64,000 bases of DNA, from positions 170,758,664-170,822,663 of the forward strand of contig CP136066.1 in NCBI GenBank assembly GCA_032622095.1, written 5' to 3'. The translations under genes were made by a program, and so were the position numbers. Shown one piece after another: positions 1 through 64,000 of this stretch. A model generated the notes under the pieces. The model was not told the DNA's origin, searched no databases, and saw nothing but the letters and a program-made list of their open reading frames with translations. This DNA is from Siphonodentalium dalli (taxonomy: Eukaryota; Mollusca; Scaphopoda; Gadilida; Siphonodentaliidae). Within the stretch, counting starts at the first letter, position 1, and every line of letters starts with the position of its first letter.

Positions 1-403
1 ATTCTCATTATCATAATCGTGACGATTTATCTCTTATTAAGTATTGTGTAGGTCTCATTGATTCTCATTATCATAATTGTGATGAGTTATCTCTTAATAA
101 GTATTGTGTAGGTCTCATTGATTCTCATTATCATAATTGTGATGAGTTATCTCTTAATAAGTATTGTGTAGGTCTCATTGATTCTCATTATCATAATTGT
201 GATGAGTTATCTCTTAATAAGTATTGTGTAGGTCTCATTGATTCTCATTATCATAATTGTGATGAGTTATCTCTTAGTAAGTATTGTGTGGGTCTCATTG
301 ATTCTCATTATCATAATTGTGATGAGTTATCTCTTAATAAGTATTGTGTAGGTCTCATTGATTCTCATTATCATAATCGTGACGATTTATCTCTTATTAA
401 GTA

Positions 404-3400
404 TTGTGTTTGTCTCATTATCATCATTGTGACGAGTTATCTCTTATTAAGTATTGTGTAGGTCTCATTGATTCTCATTATCATAATTGTGATGAGTTAT
501 CTCTTATTAAGTATTGTGTTGGTCTCATTGATTCTCATTATCATAAGTGTGATGAGTTATCTCTTATTAAGTATTGTGCATGTCTCATTGATTCCCATTA
601 TCATAATTGTGATGAGTTATCTCTTATTAAGTATTGTTTAGGTTGCATTGATTCTCATTATCATAATCGTGACGATTTATCTCTTATTAAGTATTGTGTA
701 GGTCTCATTGATTCTCATTATCATAATTGTGATGAGTTATCTCTTAATAAGTATTGTGTAGGTCTCATTGATTCTCATTATCATAATTGTGATGAGTTAT
801 CTCTTAATAAGTATTGTGTAGGTCTCATTGATTCTCATTATCATAATTGTGATGAGTTATCTCTTAATAAGTATTGTGTAGGTCTCATTGATTCTCATTA
901 TCATAATTGTGATGAGTTATCTCTCAATAAGTATTGTGTGGGTCTCATTGATTCTCATTATCATAATTGTGATGAGTTATCTCTTAATAAGTATTGTGTA
1001 GGTCTCATTGATTCTCATTATCATAATCGTGACGATTTATCTCTTATTAAGTATTGTGTTGGTCTCATTATCATCATTGTGACGAGTTATCTCTTATTAA
1101 GTATTGTGTAGGTCTCATTGATTCTCATTATCATAATTGTGATGAGTTATCTCTTATTAAGTATTGTGTTGGTCTCATTGATTCTCATTATCATAAGTGT
1201 GATGAGTTATCTCTTATTAAGTATTGTGCATGTCTCATTGATTCCCATTATCATAATTGTGATGAGTTATCTCTTAATAAGTATTGTGTAGGTCTCATTG
1301 ATTCTCATTATCATAATTGTGATGAGTTATCTCTTAATAAGTATTGTGTAGGTCTCATTGATTCTCATTATCATAATTGTGATGAGTTATCTCTTAATAA
1401 GTATTGTGTAGGTCTCATTGATTCTCATTATCATAATTGTGATGAGTTATCTCTTGATAAGTATTGTGTAGGTCTCATTGATTCTCATTATCATAATTGT
1501 GATGAGTTATCTCTTAATAAGTATTGTGTAGGTCTCATTGATTCTCATTATCATAATCGTGACGATTTATCTCTTATTAAGTATTGTGTTGGTCTCATTA
1601 TCATCATTGTGACGAGTTATCTCTTATTAAGTATTGTGTAGGTCTCATTGATTCTCATTATCATAATTGTGATGAGTTATCTCTTATTAAGTATTGTGTT
1701 GGTCTCATTGATTCTCATTATCATAATTGTGATGAGTTATCTCTTATTAAGTATTGTGCATGTCTCATTGATTCCCATTATCATAATTGTGATGAGTTAT
1801 CTCTTATTAAGTATTGTGTTGGTCTCATTGATTCCCGTTACCATAATTGTGATGAGTTATCTCTTATTAAGTATTGTGTATGTCTCATTGATTCTCATTA
1901 TCATAATTGTGATGAGTTATCTCTTATTAAGTATTGTGTGCGTCTCATTGATTCTCATTATCATAATTGTGATGAGTTATCTCTTAATAAGTATTGTGTA
2001 GGTCTCATTGATTCTCATTATCATAATTGTGATGAGTTATCTCTCAATAAGTATTGTGTGGGTCTCATTGATTCTCATTATCATAATTGTGATGAGTTAT
2101 CTCTTAATAAGTATTGTGTAGGTCTCATTGATTCTCATTATCATAATCGTGACGATTTATCTCTTATTAAGTATTGTGTTGGTCTCATTATCATCATTGT
2201 GACGAGTTATCTCTTATTAAGTATTGTGTAGGTATCATTGATTCTCATTATCATAATTGTGATGAGTTATCTCTTATTAAGTATTGTGTTGGTCTCATTG
2301 ATTCTCATTATCATAAGTGTGATGAGTTATCTCTTATTAAGTATTGTGCATGTCTCATTGATTCCCATTATCATAATTGTGATGAGTTATCTCTTAATAA
2401 GTATTGTGTAGGTCTCATTGATTCTCATTATCATAATTGTGATGAGTTATCTCTTAATAAGTATTGTGTTTGTCTCATTGATTCTCATTATCATAATTGT
2501 GATGAGTTATCTCTTAATAAGTATTGTGTAGGTCTCATTGATTCTCATTATCATAATTGTGATGAGTTATCTCTTAATAAGTATTGTGTGGGTCTCATTG
2601 ATTCTCATTATCATAATTGTGATGAGTTATCTCTTAATAAGTATTGTGTAGGTCTCATTGATTCTCATTATCATAATCGTGACGATTTATCTCTTATTAA
2701 GTATTGTGTTGGTCTCATTATCATCATTGTGACGAGTTATCTCTTATTAAGTATTGTGTAGGTCTCATTGATTCTCATTATCATAATTGTGATGAGTTAT
2801 CTCTTATTAAGTATTGTGTTGGTCTCATTGATTCTCATTATCATAAGTGTGATGAGTTATCTCTTATTAAGTATTGTGCATGTCTCATTGATTCTCATTA
2901 TCATAATTGTGATGAGTTATCTCTTATTAAGTATTGTTTAGGTTGCATTGATTCTCATTATCATAATCGTGACGATTTATCTCTTATTAAGTATTGTGTA
3001 GGTCTCATTGATTCTCATTATCATAATTGTGATGAGTTATCTCTTAATAAGTATTGTGTAGGTCTCATTGATTCTCATTATCATAATTGTGATGAGTTAT
3101 CTCTTAATAAGTATTGTGTAGGTCTCATTGATTCTCATTATCATAATTGTGATGAGTTATCTCTTAATAAGTATTGTGTAGGTCTCATTGATTCTCATTA
3201 TCATAATTGTGATGAGTTATCTCTCAATAAGTATTGTGTGGGTCTCATTGATTCTCATTATCATAATTGTGATGAGTTATCTCTTAATAAGTATTGTGTA
3301 GGTCTCATTGATTCTCATTATCATAATCGTGACGATTTATCTCTTATTAAGTATTGTGTTGGTCTCATTATCATCATTGTGACGAGTTATCTCTTATTAA

Positions 3401-4300
3401 GTATTGTGTAGGTCTCATTGATTCTCATTATCATAATTGTGATGAGTTATCTCTTATTAAGTATTGTGTTGGTCTCATTGATTCTCATTATCATAAGTGT
3501 GATGAGTTATCTCTTATTAAGTATTGTGCATGTCTCATTGATTCCCATTATCATAATTGTGATGAGTTATCTCTTAATAAGTATTGTGTAGGTCTCATTG
3601 ATTCTCATTATCATAATTGTGATGAGTTATCTCTTAATAAGTATTGTGTAGGTCTCATTGATTCTCATTATCATAATTGTGATGAGTTATCTCTTAATAA
3701 GTATTGTGTAGGTCTCATTGATTCTCATTATCATAATTGTGATGAGTTATCTCTTGATATGTATTGTGTAGGTCTCATTGATTCTCATTATCATAATTGT
3801 GATGAGTTATCTCTTAATAAGTATTGTGTAGGTCTCATTGATTCTCATTATCATAATCGTGACGATTTATCTCTTATTAAGTATTGTGTTGGTCTCATTA
3901 TCATCATTGTGACGAGTTATCTCTTATTAAGTATTGTGTAGGTCTCATTGATTCTCATTATCATAATTGTGATGAGTTATCTCTTATTAAGTATTGTGTT
4001 GGTCTCATTGATTCTCATTATCATAATTGTGATGAGTTATCTCTTATTAAGTATTGTGCATGTCTCATTGATTCCCATTATCATAATTGTGATGAGTTAT
4101 CTCTTATTAAGTATTGTGTTGGTCTCATTGATTCCCGTTACCATAATTGTGATGAGTTATCTCTTATTAAGTATTGTGTATGTCTCATTGATTCTCATTA
4201 TCATAATTGTGATGAGTTATCTCTTATTAAGTATTGTGTGCGTCTCATTGATTCTCATTATCATAATTGTGATGAGTTATCTCTTATTAAGTATTGTGTA
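404..4300 (+). repeat. Higher-order duplication in array A, 2300-bp offset
   Basis: The block starting at 404 recurs at 2704, with only a handful of differences over about 1.58 kb (for example TCCCAT against TCTCAT near 590/2890, and GATAAG against GATATG near 1453/3753). Both blocks are split by the same 50-bp monomer markers into 650-, 530- and further-length units. Between them lies a 590 plus 530 variant. This points to recent unequal exchange or rolling-circle amplification of multi-monomer blocks rather than single monomers. Confidence 0.88.
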
Positions 4301-6908
4301 GGTCTCATTGATTCTCATTATCATAATAGTGATGAGTTATCTCTTATTAAGTATTGTGTAGGTCTCATTGATTCTCATTATCATAATTGCGATGCGTTAT
4401 CTCTTATTAATTATTGTATATGTCTCATTGATTCCCATTATCATAATTGTGATGAGTTATCTCTTATTAAGTATTGTGTAGGTCTCATTGATTCCCGTTA
4501 TCATAATCTTGACGATTTATATCTTATTAAGTATTGTGTAGGTCTCATTGATTCTCATTATCATAATTGTGATGAGTTATCTCTTATTAAGTATTGTGTA
4601 GATCTCATTGATTCTCATTATCATAACTGTGATGAGTTATCTCTTATTAATTGTTGTGTTGGTCTAATTGATTCTCTTTATCATAATTGTGACGAGTTAT
4701 CTCTTATTAAGTATTGTTTAGGTTGCATTGATTCTCATTATCATAATTGTGTTGAGTTATCTCTTATTAAGTATTGTGTAGGCCTCATTGATTCTCATTA
4801 TCATAATTGTGACGAGTTATCTCTTAATAAGTATTGTGTAGGCCTAATTGATTCTCATTATCATAATTGTGACGAGTTATCACTTAATAAGTATTGTGTA
4901 GGTCTAATTGATTCTCATTATCATAATTGTGACAAGTTATCTCTTAATAAGTATTGTGTAGGTCTAATTGATTCTCATTATCATAATTGTGACGAGTTAT
5001 CTCTTAATAAGTATTGTGTAGGTCTAATTGATTCTCATTATCATAACTGTGATGAGTTATCTCTTATTAAGTATTGTGTGGGTCTCATTGATTCTCATTA
5101 TCATAATTGTGACGAGTTATCTCTTAATAAGTATTGTGTAGGTCTAATTGATTCTCATTATCATAATCGTGTTGAGTTATCTCTTATTAAGTATTGTGTA
5201 GGTCTCATTGATTCTCGTTGTCATAATTGTGACGAGTTATCTCTTAATAAGTATTGTGTAGGTCTAATTGATTCTCATTATCATAATTGTGATGAGTTAT
5301 CTCTTAATAAGTATTGTGTAGGTCTCATTGATTCTCATTATCATAATTGTGATGAGTTATCTCTTGATATGTATTGTGTAGGTCTCATTGATTCTCATTA
5401 TCATAATTGTGATGAGTTATCTCTTAATAAGTATTGTGTAGGTCTCATTGATTCTCATTATCATAATCGTGACGATTTATCTCTTATTAAGTATTGTGTT
5501 GGTCTCATTATCATCATTGTGACGAGTTATCTCTTATTAAGTATTGTGTAGGTCTCATTGATTCTCATTATCATAATTGTGATGAGTTATCTCTTATTAA
5601 GTATTGTGTTGGTCTCATTGATTCTCATTATCATAATTGTGATGAGTTATCTCTTATTAAGTATTGTGCATGTCTCATTGATTCCCATTATCATAATTGT
5701 GATGAGTTATCTCTTATTAAGTATTGTGTTGGTCTCATTGATTCCCGTTACCATAATTGTGATGAGTTATCTCTTATTAAGTATTGTGTATGTCTCATTG
5801 ATTCTCATTATCATAATTGTGATGAGTTATCTCTTATTAAGTATTGTGTGCGTCTCATTGATTCTCATTATCATAATTGTGATGAGTTATCTCTTATTAA
5901 GTATTGTGTAGGTCTCATTGATTCTCATTATCATAATAGTGATGAGTTATCTCTTATTAAGTATTGTGTAGGTCTCATTGATTCTCATTATCATAATTGC
6001 GATGCGTTATCTCTTATTAATTATTGTATATGTCTCATTGATTCCCATTATCATAATTGTGATGAGTTATCTCTTATTAAGTATTGTGTAGGTCTCATTG
6101 ATTCCCGTTATCATAATCTTGACGATTTATATCTTATTAAGTATTGTGTAGGTCTCATTGATTCTCATTATCATAATTGTGATGAGTTATCTCTTATTAA
6201 GTATTGTGTAGATCTCATTGATTCTCATTATCATAACTGTGATGAGTTATCTCTTATTAATTGTTGTGTTGGTCTAATTGATTCTCTTTATCATAATTGT
6301 GACGAGTTATCTCTTATTAAGTATTGTTTAGGTTGCATTGATTCTCATTATCATAATTGTGTTGAGTTATCTCTTATTAAGTATTGTGTAGGTCTCATTG
6401 ATTCTCATTATCATAATTGTGACGAGTTATCTCTTAATAAGTATTGTGTAGGCCTAATTGATTCTCATTATCATAATTGTGACGAGTTATCACTTAATAA
6501 GTATTGTGTAGGTCTAATTGATTCTCATTATCATAATTGTGACAAGTTATCTCTTAATAAGTATTGTGTAGGTCTAATTGATTCTCATTATCATAATTGT
6601 GACGAGTTATCTCTTAATAAGTATTGTGTAGGTCTAATTGATTCTCATTATCATAACTGTGATGAGTTATCTCTTATTAAGTATTGTGTGGGTCTCATTG
6701 ATTCTCATTATCATAATTGTGACGAGTTATCTCTTAATAAGTATTGTGTAGGTCTAATTGATTCTCATTATCATAATCGTGTTGAGTTATCTCTTATTAA
6801 GTATTGTGTAGGTCTCATTGATTCTCGTTGTCATAATTGTGACGAGTTATCTCTTAATAAGTATTGTGTAGGTCTAATTGATTCTCATTATCATAATTGT
6901 GATGAGTT
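3884..6908 (+). repeat. Higher-order duplication in array A, 1610-bp offset
   Basis: 3884 to about 5298 is repeated almost base for base at 5494 to about 6908, including rare variants such as the CTTGACGATTTATATC monomer, the GACAAG monomer and the TCGTTG monomer. One visible difference is GGCCTC (near 4771) against GGTCTC (near 6381). The unit is 26 full monomers plus one 50-bp monomer, the longest higher-order unit seen here, and the downstream copy leads into the divergent edge of the array. Confidence 0.88.
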
Positions 6909-7931
6909 ATCTCTTATTAAGTATTGTGTGGGTCTCATTGATTCTCATTATCATAATTGTGACGAGTTATCTCTTAATAAGTATTGTGTAGGTCTAATTG
7001 ATTCTCATTATCATAATTGTGTTGAGTTATCTCTTATTAAGTATTGTGTATGTCTCATTGATTCTCATTATCATAATTGTGATTCGTTATCTCTTATTAA
7101 TTATTGTATATGTCTCATTGATTCCCATTATCATAATTGTGATGGGTTATCTCTTATTAAGTATTGTGTAGGTCTCGTTGATTCCCGTTATCATAATTGT
7201 GATGAGTTATATCTTATTAAGTATTGTGTAGGTCTCATTGATTCTCATTATCATAATTGTGATAAGCTATCTCTTATTAAGTATTGTGCATGTCTCATTG
7301 ATTCCCATTATCATAATTGTGATGAGTTATCTCTTATTAAGTATTGTGTAGGTCTCATTGATTCTCATTATCATAATTGTGATGCGTTATCTCTTATTAA
7401 TTATTGTATATGTCTCATTGATTCTCATTATCATAATTGTGATGAGCTATCTCTTATTAAGTATTGTGCATGTCTCATTGATTCCCATTATCATAATTGT
7501 GATCAGTTATCTCTTATTAAGTATTGTGTAGGTCTCATTGATTCTCATTATGATAATTGTGATGCGTTATCTCTTATTAATTATTGTATATGTCTCATTG
7601 ATTCCCATTATCATAATTGTGACGAGTTATCTCTTATTAAGTATTGTGTAGGTCTCATTGATTCTCATTATCATAATTGTGATGAGTTATCTCTTAATAA
7701 GTATTGTGTAGGTCTAAAAGAATCTCATTATCATAATTGTGATGAGTTATATCTCATTAAGTATTGTGTTGGTGTCATTGATTCTCATTGTTATAATTGT
7801 GATTAGTTATCTCTTAATAGGTATTGTGTAGGTCTCATTGATTCTCATTATCATACCTGTGATGAGTTATCTCTTATTAAGTATTGTGTAGGTCTCATTG
7901 ATTCTCATTGTTATAATTGTGATGAGTTATT

Positions 7932-8086
7932 TAAGGAATAATCTCGGTTTCCTAATGTAATTACACAGTCTAAAGGCATATGCCGAATCACAAACCTATA
8001 AATCGCCAAGCGATTTATAAGAGTTTGTGATTCGGCATATGCCTTTAGACTGTGTAATTACATTAGGAAACCGAGATTATTCCTTA
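7932..8086. repeat. 155-bp near-perfect hairpin abutting the satellite
   Basis: An inverted repeat with arms of about 75 bases that starts TAAGGAATAATCTCGG, ends with its complement, and has a loop of only a few bases around the CCAAG centre. It begins immediately where the satellite stops. A second copy lies at 10167-10321, so the hairpin belongs to a dispersed unit and is not satellite-specific. It resembles a MITE or foldback end. No coding capacity is visible. Confidence 0.93.
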
Positions 8087-8446
8087 TAATTATGCCATCG
8101 ATTGTTAAATATTGATTTTAAGGACATATTCGCCCTTAAAATACGATTGAAACAAGGAACTATATGTTCTCAAATAACAGACAAGACTTGAGCCGAAAAC
8201 AACTCGCTGCATTCCCGCCCGAATAATATCGATCGATCTGCAGATCTGCAGATCGAGTGGGTTTTTCCCGAACGTATGTCAAGGACGAAACAAAACATTA
8301 ATAAACTTTTGATCAAAATTAAACATTATTAGCAGAATTTTGGAAGAGGAAAATATACAGTTAGTCTCCATGTCAACTGGGAATCATGAACATGCGATAA
8401 TCAAAAAGTTTAGTGAGAATTTTCTTACAGGAATCCTCCTATCTAT
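7932..8446 (+). repeat. Dispersed unit A, copy 1 (hairpin plus flank)
   Basis: 515 bases nearly identical to 10167-10681: the hairpin followed by about 360 bases of non-coding sequence containing a short palindrome ATCTGCAGATCTGCAGAT near 8238. The two copies part exactly after CCTCCTATCTAT. Here unit A is followed by unit B. In the second copy it is followed by a different sequence. It looks like a transposable-element segment with a sharp right end. No protein is recognisable in it. Confidence 0.85.
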
Positions 8447-8861
8447 CGGCAGTGAGCCAAATACTTTTCAATGTTCGATTTTTCGCACAGTCATTTTGTG
8501 TCATTGTGATTTTACCGAGAAACAAGTTTTCAGAAGAATTAAATCATCATGGCATTTAAGGAATTTTAAGATGATTTATTTTTCAAAAACTTATATATTT
8601 GGTAAAATTTAAAGTGATTATTAAATCGCTTTTGTCCAGATAATGCAGACACGTAAACCTTTGTAACACTTTTTAACATATTATCGGTACACTGAGACGA
8701 GTAGAAGAAATATCCTGCGGTTTTCCCACAGGGACGTTACATTATTTGTCACACCAATCAACGAGTGGTTTCTGTGGATCTCAGAAATCATGTGTATAGC
8801 GGTCGCGTTGTAAATATAGAAGGCCGATGACTTCTCTGATCGATAGGGCACGGTCGTTACA

Positions 8862-8945
8862 CGCTTTGTGTGATAACCGAAGTTAAGCAACGTCGGGCGC
8901 GGTTATTCCATGGATGTGTGACCGGCTTGGGATTCCGGGTGCTAC
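8862..8945 (+). pseudogene. 5S rRNA-derived sequence
   Basis: The stretch carries the 5S internal control region: CGAAGTTAAGCAACGTCGGG (A-box and intermediate element), then a GGATGTGTGACCG segment matching the C-box GGATGGGTGACCG, then GGGATTCCGGGTGCT matching the 3' part of 5S. The first third of 5S is missing or very diverged, so this is not a functional rRNA gene. Because it sits inside a dispersed repeat it recalls 5S-headed SINEs (the SINE3 class). The 5S promoter might have served to transcribe the repeat; that is inference. Confidence 0.82.
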
Positions 8946-9611
8946 CAACTTTCGGTGCGACTCCCACACTTCTCTCTAACTCTCTCTCTCTCTCTCGTTC
9001 TGTTGCACATGTAACGTAATGCTTCGTAACAATTTATCGCTACACTGAGACGAGTTGAAACAATATACTGCAGTTTTCTCACAGGGACTTTATATCATTT
9101 GTAACACAGTCCTGTCTACGAGCGGTCACTGTGGATCTCTGAAATCATATAACGATTCGTAACACTTTGTAACATATTTCGCTGCATTGAGATGAGTTTT
9201 AATAATATGCTGCGGTTTTTTTGGGGGGGGGGGACTTAATATCATTTGTAAAATGTACCGGTAACGCCTCATAACACTTTGCAACATATCGCTACAATAA
9301 AAGGAGGTGAAGAAACATTGAATGCTGCATTTTTTGTTATATATATATTTTTTACGGGGACTTTGTAAATTTCAGTTTGTAGGGCCAGTCTCTGTGGAAT
9401 CTCAGAAATCATGAAACGCTTTGTAACATATCGTTACACTGAGAGTCTGAGACGAAGGGAAACAAAATATGTTGCAGTTTTCTCACGGGACTGGTACAAT
9501 GTTTGGGGACATCTGTTAACAGTAATTAAAAATTTCATCCTATAATATAAATTGTAGACTAGTGCCCAGAATATATAACCACTAAATTTAAAACTCTTAC
9601 CGCAGGAACTT

Positions 9612-9724
9612 GGAACTTGATCAATAACTGCCTTAATTATGCTAATTAGCATTTTTTTTTTGGCCCAGCATTATGGCCAAAAAATGGTAATTAGGCTAAT
9701 TAATGCAATTATTAATCAAGTTCC
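9612..9724. repeat. Foldback with about 37-bp arms
   Basis: GGAACTTGATCAATAACTGC at the left pairs with GCAATTATTAATCAAGTTCC at the right, with a central GGCCCAGCATTATGGCC. The arms have a few mismatches. The same structure is at 28793-28905 in the other copy of unit B, so it is an inherited part of that unit, perhaps an older MITE inserted in it. Confidence 0.85.
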
Positions 9725-9821
9725 ACACTCCTCCTATGGTCTTACAAAATGACAAGTGGTGCCTGCTGGGAAAATGTAAATAAAATTATAAATGAAACGA
9801 AAACTAAAAAGTTGTGTATGT

Positions 9822-10166
9822 TTAGTCATGCATTTCGTAACCAAACGTCGCAAATACGACCAAATTACACTCTGTAAACAGCTTGGGAATGTTTATTATA
9901 TTGGGGCATTGTCTTTATTTGGATAGTTATTTATTATTCTTTTATTAGCTTTCATAGCGTTCGTGAAAAAAAAGGTGTACTGCGAATAAAATAGCGTCCT
10001 TAGTTACTATGCAACGGACTACAAATATCATTGCGCGCAAGTACTTTTGGGTCGTTTTTGTTGCACTGATAAAATCTCGACCTAATGTAATTATCCGATA
10101 TAATTACATTAGCTTTGATAAACTCAACGGCAATTTACTATAGAAAATGAAGTGGGTGTAATTATT
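9822..10166. other. Unassigned spacer between unit B and second unit A
   Basis: No gene is visible. It contains a short perfect palindrome around 10082-10113 whose arm CCTAATGTAATTA also occurs inside the 155-bp hairpins, suggesting a relic of the same foldback family. Confidence 0.5.
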
Positions 10167-10681
10167 TAAGGAATAATCTCGGTTTTCTAATGTAATTACA
10201 CAGTCTAAAGGCATATGCCGAATCACAAACCTATAAATCACGAAGCGATTTATAAGAGTTTGTGATTCGGCATATGCCTTTAGACTGTGTAATTACATTA
10301 GGAAACCGAGATTATTCCTTATAATTATGCCATCGATTGTTAAATATTGATTTTAAGGACATATTCGCCCTTAAAATACGATTGAAACAAGGAACTATAT
10401 GTTCTCAAATAACAGACAAGACTTGAGCCGAAAACAACTCGCTGCATTCCCGCCCGAATAATATCGATCGATCTGCAGATCTGCAGATCGAGTGGGTTTT
10501 TCCCGAACGTATGTCAAGGACGAAACAAAACATTAATAAACTTTTGATCAAAATTAAACATTATTAGCAGAATTTTGGAAGAGGAAAATATACAGTTAGT
10601 CTCCATGTCAACTGGGAATCATGAACATGCGATAATCAAAATGTTTAGTGAGAATTTTCTTACAGGAATCCTCCTATCTAT
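10167..10681 (+). repeat. Dispersed unit A, copy 2 (with hairpin 10167-10321)
   Basis: Almost identical to 7932-8446, with minor changes such as ATCACGAAGCGAT at the loop instead of ATCGCCAAGCGAT. After CTATCTAT it continues into 10684-10822 instead of into unit B. Confidence 0.85.
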
Positions 10682-10683
10682 TA

Positions 10684-10822
10684 GTAGAGGCTCTTATGTA
10701 CTCCCGTGTGCACTTTGTGAAGAAATACAGCGACTATGCCAATCACTGTGTAGGAACTGTTACATCGGAAATCGTTCTATCGCCGGTAGTGTGATGGTTC
10801 TTGCCTGATTTGTTACGGTTCC
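10684..10822 (-). other. Probable empty-site paralogue of the 11-kb palindrome
   Basis: Read on the minus strand, this stretch joins the two outer flanks of element 1 without the element. The distal part matches 16558-16640 (GAACGATTTCCGATGTAACA to CTACACAGTGAT). It is followed directly by a match to 27640-27706 (GCATAGTGGCTATATTTCTT, then CACACGGGAG and CATAAGAGCCTCTAC). A short A/C-rich insertion distinguishes the right flank at 27680. The simplest reading is that element 1 inserted into another copy of this repeat. Confidence 0.75.
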
Positions 10823-12632
10823 TGATGATTGAAAATAATCATTTATGTGACAAAATCACGCATAATTATAGATATCTTGAATATATTAAACTTTCCTGAA
10901 CGAACAGAGGCTGCAGAAGTGCCGTGTTATCGAAACCTGAACTCTAGACCACAATTAACTCGGTATTAGCGAGTTAATGCGTAAATATCAACATGTTACC
11001 ACTGAAAATCAAGCCACGTGGACGCAATTTCTTTGTTTTTCGTGGCGTATAAAATATGAAACACTGACTATAAAGTGTACCCGTGTTATTCTTTTGTAAA
11101 ATAGCTGAGAAAGTATCCCGATAGGGGTTGATAATTGGGAGCTGTGACCTCGTAATCAACACGGGTGCGTGTTACGGTTCTATTTCAAACCCATCATGGC
11201 TGTGACGGTTCTGTCCATGAGATTTATTCGAACGATTTCTGCACTTGGGTCCGAAAATCGTCTTGTGTATCTGACATTTTAAACCAAATAATGACTGTAG
11301 CTTATGTAATTTGCATAATAGAACAGGTATATTAAGAAATAACACAATAAATACATAATACGGGAGATTAAGTGACATTAATAGGCAGAAATAAAATATT
11401 GAAAGTCCCGATGAGTAAAGTATCATAATCATGCCCGCCTATATAAATGACCAATGGTAATATAAATCTACCCTCAGGAGAATATGATATGTTATATTCA
11501 TTTACTTAATCTGGGCATTATTGAAAGATCCAGGTGTGACAATATTTCAATGCCATGCAGCGCCATCATATTTCCTCCTCTGAAGTCCGCCTGAGGGACA
11601 TTTACACATGTTTGTCGCCCAGACATGAATATAACTTATGAAATCACATTCAACTGTTCACTTATAGGTTATGACGTGATTGGGGTGGGGGGGGGGGGGG
11701 TCTTGGGAGGGGGTGCTTAATTGGTGTCTATCCCCAACTTTGGTCAAAATGTTCAACAGTTACAAATTTCTTATCTTACAATAGATTGGTTTGAAATTTA
11801 ACACCAACAATATGTTGAAATTGTTCTCTTAATTTGATTTGACAACAATTTAATAGTGGGGATTTTGTCGTTTTTAGACTAACATTTGCATACTTTCCTA
11901 CACTTTAAACATGTAATCAACCATATTTGACATATACAAATGGACACCTCTTCTTTAGACTTGATCCAAAACTCATGATGGGCGGACTTGAAGTAGGGAG
12001 CAGGTGTGATCTAGTTTTCTATATCACATTTACCCCCCCCCCAATTGGCAAGAAACTGGTTTAATGGACAAATAATCTAATTCCATTTAATTAGTATGCT
12101 TTGTATTAAATAATGTATGCTCTTTTGCAAAATAAATCATCTCTCTCTCCATCTGTTGGGAACATTTCCAATCTTGTGGGGTGGGGGCGCCAGGTTGGAA
12201 ACTTCCAACACTTGGGAATCTTGAAGCCAGTCTATATGTTTTTTGCAATTTTCAGGTTCAGATATCCACATTTTCTCACTGGGCCCATGTATCCTGAGTT
12301 TCTCCCCGGTTTGCATGGTGGCCAATCAAAGGCTACTGATCAATTCACTTCAGAATGGTATACAATCTAGAGCTATAATGTGTCATGCAGTTGGGGAAAA
12401 CCAAAGCCCAGGCCTTGTGCATGAGTTTGATCTGTTTCAAGGGGATGGTGAGGTTGGAAATTCCAAGGTGGACGCCCCAACATTGGATACCCTCCAGCCC
12501 ACGTCCCTGCTCACTTGACACGTTAGCAGCGAGGAATAATAATGTGACTTGTAATAGCCAGGTTCAGACACCCATAACACTAATTTTCAATGATTCATTT
12601 GTATGAATGTTTAGCTAATAATTCAAACAATC
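10823..12632. other. Unassigned AT-rich sequence
   Basis: Only short reading frames, none resembling a known protein. Homopolymer tracts are the visible structure: a run of about 16 G near 11684-11700 and C runs near 12034 and 12040. I see nothing else that can be supported. Confidence 0.5.
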
Positions 12633-12932
12633 TGTTACTGCATGTTGAATTTAATAGCTGAGCATTCCTACAAATGAATCAATAGGATTCAAGTCGCTGC
12701 TCTTTATAGCACATTTAGTCATCAAAGAATTAACATCCATATAATAATATTTGTAACTGCATGATTCTTTTCTCTTTTTTATATGTTACTGCTTGTTTAA
12801 CTTAATAGCTAAGAATTCCTACAAATTAATCAATATGATTCATGTCAATTCTCATTACAGCGCATTTAGTAACCAAAGGTTTAACATCCATATAATAATA
12901 TTTGTAACTGTAGGATTCTTTGCTTTTTTATA
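12633..12932. repeat. 151-bp tandem duplication
   Basis: Two diverged copies that both start TGTTACTGC and share AATAGCT, ATTCCTACAAAT and ACATCCATATAATAATATTT in the same order at an offset of 151 bases. Non-coding. Confidence 0.8.
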
Positions 12933-13179
12933 TCTTCTATTAAAAAATCTGAGATCCCTAGTCAATCTAAAATATGATTGAATGGAAGATTACCGTGCTT
13001 GTATATGCTTTAATAGCTGCATATTCTAGAATTTAACCTAGATAATCAGCATCCAGCAAACGGATGCCCCACATAAACTTAATAAACTGCGTAATCAGAG
13101 CATTGTATGGGTGTCAACTAACTTTTAACGTCTTATTTTTGGCTTTTTGTTGAGTAAAATACGTCTACGAAAATAGACA

Positions 13180-13712
13180 ACACTAGCCGATGTGCCCGGT
13201 CCTATTCGTCCGGGCTACTTAGGGATTTTTTTGTGATCGTCTCCGCCTGGGCAAACTATTGTTCGATCGGCCCGGAAACATGCCTGTATGAGCGAATATG
13301 GTCAAGGTCAAGGACATGGTCGCACGTGAAATTGGACCCATCCATATTGTTCCCGGGATCAAAGTAGGCCTACATTATACCAAATTTGAGTCGGATTGGT
13401 CGAGGTCCAGAAACATGCCTATATGAGCGAGGTCAAGGTCAGGGACACGGTCGCAAGTGAAATTGGACCCGCCCATATTGTTCCCGTGATCAAAGTAGAA
13501 CCAGCTACCAAATTTGAGTGGGATCGGTCGAGGTCCAGAAACATGCCTATATTGGCGTATTTGAGCGAGATCAAGGTCAAGGACACGGACGCACGTGAAA
13601 TTGGACCCGCCCATAATGTTATCCGGATCAAAGTAGGCCTACACACCAAATTTGAGTCGGATCGGTCGAGCAGTTTTTCGAGTCTATAACACAAATACAT
13701 ACATACAGACAG
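13180..13712. repeat. Three-unit 135-140-bp repeat with AAGGTCA motifs
   Basis: Units beginning near 13289, 13422 and 13560 share GGTCAAGGTCA(A/G)GGACA, GTGAAATTGGACCC(A/G)CCCAT and AAATTTGAGTCGGAT(C/T)GGTCGAG. The last unit ends CAGTTTTTCGAGTCTATAAC and then a CATA/CAGA-rich tail, a typical end for a dispersed retroposed repeat. The leading part (about 13190-13290) reappears in degraded form at 46565-46680. It abuts the LINE remnant. Confidence 0.75.
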
Positions 13713-13734
13713 AAGTTCCAAAATATATAATAGA

Positions 13735-15830
13735 TAAAATACAAGACAGATACCTCATGACAATACCTCATATGACTTTTCTTTTTACCATCAAGCACTT
13801 GCTGCAATAAAAGCTTCTAGGACTGATAAGACAGCATTAGTGGTTGATATTCAGAAAGTGAAGCATTCAATTTCAACGCTAAATAAAGGGAAAGCCGAGG
13901 ATATTTTTGGACTTTCTGCCGAACACTTTCGATATGCTAGTGACAATTTTATATTCATATTAACTGAATTAATCAACGTGATACTTCAGCATAACACTAT
14001 TCCGACTGCATTGAAAACTGGTCTTCTCAACCCTATCTACAAGAACAAAGGCGAAAAAAATAATTCTGGAAATTACAGAGGAATAACTGCTACCTGTCCT
14101 ACTTAAAATTATTGAAGTTATCATTCGTGACGAGCTAAGGAAACACACTTTACCTGAACAATCACCTTTACAAAGAGGTTTCACAGCAAATGCTTCTCCT
14201 TTAAATGGTGCATTCCTGTTAGAGAAAGCAATCAGGGAGCAATATGACAACAAAACAGATGTATATATTGCCTTACTCGATGCCAAGTCGGCTTTTGACG
14301 TTGTTTGTAAAGAAATTCTTCTTCGGAAAACTTTTATTACATCAACTGACTACAACACATGGTGTACTGTTGATGATCTTCATTCTGACTGTTCTTCTGT
14401 CGTCAAATGGGCATCCAAGAAATCTGCAAGTTTCCAAATATTACAAGGGGTGCGGCAAGTTGAAATTTTTAGCGCCGATCTTTACAAACTTTATATTAAT
14501 GATCTCCTACAACGTTTATCTGATCAACACCTGGTGATATTGCCCTTGTGAGCTCAAACGTCACTGATCTACAAACTCTCATTAATGTGGCATACCAGTA
14601 TAGCAGAGAACACCGGTATTTGCTCCAACCTAAGAGTGTCATTATCAAAGTATCCCAACGTGGAAAGAAGAAGCATCCAGTTGAATCCTTCACTATTGAC
14701 AACATAAATATGCCCAATGTTGACTCATCCTCACATTTAGGAATTATTCGTGCAACATCTATCAATAAAACTCTCCTGGAAACAATAAACAACAATATCA
14801 AAAAGGCTCGTTGGACTGCTTATGTTCTTATGCCTCTTGGATTCCATGGTGAGAATGGCCTGGATCATCAAACATGTATATATCTATTTAATATTTATGT
14901 AGCGCCTGTTTTATCTTATGGATGTGAAGTTTTAATTCCATCTCCGAAGCATGTGAAATTATTGGAGTGCTTCCAAAATAAATTTATCAAACATATTTTA
15001 ATACTATCAAATGCAGTTGCAGACATATATATTTTATCGGGACTTTTACCTATTCAGGGACAAATCGACAAAAAAGTACTTGTTTTATTCAACAATGTTT
15101 GTAGACAACCTGACTCTGCCATTGAAAAAAACGCTCGCCCATCGTCAACTTCTACTTAAAGATGTCAACAGCAATAGTTGGTTCTCAGAGGTCAGAAAGC
15201 TATTTCTAAAATATGATTTATCGTGCATATATGAGGAACTAACATCACCACACAGCAAAGAGGAATGGAAATATCTAGTGAAGACAGCAGTTAAATTGTA
15301 CTGGAAAGATCGGATTGTCGCTGAAGCTGCTTTCTACAGTACTTTATTTTAATTCATATTCGTATAATCCTGGGATAGTCAACCAGCTTCTGAAGACCCG
15401 CAGGGAGCAACATCGATCCTGTTACAAACTATCAACCAAACTTCGACACGTGACAAACCTTACTACATACTCACTCGGTATACGCCAACAGCGATACAAT
15501 AAAAACTCAACTTCTGATATATGCTTGCTGTGTAATGAGGAATCTGAAACCATACAACACTTTCTACTGCACAGTACATATTTACAACCTGTCAGAGATC
15601 GGACACTCCCTCTAGTAGCTGAATGTTATCAGATTATATTCACTTCTGAATTCAAACTGTGTACAGATGAAATAAAAGTACAATTCCTGACAGATCCTTC
15701 ATCACTACCTGGCATAGAGACTGCTGATATCCACACTATTGAGGACCTGCATCATCATTCATCCGACCTCTGTTACTACCTTCGATGTGTACGACACAGA
15801 ACACTGTCTGCAAAAAAGTTACTTTTATAA
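13735..15830 (+). pseudogene. Decayed LINE reverse transcriptase
   Basis: Fragments in shifting frames match a non-LTR retrotransposon reverse transcriptase from just before the fingers to the C-terminal zinc motif. A K-G-K-A-E-D-I-F-G-L segment lies near 13890, NYRGIT near 14070, and motif A DAKSAFD at 14279-14299. The catalytic motif C normally reads (Y/A)ADD but here reads TPGD at 14527-14538, so the first catalytic Asp is Gly. Thumb-like sequence follows through 14548-15120. A C-terminal C-x2-C-x8-H-x3-H motif lies near 15522-15572. At least three frameshifts (near 14095, around 14500 and 15120-15350) interrupt it. The endonuclease part is missing, so the copy is 5'-truncated. The 3' end probably lies near 15993 at an AAGAAGAAG tail. 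Inactive. Confidence 0.9.
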
Positions 15831-16557
15831 ATTAATACATCTGCGAATGCTGAATCTGCACGTCTCCACCAAATCTTTGTTTTATCTAAGTATTATTTTA
15901 GGCTGTACATATGTATATACCACAGTTAATTGCGGATTTTACTCGCAACACGAGGTTGTCCTAAACGGACGGTTAGATAGCTAAAAGAAGAAGATAACTC
16001 TATATATCCCGTCTACGCTCACGCTTTACGAAGTCCAGCGCAATGAAATTTCACTATTGTTAACCGGCTGTTGACTCATGGAAATGTCGGGCCTGCAAAA
16101 CGCGTTATTTTTCAAACTAGCTGGCGACTTTGTGAATTTTGATAGGCGTAACACAGCTTATTGGATAAGCATAGAAAGGCAGTGTAATTCGTTGAAATTA
16201 ATGACAAGTGGTGCAAATTTCAACTTAATGCATAGTTTGTTGTGTTTATCTTTGTATACTTTCACAAAATTGGCAGTTTGAACCATGTACCATGGCAAAT
16301 ATTAGCAATAGTTTTACCCGTATAGAACGATTAATGGGGATAGAACCGAATCGATCGGGAGAGAACCCAAACAATAATCAAAATTCGCGATTCTTGTCGT
16401 TGTTATGACTCGCACAATGAATGTTTCGTTATTAACCCGCTCATTTGTGCGACAGATTGTTATGGGATCGAAAATAACTAATCGAATTATCACCTAGATG
16501 CCTCAAAGTTGCGTTTTAACTGTTAAAAAGTCGTGAAAATGTATAATTTAGATCAGC
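15831..16557. other. LINE 3' flank and unassigned sequence
   Basis: The first 160 bases are probably the LINE 3' untranslated end. The remainder has no recognisable gene. The last part (from about 16500) begins to resemble the minus strand of 10822-10880, the flank family into which element 1 inserted. Confidence 0.5.
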
Positions 16558-16719
16558 AAGAACCGTCACAAATCAGGCAAGAACCATCACAGACCGGCGA
16601 TAGAACGATTTCCGATGTAACAGTTCCTACACAGTGATGCCAATGACGTTGCTTGATATCTCAGGCACCAGAAAACAAATGTTAGACTCCTTGGGGTCGC
16701 GACTGGGTGGATTTATGAC

Positions 16720-18010
16720 GTCATCAAGATGGCCGCCATACACTATTTCACAGTATGCACTGAGTCAGTTTGATTAATATCTACTTGTGAATTTATTATA
16801 GAAATTTGATTATCTCACCACTGACGTGAAACTCATACACCATACTTCCATTTGACAGAATAAGTGGCCACCATAAACCAAGATGGCCGCCAAAATGGCG
16901 ACCGAAATTCGGAAAATTGATGATTTTTCACACTTTCCTCTTGAATCATTAACCGATGTTTGAAATTTGTAACGAATAAAGACCTAAATTTGAATAAATA
17001 CTAGTATCCAACCATTTCTACAACATAATATGTCATACTTGTGATCTCATTCCTGTCAGCTATCTTTAAAATGTGAATTCAAAAATGTGCTATGAAAGTT
17101 AACCAAAATTCAATTATGTGATTCTAGCCAAGAGTTGAACAGAAAATAACTGAATTTGATGAAGATAATGTAAAAATGTTTTAAATATGTGAATTGCCAT
17201 GTAGTTACACTGAAAATAGTGCATTTTCGTTTAAGATGGCGGCCAAGATGGCTGCCAAAATGGATAAATCACCAAAATCTGTCTAATTTTTATTGATATC
17301 ACTCATTTGTTGGGGAAAAGTAAATATATGTGAATATGTGCTACTTTTTCGTGGAAATCCATGGACTTATGAAATAATTTGTAAATTTGGTGAACCATAT
17401 AGCTGCTTATACCAGAGAATTCAACAGAATTATACCACGAACATTAAGTCAAATCATATTAATGGCAGCCACACAAAATTGAAGAATGGGCACTGAGTGA
17501 GGAAGAAAATTTAACACAGAAAATGAAAAATATATCTACGGCAATGATAAAGTTGCACCAAGCTTCCTTTTGAAAGAACAAGATTGATAAAAAAACCAAG
17601 ATGGCTGTCAAAATGGCGACCGAAATATAGAAATGTCTTGAATTGTTACACATGCCCCTTACATCATTTTCGGTTATTCGTAAACTGTGGCAAGTAGGAC
17701 TTGTCTTTATTTTTATCAGTTATGACACCAAGTACTTTGGAAAACATAGTATGCTGTAATTTGTGTCTAATTGTTGTCCATACTCCGAAAAATGCAAATT
17801 AAATAATGCGCTATGCAATTTTACAAATAAACTTGCTTCTCGAAGTTCTAGATTAACATTGGACAGAAATAGGCATAATAAAATAAACAAACGTGTACAC
17901 AGTTTTAAATATCGTTAGTGTCATTCAATTACACTCGACATTGATCTATTTGACCCAAGATGGTCGCCAGAATGGCCGCCAAAACGCACAGTTATAAAAT
18001 GTCACAAATG
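16720..18010 (+). repeat. Element 1 left outer arm: about 355-bp units with AAGATGGCNGCC
   Basis: AAGATGG cores occur at 16726, 16880, 17233, 17599 and 17957 (spacings 154, 353, 366, 358). Each is usually followed by CCAAAATGGCGACCGAAAT, and all point towards the palindrome centre. The spacing is close to one or two times 173-180 bp. Short reading frames here are not protein-like. Confidence 0.85.
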
Positions 18011-18049
18011 CTTATATTCCCAAACGGCATTTAGCAAAGGAGGTGGATA

Positions 18050-21000
18050 TATTCCCCCAATCTAAATTAGATACTATCATGTTAAGGTATATTGTGACTA
18101 TTTTTGACCAAAGATAGTTTGTTTATAATCGAGAATATATCATAATGGACTCTTAGACACCTAACATGAAATTGCCCAATATAATTTAAACGACCCTGCC
18201 CGTTTCCTGGGAAGGAAGTCAAACCGGATATGTGCTGACTGTATCATTATAAGAGCATAACGAGTACTCGAAAGAATCCATGCAGTCATAATACAGACCT
18301 AAATCCAACGTTATTGCTATATTATTTCGTTTGGGGCAGATCTACTTTATTCGTTGCCTATTCTTGATTAATTGTTGACCACGTTGATTTCGCCCGGCCA
18401 CAAAAATTATCACACATTGACTTTATCGAAGTCGAAGTTGCATTGCTATCATACTGCCACCGGGAAATATACTTGCTCAACTTTGAAATACACAGGCATT
18501 ACATGTTAGTGCAAACATTATTTCGTATCTAATTATGAAAGAGTTGTGTCTAATAAGATACAATAAGGGGAGATTGCATTGTACATTTTCTGTTTTTTTT
18601 GCATTTCTGTGTTTCATCACCGAAATTCGTTTGAATAGTTGAGACATTGTCACACTTCTCAAGACGTGAGTCAGCACATGTACCACTCTTGTAACTTCTT
18701 CCAATAGATGGTCACATTGATTGTAGTCTATCTACAACCAACTCACCTTAGCAACTACAGTTGAATTACAAACTCATATCGCAAGCTAACAGAGCTCACC
18801 ACAAAACTCTCCGACTGCATATCAGAGACTCCATATAGATTGTTTGCTTCGGTTGTGGAACGGAGAGTCCATAATACAGATTTAATAAATAAATTTCAAT
18901 ACGGTCGCTGACCTCATAGCAGATACATTGCATATTCGCTTCGATGTAGTCTAACAGAACTGTGCACATAACCGAGTTAATGCTTGTCAGTTTAGAATAT
19001 GTCAAAACATCCGTATCGGGAAAAAATAGCATATGGTTTGTCATTTTCCATGTCTAGTCCAGCAAGTGACAATAACGGCTCCTCAACTTCTTCCTGGTGT
19101 CAACGAAAATATATCGTGAAATCAAAATGCCTGGTGCCTAGATATTCAGTGATGAAATACCTCATCGAAACTACCAGAAACTCATCTTTGGTCCATGCCA
19201 TATGATGGTGCATCGAAGTACTGAATACAGTGACGGGTCATCAAGATCATTTAATGGAACGTTTATTAAGATTTCTTGCAAAACGTCCACATGGGGACAT
19301 TCGTTAGCATTATACACCAACTGTTATTTCGCAGAAAGTAAATATCTTCGAATCACAGAAACCCCGCAATCTCGAACGAACTCCTTTAATTGTCCATCGA
19401 ACAAATGTAGTTTATAGAATTTGCTGGCAAACCGTACAACCATAATAGTCGGATCCACAAGTAGTCCAATTACAAGCTTGGAATATAGATAGTGCGCAAA
19501 AGTTGGAAGTAATTGATAACAATGTTATGCTTGAATTGAGAGAAGATTGTGGATTGTTAGCTATTTGAAGATTCCATAACTGAAAGAAGGTATAAGATTT
19601 CAACGTTTTACGACCTGATTTTTCTGCAGACGTGATTTCATTGTAGTGGGATATAAAATGTTTCTGTATAAAACATCTGGAAAGAATACTAAAAACTTTC
19701 CACCCAATAATAATACATGTACCTCAATAGCCAAGTCGAACTGTGCATTGGTGCGAGAAATTATTATCAATTGTATCTGGAACATTACCGATAGCCGATA
19801 CAATTACAGAAATGCAGACATTTAAAGAATGTAGTTTATAGAATTTGCTGGCAAACCGTACAACCATAATAGTCGGATCCACAAGTAGGCCAACTACAAG
19901 CTTGGAATATAGATTCTGCGCAAACGTTGGAAGTAATAGATAATAATGTTACGCTTGAATTGAGAGAAGATTGTGGATTGTGAGCTATTTGAAGAGTCCA
20001 TAACTGAAGGAAGGTATAAGATTTCAAAGTTTAACGACCTGAGTGTTCTGCAGACCTGATTTCATTGTAGTGGGATATCAAATGTTTCTGTACAAAACAT
20101 CTGGAGAGAATACTACAAACTTTCCACCCAATAATAATACATGTACCTCAACAGCCAAGTCGAACTGTGCATTGGTGCGAGAAATTATTATCAATTGTAT
20201 CTGGAAGATTACCGATAGCCAATACAATTACAGAAATGCAGGCATTTAAAGAAAATTTGGTGTGAATTTGTTTCTTGTATGACATTTTGTTGAGACCGCA
20301 TATCGCAAGCAGGAAAGAACTTCGATAACACATGTGACAGATATGACATGGGTGTATCTAATATAAACTTGATGAGTGCATAAGTTCTGCACAGTAAGAT
20401 GGGGATCATACACGGAACGAACTTGCAGTATATGCGATGTCCAGAAAACTATATCTGTGGAACTCAAATACACATGTATACCAATTGAACTCATTATATG
20501 AGGCTATCTTCCTATCCTAGCTCAATTAAAATCAGCCACGCTTTCGCAAATCTTGTGTGTGGAGTCAGTGAGTTGACATATGAGCTGTCCAGAGCTCCAC
20601 AGCAGTTTCTGTTTTGGTACGAACCTGAACATTCATAATTTATCTCTAGTCGCTATAGATCGCATGTAATAAGCAGAGGTCTGGTGGAAAACCGCCAATA
20701 CAATTCTTTTTGGCAGAAGACACATAGGGCGCACATCTGAACGCTCTCGTTTTGGTAGTCTGCGATAAAGCAATTACTGTCATATAATCCCCTGATGCAC
20801 ACACAATTTGAACTAGATGTTATTCAAGGACGAGCAATTGTAAATTTTCTCAGTTTCACAAAAGTATACCCCCGTATTTGCGTACATTTATATTAATAAG
20901 AACGAATCACACAAATATTAGCTCCTATTCTTATATTTGGACTTAGTATACACTAATTATTAAGCTTGTTACCATGGAAAATGTCTGTAATGTCAACGTA

Positions 21001-21190
21001 TTATATGCCGCTACTATTTTTGGATACTGCATTGTGTGATGTCCATTCAATTAATTTCCGTGAGCAGCTGAATTTCGGTAGAATTGACTTAGTATGATGG
21101 CATTACATGAGCAATACAGGAGTCAAGTGAACAATTCGTATCCAAACCCCATAAGGGGGCCGATATCAAGGGGAAGTAAGTGCTCAATAC
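18050..21190. other. Left-arm-only segment of element 1
   Basis: This stretch has no inverted partner in the right arm, so it is either an insertion in the left arm or a loss from the right. It contains the 424-bp tandem duplication described separately. Short reading frames of 60-80 residues occur on both strands. None looks like a known family. Confidence 0.55.
19407..20254. repeat. 424-bp tandem duplication
   Basis: 19407-19830 and 19831-20254 both start GTAGTTTATAGAATTTGCTG and end ATTTAAAGAA, with scattered substitutions between copies (for example AGTCCAATTACAAGC against AGGCCAACTACAAGC). The copies give similar short frames on the minus strand, but the substitutions do not spare protein sequence, so I do not call a gene. 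Confidence 0.92.
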
Positions 21191-22480
21191 CGACATAGTC
21201 CAGGAGATATTGGTAGACCTCTGCACCCCTCCCCCAGGACTTAACTTCACCCCACTAATTTTCTTCCTTAAGGTCTCCTCTAATTTTTTTCACTTTTTAA
21301 CAAGAACAAAAAGTGGCCGCAGAGACTCCAGACAAGATGGCGTCCATCATGGCGGCCATTTTTTTTAAATGCACCAGGTCTCTTTGATCGCCATTATAGT
21401 AAAGATGATAGCACATGCGGTCTTGTTTTCCGCTCGATTCGTCATGCTAATTTATAACCCTTACAAATAGCCCAAAATCCGACACCATAATCCAATATGG
21501 CGGCCAAGATGGCCGCCGAAATGTGAAAATATGCTATTTTTCTGACATGTTACCACCTTTCGTTTGTCTCTGTGGGAAAATGTTGGCATCTTTGCGTCAT
21601 GTTATACATTTATCATATAGCGGAGTCATTGGTGAACACATGGGGACCATAATATGTATTCATTGCGGGATATTTTTGTCCGATATCACGTTTTCCCAAA
21701 TGCCGGTATCATAGGCCAAAGCCGAATCTCCGTTAATAACGCGATGTTATGTTTCGAATCAATGAATGTTATTGCTATTATAACAACACCCATGCATATA
21801 TATTTGCAGGAGATACTCGAGCTATGATTCCTCTTATACCTGAGTTGAGGAATATTTACCCAAATCCAAGATGGCGGCCAAAATGGCCACCAGAAATAAA
21901 AAATCGCCGAAAATCGCTGATTTTAACATCAGTGAACATTATTGTCATGACAACTCCACACCTGCTTACTATTGTAAGTTGGGAACACTTAGGCGAAGAA
22001 CTTTCCTTGTACCATATCCAAATAAAAGTCCCCCAAATCCAAAATGGCGCCCACAATGGCGGACAGATTTTGAAAAATCACCGAAATTCCCTCATATTCA
22101 CATCATTGGGCATTATTGTCGAGACAACTCCACCCATGCTTACAATTGAGTTGTAAATACTGAGGTGAAGTAATTACATTACATCTCATGCAATAAATTG
22201 TTTTCCAAATCGAAGATGGCGGCCAAAATGGCGACCGAAATTTGAAAACAAGTCTACATTACTTTACTTTCTTACGATGGGCGTTATTGTTTCGCGATTT
22301 CTATCCACCATTACATGTTGATATGGAATAGTGACATGAAGTATTCATTAGGGTTTGGCAATTGATACTCACAGCCAAGATCGCTGCTATATTGGCGGCT
22401 AGAAATTGAAAAGAAATCGATATTTTCACATATTAATTTCAACTTTTTGTCATAATATCGGTATGTATGGACGAAACTGT
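21190..22480 (+). repeat. Element 1 left inner arm: about 173-bp units
   Basis: AAGATGG or AAAATGG cores lie at 21334, 21506, 21868, 22041 and 22213. The spacings are 172, 362, 173 and 172, so one unit is about 173 bases. Each core sits in a longer palindrome-like context such as AAGATGGCGGCCAAAATGGC. The inverted counterpart is 24930-26135. Confidence 0.85.
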
Positions 22481-23260
22481 ACATACACCATCTACTAGTT
22501 CAACTTAAAGGTATCAAAACGCATAGCATAGCTCGTATCCTTCTGGAAAGATGAAACACCACAATTAATATCGCGATGTGGCATTTCGAAATCCAGTCTC
22601 CACTTAGCGCCGATAATGGCCGTAAGCGTAGGTGCGCCGAATAGTTATATCAGAACAATTACATGATAACAGATTCTGATATGCCACGTCACGTCCATAA
22701 TTATCTGGACCAGCTTCCATTTCTTTGTCTGAAAAATCTAGGTCGCTCACACCGACAAAGTATTCACCACTTCCTGGGAGTAGGGTCCCTCTAATCATAA
22801 CGTTTCAAACAATTCATTTTCCGGTGTCTAGCTTACAGAAGGTCATCTCTATGTATGTGTCTCATACCCATGGGATAACGACATGTACACCTGGCGAACC
22901 AGTTAGCTAGTCACTTCTCAATAGATGGTTCGTCAACTCAGCGAACCCATTGGCATATGTGGACAACTTCGACAGTGTTTCGAAGGTTGCTAGCTGTCTC
23001 ATTCCAGATGTCTATCTGCTAAGGAGAAGACCCTAGTGTACAGACTACCCACACTTCTTGACCATTATCCGAAGCAAACTGTGTGACGCACCGCAGTTGT
23101 CTCGTCGAATATCTCCCAGCAGAGAAGAACAATGCTCGCGGTGCTAGTTTGTGGACATGCGCCATGATAGTGGGAATGAAATGGGCCACTGTATACACCA
23201 CCCCTACATCTGGTGCATGTTTAAGATATCGAATGTCGTGCGTGTCGGTTTTATTTGGTG
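22480..23260. repeat. Element 1 innermost left arm
   Basis: Pairs with about 23980-24920 in inverse orientation, with much divergence. Matches include AGTGGAGACTGGATTTCG-type sequence near 22590/24790, AACGTTTCAAACAATTCA-type near 22800/24560, and GGTGCTAGTTTGTGGACATG near 23140/24050. Short frames reading outward from the centre are similar on both arms (H-K-L-A-P near 23130 minus and 24050 plus), which may be the last trace of a gene I cannot identify. Confidence 0.65.
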
Positions 23261-23980
23261 TGGTAAGATTGTATTTCCACATCCGTTTCGAAGCCTTTCT
23301 GATTCAACTACGTACACTTTTGTCTGGATAATAATATGCTAGCCTCCCTCAAAACAGTCGGATGGACTAAAGGATAATGTCTTTATAGCATGAATGTATG
23401 CGTGTTTTGTTATCCTCTCTCGGGGTTAGTGTCAGTATGTGGGCGGTATTATTCAAGAAAATGTCAGGAACTGTGGTGCATTTATTTCACTATGTATTTA
23501 AAGAACAATTTACAGTCTCGATGGCAATGGCTGTGGCCGTTGGGGAACGCGACCTTTATGATCATATAGCTTTATATATATAACTTTAGAATGTAGTAGT
23601 TAATGTCTCATGCAGGAAAATGGTCGCATTGGTGATGTTACCAAGAAATCACTTGGTGTACCAACGTTTGTTGAACTGAATGCAAGAGCTCATCAACGTA
23701 ACATTCCTCTGGATATTCTTCGCGTTGAACATTTAACCCTTTTGTTGATGGCATTTGTACTTTCTTGAACCATACCACACAACGTGAGTATGACATATCA
23801 ACCAACTATCAAAGGTATCGCCTTTAAGACTACACCCCAGTCTTGGTGGGGCTTATACAGCAGTAGCCAATGGCATACTCCTGGTCCAGTTGTTTAAGAA
23901 CGGCTTCCAAACGGATGGGGACATACAATCTTAGCATACAAGGAAAGCAAAGCCACACATGAGATCCTGTCTGAATCTAA
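23260..23980 (+). other. Central loop of element 1
   Basis: About 0.7 kb without visible inverted partner. On the plus strand an open stretch at about 23611-23768 encodes a protein-like peptide containing KKSLGVPTFVELNARAHQRN that ends at a stop. I do not recognise a family, and the stretch is too short to call a gene. It could be the remnant of a coding region that once occupied the centre of the palindrome. Confidence 0.4.
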
Positions 23981-26135
23981 AACATAACAAAATAAGGGGC
24001 GGTGCAGTCATGGTCCAATTTCATTTCCACTATCATGACACATACCCACAAACTAGCACCGTGTGTATTGTTATCATCTGCTTGGATCTGTTCGGTGAGA
24101 CGTTTGCTGGACGCCAACAAGCTTGTTCTTATGATCATGTTCAAGGAGTTTGGGTATATTATGCATTATGGTCTTCTACGCCTTAGAAATGCATCCGTCA
24201 AATGTCGGGCTTTCAACATTCGAAGCCATATACATAAGTTGTCCGGGTACGTCAGTGCATTAGATGAGTATGTGAATTGATGAACCATATATTGAGATGT
24301 GGCTCTTTGGGAAGATCACCAGATGTACACGTTGTTAACCCCATTAGGTCACCAAAGCTGACAATACGCAGATAGATAGGTCCTTCTGAAAGCTAGTATA
24401 CGCATCGACCGAATACCTGTATAGTGTATCGCAAAAGATGACGCATATACCCCATATGTAGCATCTGAATTATACCATAAGCTATACCACGAATGAAGCT
24501 CGCTAATAATTCCAAGCTTTCGAAACCAACACGTGAGCTGGACACCGGCATATGTATTGTTTGAAACATTCCGATTAGTGGCACACTCCTACAAAGAAGA
24601 GTAGTGAACTGTTGTTATGAGTGAGATAGATTAATCTGACGAAGAGACGGAAACGAGTCTAGATAATGCTGAATGTGGCAATTCAAAATAAGCTCAGGTA
24701 CTGTTGTTTTGAATCTTGGAAGTCATAATATGACTATTCGGCGCACCTATATACGGTTACGGCCAGTATGAGCCCTTAGTGGAGAATGGATTTTGAAATG
24801 CCACATTGCGATTTTGGGTTTTCATCCTTCCAAAAGGCTACGACTTACATTGGAACTAATATATGGCTTATATTATGTACCGTTTCGTTTATACAAATCA
24901 ATATTATGACAAAAAGTTGAAATTAGTATGTGATAATATCGGCTTCTTTTCAGTTGGCCGCCATATTGACTGTGAGTATCACTTGCCAAACCCTAATGAA
25001 TAATTCATACATATCAACATGTAATGGTGGGTAGAAATCGCGATAATGCCCATCGTAAGAAAGTAAAGTAATGTAGACTTGTTTTCAAATTTCGGTCGCC
25101 ATTTTGGCCGCCATCTTCGATTTGGAAAACCATTTCTTGCATGAGATGTAAGGTAATTACTTCACCTCAGTATGTCCAACTCAACTGTACGCATGGATGG
25201 AGTTGTCTCGACAATAATGCCCAATGATGTGAATATGAGGGAATTTCGGTGATTTTTCAAAATCTGTCCGCTATTGTGGGCGCTATTTTGGATTTAGGGG
25301 AATTTTATTTGGATATGGTACAAGGAAAGTTCTTCGCCTAAGTGTTCCCAACTTACAATAGTAAGCAGGTGTGGAGTTGTCATGACAATAATGCTCACTG
25401 ATGTTAAAATCAGCGATTATCGGCGATTTTTTATTTCTGGTGGCCATTTTGGCCGCCATCTTGGATTTGGGTAAATATTCCTCAACTCAGGTATAAGAGG
25501 AATCCTAGCTCGAGTATCTCCTGCAAATATATATGCATGGGTGTTGTTATAATAGCAATAACATTCATTGATTCGAAACATAACATCGCGTTATTAACGG
25601 AGATTCGGCTTTGACCTATGATACCGGCATTTGGGAAAACGTGATATCGGACAAAAATATCCCGCAATGAATGCATATTATGGTCCCCATGTATTCGCCA
25701 ATGACTCCTCTATATGATAAATGTATAACATGACGCAAAAATTCTAACATTTTCCCACAGAGACAAACTAAAGGTGGTAACATGTCAGAAAAATAGCATA
25801 TTTTCACATTTCGGCGGCCATCTTGGCCGCCATATTGGATTCTGGGATCGGATTTTTGGCTAATTTGTAAGGGTTGTATATTAGCTTAACGAATCGAGCG
25901 GAAAACAAGACCGCATGTGCTATCATATTTACTATAATGGCGATCAAAGAGACCTGGTGCATTTAAAAAAAATGGCCGCTATGATGGACGCCATCTTGTC
26001 TGGAGTCTCTGCGGCCACTTTTTTTTCTTGTTAACAAGTGAAAAAAATTAGAGGAGACCTTAAGGAAGAAAATTAGTGGGGTGAAGTTAAGTCCTGGGGG
26101 GGTGCAGAGGTCTACCAATATCTCCTGGACTAACA
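23980..26135 (-). repeat. Element 1 right inner arm
   Basis: Inverse copy of about 21190-23230. Complementary cores (CCATCTT or CCATTTT) lie near 25098, 25270, 25440, 25815 and 25985. They show the same roughly 173-bp periodicity and orientation towards the centre. Confidence 0.82.
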
Positions 26136-26435
26136 GGGATTTTTCTCCAGTCGAGTCACCCAATCAGGACATTTGCGATGTACATGTAATGATGGATGTA
26201 ATAAGCATATATTCAGATTTGGATATTTTCAAATAGGTCAACATCAGATGAATGTATCTACTTTTCATGGTTTCTGTTTCCATTCTCATGAAATCTCGGA
26301 TATAAGCAGCTACTGTTCGCAAAATATTCATATTGTATCAGATTGTATCAGCATTCCTAGCACTTTTGTCAACAGGGGAACAAATGTGTTTACCAGTAGT
26401 CACTGAAACCCACCTTAGGAGCGTTATCAATGAAA
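26136..26435. other. Right-arm inner junction of element 1
   Basis: Joins the inner 173-bp units to the outer units. It contains no reading frame worth calling and no partner in the left arm that I can see beyond weak similarity to outer units. Confidence 0.4.
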
Positions 26436-27638
26436 ACTAGCACATTTGGATGATTTCTCCATTTTGGTAATCATCTGAGTCACCATCCTGAATTTAAATT
26501 CATATGGATAATAGTATGTTAATCTAACATATCATGTTTGTCGAATGATTAGATAGAATAATTGATTCAAAATAAGGTTGCTATTAGCCACCGATTTCAA
26601 ACCGCTGTGAATAATTTAAGAGGCGCGAGTGTGAAAAATAATCAATTATTAGAATTTCGGTCGCCGTTTTGGGAGCCATCTTGGATTTTGAGGTCCAAAT
26701 TGCACAGTCAAGAGGAAGTGTGGTCCAATGGTATTATTGGTCGCGAAACATAACCATTGCACTATCTAAATGTTCCCCCCAAACTCAATGCCAACTCTGA
26801 AATTGTTCATGGTTGCCAATTTGATGATTTCATCTCATTTTCGTCGTTTCATTCTCTCGATTTCTTGAGTATAAACATCAATTGTTCACAAACTATTCAT
26901 ATTGTTTCATATCTCCATGTTATTACGCCAACACGGAGCAAATATATTCACCTATATTCACTAAATCGCACATTAGGAGTGATATCAAAGAAAATTTGAC
27001 AAATTTTAGTGATTTATCAATTTTGGCAACCATTTTGGTCGCCATCTTGGATACAGATGCACTTTTTTGGTTGTAATTCTATGGCGATCTATATGTTTAA
27101 ACCTGTTGCAAATATTTGTCATCAAATTCAGCTATTTTCTGGCTAACACTTGGCTCGAATTACAAATTCTATATTTGGTAAAATTTCATAGCATATTAAT
27201 GAATTCACATTTTGACGACATTTTGTAGGAATAATACCCAAAGTATAACATATTATCATGTTCAAATGGTTAGGTATTCAAATGTATTTAAAATTAAGTT
27301 GCTGTTAGCCACCGATTTCAAACAACCGTGAATGTTTTAAGAGACATGTGTGAAAATTCATCATTTTCCCTCACTTCGGTCGACATTTTGGCGGCCATCT
27401 TGGTTATATGTGGTCAATTTTTATGTCAAAGTAAAGCCTGTTATCATAGTATCACAACAGTAGAGAAATATTATATTTCCTACCATAAATTCACTACTAG
27501 CTATTAATCAAACCGATTCAGTGCCTACTCTGAAATTTTGGATGGCGGCCATCTTGATGACGTCATAAATCCACCCAGTCGCGACCCCCAGGTGTCTAAC
27601 ATTTGTTTTCTGATGCCCGAGATATCAAGCAACATCAT
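26436..27638 (-). repeat. Element 1 right outer arm
   Basis: Inverse counterpart of the left outer units. GCCATCTTGG-type cores lie near 26678, 27045, 27385 and 27545 (spacings of about 365, 340 and 160). The terminal segment matches 16643-16740 closely, including GACGTCATAAATCCACCCAG. Confidence 0.8.
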
Positions 27639-28119
27639 GAGCATAGTGGCTATATTTCTTCACAAAATGCACACGGGAGCCAAAAAATGGACATAAGAGC
27701 CTCTACCATATCGGCAGTGAGCCAAATACTTTTCAATGTTCGATTTTTCGCACAGTCATTTTGTGTCATTGTGATTTTACCGAGAAACAAGTTTTCAGAA
27801 GAATTAAATCATCATGGCATTTAAGGAATTTTAAGATGATTTATTTTTCAAAAACTAATATATTAGGTAAAATTTAAAGTGATTATTAAATCGCTTGTGT
27901 CCAGATAATGCAGACACGTAAACCTTTGTAACACTTTTTAACATATTATCGGTACACTGAGACGAGTAGAAGAAATATCCTGCGGTTTTCCCACAGGGAC
28001 GTTACATTATTTGTAACACAAATCAACGAGTGGTCTCTGTGGATCTCAGAAATCATGTGTATAGCGGTCGCGTTGTAAATATTGAAGGCCGATGACTTCT
28101 CTGATCGATAGGTCACGGT

Positions 28120-28202
28120 CGTTACACGCTTTGTGTGATAACCACAGTTAAGCAACGTCGGGCGCGATTATTCCATGGATGTGTGACCGGCTTGGGATTC
28201 CG
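28120..28202 (+). pseudogene. 5S rRNA-derived sequence, truncated copy
   Basis: Second copy of the 5S internal control region: AGTTAAGCAACGTCGGG, then TGGATGTGTGACCG. It is cut after GGGATTCCG by the roughly 80-base deletion, so the 3' end of 5S is lost. Not functional. Confidence 0.78.
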
Positions 28203-28792
28203 TATGCTTCGTAACAATTTATCGCTACACTGAGACGAGTTGAAAAAATATACTGCAGTTTTCTCACAGGGACTTTATATCATTTGTAACACAGTCCTGT
28301 CTACGAGCGGTCACTGTGGATCTCTGAAATCATATAACGATTCGTAACACTTTGTAACATATATCGCTGCATTGAGATGAGTTTTAATAATATGCTGCGT
28401 TTTTTTTTGGGGGGGGGGGACTTAATATCATTTGTAAAATGTACCGGTAACGCCTCATAACACTGTGCAACATATCGCTACAATAAAAGGAGGTGAAGAA
28501 AGATTGAATGCTGCTTTTTTTTTCTTTCTTTTTTTTACGGGGACTTTGTAAGTTTCAGTTTGTAGGGCCAGTCTCTGTGGAATCTCAGAAGTCATGAAAC
28601 GCTTTGTAACATATCGTTACACTGAGAGTCTGAGACGAAGGGAAAAAATATGTTGCAGTTTTCTCACGGGACTGGTACAATGTTTGGGGACATCTGTTAA
28701 CAGTAATTAAAAATTTCATCCTATAATATAAATTGTAGACTAGTGCTCAGAATATATAACCACTAAATTTAAAACTCTTACCACAGGAGCTT

Positions 28793-28905
28793 GGAACTTG
28801 ATCAATAACTGCCTTAATTATGCTAATTAGCATTTTTTTTTTGGCCCAGCATTATGGCCAAAAAATGGTAATTAGGCTAATTAATGCAATTATTAATCAA
28901 GTTCC
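28793..28905. repeat. Foldback with about 37-bp arms, second copy
   Basis: Same structure as 9612-9724, carried inside unit B. Confidence 0.85.
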
Positions 28906-28999
28906 ACACTCCTGTTGTCTTACAAAATGACAAGTGGTGCCTGCTGGGAAAATGTAAATAAAATTATAAATGAAACGAAAACTAAAAAGTTGTGTATGT

Positions 29000-29506
29000 G
29001 GGGGAACTTTCGGCCGGGCAGTGCCATAGGCCTATTAATTTGCCCGTGCGACGTGACCTTGACCTTGAAATCGGGTCATTTCAAGGTCAAACGCACGAAT
29101 ATCACGGGATTTCGATGAAACTTGGTATGTGGGGTATTTTCGGCCGTGCAGTGCCATAGACATACTAACTTGCCGGTGCGACGTGACCTTGACCTTGAAA
29201 TCGGGTCAATTCAAGGTCAAATCGCGAATTTTGATGGGATTTCGACGATATTTGATACGTTGGGTTACTTTTGTCCACTGGGTGTTTTGGACGGATCGAG
29301 TCGTGATACCGACCTGACCTTGACCTTCAAAATGATCAATTCGTGGACAAATCGGGTAAAACCGGATGGATTTCGACGGTTACTTTTGTCGGGTACTTTT
29401 GTCCGGGCAGCGCTTTGGACGGGTCAAATCGTGACCCCACCTGACCTTGACCTTCAAAATGGACAATTCAAGGTCAAAGCCCGGACGAAGTCGGGTCACC
29501 TTCTAG
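29000..29506 (+). repeat. Four-unit 127-133-bp repeat rich in TGACCTTGACCTT
   Basis: Units start near 29008, 29141, 29273 and 29400. All contain a GGCAGTGCCAT or GGGTGTTTTGG segment, TGACCTTGACCTT and, in most, TCAAGGTCAA. The direct repeat of AGGTCA resembles nuclear-receptor half-sites, but in this genome it is a recurrent component of repeats and need not be regulatory. Confidence 0.82.
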
Positions 29507-29513
29507 TATATTA
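29507..29513 (+). repeat. Left target-site duplication of element 2
   Basis: TATATTA directly outside the terminal GAGGAGCGGCC. It is repeated at 34678-34684 after the right terminus. Confidence 0.65.
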
Positions 29514-32500
29514 GAGGAGCGGCCAAATCCAAAAAGGGCCTTAGTTTTCGAGATACCCCTACCATCGGTAGAACAAGTTGAAACCAACTTTTTCTGAAAG
29601 CTAAATATATATCATTTATGAAAATGATTCTTAGCCTTGCCGGAATTGGTGGCAGCTATGTATGGTAAGACTATTTGTGAAGGTACCTACCGAAAAATTA
29701 GCCTGTTTTCAGCGGTTGGCCAGCTATACACAATTGGTTAAAAGTTAAGCACATGACCAAAAACAGAATGTTCTATTTGTTATTATGGGGTACATGGTGA
29801 TACTACGTTGTTATTTTTTCTGGTTTGTTTGAGATTTCACGACGTCCTGGTGGAGAATGTAACGTTATGCGTTAAAACATAATGACGATTCAAAGAAACT
29901 GTCGCCCGCCAACTCTGTACAAAACTAGCACGCTGGATTGAGCTTATCTTATCATATATGTTTGGAAAGAATAGAGTATTTTCTACCCGGAGGTATTAAG
30001 TTTATTTTCCTGACCCTACAAATTTAGCAATAATAGGCAAAAACTTAACCCTCCCCCAAATGTCATAAAATGCTAAGTATAGCCATCGCCGGGGATTGGA
30101 TCCCAGAATGATAGAATAGTGCGTAGTATTTCCTTTTACTTAGTGTAGAACACACATAACAAGTGTAAAATGCTAATTTCCAACCATATTCACTATTAGA
30201 TAAGTATCAAAATCCAAGATGGCGTCCAATATGGCATTCAGTTTTTATTTTAAGTGAAGCGACATACGAAAAATCCTGAAAAGGCACGTCCCAAGTGGTA
30301 AAATGTATATTATTTTAATGACCATATAGAATAGTATTTCATATGAAACATTAGTTTCACCAATAGTACATCTTATCAATTGAAAAAATAAAAAATTTAT
30401 TCCGCCGTTCAATGTCATAAAATTCGAACTAAAGTTGTCGCTTGGGATTGGAACCACGAATGATCGCATAACGCGCAGTCACACATGCAAATTGGCCAGA
30501 TAAATTGCCATCCAAATTTGTTATTAAAAGAGTATCATAATCGAAGATGGCGTTCAATATGGTGGCCATTTTTAAATTAAAGACTTAGTGAACGGACATA
30601 CGACAAATTCAGAAAAGAAATGTCCCCAGTGGTATATTATATATAATTGTACTGACTACATAGAATATTTCATATCAAACATTAGATTCAGCATTGATCT
30701 TTATTATCAATTGATGAAATAATTAGACAAAAACTTGATCACCCCTACAGTCACAAACTTCCACACAAATGGGCCACTGTGGATTGTAGTACAGGCCAAA
30801 AAGAAATGAGCATACATTTTGGATTTCATTTGTGCTGAATACGATAAAGAAACAAAAAGTTTGAAGTCACACCCACTATTGCGCCATAATGGCAGCCAAT
30901 ATGGCATTTAAGTGTAATATATATGTTATCTTCATAAAGATGAGCAACATTTGCTTTTATCAATCATAAAAGTTACATGGCTCTGATGGCTTACCATTCA
31001 ATTGACGTTCAGTGACTAACGGTTAAACATGACTCCAGTGACGACATGTTTATAGAGACAGATGGATCTGAGAAATACAATTATTATTCCCATATGTTCA
31101 TTGAATATGAGTCATACAATGTGATTCTATGCATTCACAGCAATGGGCACTTGAACATGGCATGTCCAGGTTTTCTTGAGAAACAAAAATGAATATTCTG
31201 GGTGAACAAGAACACGACACTATACACCAGTGATTTTTAGTTGATTACATCACACTGACTTACACTCAGTTACTTGTATCCCCATAAAACACCAGATCGA
31301 CGACGAAGGTGTTATAAATTCCGATCAATAACACTGATATGAGGTCCATGTTAAGTGAAAATAACATTCGAATATCTGCCAGTTTTGGGGTAGGTGGCTT
31401 ATGTATGGACTGAGTATATTGCTTCCGCGGTACGATCGGCGCTGTCTTTCCGCCACCCATAAGAATACAATGTATGTTGTGATATGGCCTAGTCGCCATA
31501 GACCAAACCGTAAACACAATTTGGATATCTATATATCAAGACTAATGACTAGTGTCTATTGTGAATTGCCTTATGCCTGTCGCCATTTCAATTGTGTTAA
31601 TAGCCTACAAATTTTCATTACATACCATTTTATCCATTTCAAATGCCACCAGACTCAAAAGTACCGTGGATAAAACAAACGTTTTAGTGACATTCATGGT
31701 TTGCTTGTGAGTTGCGTGATTATGATTAGAATCTAACGGCAATCACAAATGAAACACCAATGTGCATGTTCAATGGAGATTATCGCACTATGACCTATCT
31801 ATCAATAAAATGTATTAGCATGAGATATTGCTATACATGTATAGTCAGGACCCACGTCCCTAAGAACTAATACAGATATGATATCCGCCGGAGATATAGA
31901 AGATTGAAGTTTAATTAGTCTTGCCCGGAAACTCAATATCTTCTGGTTGTAACATATATGAATCCGATTGCCATTCACAACCATTTAACTCACAAATTAG
32001 TCGGGACTAAAATATCAATGTACATGCACATGAAAAATATGCACATCAAGCAACATATGGCGAGAACAACTTATATTCATAGGTATGCGGTGTTGCTTTA
32101 TTGTTTGACGCTGAGCCGAAACTCGAACGATTATACAAAGCAGCAACCTCTCGATCACTATAACGCCTATTTATAAACCAGTGTACACTGATTGCATTAT
32201 ATGGACATTGTGGTCCCATTTTATGTCATTAAAGAGCATTTTGTGCGTGTGATGATGAATTTCGTGTATCGCTAATAGGTAGTTACTATGATGTGTGAAC
32301 TTTGATTGATCGTGGACTCATATCCAACTTTGGCAAAACCAGAGATCGAGAAGATATCTTATTTACTGGATTTCAAAATGTATGCCATTTAAGTTTTTTT
32401 GCGTTACTGCATAAAATAACAGATGGTGATTCTGTTATTTAATGTTTCATGTGGCCAAAACTGTTGCAAGGCTCTCTGAAAATGTTGGTGAAAATTCAAA

Positions 32501-34677
32501 AGGACATGTTAAGGTGGACTGCACATTCAAGACTATCACAATATATTAATGATAGCAATATGTTAGTATTGAACATTACAACATCACTTCGTACCACATA
32601 GAGTGCATGATTATTTGTAACGGTCAATGACCATCCTCTATTATTACCAGTTGTCTACATATTGTTAATTCTTTACTTACCTAACGTCCCAAAATGACAT
32701 CAAATGTGTCAAACAATAGTCAAATGTGCATTGGAGATCAATACACGATACACCATTAGGCAAATTAAACTATTTAAGTCATTCTCGGAATTTCACTAAG
32801 TGTTTTTTTTATTTTTGGTAGGTTTGTCTTTCTCCAAATATTTGATATAAAGTTCCTGATAATTATTAAACAAAACAACCTAAACATTCAACAAAATTCC
32901 AATTTCCATACAGTATTAATCCTGGCGTCACACCTGTGTCATAGCTAAGGGTGTGACATTTGGAACCTGATGTAGGATACCACCAAACCAATCGAAAGAC
33001 ACGACTTACCCGCCCTTACGGAGCAGATCGACAGTTTATGGAAATTAATTTGAGACAATCACGTCAAAGCTTTATCTGAAAAAAAATGTTGTCTTATCAC
33101 CATCACTCAAACACAACATATCGACGTCTAATATAAACACACAATCTAAACAATATATCGCTTCAAACTGCCGTATGATACATTTTGACCGACTTTCGTA
33201 TGCATTGTTTGCAGCGTGTTGGCATTAAAATTAGCCGTCATATTGGGCGTCATCTTGGATTTTGGTTGTCTACTAAGACCAGATGTGGATCCAAATTTTA
33301 CATTTTATGTTTCTTAGTTGTATTCAACAGAAAGTAATTCCGAACGATTTGCTTAATTCTTTGCATTCTGGACTATAGTCACAAGTGCCGCCATTATGTG
33401 GACGTTTGTGACTGGGTGTTGATTAAGTTTTTGTTTACTAATTCTCCAACTGATAAGATAGACTAACGGTGAAACTACTGTGCCATATGAGATATCGTCT
33501 ATGTAGTCACTTCAATGATATACAGTATGCCACAGGGGACGTTCCATTTTAGTTCGTTCGTATGTGCGTTCGCTAAGTGGTACAATTAAAATTGGACGCC
33601 ATATTGGACGCCATTTTTTGTATCGTACTCTTCTAATAGTGAATATGGATGGAAATTTATACCTGTCACTTCGTATGTGTGTTGTACGTTAAATAAAACA
33701 ACATACTGCGCATAATGCTATCACTCGTGGTTCCAATCCCAGTCGATAACTTTATTCGAATTTTATGACATTGGATGGGGGGATACAGTTCTACCTATTA
33801 GCTTACCAATTGAAAAGATGTATTAATGGTCAAATTAATGTTTGATATGAAATGTTATTCTGTGTGGTCACTACAATAATATAGATTTTACCACTGGGGA
33901 CATTCCTTTTCGGGATTTTTCGTATGTCGCTCCACAGAGTCTTAAAATAAAAACTGAATGCCATATTGGACGCCATCTTGGATTTTGATACTCTTCTAAT
34001 GGTGAATATGGTTGGAAATTCGAATTTTACATTTGTTATGTGTATTCTACACGAAATAAAAGGAAATACTACGCACTATTCTATCATTCTGGGATCCAAT
34101 CCCAGGCGATGGCTATACTCAGCATTTTATGACATTGGGGGAGGGGTAAGTTTTTTCCAATTAACTACAATATTTGTACGGATAGGGTAATAAAATTAAT
34201 ACCTTCGGGTAGAAAATACTTTCCAAACATATATGACACAATAAGCTCAATCCAGCGTGCTAGTTTTGTACAGAGTTGACGGACGACAGTTTCTCTGAAT
34301 CGTCATGATTTTTTGACGCATAACGTTACATTCTCTACCATGACGTCGTGAAATCTCAAACAAACCAGAAAAAAATAAGAACGTTCCAATCTAGTATCAC
34401 CATGTACCACATAATAACAAATAAAACGTTCTGTTTTTTGGTGATGTGCTTAACTTTTAACCAATTGTGTATAGCTGGCCAACCGCTGAAAACAGACTAA
34501 TTTTTCGGTAGGGTAGCTCCACAAATAGTCTTACCTTACATAGCTGCCACCAATTCCGGCAAGTCCAAGAATCATTTTCATAAATGATATATATTTACCT
34601 TCCAGAAAAAGGTTGGTTTCAACTTGTTATACCGATGGTAGGGGTATCCGACCACTTTTGGCGTTCGGCCGCTCCTC
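29514..34677. mobile_element. Element 2: 5.2-kb long-terminal-inverted-repeat element
   Basis: Terminal inverted repeats of about 1.4 kb (about 29514-30920 and 33225-34677) start GAGGAGCGGCC and share long matches, such as CGGTTGGCCAGCTATACACA at 29718 and its complement near 34470. The element is bounded by a 7-bp direct repeat TATATTA. Each arm is itself built of about 350-bp units with an AAGATGGCG core (30218, 30547 and a degraded one near 30895; inverse at 33240, 33610 and 33975). The interior (30920-33225) has no long frame, so no transposase is visible. It is probably non-autonomous. Confidence 0.82.
30920..33225. other. Interior of element 2, no gene recognised
   Basis: AT-rich sequence with frames below 90 residues on both strands and no known motif. 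I see no tandem repeat or inverted repeat of note in it. Confidence 0.5.
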
Positions 34678-34684
34678 TATATTA
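34678..34684 (+). repeat. Right target-site duplication of element 2
   Basis: TATATTA directly after CCGCTCCTC, matching 29507-29513. The sequence is AT-rich, so some chance similarity cannot be excluded. Confidence 0.65.
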
Positions 34685-34689
34685 TATAG

Positions 34690-34990
34690 TTATATATGAC
34701 GATGTCTGTTTTTTTTCGTTAGAGCTTCTGCTATTTCTTCAGATCGAATTGCTGAGAGATCACTTTTATAGTCCCATGCATTAAAGGCATTATTCATTTC
34801 GGAGTAATCGGCTCGATTATAACCCAATATTCTTCTTTTTATGATTCCACTCGGCTTCTTAACTTTCAAATTCAAACGTAGTATAATTGGACCATGAAAC
34901 CGAGTTAAGTCTGAAAATCATTGATCTAAAATCTCTGTGTGGAGGTGCCTGTGATTGTTGGTAGTGAAATTCCATCCATCCTTGATGATC
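34690..34990 (-). pseudogene. LINE endonuclease-end remnant
   Basis: On the minus strand two overlapping frames resemble the end of a LINE endonuclease and its linker to reverse transcriptase. The first is an S-M-I-F-R-L-N stretch like the SDHxxI...L ending. After a frameshift near 34862 comes an RRILGYNRADYSEMN-type segment and EEIAEALTKK, like the linker in many LINE ORF2 proteins. It stops at 34690, directly beside element 2. Family assignment is by resemblance only. It may have inserted into the 3' part of the adjacent Mab-21-like gene. Confidence 0.45.
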
Positions 34991-36885
34991 AATTGACAAA
35001 GAACAAAACCCGAAGAATTCAAACAGCACCCTTCCTAAAGCAAACAACGCCAAGTGACATCGATATTCTAGACTCTCCGGATGCATCGTTTCCATTATTC
35101 TTCCCGTCTGATCACCTGATCCACGAGATGCCTTGATCCGACCGCTCGTAATGAGAGCGTACTCGACGTTAAGGAACATTCTCTCGATAACATCTTTCAA
35201 TATGTGAATGTTTGCCCGAAAGTCGGCGACTGGCGCCGGCCTGAATAGGTTAGAGGATAGCTGAACATTTCAATATGATCGGCTGCAAATGTTATTAACT
35301 CTTTGGAAATTTTATAGAGAAGTTTGTCGATATTTTCCTCGCACCGATCGCTGCTTACTCGGTTGTCACCACGTGACAATTGGTCAGCAACAATGTTCCT
35401 GTATTATGTTAACTTGGTAATGATATCATCGACAAAAGCCAACCATTTATTCATTATTTTTTCTGATTTTCCCAATGCTCTTCTGATAGCACGATGGCCT
35501 CCTTTATTGTTACCAGTCGTTTTTATCACGAAGAACTCTTCTAAAGGGTCCTTATTTGAACCCACAATTATAGACATAAATTTAACAAAGTCGTAATATG
35601 GAAACTCTTCCTGTTTAAACTGCATCCAAAGATCAAGCGTCTTATTCTGAAGCAATGATTTAACCTTGTCTATATAAATGCATCTGACAACATCGCTTGA
35701 ACATATCACCGTTACAGATGTGGATACTCGTCGTTTCATGTCATGGGATACAATCCCGGTTCCATACGTGACCTCTGCTGCTTCTATGGTGTTCCTTATA
35801 TTAGACAAATTAACCGTCAGCTTGCTAGCCGGGATTGTATCATAGAATTGTCTTGATGTACTTAATGCATCAAATATATTAACAGCGAGACACTGCCTTG
35901 TTTGTGGTGTCATTCCCGCGATATCATCAGTGATGATAAACAACAAGAGAAGAGACCACAGACGTCTGCGGAGATATATCAGATCAGATTCCGAGACACC
36001 AGTCAACAAGTTCATTTCAGGAACAAAATAATGAGGCAGGAATCCTTTTTTTAAATCCTGATCAAGTCTCTTTAATATATCCATAACTGGCCAGTAATTT
36101 TCCAAGAATCTAGCGTCCGTCTGCTCGAAATGCCAGAGAGCTGACGTCTTCAGATGGTAGGACGTCAACACTCCCCGTCCATAATCGATGACATGTCCGA
36201 CTAACTTCAATTGTATTATAATCAGTTTCTGGTTAATTGACATTGTTCTCAACAGCACGACTTCCGCCTTGGCGAACGACAGACAGAAATCGTGTTCACT
36301 GTCCGGGTCTGGTGGAGCAGGTCGCGCCACAATGTGGAATTCCCCGGAGCTAATTAGCGATATAATGTCGTCTGATGGCCATGATCTGTCGCGTGTGGAA
36401 AATAAGCGTGCTGTCTGTGGTATTCTACTTATTCTTAGTTGTGGAACCACGTCGTTTGTGATAAGTCGACCATTGAGTATCTTACCAACCTTTGATTTTC
36501 CATCAGCATCTACAGTTCCACCGAAGATCTCCTCACACATGTCTCTGATGGGATCAGCCAGCGCGTATTTCCTGTCACCCAAGAGGACGCTTGGTATGAG
36601 CCCTGCTAACCCCTCCGTAGATATCCGGACATAACATGGGAGGTCATGTCGGTATCTCAAACTTGATTCATCTATTATTATGTTTCAAGGTTCCATCAGA
36701 AGATCTTGATCACTTGTTGAGGTTTCAAGACCGCTCGCCCTGCTCCCTACTGCCGTCACGATATAACGATCATTCGACTGACGTGCCGCACGTCTATTGT
36801 GATCACCTTGAAGTAGAATCCGTTTATAACGTGGAGATAGTTCATGTGAGCCCTCACTGGACCGACTTCTTGGCGAGGACGCCAT
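34991..36885 (-). pseudogene. Mab-21/cGAS-like nucleotidyltransferase pseudogene
   Basis: The ATG at 36885 (context AATCATGG) opens a frame with the nucleotidyltransferase signature: G47-S48 in VGSRASG, then S-D-Q-D with D59 and D61 in the metal-binding positions. An in-frame TGA at 36687-36685 (codon 67) interrupts it. The same frame then runs 35404-36684 through typical Mab-21 landmarks: WPSDDIIS, HDFCLSFAKAEV, LTSYHLKTSALW and LPHYFVPEMNLL. An in-frame TAA at 35406-35404 is followed by 60 more open codons and then a frameshift near 35200 into HILKDVIERMFLNVEY. Animal members (cGAS, cGLRs, Mab-21) include nucleic-acid sensors that make cyclic dinucleotides, and they are greatly expanded in bivalves. 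Two stops plus a frameshift make this copy a pseudogene. An intact gene with assembly errors or very small introns is less likely. The region lacks visible introns. Confidence 0.85.
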
Positions 36886-37590
36886 GATTAATAAATGGAT
36901 ACCTTACTCAGATAACACTTGGTGTGTCAGTTTTAAGACGATGGTGTCGTTATTAATACTTCTGTCAATACTGGACATCCAAGATGAGTAGGAATTAAAT
37001 AACATGTCGTCTTTCTGAAAAAGAAAATAAACATAACAATTTAATTTGGATTTTATCATGTTTTGATATGACGGGTAGAATATATATATAGCGTACGTGA
37101 ATATAACGGAGATTACTTGAGGGGGTGTTAACGATGGTCTATTATAAATCGGGGTGGGATAATGAGTATATATAATATAAGTCTGTAATTTATTGTTTTT
37201 AATTTAGCACTATCGATTACTGTGACACGATATTGAAGAACCATCAACCTGTTGAAAATTATAACCCCATTTTCTAAACTTTGTTGACATGAAAATCATT
37301 TTTAACTTCACTGTTCTCAGGCACCAATAAGATCAGATTATGTAAAACAGACCTGTTTTTAAAAGTGGACTTATACGTAAACTTATTTTTTTCTTGATTC
37401 AAGAAATTAAACTGTTATTACGCCATCCATAACTAGTTGTTATATATGAGAATGTTCATGCCACGCATGTCGATCCAATGGAAAATTGGGCTGAGATGAG
37501 TTCAAGGTCATGTGACCGTATCCAATTATCAGCTGACCTTTATCTATAAACACCGTAGTCTATTTCCAGTTGATTGCTCCCTGATTGCAT
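36886..37590. other. Unassigned gap between Mab-21-like pseudogene and array B
   Basis: Would contain the upstream region of the pseudogene. It is AT-rich with no clear promoter element, and no gene is seen. Confidence 0.5.
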
Positions 37591-40500
37591 GGTATTGTGT
37601 GGGTCTCATTGATTCTCATTATTATAATTGTGATGAGTTATCTCTTATCAGGTAGTATGTAGGTCGCATTGATCTCATTATTATAATTGTGACGAGTTGA
37701 TTCTCATTATAATTGTGATGAGTTATCTCTTATTAAGTATTGTGTAGGTCTCATTGATTCCCATTATCATAATTGTGATGAGTTATCTCTTATTGAGTAT
37801 TGTGTATGTCTCATTGATTCTCATTATCATAATTGTGATGAGTTATCTCTTATTAAGTATTGTGTGGGTCTCATTGATTCTCATTATCATAATTGTGACG
37901 AGTTATCTCTTATTAAGTATTGTGTGGGTGTCGTTGATTCTCATTATAATTGTGACGAGTTATCTCTTATTAAGTATTGTGTAGGTCTCATTGATTCTCA
38001 TTATAATTGTGACGAGTTATCTCTTATTAAGTATTGTGTGGGTCTCATTGATTCTCATTATAATTGTGACGAGATATCTCTTATTAAGTATTTTGTAGGT
38101 CTCATTGATTCTCATTATCATAATTGTGATGAGTTATCTCTTATCAAGTATTATGTAGGTCTCATTGATTCTCATTATCATAATTGTGATGAGTTATCTC
38201 TTATTAAGTATTGTTTTTGGGTCTCATTGATTCTCATTATTATAATTGTGATGAGTTATCTCTTATTAAGTATTGTGTAGGTCTCATTGATTCCCATTAT
38301 CATAATTGTGATGAGTTATCTCTTATTAAGTATTGTGTAGGTCTCATTGATTCTCGTTATCATAATTGTGATGAGTTATCTCTTATTAAGTATTGTGTAG
38401 GTCTCATTGATTCTCATTATCATAATTGTGATGAGTTATCTCTTAATAAGTATTGTGTAGGTCTCATTGATTCTCATTATCATAATTGTGATGAGTTATC
38501 TCTTATTAAGTATTGTGTATGTCTCATTGATTCTCATTATCATAATTGTGATGAGTTATCTCTTATTGAGTATTGTGTATGTATCATTGATTCTCATTAT
38601 CATAATTGTGATGAGTTATCTCTTATTAAGTATTGTGTGGGTCTCATTGATTCTCATTATCATAATTGTGATGAGTTATCTCTTATTAAGTATTGTATAT
38701 GTCTCGTTGATTCTCCTTATCATAATTGTGTTGAGTTATCTCTTGTTAATTATTGTGTGGGTCTCATTGATCCTCATTATCATAATTGTGACGAGTTATC
38801 TCTTATTAAGTATCATGTAGGTCTCATTGATTTTCATTATCATAATTGTGACGAGTTATCTCTTATTAAGTTTTGTGTAGTTCTCATTGATTCTCATTAT
38901 CATAATTGTGATGAGTTATCTCTTATTAAGTATTGTGTAGGTCTGGTTGATTCCCATTATCATAATTGTGATGAGTTATCTCTTATTAAGTATTGTGTAG
39001 GTCTCATTGGTTCTCGTTATCATAATTGTGACGAATTATCTCTTATTAAGTATTGTGTAGGTCTCATTGATTCTCATTATCATAATTGTGATGAGTTATA
39101 TCTTATTAAGTATTGTGTAGGTCTCATTGATTCTCATTATCAAAATTGTGATGAGTTATCTCTTATTAAGTATTGTGTAGGACTCATTGATTCTCATTAT
39201 CATAATTGTGATGAGTTATCTCTTATTAAGTATTGTGTAGGTCTCATTGATTCCCATTATCATAATTGTGATGAGTTATATCTTATTAAGTATTGTGTAG
39301 GTCTCATTGATTCTCATTATCATAATTGTGATGAGTTATCTCTTATTAAGTATTGTGTAGGTCTCATTGATTCTCATTATCATAATTGTGACGAGTTATC
39401 TCTTATTAAGTATTGTGTAGGTCTCATTGATTCTCATTATCATAATTGTGACGAGTTATCTCTTATTAAGTATTATGTAGGTCTCACTGATTCTCATTAT
39501 CATAATTGTGATGAGTTATCTCTTATTAAGTATTGTGTAGGTATCATTGATTCTCATTATCAAAATTGTGATGAGTTATCTCTTATTAAGTATTGTGCAG
39601 GTCTCATTGATTCTCATTATCATAATTGTGATGAGTTATCTCTTATTAAGTATTGTGTAGGTCTCATTGATTCTCATTATTATAATTGTGACGAGTTATC
39701 TCTTATTAAGTATTGTGTAGGTCTCACTGATTCCCATTATCATAATTGTGATGAGTTATCTCTTATTAAGTAATGTGTAGGTCTAATTGATTCTCACTGT
39801 CATAATTGTGATGAGCTATCTCTTATTAAGTATTGTGCAGGTTTCATTGATTATCATTATCATAATTGTGATGAGTTATCTCTTATTAAGTATTTTGTAA
39901 GTCTCATTGATTATCACTGTCATAATAGTGATGAGTTATTTCTTATTTCGTTTTGTATAGGTCTCATTGATTCTCATTATAATAATTGTGATGAGTTATC
40001 TCTTATTATGTATTGTGTAGGTCTCATTGATTCTCGTTATCATAATTGTGATGAGTTATCTCTTATTAAGTATTGTGTAGGTCTCATTGACTCTCATTAT
40101 CATAATTGTGATGAGTTATTTCGCATTAAGTATTGTGTAGGCTTCAATGATTCTCATTATCATAATTGTGATGAGTTATCTCTTATTAAGTAATGTGTAG
40201 GTCTCATTGATTTTCACTGGCATAATGGTGATGAGTTATCTCTTATAAAGTATTCTGTAGGTCTCATTGATTCTCATTATCATAATTGTGAAGAGCTATC
40301 TCTTATTAAGTATTGTGCAGGTCTCATTGATTCTCATTATCATAATTGTGATGAGTTATCTCTTATTAAGTATTGTGTAAGTCTCATTGATTATCACTGT
40401 CATAATGGTGATGAGTTATTTCTTATTTCGTTTTGTATAGGTCTCATTGATTCTCATTATAATAATTGTGATGAGTTATCACTTATTGAGTATTGTGTGG

Positions 40501-42165
40501 GTATCATTGATTCTCCGTTATCATACTGGTGATGAGTTATCTCTTATTAAGTATTGTGTAGGTCTCATTGATTCCCATTATCATAATTGTGATGAGTTAT
40601 CTCATATTAAGTATTGTGTAGGTCTCATTGATTCTCATTATCATAATTGTGATGAGTTATCACTTATTGAGTATTGTGTGGGTCTCATTGATTCTCCGTT
40701 ATCATACTGGTGATGAGTTATCTCTTATTGAGTATTGTGTAGGTCTCATTGATTCTCATTATCATAATTGTGATGAGTTATCTCTTATTAAGTATTGTGT
40801 AGGTCTTATTGATTCTCATTATCATAATTGTGAAGACTTATTTCTTATTGAGTATTGTGTAGGTCTCATTGATTCTCATTATCATAATTGTGATGAGTTA
40901 TTTCTTATTAAGTATTGTGTAGGTATCATTGATTCTCATTATAATAATTGTGACGAGTTATCTCTTATTAAGTATTGTGTAGGTCTCGTTGATTCTCATT
41001 ATAATAATTGTGATGAGTTATCTCTTATTAAGTATTGTGTAGGTCTCATTGATTCTCATTATAATACCTGTTATGAGTTATCTCTTATTAAGTATTGTGT
41101 ATGTTTCATTGATTCGTATACAAATAATTGTGATGAGTTATCTCTTATTAAGTATTGTGTAGGTCTCATTGATTCTCATCATCATACTTGTGATGAGTTA
41201 TCTCTTATTAAGTATTGTGTAGGTCTCATTGATTCTCATTATCATAATTGTGATGAGTTATCTCTTATTAAGTATTGTGTAGGTCTCATTGATTCTCATT
41301 ATAATAATTGTGACGAGTTATCTCTTATTAAGTATTGTGTAGGTCTCGTTGATTCTCATTATAATAATTGTGATGAGTTATCTCTTATTAAGTATTGTGT
41401 ATGTCTCATTGATTCTCATTATAATACCTGTTATGAGTTATCTCTTATTAAGTATTGTGTATGTTTCATTGATTCGTATACAAATAATTGTGATGAGTTA
41501 TCTCTTATTAAGTATTGTGTAGGTCTCATTGATTCTCATCATCATACTTGTGATGAGTTATCTCTTATTAAGTATTGTGTAGGTCTCATTGATTCTCATT
41601 ATCATAATTGTGATGAGTTATCTCTTATTAAGTATTGTGTAGGTCTCATTGATTCTCATTATAAATAATTGTGACGAGTTATCTCTTATTAAGTATTGTG
41701 TAGGTCTCATTGATTCTCATTATAATACCTGTTATGGGTTATATCTTATTGAGTATTGTGTATGTTTCATTGATTCGTATACAAATAATTGTGATAAGTT
41801 ATCTCTTATTAAGTATTGTGTAGGTCTCATTGATTCTTATTATCATACTTGTGATGAGTCATCTCTTATTAAGTATTGTTTAGGTTTCATTGATTCTCAT
41901 TATAATACCTGTTATGAGTTATCTCTTATTAAGTATTGTGTATGTTTCATTGATTCGTATACAAATAATTGTGATGAGTTATCTCCTACTAAGTATTGTG
42001 TAGGTCTCATTGATTCTCATTATCATACTTGGGATGAGTTATCTGTTATTAAGTAGTGTGTAGATTTCATTGATTATTATAACAATTATTGTGACGAGTT
42101 ATCTCTTATTAAGTATTGTGTAGGTCTCATTCATTCTCATTATTATAATTATGATGAGTTATTTA
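37591..42165 (+). repeat. 60-bp satellite, array B
   Basis: About 75 copies of the same monomer as array A, in the same orientation, but more heterogeneous. It includes three 57-bp monomers (37921-38091, lacking 3 bases), 2-base insertions near 38215, 61-bp monomers near 40510 and 40690 and one near 41660. One frame again stays open for long stretches (38211-39773 and 40628-41668). The right edge ends in ...GATGAGTTATTTA, the same monomer phase at which array A ends. Confidence 0.97.
40921..41640 (+). repeat. 360-bp higher-order unit, duplicated, in array B
   Basis: Six-monomer block 40921-41280 is repeated at 41281-41640 with very few changes. It is marked by the rare monomers TATAATACCTGTTATGAG and TCGTATACAAATAATTG. 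Further partial copies follow to about 42000. A separate 480-base duplication is visible at 39901 and 40381 (monomers ending TTTCGTTTTGTATAG). Confidence 0.85.
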
Positions 42166-42303
42166 TTGCATCATAAATATGAACTCTGTGTAGCAACACA
42201 TTTGCGAAAAAAACCGATTCACATTTGAAGAGAAATGACGAGAATGGTTATTTTTATCACTTTAATTTACGATTACTGCTTTATTCATAACATTTGTAAC
42301 TAT

Positions 42304-42415
42304 GATTGTGATGGTAGCGGTGCTTTTTTCATGACATATATTTTGATGGTAGCGGTGCTGTTTTCATAACATATATTATCTCGATTGTGATGGTAACGGT
42401 TCATAACATATATTA
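42304..42415 (+). repeat. Short tandem repeat at the outer edge of element 4
   Basis: Three units sharing GATGGTARCGGT and CATAACATATATTA. The first contains ATGATTGTGATGGTAG, which recurs at 59132 just outside the right arm. Confidence 0.7.
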
Positions 42416-43900
42416 CCATGAGCCAGGAACGAAAATGGTACCAATTTGGTGGGCAAATTCTATCAACATATTTCTGAAAGCTTATAATCTGAAGTTTATC
42501 TCAGTGCTGTGGCGCACCGGGGCAGTGTAGCTTAGTGTCAAAATGTGTGTTTCCATGGCAACGGAGGGTGTTTTTGGTTGGTATAAAAAATATGCCTATG
42601 ATGGTTTATAACTAGAAACTTTAATGCCGCACGTCTACCTTTGCATCGATACGGGGTGCTACCCTTGGTGGGCTTTCTTTTAGCACTGGAGAAATCCCTT
42701 CAAGAGGTCAAGGTCATATATAAAGGTCAAGGTCATTGACCAAAATAATAGGATTTTTCATATCGAGTCATACATTTTCTACCCACTGAGTTTATGTATC
42801 ATTTCTGAATACGTTATCTTTACTCAGAAATAATCTATATCATATAGGCTACATGGAGAACTGCGTTGTTATTGAAACGGAGAAGTCTGTCATGAGATAT
42901 AGTCCTTTAAACTTGGTGACCATTTTCAAAAATGGGTCAAAATCAGTTATTTCACAAGCTATCGTGCTTCTGTGTATAGTATAGATTAGATACTTATAGT
43001 GGGATATTAGGGTTGAATCATGATTTTAGTGGCTAAAGCATGAGACTTCAAATATATGTTGCTCAGTTATAAGGAAAACATTTTTGGAAGGGTGCTCGGG
43101 TTGGGGGGTCATTTGTCATGATAAACTCAGGTTTCCATGGCAACGACATAAAATATATGAAGAAATATTTAAAACGCCACTTTTAAGATTCAATGAACCT
43201 GTGATTAAAGAAATGATGTTAACTCATATCTGACTCATTACTGGTCCACAAAACGGACTGGGCCACCAGGGCATATAGGTTCAGGGTCAATTATCAAGGT
43301 CAAGGTCATTGGAAAAAATGTATTATTTTGGTCTATTTTTTACTAATTGTCTCATATTTCGCTACCCCTAGTGCATTAGTCATAACAGTAATCCCCATAA
43401 CAATATAGAAAATTTAGGGTGCCATCACCACGTTCAATTTGATATATGGCACACTTGATATAAGACGATCGCTGTAAATATGTCACAACATATAGTTCAT
43501 ATATAATCACAGTTTTAAGTGTTACTTTTTATAGTATCTGTGGCAATACATAATTCACGATACATTGCCGTATAGAGATCATCAGACCAAAATTTTTACA
43601 ATACTTCACATATATTTTGCTCAGTTATAGTGGAAACTTCAGATGAGAGATCATGTGTCAGGAAAGACTACAATAGATGTTTCCATGGCAACGGCATCAA
43701 ATATTGTGAGAAAAGCTGACAAACGTCCACTGCTGGCAACCGGATGAGTCTTGTGTTAGAATAAATGAAGTGAACTCATAGTGCCATTCAATGGTCCATC
43801 AAACGGATTGGGTCATAGGACACATAGGGTCAAAGTCAACTGTTACGGTCAAGGTCAATCACTCTTATTAGTACCTCACAGTGTGCCAGTATCCTTTTCA
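42416..43900 (+). repeat. Element 4 left arm with X-box-like and AGGTCA motifs
   Basis: About 550-580-bp units. GTTTCCATGGCAAC occurs at 42549, 43131 and 43679, each followed 160-180 bases later by AAGGTCAAGGTCA-type direct repeats (42701-42735, 43299, 43850). GTTTCCATGGCAAC closely matches the palindromic RFX X-box. Short reading frames are not protein-like. Confidence 0.82.
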
Positions 43901-44716
43901 CCAACTCATAGGGGCTTCAAGACAGCTGATACCCCCAGTCAATGCTGTCATATGCCACCATATTGCGTACGTCCTGATATCAGAGCAGATTTTCCACACC
44001 CTACTATTTTTTTTTTAGTGGCAGATCCCACATGTCCATGGTTTGGTTTGTTCGGGTTTCTGAATTGGACAAAAATCTTTTAAAACATGCAAAAATATGG
44101 TTGTTCAAGTTATTTGCCAGACGGGTTTTGTAACTGGTCCATGCTGTCTGCGTAGAAAGTTCAATATATCCCAGATTAAAATTATAAATGATCAAATGAT
44201 AAAAGTGTAAGGGGGTGCTGCCACTCTATCAGTATGCCAAGTTCCATACTTTAGATCCTAAAATCGAGATGCAATCCTTAATGGACCCCGCTATATGTAA
44301 GGAATAGGAATGTGCATAAATCCCAGATATGAGAATAGAATATACATGTAAGTGGCATGATCTCCGTAATATTGACTCTGCGTGGAGACATATATCCTAC
44401 GTTGGCTCCAAATAATGTGATCTCTTCATATATGGAATATGTTGATTGGCTGAAAAACTGCTTATTGTGACCCACATGCATGAGTAAACTTGATTCTACG
44501 ATGTATTCGATGGCTCCAGTCAAATGGTCACCAGACTGTCCGTATGGAGTTTGGTGACGATCGGAAGAAGAATGTGATATGTGGGGTGTGACAAATGATT
44601 TAGTCATAGAAAGAGTACAATCAAAGAGGGCTGCCGGTGGCGATGTTTTTCATCGAAAATCGTTAAAATATGATAGCTCCCATTTTAGTGGTGATCCTAA
44701 ACAAGACTGAATATTC
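43901..44716. other. Unassigned part of element 4 interior
   Basis: Contains frames of about 100 residues on both strands (43781-44083 plus, 44278-44607 minus) that resemble nothing I know. No structural repeat is obvious. Confidence 0.45.
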
Positions 44717-44900
44717 AAAACAATTGTTCTCCAATGAGTTTATGTCATTCCCATGGAAACCATATTTTATCCGGATACATGACCCTTCTTCTAGGCATCC
44801 CCTTCTCAAATGTTTCGCTAAAACAATTGTCCTCCAATGAGTTTATGTCATTCCCATGGAAACCAATTTTTATCCGGATACATGACCCTTCTTCTAACAA
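44717..44900 (+). repeat. 103-bp tandem duplication with CCATGGAAAC
   Basis: Both copies start AAAACAATTGT and share CCAATGAGTTTATGTCATTC, CCATGGAAACC and ATCCGGATACATGACCCTTC. This is an X-box-like half related to the element 4 right-arm units. Confidence 0.88.
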
Positions 44901-45066
44901 TACATGATTAATCACATTCAGGGGTTTAGGTGAATGCCCAACTAGGCTCCACGTGTACATGTATTACGTATTTTGAATGGAAGTCCATTATAGAAGAGCA
45001 ACTGAGTGGGACTCGGTGTATTCTAGTTGGGCATTCATGTAAACCCCTGAATGTGATGATTAATCA
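44901..45066. repeat. Hairpin of about 45-bp arms
   Basis: ATGATTAATCACATTCAGGG at the left pairs with CCCTGAATGTGATGATTAAT at the right. GAATGCCCAACTAG pairs with CTAGTTGGGCATTC inside it. A related non-palindromic fragment (AGTCCATTAAAGAAGAG ... GTGACTCGGT) is at about 45980-46025. MITE-like. Confidence 0.85.
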
Positions 45067-46060
45067 TCTGATATGTCTGCGATTAATATGTCTTCATGAT
45101 ATATCACTTATTGTGACAGACAAGGGTAAAGTGATGATACGATCGTTTAATGTATTGTTTACATGCGACAAATCAAAATTCTCTGGCTTTGTTTAGTTAT
45201 AAATTTAGTTGTTTTGTCATTTAACAAACCTCAGATTAATTCCATTTGCACCCCCCCCCCCCCCTGAATCAGAATCAAACCAAATAACATGTTTTTGCAT
45301 AATTCCATTTGCACCCCCTTGCACGTCAGTGCTCTGGCCTAATATCCTATATATTCATAAACCATGGTTCTATATATTCCCGGTATGAGACCATTCAGAT
45401 ATTTTTACCTGAAAAAAATCTAACACCTAGCGGTCTAACTCCAGACAAATGCACATGACTACGGACAAGAGACCAGGACACACCGGGCTGTCCATGGTTG
45501 TTCGGCCCGGGGTGAGAAAATTTTGAAAACTATACAAGAAAATCGCTAATCCTAGCATCTAGACTGGCCTCAACTGAAGCGTTCCTATTGTGTTGGAAAT
45601 TTCAATTGGGGGAGGGGTGCGTGAGAATTTTTTTGGGATTTACAGCTTGGAGTTACCGTTAAAATCTCGAGATTAACGGGGTCTTTACGTGGTGTTATAT
45701 GATGCTGACAAGTTCATTTAATGACAAAATCACGATTAGCCAATTAGGCTGGTTAAACAACACATGTGGGGCCCCACGTCAGTTTCATTTGCGGCCCAAC
45801 CACATATACCCCCCCCCCCACCACGGCCTCCGGCCCATCGGGAATTATCCTGGTCTCCCGATGGGCCAGTACGCCTCTGATCATGCTTGGTAAAGGCTGT
45901 CTATGTTCATATACACAAAGCTTCCATTTTACCTAATCTAAAGACATACAATAAAGATACCCCCACGATTCTGGACGTACAGTCCATTAAAGAAGAGAAA
46001 CGGGGTGTGACTCGGTCCAAACTAGCATAAATCCAACCAATATTTCAAGCTGTTGTGGAC
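45067..46060. other. Unassigned, homopolymer-rich
   Basis: C tracts at about 45249-45264 and 45810-45820. No gene is recognised. The end contains the partial relative of the hairpin just upstream. Confidence 0.5.
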
Positions 46061-46500
46061 CAAGAAGTCTTGGTTTAGTGGTGAGGTGCTCTAATTATTA
46101 TGCATCATGATGGTGAGTGCTTGTATGACTAACATGCTAGGGGTAGTGGAATATGAGACAATTTATAGAAATAGATCAATATTACCATTTTCCAATAACC
46201 TTATACAGTATCAATTGGCCATGTCCCTATGTGTAATGTGGCTAATTCCGTTGATGGATCGTAATCGCAATAATTAGGGTCAACGGGTTGCCAGCAGTTT
46301 TCAGTTGGATTTTTCAACTTTTCTACAAATAGTTGATGCCGTTGCCATGGAAACCAGATTTATACTGACACATGACCTCTCACGTGGGTAACCCTCCAAA
46401 AAGTTTCCACTATTACTACACAACACGTATGTGAAGTTTCATGCTTTGGTTACTATAAAGTCACAAAATTGTAGTTATTTTGGTCTTGATGGTAATGCAA
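46061..46500 (-). repeat. Extra element 4 right-arm-type unit
   Basis: GTTGCCATGGAAAC at 46341, preceded by a GAATATGAGACAATT segment and followed by a TTTCATGCTTTGGTTACT segment, the same order as at 56905-57240 and 58377-58510. It shows that element 4 units also occur away from the main arms. Confidence 0.65.
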
Positions 46501-46554
46501 CGTGGCTTATATTATACGGCTACAAATACAATAAACATATTACGATTATTTATA

Positions 46555-46950
46555 AACAAGCTGACCTGGCCGACCTCGTCCGTGCTAGTTAGGGATTTCT
46601 TTGTGATCGCCTCCGTCTGGGCAGAATATACAGCGTCTGGACAAACTATTGTTCGATCGGTTCAGAAACATATGTATGTAGATTAGCCACATGAAAATGC
46701 AGGGCAAGTTCGACATTGGATTCGGTCCGCCCATTCTTTTCTAAGTCCTTGTCGACTTAGAATTTGCTGATTATTTTGGTTTCCATGTGACAACTTTAGT
46801 TTTAGTTATCTGATTGTTTCAAATCTGGTATATGTATTACTCATGTGAAAAATACAGGTAAAGTTCGAACGTTATGGCCCTTGTTGTTTCAGGTGACAGC
46901 TTTTGTTATGGTTATCTGTTTGTTAAAAATTTGGCCAACATTACACAACT
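46555..46950 (+). repeat. Dispersed repeat fragments
   Basis: 46565-46680 shares GGGATTT(C/T)TTTGTGATCG, GCAAACTATTGTTCGATCGG-like and AAACAT segments with 13210-13290. Downstream, two diverged units of about 150 bases share CATGAAAATGCAGG / CATGTGAAAAATACAGG and AAGTTCGA. No coding sequence. Confidence 0.55.
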
Positions 46951-47926
46951 GTCCCCTGGTAAGGCTGCCGCGATAGGATATAGTATCATATAAGCAGATA
47001 GAGTTATTCCCATTGAGTAGCCTGCTGTCGCGGCCTCGCGGGTACCAGCCGTTGTTTGAATAAACATTGCGTAACATGACACGAGACTCTGGAGATTCCT
47101 AGTTAAAATGTTATCTTTTCAGTGTGCGCTCAAACTTCTAAATCAACTATGCATTGTTAAATATACAACAATTTCTGTATAGTTTGACTCTTCAGTTACA
47201 AAAATCGGACGGTAAACACTCAAATTATAATAATATTATATATTCGTATACTAGTATCGATCTGCCGGTCGAAAAATGTTAAGCAAGACAGAACAAGTGA
47301 ACTGCATTGCATCATAGCCGCATGGGCCGGGAGTGGGGCTTGGAGGGCTGCAGCCCCTCCCAACATTTTGAAAGCTCAATATTCAGGCAAATTGAATGGT
47401 ATTTCAGGTGCAAATTAATGTATATTACAGTATTTTTTCACATTTCTGCCCGAATTATACACACTTAAGGTTAACCGTACACATTTTTTAGCTTTAGCTA
47501 GCCGACCTTTTAAAATTCTATGAGACTTTATTAAGTATTCAATTTCAGCAGGATTTAATTTAAATTTGTAATTTGTATTTGTAAAATTTATATCCCAGTT
47601 TGTGGGAAGTGAGAACAATATATATTTATTATAATGATATAATCATCAGTTAATATAGAGTTCAGTTGGGGCGTATTTTCGTTAATAATTTACGGTTAAA
47701 ACTTTTGAAACGCTCTTTAAGGTTTCACGTTGTGCGTATTCTGGCGCATAACACCAATTAATTTCTGGTAAAACTGGCCACCAGGCTGAGATGGATGTCA
47801 GCATAAACTTATGAGATTGGTTATATCTCACAACTTAGGATTTAGATATAAAAAGTATGGATGGTGTTCACTTTCTGCAATGTTCTAATTCAGTGTCATT
47901 ATTAACTTGAACAACTGTTCAATGAC
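46951..47926. other. Unassigned AT-rich sequence
   Basis: Contains a G/C-rich island around 47310-47375 of the kind found in dispersed repeats (CTTGGAGGGCTGCAGCCCC). No gene is recognised. A minus-strand frame at 46889-47077 has a protein-like composition but no recognisable family. Confidence 0.45.
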
Positions 47927-49123
47927 TAGCGCTGGGACAGTTGGGTTTTTTTCCTAACCGGTTAACCACGGGCATTAACCTAACCATAACCGGTGAACCG
48001 TGACCAGTATTACCCTCAGTACGAGATTGAATACATACTATATACTACATACTATATCGGCAAAACAAATGTTTATTACGCGTCCCGGAAACGTTGATAT
48101 ACATGCGATCACAAACGATGTCTTGGACATACAATGCGTTCCCGTTACGGCGATCAAATAGTTGTAAATCGATGTTTACGGGAGTTTCGCACTGCATAAC
48201 GCTTGCTTGCAAAACCTTCAACGACGAAATATAGTCCCCCCCCTGTGTGTATCCCGGGGCCCCCGTCACGATTAGCCCAAACAATGTACTGAAGATACGC
48301 ATACTGTTGTTTAGTAATGTTAAGTGTTTGGGTATAGCCTATAGGCAGGTATGTATTAATCACAGTGGCTACACGATGTTACTTCAATTATTTAATAAAT
48401 AAATTCAAACAAAATTAAATCGTCGTGATTCATTACTCAAGCCCCAGCCAGTGTTTAGGAATTAACGTTATCACTAGATATCCTCTTATTTCCCACTCCC
48501 AGTAGGCCTGTGTTTTTTCTGGATGTGCGACTTCATATTGGATGTTGATCCAGAATAAACGAATCGCCTTCGGCAGGCCTTGCATACCGCCCATTTCTTC
48601 TTCCTTTTTTTTTTCGTCATCTTGAATTATATAACTAAATGTCCCGAAACGTTTGATTTCCGTTTGTGTAGGTCTTCTGTCATCGCTTTGAGACGAACTA
48701 ATGGTAATGACAAGGGGGGGGGGGGCAGTTTCAAGAAAACAGACATAATATTGATGACGTAGTAAAAGTCTAGACTTGATTGCTTTGATGTATGCCGCGG
48801 TGCGCGTGCGCGTGCAGCCGGAACGTCATGTAATGCCGCCAAAGGAAATTGGCATTGAATGTGTAGCAAGTTATTCACAGACTGACACAGATAAGAGTGT
48901 TGTTGTTGGTTTCACGTCTAGAAAAGCCACCGGTGATCAAACAGGCATGTGTTGTGGGGTATATGAATACACAATCAACTGTCCAAATCGCTTCTATAAG
49001 CGGCTACTACGTTGATAGTACGATCGTTATCAATATTACGGTGATCCGGCTGTGGCCTCCTCCAACCGGTTGACACGCATAACCGAACCGTAACCGGTTA
49101 TCCGGACAACCGCCCCAGCACTA
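47927..49123. mobile_element. hAT-like non-autonomous DNA transposon
   Basis: Terminal inverted repeats start TAGCGCTGGGACAGTTG on the left and TAGTGCTGGGGCGGTTG on the complement of the right, each followed by AACCGGTTA-type sequence. Flanks TCAATGAC (47919-47926) and CCAATAAC (49124-49131) match 6 of 8, consistent with an old 8-bp target duplication, the hAT hallmark. The interior is 1.2 kb without transposase. A minus-strand 85-codon frame with a true ATG and a hydrophobic start (48302-48045) is present but unassigned. Confidence 0.65.
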
Positions 49124-49131
49124 CCAATAAC

Positions 49132-49535
49132 GAGATTTAACTTCACAAAACCATTGTTATGTGAACATTACTGGTACAGTCAGAATGGCATTACTGAGTA
49201 AATTAAATTAATCCAATAAGATACCAAACAAATGGCATTGGAAAAGCTCAAAGCATTGAGAAATATTCTAATAATATTTTCGACTAAAGTAATCGAACTT
49301 ATTTCACTACTAAGTTGTTGACAAATCACTGTAACAGTTCTGTTTACATAACAATAATTTCATTGTGCGGCATTTTTTTGTTGGAGAACTTTCAATAATT
49401 GTTATAGCAACAGTTATAGATTTAGTTCAGTTGCCTCCAATTCTGCCCCTAATAGAGGAAGAGTAATAGAAACTTCAAAGGGAGGCAAGATTGTTGTCCC
49501 ATCAAGGGTCAGATCTGCCACAAAGTGTGCAGTTT
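49132..49535. other. Unassigned sequence
   Basis: No gene, repeat or motif that I can support. Confidence 0.5.
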
Positions 49536-49635
49536 GTACTCAGGCATTATTTCATGCCGTGCATTTAATTTAATTGTGATATATATATATATAACAATTA
49601 AATTAAATGCACGACATGAAATAATGCCTGAGTAC
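49536..49635. repeat. 100-bp MITE-like hairpin
   Basis: GTACTCAGGCATTATTTCAT pairs with ATGAAATAATGCCTGAGTAC, and the arms continue through AATTTAATTGT with one visible mismatch. The loop is an (AT)n run. Total about 100 bases. Confidence 0.93.
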
Positions 49636-50202
49636 TTTTATGTCAAATTTTGCTTGACCAATTAGAAAAATGAAAGCAGGCCATCTGACATCGTCAACTA
49701 ATCAGAAAATAGCCTGTGCGATCAAAGGCTACTTTTGCCGCCCGGCAACGGATCCCATTCTGCGGATTGATAAGTTAGCTGAGTTTTGAATAGCAAATGA
49801 CATGAAAAACAGATGTCACATTTTTTTGTAACGAATTTAATATTGTTTTTTTGTACCGAATATTAAAAAATTATAACGCCAAAATTATGGTCTTTTATAG
49901 ACATCCCGCATTACAGTTTTATGCATGATGACTCCAACCGTTCCACCAGAGACGAGGGTTTTTACTCTATGTTGAGTAGATCCATGTGTCCTGGATTTCA
50001 TATTACACGAATTGCTACAATATTCAATTACCATTACACGGGCACAATTGTGAGCCATGTCATGTTTTAAATATCTCAGTTTGAATAACTTCTAAATGTT
50101 GGAAATTTCTTTACGCCCACAATCTATCCGAGTCTGGATTTATAAATTTATCTCGACCGTCACGGGGATCGCTCCCCCATATAAAACGTTGTGTTCGTAT
50201 TT
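49636..50202. other. Unassigned sequence
   Basis: No gene or repeat recognised. Confidence 0.5.
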
Positions 50203-50254
50203 GGAATTAAGTTGAATACAAGTTAATTGTATGGGTACATAACATTCAAATATG
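50203..50254 (-). repeat. SINE-tail-like fragment
   Basis: Shares about 47 exact bases with 50773-50822 (AAGTTGAATACAAGTTAATT, then TGTATGGGTACATAACATTC). On the minus strand this is the 3' part of the SINE-like copy without its head, as expected of a 5'-truncated retroposed copy. Confidence 0.65.
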
Positions 50255-50765
50255 TTCACAAACATGCATGAGTTGGAAATAAGCAGAATGCTATGCATCT
50301 TTGCAATCACAGGAACCCGCCATTAAACTTCAAAGGTAATTAAGCTTTTACATTTTAAAAGCAATAGTTTATAGTGCTTCATAATGAGTTATTTTGTATT
50401 GTTTTAAAATAAAAAAGCTTACCTTTGATATATTGCATGGTTAGTCGTAAATGTGAAATCACTTATTCTTATTGCACAGTATATATCTAGATAATAGTTA
50501 ATTTATATATTTTGTTCTTTGTGTATAGTGTATATATTTGTTCGGCAAGCATGAAACGTTTATGTAAGAATGTTCAATCATATTATCTGAAGTATAAATA
50601 AATTATAAGACACATCTATGGTTCATGCATTATCCTTTCCCAATACAACAAAGTTATGGAGACACAGACTCAGTATGATTATTCATTGCCGCGGTGTCAT
50701 ATGCGCTTAATTTAGTGAGCGTGAACAAATACCCATTTCTTATCGAAATGTCCATTTATCGATCG
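50255..50765. other. Unassigned AT-rich sequence
   Basis: Mainly A/T-rich with no recognisable gene. Confidence 0.5.
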
Positions 50766-51000
50766 GAATGGCTTTAAGTTGAATACAAGTTAATTGTATG
50801 GGTACATAACATTCAAATATGTATGGGTACATACATTGGGATATTCCTCAACAAATCAACTTGAAGCGCGGCATGAAAATCGATTCAGATTTTCGCCCAT
50901 GTCGGGGTTAGAACCCTTGCCAACCTGGTGTATTCCAGACTGTGATGATCGTATCCACAACCTAAGTAGCACAATATATAAATTATACTGTTCGGGTATT
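50766..51000 (-). repeat. tRNA-derived SINE-like element
   Basis: On the minus strand AAGGGTTCTAACCCC (about 50922-50908) matches an RNA polymerase III B-box in a tRNA T-arm context. It is preceded by GTGGATACGATCATCACAGT, plausible as the anticodon-side region. After the tRNA-like head comes GGGCGAAAATCTGAATCG and a tail shared with 50203-50254. The A-box is not clear, so the assignment is tentative. It is not a functional tRNA gene. Confidence 0.5.
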
Positions 51001-51984
51001 AGTGGCCTAATAAACATTTACAGCGCCGGAATCAACAAACGGCGAAAATTCGGGTACTGCCAGTAAACTCACCTAATAAACTAGACGCGTGATTCCGTCT
51101 GGTGTATAAGTGCCGACAATACAAATAGTGTAGGTAGTTAGCGTTTTGATCAATACATGTCGGATAAAAGCGCCATTTTTTCATATCTTGTAGGACAGCA
51201 TCTCTAGCCTAGGAATTTTCTCAAGAACCAACTTTTTGACCGACGTAGAGCCGAAAATTCAAGATGGCGTCCAAGATGGCCGCCGGTTTGACGATGGTAC
51301 ACCTAATAGTTTTGCTTCTCAATTAGATATGTTAAACATAACGAATTCCACCCTATTATCTAAGAATGGTGGTTACCGAATAACAGCCCACACTTTTATT
51401 TGAAAAATGGCCACAATTATTCAAGATGGATGCCAAAATGGCGGCCAAAACATGGAAATGTTTGGTTTCGTCCTTATTTTTGTTAAAATACTTTACAATT
51501 TTCGAGATAATATAAGAGAAGATATCAACAATGTGTTGATTATTCGATAGAATAACCTCTGTGAAAGAGTCTTGCACACTAAATGCGAAGTAGTATAGTT
51601 TGTTCTGGTACAAATGTGAGGTAGAATATGTGCTATGTAAAATGAGCAAAATTATTCTAAGACAGGGGTTCATTCTGTAAATGCTTGGAAACTAACCATG
51701 AATGGTTCTGATGTCTTCAATTCTATTTGTGACACTACTACATGGTTGGATCAATTGAATACAAATTTGAATATCGAGATCGTAACAAATAAAAAATCAA
51801 TTTAGTAGTGGATTTACCACGAAATTAGGAAACACCAAATGACAAAACCCATAATCGTCAAACTCAATTCGGTTCTCAAAATAGGAACATATGTATGGTA
51901 TTCTGCAACACATCTTCATCATCGGGCCTCGTATTCAAATTACCAATAATTTGAAATTTGAAAATACACTTTGTTTTTAATAAA

Positions 51985-52740
51985 CTGTATTTAACAATTC
52001 ACTTCTCACAACCACATCTGCACAACTTCGTACATGGAAGTTTGCTTCTTGAACATTTGCACCTGGAACAAACCGATTTGCAAACACATTTAATCAACTC
52101 TGTGCACTCTCTAGCTGCTTCTGGGTTGTCATCCAAACAGTAACAAAAGATCCGCCAATCAATTTCCATCCAAAGACGTCAGGTGCTGGAAACTTTACAT
52201 GTGCTATGGGGCTTACTAGTACAGTCCAGATACCAGCCTGATATATATATATATATATATGTTGAACTGTGCTGAACATTTCATGTATTGCTTCATTAAC
52301 TAAAGTCAGGTTCACAGATTTGTCATAAACAATCACATCGAAATGCTAAATACTCTCAAACAGTGGCGATGAAACATCAAGAACCACACACGGATTCCTC
52401 GTATTGGCATCAAGCATTCTGTGAGCTAAGCTTTCCAAGCATCCCAAAATTGCGCTTACCCTTACCAAGGAAAAAGGGAGTTGAGTCGCATCCTGATATC
52501 GGGTGGAATATTGGAAGTACAGTTGAATTTTTGTTAGCCCATTGAATTGCACGTATCAACTATGTTGTATGTAACATGGGGTTTAGATTTCTCGAAAGAC
52601 AAAGAGTTTCAAATGTTTGCATTGAAAAAGCATAGCATACAGATGTCCCAACATGACCACGATAATATATGTGTCAACAGTGTGAACAATAATCGAAGAA
52701 TTATCGGTTTGTAGCATATGAAATATATGTTCTTCTCACA
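51985..52740 (-). pseudogene. Nuclease-like family, C-terminal two-thirds (left arm)
   Basis: Minus-strand fragments in shifting frames: a G-C-D-S-T motif at about 52494-52480 followed by a GKGKRNF-like stretch, then NPCVVLDVSSPLFE, then VIVYDKSVNLTLVNEA, then YQAGIWTVLVSPIA and FGWK. The C-terminal cysteine-rich block (about 52105-51990) is intact, with CVCKSVCSRCKCSRS and PCTKLCRCGC. The inverse duplicate is on the right arm. The order and motifs match a gene family that I recall as very abundant in mollusc and cnidarian genomes. At least one stop (after SPLFESI) and frameshifts are present. Confidence 0.7.
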
Positions 52741-52837
52741 CGAAAACCAGCGGTTCCCCCATCTATATCGAAAGTGGGCGAAAGCAGGGGTGGTAATAAA
52801 TGTGACATCCTAAGCTGCATGAAGGTCCCATCCGATT

Positions 52838-54830
52838 CAAACTACATAGACACTGCAGAGCCAAATCCAAAGGTCGAGTGTAAGGTGTTCGACGGGGGGT
52901 GCTCTGATACACTTACTGAGACATGAGGTCGGGCATACCTTCTCAATGTATATCAGCACAACGTTTATACATATGTTATGATGCAGCTCCCAGATAGTAG
53001 AAGAATTGACTTGGTTTTGGACAGGTAAATATAGGTTAGTATCAAAACAGGAACATGAGAGAAACGTGGTTGTGGCATTCGATGTAAGGTTGGGGCTTAC
53101 CACAAAAATTCCAACGAATTGGAATGACTTTCTAAGAAACACCACCAACAAGCAAGTATTGTTTGCATTGGTCAATGAATGTCTCTTTAAATTGGAAACC
53201 CTACCAAAGAAAACTATCTTCACAACGGAGGATGATAACGCGGTCCTAATTTGGAACCTATTCTCTTTGGATGCACATATGAAGAAGCTGACAGTAGATT
53301 AGTCGGACATATATCTCATATGCTGCAACTCATTATTTATCGATTATTGTTCAAGGATATTTACAAGGATATTATCGTGATTCTAGTGTGACATATGCAT
53401 GCTAAGCTACTACTCCAATGCAAAGATTTGGAACTGTGTCTTTCGACAAGTCTAAGTCCCATGTTATCCGCAACATAGTTGATATGTACAATTCAATTAG
53501 GCTCAGAAAATTCAACTGTGCTTTCAATATTCCATCATTTCCATGTGATATCAGGATGCGACTCAACTTCCTTTTTCTTTGGTAATGGTAAGCGCACATT
53601 TTGGGATGCTTGAAAAGCTTACCCAGAGCTAACAGAATGCTTGATGTCAATTACGAGGAATCCTTTTGTGGCACTTGATGGTCTATCACCACTATTTGAG
53701 TGTATTTAGCATTTCGTCGTGATTGTTTATGACAAATCTGCGAACCTGACCTCAGTTAATGAAGATAGACATGAAATGTTCAGCAAAGGCCGTGCACATG
53801 AACAGTTACCACCAAAGAAATTGTGCTACTAGTATACATCAGGCTGGTATATGGACTGTAAGCCCCATAATAGATGCAAAGTTTCCAGCACTAGACTCAC
53901 TGGGGGGAAACTGTTTCACAAGAGTCGATTCTATCGCCTTTTCGGTTTTGTCTCTATCGAACTAAGGCCCGACTCTTTCGCGATTAAACACAACTGTTTT
54001 CAAAAGTTTTGACCGCCATTTATACACTAAATATCAAAACAGAACTATTTTCTAAACAAATATCCGTAGATTAGGTCTTTGCTCGTGCTTATTGATGATA
54101 ATAATGCGAAATCAGCTATTTTTGTGCACACTTTGAGGCATAATGCGTTTTTGTGCATTTCCTATGTAAATTAAGCAGCAATTTGATGATAAGTTTATCG
54201 ACCTTGATACTTTTAGTTGGCTGGAACATGTCTCATTATGTGATCGAACACCAGGACATTATATTAACCTATAATGTTCGATCATAAAACCTAACAAGTT
54301 CAGCCCAATTTAAATGTGATGAGGCTGAAAAGCTGAGCATCAAACTGTTGCTCAATTCTCGTGGGAAATACACACAAATGCACGTCTCTAAATGTGCACC
54401 ACAAGCAGCTATTGCATTGCTATCATCAATAAGCACGTACAGAGACCTAATCTGTCGGTTGTTATTGAAGAATACTTTCTGTATTGATATTCAGTGTATA
54501 AACAGCCTATCAAAACTTTGAATATTTTTTAACAAACCGCGAAAGAGTCTGAACTTAATTGATAGAGACGAAACCGGAAGGGTGATAGAATCGATTCTGG
54601 TGAAACAGTTTTCCCCCCAGTGTGACTACTTCGGGTGAAAATTTATTGACGATTCTTTTGTTCTTGTATGGTTGACAACCCCAGACGTGGCTAGAGTGTG
54701 CACCGAATTGATTAAATTTGTATGAAATCGGTTTGTTCCAGGTGCAAATGTTCAAAAAGCAAACTTCCATGTACGGAGTTGTGCAGATGTGGTTGTGAGT
54801 AGTGAATTGTTCAATTCAGTTTATTAAAAC
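52838..54830 (+). pseudogene. Nuclease-like family pseudogene (loop and right arm)
   Basis: The fullest copy, read across shifting frames: NPKVECKVFDGG (about 52865), SRRIDLVLD (about 52999), EKRGCGIRCKVG overlapping TTKIPTNWNDFLRN (about 53060-53150), then after a frameshift CTYEEADSRLVGHI (about 53271), SGCDSTSFFFGNGKRTFWDA (about 53551-53610), PFVALDGLSPLFE and VIVYDKSANLTSVNE. A nested hairpin (53895-54617) splits it, then a decayed WxTTPDVAR and Cys-rich tail. E-E-A-D-x-R, an acidic middle and G-C-D recall the acidic residues of FEN1/PIN-like 5' nucleases (EAEA, DxD, GCDY). This functional reading is inference. The Cys-rich tail resembles CXC-type zinc domains. Multiple stops and shifts mean it is not expressed as a full protein. 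Confidence 0.7.
53895..54617. mobile_element. Nested 0.7-kb palindrome
   Basis: Left CACTGGGGGGAAACTG pairs with right CAGTTTTCCCCCCAGTG. Complementarity continues through TCGATTCTATC, GCGAAAGAGT and GATTAGGTC to the centre near 54255. It interrupts the nuclease-like pseudogene between the segments that are contiguous in the left arm, so it inserted after the large palindrome formed. The termini CACTG recall CACTA-type ends, but no clear target duplication is seen. Confidence 0.85.
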
Positions 54831-55946
54831 AAAGTGTATTTTCAAATTTACTGATCCCATCTTCCCACCACATGGCACCCTGGAGTATATCTCAGCAACA
54901 ATATAACACTCAAAAGTATACAAATGCATATATATTATTGAATCTGCGCTATTCGCATGATTGTGTTTCATGTTCTGTTGCTGAAATAATTGAGGACACT
55001 ATATGATACAAGGAAATAATATTATTTCTTACTCCGAACTCAACTATACTTTCGGGTATACGCTTCAATCATTTTGTGCATAATTGGACATAAAACACTG
55101 AATTTAAGTATTGGTAATTTGAATACGAGGCCTGATGATGAAGATATGTTGCAGAATACCTTCCATATGGTCTTGTTTTTTAGAACTAAATTGAGTTTGA
55201 TGAGCATGGGGTCTGTCATTTAGTGTTTCCTAATTTCGTGGTAAATCCACTACTAAATTGATTTTTTATTTGTAAATATCTCGACATACAAATTTTTATT
55301 CAATTGATCCAATCATATAGTAGTGTCGCAAATAGAATTGATGACATCAGGGTCATTCACGGTTGGTTATTAAGCATTTACAGAATGAAACACAGTCTGA
55401 GAATAATTTCATTTATTTTATATAGCACATATTCTACCTCACATTTCTACCAGAACGAACAATACTACTTCACCTTTAATGTGCATAACTCTTCCACAGA
55501 AGTTATTCCATCGAATAATGAACACATAGTTGATATCTCTCTTATATTATCTCGAAATTGTAAAGTATTTATTTTTTAAATAAGGATAAAAAAACAATTT
55601 CTCATGTTTTGGCCGCCATTTTGGCATCCATCTTGAATAATTGTGGCCATTTTTCAACTAAAAGTCGCGGTTGTTATTCTATGAACACTAATATTAGATA
55701 GTGTTGAGGAATTCGTTATGTTTACCATATCAATCAAGAAGCAAATCTATTAGGTGTGCCACCGTCAAACCGGCGGCCATCTTGGACGCCATCTTGAATT
55801 TTCGGCTCTACGTCGGTCAAAAAGTTGGTTCTTGAGAAAATTCCTAGACTAGAGATGCTGTCCTACAAGATACTAAAAAATGGCGCTTTTATCCGACTTG
55901 TATCGATCGGAGCATTTTTTGTCACTAACTACCTACACTAAAAGGG

Positions 55947-56356
55947 ATTACCGTTACGTAAGTAATTACTTTGTTGATGCACCGTCTGTCCTGACTCCTG
56001 ACAGCCGTTCAGAATTTGTGCAATTGTTAAACTAGTCGCATATTGTTGGTATATCTTTGAAGTTAGGAGCATAGATTTTGATTATCTTATCTGTTAATTA
56101 AAAAAAGAGTACCGTTTAACTTTTATTTATATCTGAGAAAGATCGGCAGAATTTGTATCAAAACTTGAACTAACGTTTTAAATAAGTTAGAAAGGGAGCT
56201 TAACATTAAAACAAAATCCATCGCAATACTGCCCCTGGAAACTCATAATTGCATGCAGTAGGACACATTACTTCAGTCGTCAAAATATCCACATTCGGAC
56301 TCGATTTCTGGAACGACCTTCTAGAATGGGGCGCACATTTCAGTCTATTATTGTAG
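55947..56356. other. Unassigned sequence
   Basis: No gene, repeat or motif that I can support. Confidence 0.5.
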
Positions 56357-56820
56357 ATATGTCTTTTGCCAACAAGTCGGTACATAATATGATGGGGGAA
56401 AAATAATGGTTGTCAGTGAAATCATTGCTCAAAGTTACAGCGGTTCACTACCACTATCCGAGTCGGCGGACGGACATAATTATATATAAATTAAATTTGC
56501 TGCCGAAAAACTATGATATTTGGCGTCATTTATCGTAGCTGGTTTGTACAAATCAGCTGATGTTTTTACATATTCACGAAGGTCTGTCTTTTGCCAACAA
56601 GAATATATACGATATGATGGGGAAAAAATAATGTTTGTCAGTGAAATCATTGCTCAAAGTTACAGTGGTTCACTACCACTATCCGAGTCGGCGGACGGAC
56701 ATAATTATATAGAAATTAAATTTGCTGCCGAAAAACTATGATATTTGGCGTCTTTTATCGGAGCTGGTTTGTACAAATCAGCTGATGTTTTTACATATTC
56801 ACGAAGGTCTGTCTTTTGCC
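56357..56820 (+). repeat. About 229-bp tandem duplication
   Basis: TGTCTTTTGCCAACAAG at 56357 and 56586 and a third start at 56811. The copies share GTCAGTGAAATCATTGCTCA, CCACTATCCGAGTCGGCGGA and CTGATGTTTTTACATATTCA. No protein is recognised. Confidence 0.9.
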
Positions 56821-56879
56821 AAAATGCCATGCCCCATTGAAGCTCTTGTTGCACACTATGGCGGGGATCGCTTTTAGGA

Positions 56880-59125
56880 CTAGGGCACTAGTGGTAGCAG
56901 AATATGAGACAATTAAAAACAAATAGACCAAAATATCACATTATTTTCCCAATGACATCGACCTTGGCAATTGATCTTGACCCGATACATGTATGTCCTA
57001 GTGGCCCAATCCGTTTGATGGACAATTAATGAGTTAGCTATGGGTTAACGCAATTTCTTTAAACACAAGGTTCGTTCATTCTAAAAATCAGCCATTTGAA
57101 ATTTTTCTTCAAATATGTTATGCCATTGCCATGGAAACCTGATTTAAGACATATGATCCGGCCAACCTGGGCACTCCCCTCGAAAACGTTTTCCCTATAA
57201 CTAAGATACATATATTTAACGTTTCATGCTTTAGTCAATAAATCACAATTCAACCATTAACTCATTCAGTGTCAGTATTTTTGTTCCAGATTTCCTGGGG
57301 GAAAGCCATTATTTACAGTAATTAGATACTTAGTTTGAATATTCAATATTGGATAGAATAAAAATTTACCGTTGGTATTGCTAGTATAGTCCCTACTCAT
57401 TAACTGCTTTGAAGAACCATGTCCCCGACGGGATAGTAATCGCCCTTTACGCAATCAAAATCGGTTTTCCAATTAACAGAGAGTTTGAACTCTGCAAGTC
57501 ACGCCCACAAAGCCCATTAATTTTCACTATGTATATTCAGACGGCTGCATCTGCTAGAAGCTTCAATGTGTGTAGCTTCCCGATACATCGTTTGAACGGA
57601 GACAACGTCCATCTAATACAGCGATTGCACGCTTATCAGATCCCCCCATGATAATTAAACAGACAAGTGTCTCAAAATGTAACTTGTAATCTGCAGTATT
57701 CTCGCATATGCACCAATATTGAAATTATATATATGTATATATCTGTCTCAGGCACTGAATGAATTAAAGGATCCTACTATAAATATATAACTATAATATA
57801 CACAAAAACACAAAAACACGATATCTTGGGAAATAACTGATTTTGACCCAGTTTTGAAAATGGCAACACAGTTTAAAGACCTATATCTCACGACTTGACG
57901 GTTGCAATAATAATGCAGTTCTCCATGTAGCATATATGTTGTAGATTATTTCTGAGCACAGATAATGTATTCAGAACTGATATATAAACTCAGTGGGTAG
58001 AAACTGTATGACCCGATATGAAAAAAGCTAATATTTGAGAAAGTCCTTGACATTTGTATATGACCTTGACCTCTGAATGTGAAATCTCCAGCGTCAAAAG
58101 AAAGTACACCAATGGGCAACACCCGATACCATTGCAAAGATAGACTTACTGCATTAAACGAAATATTAGACAATTAATAAAAAATATACCAAAATAATAC
58201 ATTTTCCCCAATGACCTTGACCCTGGTAATTGACCTTGACCCTATATGCCCTGGTGGCCATGTCCGCTTGATGGACCATTAATGAGTCAGCTATGAGTTA
58301 ACATAATTTGCTTAAACCCAAGGTTCGTTGAATCTTAAAAGTGGCTTTTTAAATATTTCTTTAAATATTTTATGCCGTTGCCATGGAAACCTGATTTTAT
58401 CATAATAGATGACCCCCCCCCCCCCCCAACCCGAGCACCCTTCCAAAAAAGTTTTCCTTATACATAAGCAACATATATTTGAAGTTTCATGCTTTAGCCA
58501 CTAAAATCACGATTCAACCCTTAAGGGATCCCACTATAAGTATCTAATTGATACTATACACAGAAGCACGATATCTTGGGAAATAACTGATTTTGACCCA
58601 TTTTGGAAAATGGTCACCAAGTTTAAAGAACTATATCTCATGACAGACTTCTCCGTTTCAACAACAACGCAGTTCTCCATGTAGCCTATATGCTATATAT
58701 TATTTATGAACACAGATAACGTATTCAGAACTGATATATAAACTCAGTGGGTAGAAAATGAATGATCCGTTATGAAAAATGCTATTATTTTGGTCAATGA
58801 CCTTGACCTTTATATATGACCTTGACCTCTTGAGGGGAAATTTCCAGTGCCAAAAAAAGCCCACCAATGGTAGCACCCCATAACGATGCAAAGGTAGACG
58901 TACTGCCTTAAACTTTCTAGTTATAAACTATTATAGGCATAATTTTTATACCGGCCAAAAACACCCTCCGTTGCCATGGAAACACACATTTTGACACTAA
59001 GCTACACTGCCCCAGTGTGCCCCAGCACTGAGATAAAGTTCAGGTTATAGGCTTTCAGAAAAATGTTGATAGAATTTGCCCAACAAATTGGTACCATTTT
59101 CCATTTTTGGGGAGCCTGGCTCATG
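56880..59125 (-). repeat. Element 4 right arm
   Basis: Inverse of the left arm. It has ATTGCCATGGAAAC at 57125 and GTTGCCATGGAAAC at 58377 and 58970. GACCTTGACC-type motifs lie near 56960, 58060, 58215, 58235 and 58800-58830. A stretch of about 450 bases (57283-57740) shows no counterpart in the left arm and is probably an insertion. Confidence 0.8.
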
Positions 59126-59515
59126 GACTACATGATTGTGATGGTAGTGGTTGGGGAAATAAAACATTCACACGTCCACCATTGGTGTATCAGTCGTATA
59201 AATCAGGCAAAAATAAAAATATGCACCATTGTATGAAGACGTTGACCCGAAGAAGATGTACGTGTTGGAGGACAAAGCTTGTGAATTAATGTACGGTTAA
59301 TCACACATTTGCGAATGATGTTCTATGCGTTAAGACACAACGGCGGGAGACTGATCACTATACATCCGCGAATAAAATCGGAAATACTTGATCTACCTTG
59401 GGAATTGTCTGGTACATGTATAATCACCTGTCGTCAGGGACTTGTCGACAGACGGTAGGGGTAAAATGTCAACAATTGTAAATTTCATACCAGTGTTGCC
59501 AATATCATAAAACCA
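59126..59515. other. Unassigned sequence right of element 4
   Basis: Starts with the ATGATTGTGATGGTAG direct repeat (59132-59147). No gene is recognised. Confidence 0.5.
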
Positions 59516-60105
59516 AACAATCTGGCTAGATGAAGGGGGAGGGAATTCGTGAGAGATATAGATGCGGGAAGGGAGAGTGAGGGGTGGAGATCGTGAGAGA
59601 GACAGTCGAATGAGAGGGAGGGAGATCACAAGAGAGATAGACTGACGGAGTTGAATGTAGGGAGATCGTGAGAGATAGATGAAGGGAGAGTGAGGGATGG
59701 AGATTGTGAGAGAGATATTCGGATAGGGATGGAGGGAGATCGTGATAAATAGAAGAATGGAGAGGGAGGGATGGAGACCGTGAGAGAGAGCGAGAGAGAG
59801 AGAGAGAGAGAGGAAGTGAGTGTGATGGAGGGAGATCACGAGAGAGAGACGAAGGGAGACGGAGGGAGTGGGGTCGTGTGGGAGATATTCGGATGGAGAG
59901 CGATGGAGGGAGATCGTGATAAATAGACGAATTAAGGGAGAGTGAGTTATAGGGGATGGTGAGAGAGATATTCGGATGGAGAGCGATGGAGGGAGATCGC
60001 GAAACATAGCTACATATAGACGAAGGATAGAGGGGGTGGAGACCGTGAGAGAGATAGACGAGGGGATAGGGATGGAGGGATATCGTGGGAAGCTAGCGAG
60101 TTTGG
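59516..60105. repeat. Purine-rich minisatellite
   Basis: About 590 bases in which the plus strand is very largely G and A, built of diverged units such as GGAGGGAGATCGTGAGAGAG with ATAGACGAAGG spacers and one (GA)n run near 59785-59812. The minus strand gives a spurious Ser/Leu/Pro-rich open frame. Strong strand asymmetry makes triplex (H-DNA) formation possible. Confidence 0.92.
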
Positions 60106-60219
60106 AGAAACACAATAGTTGAAAAAGCTTTAGAATATCCATGTATACAATGTATGCGTCAGGCGCCATGGGAGGGAGTATAGTTACATGTATATAAACA
60201 TTTATGATACAAGATGATA

Positions 60220-60231
60220 CAAGATGGCGTC
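60220..60231 (+). promoter_or_regulatory. YY1-like motif in presumed LINE 5' UTR
   Basis: CAAGATGGCGTC lies 239 bases before the ORF1 start codon and close to where LINE-like unique sequence begins. Human L1 carries a comparable CAAGATGGCC YY1 site near its transcription start that sets the initiation point. A similar role here is inference. Confidence 0.45.
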
Positions 60232-60458
60232 GTAAACAAACAAAAAAAATTTTGGTGGAAAATAAAACTCAAATTTCTTCTCTTATCCAACGGGATCGGT
60301 AATAATTCTAGTGACAGATGATATACAACTGAATCGAGAAACCCTACAACTGAAATTCATTCTAACACAGTAAGGTTTAAAGCGTAATTTGACTGTAATT
60401 TGACTGTAAATTCCTAGCCGATTTCGGAACACCTATTCTCGTGATACGATATACTAAA

Positions 60459-61406
60459 ATGCCCGGCGACAAACGACCCCCGGCAAGTTCCACGTCCAGT
60501 GTCAGTGGCGACGACAGCATGCAGGGAGACCCGCGGAATCCCACATCAAACAGAATGAAAGGCATGCCGCCAAAGAAATTAAAAACGTCCGAAATTAAAA
60601 AAAATCAACAGAAACTGAACTTTGTTACAGAAACCGAGGTAACACAAACGAGTTATTTAGAGACAGCTCTGGCACAGATTAACGCTAAACTTGACACAAT
60701 GGTGACGAAGGATTATCACGACCGAAGCATCGAACCCCTTGTAAAACTTGACAGCCTCAATGAAATAATCACTAAACTAAAAACTGATTTTGATGAAAAA
60801 ATTAAAGTAGTGAAAGATGAATGCAGAGGTAGAGTGTATAACACAGAGTTGAGGATGGATGAACTGGAGAAGCAAATGGGTGGTCTGAGAAAAGATGTAG
60901 AAAACAGAGATGATAAGGTGAAATCACTGGAAAGAGAACTGATAGTACAAAGGGAGAGAAATAACAAACTGGAACAGCAGACACGAAAGGACGGTATCAG
61001 GATTTTTGGTATAGCAGGGGATAGCAACACAGAAACATTGGATGAGTGTGAGAAAAAATGTGTTGCCTTACTGAATGATAAATTATCATTGAACATAATC
61101 CAGAATGACATCAGCATAGCACATAGAATAGGTAAATTCCTACCAAACAACCACAATTCCAGAAGCATAATCTGTCACTTTGTTTCTCGAAGAACAAACA
61201 ATGCTGCTGTGAGTAACAGAAGGCTTCTCAAGGGCTCAGGAATTGTAATCAAGGAGGACCTTACTGAACTCAACACTGATTTGATGAAGAAAGCAAAAGA
61301 GAGATCAGATGTAACAGACACTTGGTCAGTTGGAGGAAAGGTATATGTGAAATACAGTGATACATCAAAGAAAGTCAAGCAGATACAAAAATTATCTGAT
61401 GTGTAA
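60459..61406 (+). CDS. LINE-type ORF1 protein (RNA-binding, coiled coil plus RRM)
   Basis: 315 residues from the ATG at 60459. The frame is open six codons further upstream but starts there with GTG, so MPGDKRPP is the likely N-terminus. Residues 1-60 are polar and basic. About 62-178 is a predicted coiled coil with heptad-like L/I/V and E/K pattern (for example KSLERELIVQRERNNKLEQQ). About 179-245 is RRM-like, with IRIFGIAG as the RNP2-like strand, AHRIGK and RSIICHFVSR. 246-315 is a C-terminal domain with GIVIKEDLTE. This is the layout of L1-like ORF1 proteins, which trimerise, bind element RNA and act as chaperones in the retrotransposition particle. It is intact, without stops or frameshifts. 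No ORF2 (endonuclease/reverse transcriptase) follows in the next 2.6 kb, so the copy is ORF1-only, 3'-interrupted or domesticated. Confidence 0.85.
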   Translation: MPGDKRPPASSTSSVSGDDSMQGDPRNPTSNRMKGMPPKKLKTSEIKKNQQKLNFVTETEVTQTSYLETALAQINAKLDTMVTKDYHDRSIEPLVKLDSLNEIITKLKTDFDEKIKVVKDECRGRVYNTELRMDELEKQMGGLRKDVENRDDKVKSLERELIVQRERNNKLEQQTRKDGIRIFGIAGDSNTETLDECEKKCVALLNDKLSLNIIQNDISIAHRIGKFLPNNHNSRSIICHFVSRRTNNAAVSNRRLLKGSGIVIKEDLTELNTDLMKKAKERSDVTDTWSVGGKVYVKYSDTSKKVKQIQKLSDV

Positions 61407-61448
61407 CTTGTATGTGTGCACTAACTAGTACACATGAACTTACAAAAT

Positions 61449-61454
61449 AATAAA
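61449..61454 (+). terminator. Candidate polyadenylation signal
   Basis: AATAAA 43 bases after the ORF1 stop. It would allow a short ORF1-only transcript, but AT-rich DNA gives such hexamers by chance. Confidence 0.35.
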
Positions 61455-61649
61455 CTGTTTAAATGGGCAAAATTGAGCTCATGAATATGCATCCATCATT
61501 TGTTTCTCATTAGAATGATGAATTTTGTAAATAATATTGACATTGTTACTTTGTTTACAAGCTTAACTCATATATGTAGTTATAGATGAAAAGTTTGTAT
61601 GTATGTATATGTGTGTATGTATGTGTATATGTGTGTATATATATGCATA

Positions 61650-61690
<41 letters not shown>

Positions 61691-61746
61691 ATATATGTAT
61701 ATGTGTGTATGTATATGTATGGGTATATATAAAAATTCCTAATTAT

Positions 61747-61826
61747 GTGTACTTAGTTATCATTATAATATGAAATAACTATACATGTGTACTTAGTTAT
61801 CATTATAATATGAAATAACTATACAT
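61747..61826 (+). repeat. Exact 40-bp tandem duplication
   Basis: GTGTACTTAGTTATCATTAT followed by AATATGAAATAACTATACAT occurs twice in succession with no difference. Confidence 0.9.
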
Positions 61827-62462
61827 GTGTACTTAATTCATAGTAATAGCTCACAAATCATGTGGGTTTTTTTTCTGTAATTAAATAATTTTTCTGCATT
61901 TCCTGCGAGTACATGACATCAGTATTCAAACTAAGGTTATATGTATATCCAACCAAGGTAATATGTATATAAAGAGTAATATTTCCCTTGAAATCTGCAC
62001 ATACTGAAATAAATCTCCACAGAAATAGCCTATATCCTATACAGTAATATAACTATACATATGTACTTAATTCATGGTAATTGCTCACAAATCATGTGTT
62101 TTGTTTCTGCATTAGTTACTTTGTTTACAAGCTTAACTCATAATTGTTTCTGCATTAGTTACTTTGTTTACAAGCTTAACTCATATATGTAGTTATAGAT
62201 GAAAAGTTTAATATGCAGTTCTGCAAGAATACAGTTGTCCATCTGAATTCAAATGCAAAGTATAAAGCATAACAGTATTTCATAGCAAGTTATTTTAAAC
62301 ACAAAAGTGGCTAAACACCCACTTATTTATTTCCTATTCATATAACTATCAAAATATAAATGCTGCCATACTTCTATTCTATTTGCCATTCGTGCAATAA
62401 CATCATTGATGAAAAATGATGATTAATCATTTATCTTAATGCAGTATTGGCATGATATATAT

Positions 62463-62650
62463 GTGTGTGTATGTATATGTATGTATATGTATGTATATGT
62501 ATGTATATGTATGTATATGTATGTATATGTATGTATATGTATGTATATGTATGTATATGTAAGTATATGTATGTATATGTATGTATATGTATGTATATGT
62601 ATGTATATGTATGTATATGTATGTATATGTATATGTATGTATGTTGTATA
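62463..62650 (+). repeat. 10-bp microsatellite (ATGTATATGT)n
   Basis: About 18 near-perfect units. The frames it opens (runs of Met, Tyr, Val, Cys, Ile) are artefacts. Confidence 0.95.
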
Positions 62651-62850
62651 TATAAGTATATATAAAATTACTAACTACATGTATGTGTACTTATTTAACA
62701 TTATAGTATGATAAAGGTATACATGTGTACTTAATTTATAGTAATAGCTCACAAATCATGTGTTTTTCTGCATTCATCTAAATTTTCTGAATTTCTTGCG
62801 AGTACATGACATCAGTGTTCCAACTAAGGTTATATATATATTGCACACTA

Positions 62851-64000
62851 AGACTGATATCTGATTTCAAAACAGCAAAACATGAAATTTTGAATATTGC
62901 AAAATGGTCATCCATTAATCAATCACCAAATATTCTTCGCCACAATAATACTTTATGAAGAAAATGTAATCTGCATGTGATAACAATCATAAATGATTCT
63001 ATTAATTACCAGGTCTGAAATAACAGAAGAAAAATATTTATATCATAATATTATTAATTATTATTATATCATATCATTATGATATGTTTGGAAATATTGT
63101 TGGATTTCGTGTTGAAATAGGTATTATAGTGTTTCTTAAAGATAACTAAAGATCACTAAAGTACCACCGAAACAGCACAAAGTCCATACTCTGGGTGCCT
63201 ATGTCATGCTATATTCCTGTCATATCATTGCCATGTATTGAGATCTAGAAATCTTTTGCAGGGCCCTTAGAGATGGCATTTATTTTTATCCAAAAAGGCT
63301 CTGAAGTTACTCAGGGCTATAAAATAATCTAGTTGATTATAATGGAGACAAGCCGGTTGGTATGAATTCTGTCAACAACAACAAAAATAAAATAAAATAA
63401 AAGAAAAAAAGAAAAAAAAATTCTCAGCTTACACAAACTTGGACAGGAAACATTACTATTTATAGTATACTACAACAGTTCTGATTGAAACACGACACAT
63501 AATATATATGGCAACAATTCTAATTTGTTATGAATTCTGTCACAATGGAAAAAAAATATATATATATACTGTTTCCAAATTTCACTTCAGCTTCCATAAC
63601 ACCTGGACAGGAATTGTTACTATTAATAAAAAGTTGATAACCGAAATGTTTATGATTTAAAAACTAAATCTATATATGTTTATATATATTATATGCATAT
63701 ATATGCATGTATGTATATGTATATATATGTATATATTAAAGTGATCAATTCTATCCGGTATGAATTATATTACATAAGAAAACTAAACTTCATCCTCTAG
63801 AAACATAGACATGAAATGTAACTCTCTGTAGAATATTTACAACATTTTGGATTTAATTATTGGAAAACAAACAATAAATATATATATAGACAAAAAAATA
63901 ATTAACAGACAAAATTTCCTCTTTCGTTAAATATTGTGTCAGCATAACAAATAAATATCCCGATTGTTATGGAAGTGCTGTATGAAATAAATAGATCATC
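62851..64000. other. Unassigned AT-rich sequence
   Basis: No gene recognised. An A-rich stretch near 63378-63420 could be the tail of a retroposed copy. Short TATA/TGTA microsatellites occur near 63555, 63680-63735 and 63878. Confidence 0.5.

Follow-up and report, generated by a model that had tools for sequence, protein, structure and literature searches.

A predicted non-autonomous foldback derivative of a DNA transposon encoding a FEN/EXO1/XPG-type nuclease in the scaphopod Siphonodentalium dalli

Results

The window contains an inverted-repeat element with fragments of a nuclease-like gene

The stretch of DNA analyzed here (the window, 64,000 nucleotides) belongs to the 2.23-Gb genome of Siphonodentalium dalli, which is assembled in nine contigs. 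It carries an inverted-repeat unit of 4,815 bp that is flanked by a 3-bp target duplication, AAA (Table 1). Mismatch-free copies of the terminal sequence TAGTGTAGGTAG are confined to 51126-51137 (plus strand) and 55929-55940 (minus strand) of the window. Between these ends, inverted arms of 362, 177, 154, 137, 105 nt and smaller, 73–95% complementary, are nested around a centre at about 53000, among the 25 of 40 pairs listed.

Table 1. Features of the window foldback element; "parent" is the 7,457-bp reference element at locus L029.
Feature	Position	Strand	Remarks
Foldback element, entire	51126..55940		Matched 12-base termini; ends with AAA duplication
Left terminal repeat	51126..51181	+	94.6% identity to parent 1-56
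Left arm	51126..52730	-	Inverted parent 7457-5544: element 3' end, nuclease C-terminal half, CXC-like tail
Cys-rich CXC-like tail, left-arm copy	52008-52088	-	Fuller block; ten Cys countable from ECTELIK onward
GCDST, left-arm copy	52479-52493	-	Motif position
Inversion junction	52727..52730		Joins parent 5544 minus to 4954 plus; 4 bases shared by the two BLAST pieces
Right arm, piece 1	52727..53898	+	Parent 4954-6143; nuclease gene pieces, broken frame
KVECKVFDGG	52870-52899	+	Right arm, piece 1
IPTNWNDFLRN	53108-53140	+	Right arm, piece 1
EEADSR	53281-53298	+	Right arm, piece 1
GCDST	53554-53568	+	Right arm, piece 1
Nested insert, ~720 bp (I10)	53899..54622		Own terminal inverted repeats
Right arm, piece 2	54623..55940	+	Parent 6138-7457; Cys-rich tail and right terminus
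Cys-rich block, right arm	54734-54796	+	Motif position; seven Cys

An earlier sequence-only reading had described a nuclease-like gene family at 52838..54830, and all motifs that it named were recovered in the window: EEADSR, GCDST on both strands, IPTNWNDFLRN and two Cys-rich blocks. EEADSR starts at 53281 rather than at about 53274, and the interval falls short of the whole unit. The block of ten cysteines that it reported is present in the left-arm copy, while the right-arm copy has seven. In all six frames of the entire window, the motifs EEADxR and GCDST occurred three times in total, each time inside the foldback element. They are scattered over different frames with stop codons between them, and piece 1 of the right arm alone has 6 stops in 377 compared codons. 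When six fragments of the window were compared to Pfam, a single weak match to Cep3 was obtained (E 0.0039, 16.2 bits at a cut-off of 22.5), which was regarded as chance.

The nested insert interrupts the right arm between two parent-derived pieces that overlap by 6 bases, indicating duplication of about six bases of the host element, and has inverted ends CACTGGGGGGAAACTGTTTCAC. Several other repeats occur in the window. A 100-bp near-perfect palindrome without spacer, 96% complementary, lies at 49536-49635 (I11), and immediately to the right of the foldback element a 225-bp unit is repeated 2.1 times with 94% matches (56360-56822). Arrays of one 60-bp tandem repeat, with 90–91% matches, strong AT skew and about 29% G+C, occupy positions 1-7930 and 37697-42162 (about 133 and 75 copies).

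The fragments derive from a 7.46-kb element encoding a protein of about 1,500 amino acids

A protein search of the genome using a 106-aa frame from the window identified at least 150 matching places (150 of 150 scored, 656 candidates). At 28 of the loci (L001–L028, of which L002 and L028 are one place), no frame of at least 250 aa with the motifs was found. With a better-kept query of 190 aa (L012:5328-5897), 150 of 2,228 candidates were scored, and these included long open frames of 1,509, 1,507, 1,187 and 798 aa at 70–72% identity. A fragment of L012 gave no Pfam family match.

Locus L029 carries the 1,509-aa frame, counted from stop to stop, at 2550-7076 on the plus strand, within an element of 7,457 bp. 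The termini of this element are perfect 18-bp repeats (TAGTGTAGGTAGTTAGCG; 759-776 and 8198-8215), with TTC on either side. This is the one copy observed complete with both ends. In the test that the sequence-only reading had proposed, one stop-free gene copy, that of L029, was found inside an element with TAGTGTAGG termini, in support of that reading. Over 6.7 kb, loci L030 and L031 match L029 at about 99% identity, and they have the same right terminus; in L031 the frame is split. The left parts of both (L030:1-1500 and L031:7700-8501) contain internal repeats matching several stretches of parent 780-1210. BLASTN aligned the window to the L029 element over 855, 830, 1,208 and 1,350 columns at 77–82% identity with E = 0.0, and the motifs in the window are therefore not there by chance.

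The parent protein consists of a Cys/His-rich N-terminus, a putative transposase core and a predicted C-terminal nuclease with a CXC-like tail. At E 10, Pfam gave no family for the 1,509-aa frame, and hence no helicase was found there. In the middle part, D108, D280, E313 and E491 are invariant in all five aligned rows, and from these conserved D/D/E motifs we infer a DDE transposase core. Similarity of this part to Pfam DUF6589 was weak (two of five members, best E 0.0028; 13.9 bits at a cut-off of 27 for the frame of the related element L032), and a structural model of it (pLDDT 41.5) was too poor for use.

These data also bear on whether the window might instead hold a pseudogene that stems from a family of host genes with FEN-like domains and was accidentally trapped in a repeat. 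The modelled nuclease fold does resemble that of host EXO1/FEN1, but in L029 the frame is enclosed by terminal repeats with a target duplication, matches occur in at least 150 places as given above, and identity to solved nucleases of the FEN/EXO1 kin is just 8–16%. We consider a host-gene origin scarcely credible.

The C-terminal domain is a predicted FEN/EXO1/XPG-type nuclease

The C-terminal part of a same-genome relative was modelled, and the model showed a FEN fold over residues 37-408 with a match to the XPG/Rad2/FEN/EXO1 superfamily, in agreement with the FEN/PIN-type nuclease proposed earlier from the motifs. Foldseek TM-scores were modest (TMq 0.26–0.42 for rows of FEN/EXO1 kin). The C-terminal domain is thus, on the strength of the model, a predicted nuclease of the FEN/EXO1/XPG type. 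The order of acidic residues, also noted earlier, proved to be fuller than described: VFDG, VWD, EEAD, DTD and GCD. Residues D69, D108, D112, E202, E203, D205, D229 and D231 are present in all 13 aligned rows, and D292, the Asp of GCD, in 11; GCD is followed by an invariant G-K. This set of putative metal-binding residues stands in the superfamily order.

The predicted fold and the order of acids (D, D, E-A-D, D-x-D, GCD) are shared with EXO1, FEN1, XPG (Rad2) and GEN1. In contrast to these enzymes, the nuclease described here forms one protein with a transposase-like part and a CXC-like tail, and the last Asp is missing from two of the 13 rows; the family also escapes Pfam and PDB profiles at the low identity stated above. 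At E 5, Pfam gave no family for any of the 13 rows, and the four matches from a profile search of PDB (E 0.052 to 2.3) were all to other proteins. Against the sequences of solved structures, one query gave a single match at E 1.8 and another gave none.

TSO1/tesmin CXC domains have the same order and rough spacing of cysteines as the L029 tail (C-x-C-x3-C-x2-C-x-C-x6-C-x3-C-x-C), where eight Cys are conserved, each in 12 or all of the 13 rows. The CXC likeness proposed for the tail is one of spacing, seen by eye; neither the CXC profile nor any other Pfam family matched in the 13 rows.

Comparison of the window with L029 yielded dN/dS values of 0.31 for piece 1 (dS 0.41, from 371 codons after exclusion of 6 stops) and 0.22 for piece 2 (dS 0.55, from 232 codons after exclusion of 2 stops). 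These values suggest conservation of the nuclease along long parent lineages, which the ratios would mostly mirror.

The foldback arose by inverted duplication of the nuclease-coding end

The first bases of the left terminal repeat (TAGTGTAGGTAGTTAGCGTTTTGA) correspond to the left end of the parent and the remaining arm to its inverted right end, with a gap between parent positions 6364 and 6626. From the order of pieces (Table 1) it follows that the nuclease-coding 3' end was duplicated in inverted orientation and that parent 57-4953, some 4.9 kb including the putative core, was lost. The same inversion junction, within 12 bases, was found in 24 of 27 distinct loci (L012, L017 and L021 are without adjacent inverted pieces, and L001–L008 are just 3.3 kb long). 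Of the 27, 23 have an insert at the parent position that is interrupted in the window copy, and thus the nested insert probably predates amplification of the foldback; the left-arm gap near 6364-6630 recurs in 18. Computed insert lengths were 4,724 in L013, 2,446 in L016 and 601–747 at the other loci.

A 121-base query across the junction matched at least 40 places at 98–100% (40 of 40 scored, 339 candidates, window copy included). Together with the common junction, this points to a single founder that subsequently multiplied. Locus L028, on another contig, is 99.73% identical to the window copy over 4,815 bp and has different flanks. Set against the 73–95% complementarity of the window arms, this indicates, as judged by divergence, that the foldback structure is old and its spread partly recent.

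Scanning 33 sequences for terminal repeats with up to three mismatches revealed 17 end pairs 4–8.5 kb apart. An exact 3-bp duplication flanks 15 of these pairs (random expectation 0.021 per pair), and a 4-bp duplication flanks none. One of the two pairs without an exact 3-bp duplication is the near-identical copy L028 (cta/ctc).

At G000:C3:121152094-121164460, a part of which is covered by L013, four foldback copies are regularly spaced at about 4,025 bp; this is seemingly a tandem array grown from the foldback and resembles a new satellite. Next to another foldback copy, a 280-aa frame on the reverse strand (L010:8507) resembles, on inspection by eye, a portion of a LINE-type reverse transcriptase.

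A second family in the same genome has formed foldbacks of its own

The genome contains further relatives that share 36–47% identity with L032. Several of these have long frames (1,133 to 1,534 aa) that are stop-free over the matched stretch. The ends of the L032 family are TAGTCAGGTGGCTTAGCA; this terminal repeat was read from the foldbacks of the family, and a terminal-repeat search found no left ends for L032 elements. Both copies examined are flanked by 3-bp duplications, CTA and AAT, read by eye.

Among the foldbacks of this family, one junction, from 2764 to 3059 of reversed L032 with a six-base overlap, is common to L043 and L044, and L046 has a separate junction from 3076 to 4216 with an overlap of three bases. 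L045 was considered as a fourth inversion founder and ruled out, as it carries the junction of the window family. Three distinct junctions thus occur in two families, the nuclease end being kept in each with 3–6 overlapping bases, but three junctions are too few to establish that this end is favoured.

The right arm of L043 (2915-4693) contains a stop-free frame of 593 aa that consists solely of a complete nuclease and tail, and the other arm has a 546-aa frame, the tail seemingly lost through a shifted frame. When L032 and the arms of L043 and L044 were compared with one another, the ten pairs gave dN/dS values of 0.51 to 1.04, which appear relaxed; no sign of strong selection on the foldback-borne nuclease was found in this comparison. 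These foldbacks bear most directly on the earlier suggestion that foldbacks are themselves the vehicle of a mobile nuclease gene, with the nuclease as their working product. The L043 frame and the retention of the nuclease end in both families speak for it. On the other side are the stops in the window arms, the 28 loci without a longer motif-bearing frame, the relaxed dN/dS values and the probable loss of the tail in the second L043 arm. The frame in L043 may be explained by youth. With broken copies in the window, and the nuclease being the C-terminal third of a larger protein, the suggestion was not supported for foldbacks as such, and we regard it as very improbable.

Discussion

The element in the window is most likely a non-autonomous foldback that descends from a cut-and-paste DNA transposon. 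Its 7.46-kb parent has 18-bp terminal repeats, generates 3-bp duplications and encodes a putative transposase with a predicted FEN/EXO1/XPG-type nuclease and a CXC-like tail, fitting the AcademX lineage of Academ; we have good confidence in this reading. Foldback (FB) and other long-inverted-repeat transposons likewise combine extended inverted arms with a short central segment; in the present element, the arms represent the coding end of an identified parent, and the inversion junction can be mapped on that parent. The 8-bp target duplications of KDZ/Zisupton elements are longer than the 3 bp found here, and AcademH differs by duplications of 9 or 10 bp and a helicase, which Pfam did not find in the parent protein.

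Academ elements have terminal inverted repeats, and their nuclease is called XPG in Repbase, where an eight-Cys finger is noted. The AcademX lineage described by Kojima encodes a nuclease and makes duplications of 3 or 4 bp (PMC10045372). Since the elements studied here share 3-bp target duplications and an element-encoded predicted nuclease with that description, we filed them as likely members of AcademX, on comparison with the printed description. The parts of the description available to us do not mention foldbacks formed by inverted duplication of the nuclease end (PMC10045372), which are present here. A DNA transposon with a second nuclease beside its transposase is also seen in KolobokE, KolobokD and KolobokP, but their accessory nucleases have other folds (lambda-exonuclease-like, DEDDh and His-Me finger), according to the portion of the report at hand (PMC9587614).

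Alternatively, the same kind of element could lie outside Academ, in a distinct and as yet unnamed DNA-transposon superfamily by which a FEN/EXO1-like nuclease was gained independently. This would suit the empty Pfam results for the 1,509-aa frame and the nuclease rows, and the likeness to Academ consists of 3-bp duplications and a nuclease set against a printed description. Exactly these two features are, however, those published for AcademX, as far as its description was seen, and we judge a non-Academ origin to be unlikely, though deserving of consideration. The novelty claimed for a mobile nuclease family is weakened by the same publication, as far as we could consult it, given its nuclease and its duplications of 3 or 4 bp (PMC10045372), and elements of this kind have probably been catalogued before. 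A literature search returned nothing pointing to this particular element and no paper containing both whole words Academ and XPG. In viral and prokaryotic collections no relatives outside this genome were found, neither among viral_contigs (with a single sequence or alignment A2 as query) nor among genome_contigs; three weak phage matches at E ~2 were taken as chance.

For the preferred derivation from an AcademX-like parent, a plausible sequence of events would be as follows. The transposase core would cut and join the element ends, and the nuclease would trim a flap or a recessed or resected end during excision, joining or gap repair. During repair of the excision gap, a template switch may then take place inside the terminal repeats and where a few bases match, yielding an inverted duplication of the 3' end; the junctions argue for such an origin. 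The derivative would subsequently spread in trans, driven by intact copies, as the near-identical copies at other sites suggest. It is conceivable, if quite improbable, that the EXO1/FEN-like nuclease itself resects or flap-trims excision gaps and so brings about microhomology-based switching of the template at the terminal repeats, repeatedly spawning foldbacks that duplicate the nuclease end, some of which (the L043 type) might still express a free, trans-acting nuclease.

For a protein family that is abundant in this genome and in which Pfam sees no nuclease, the present analysis provides an assignment at the level of the fold, a set of invariant residues and a full-length example, and it shows the source of the repeat-like relatives of the family. 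A DNA transposon with a predicted repair enzyme of the flap/exonuclease type would represent a testable case of an element that supplies its own repair step.
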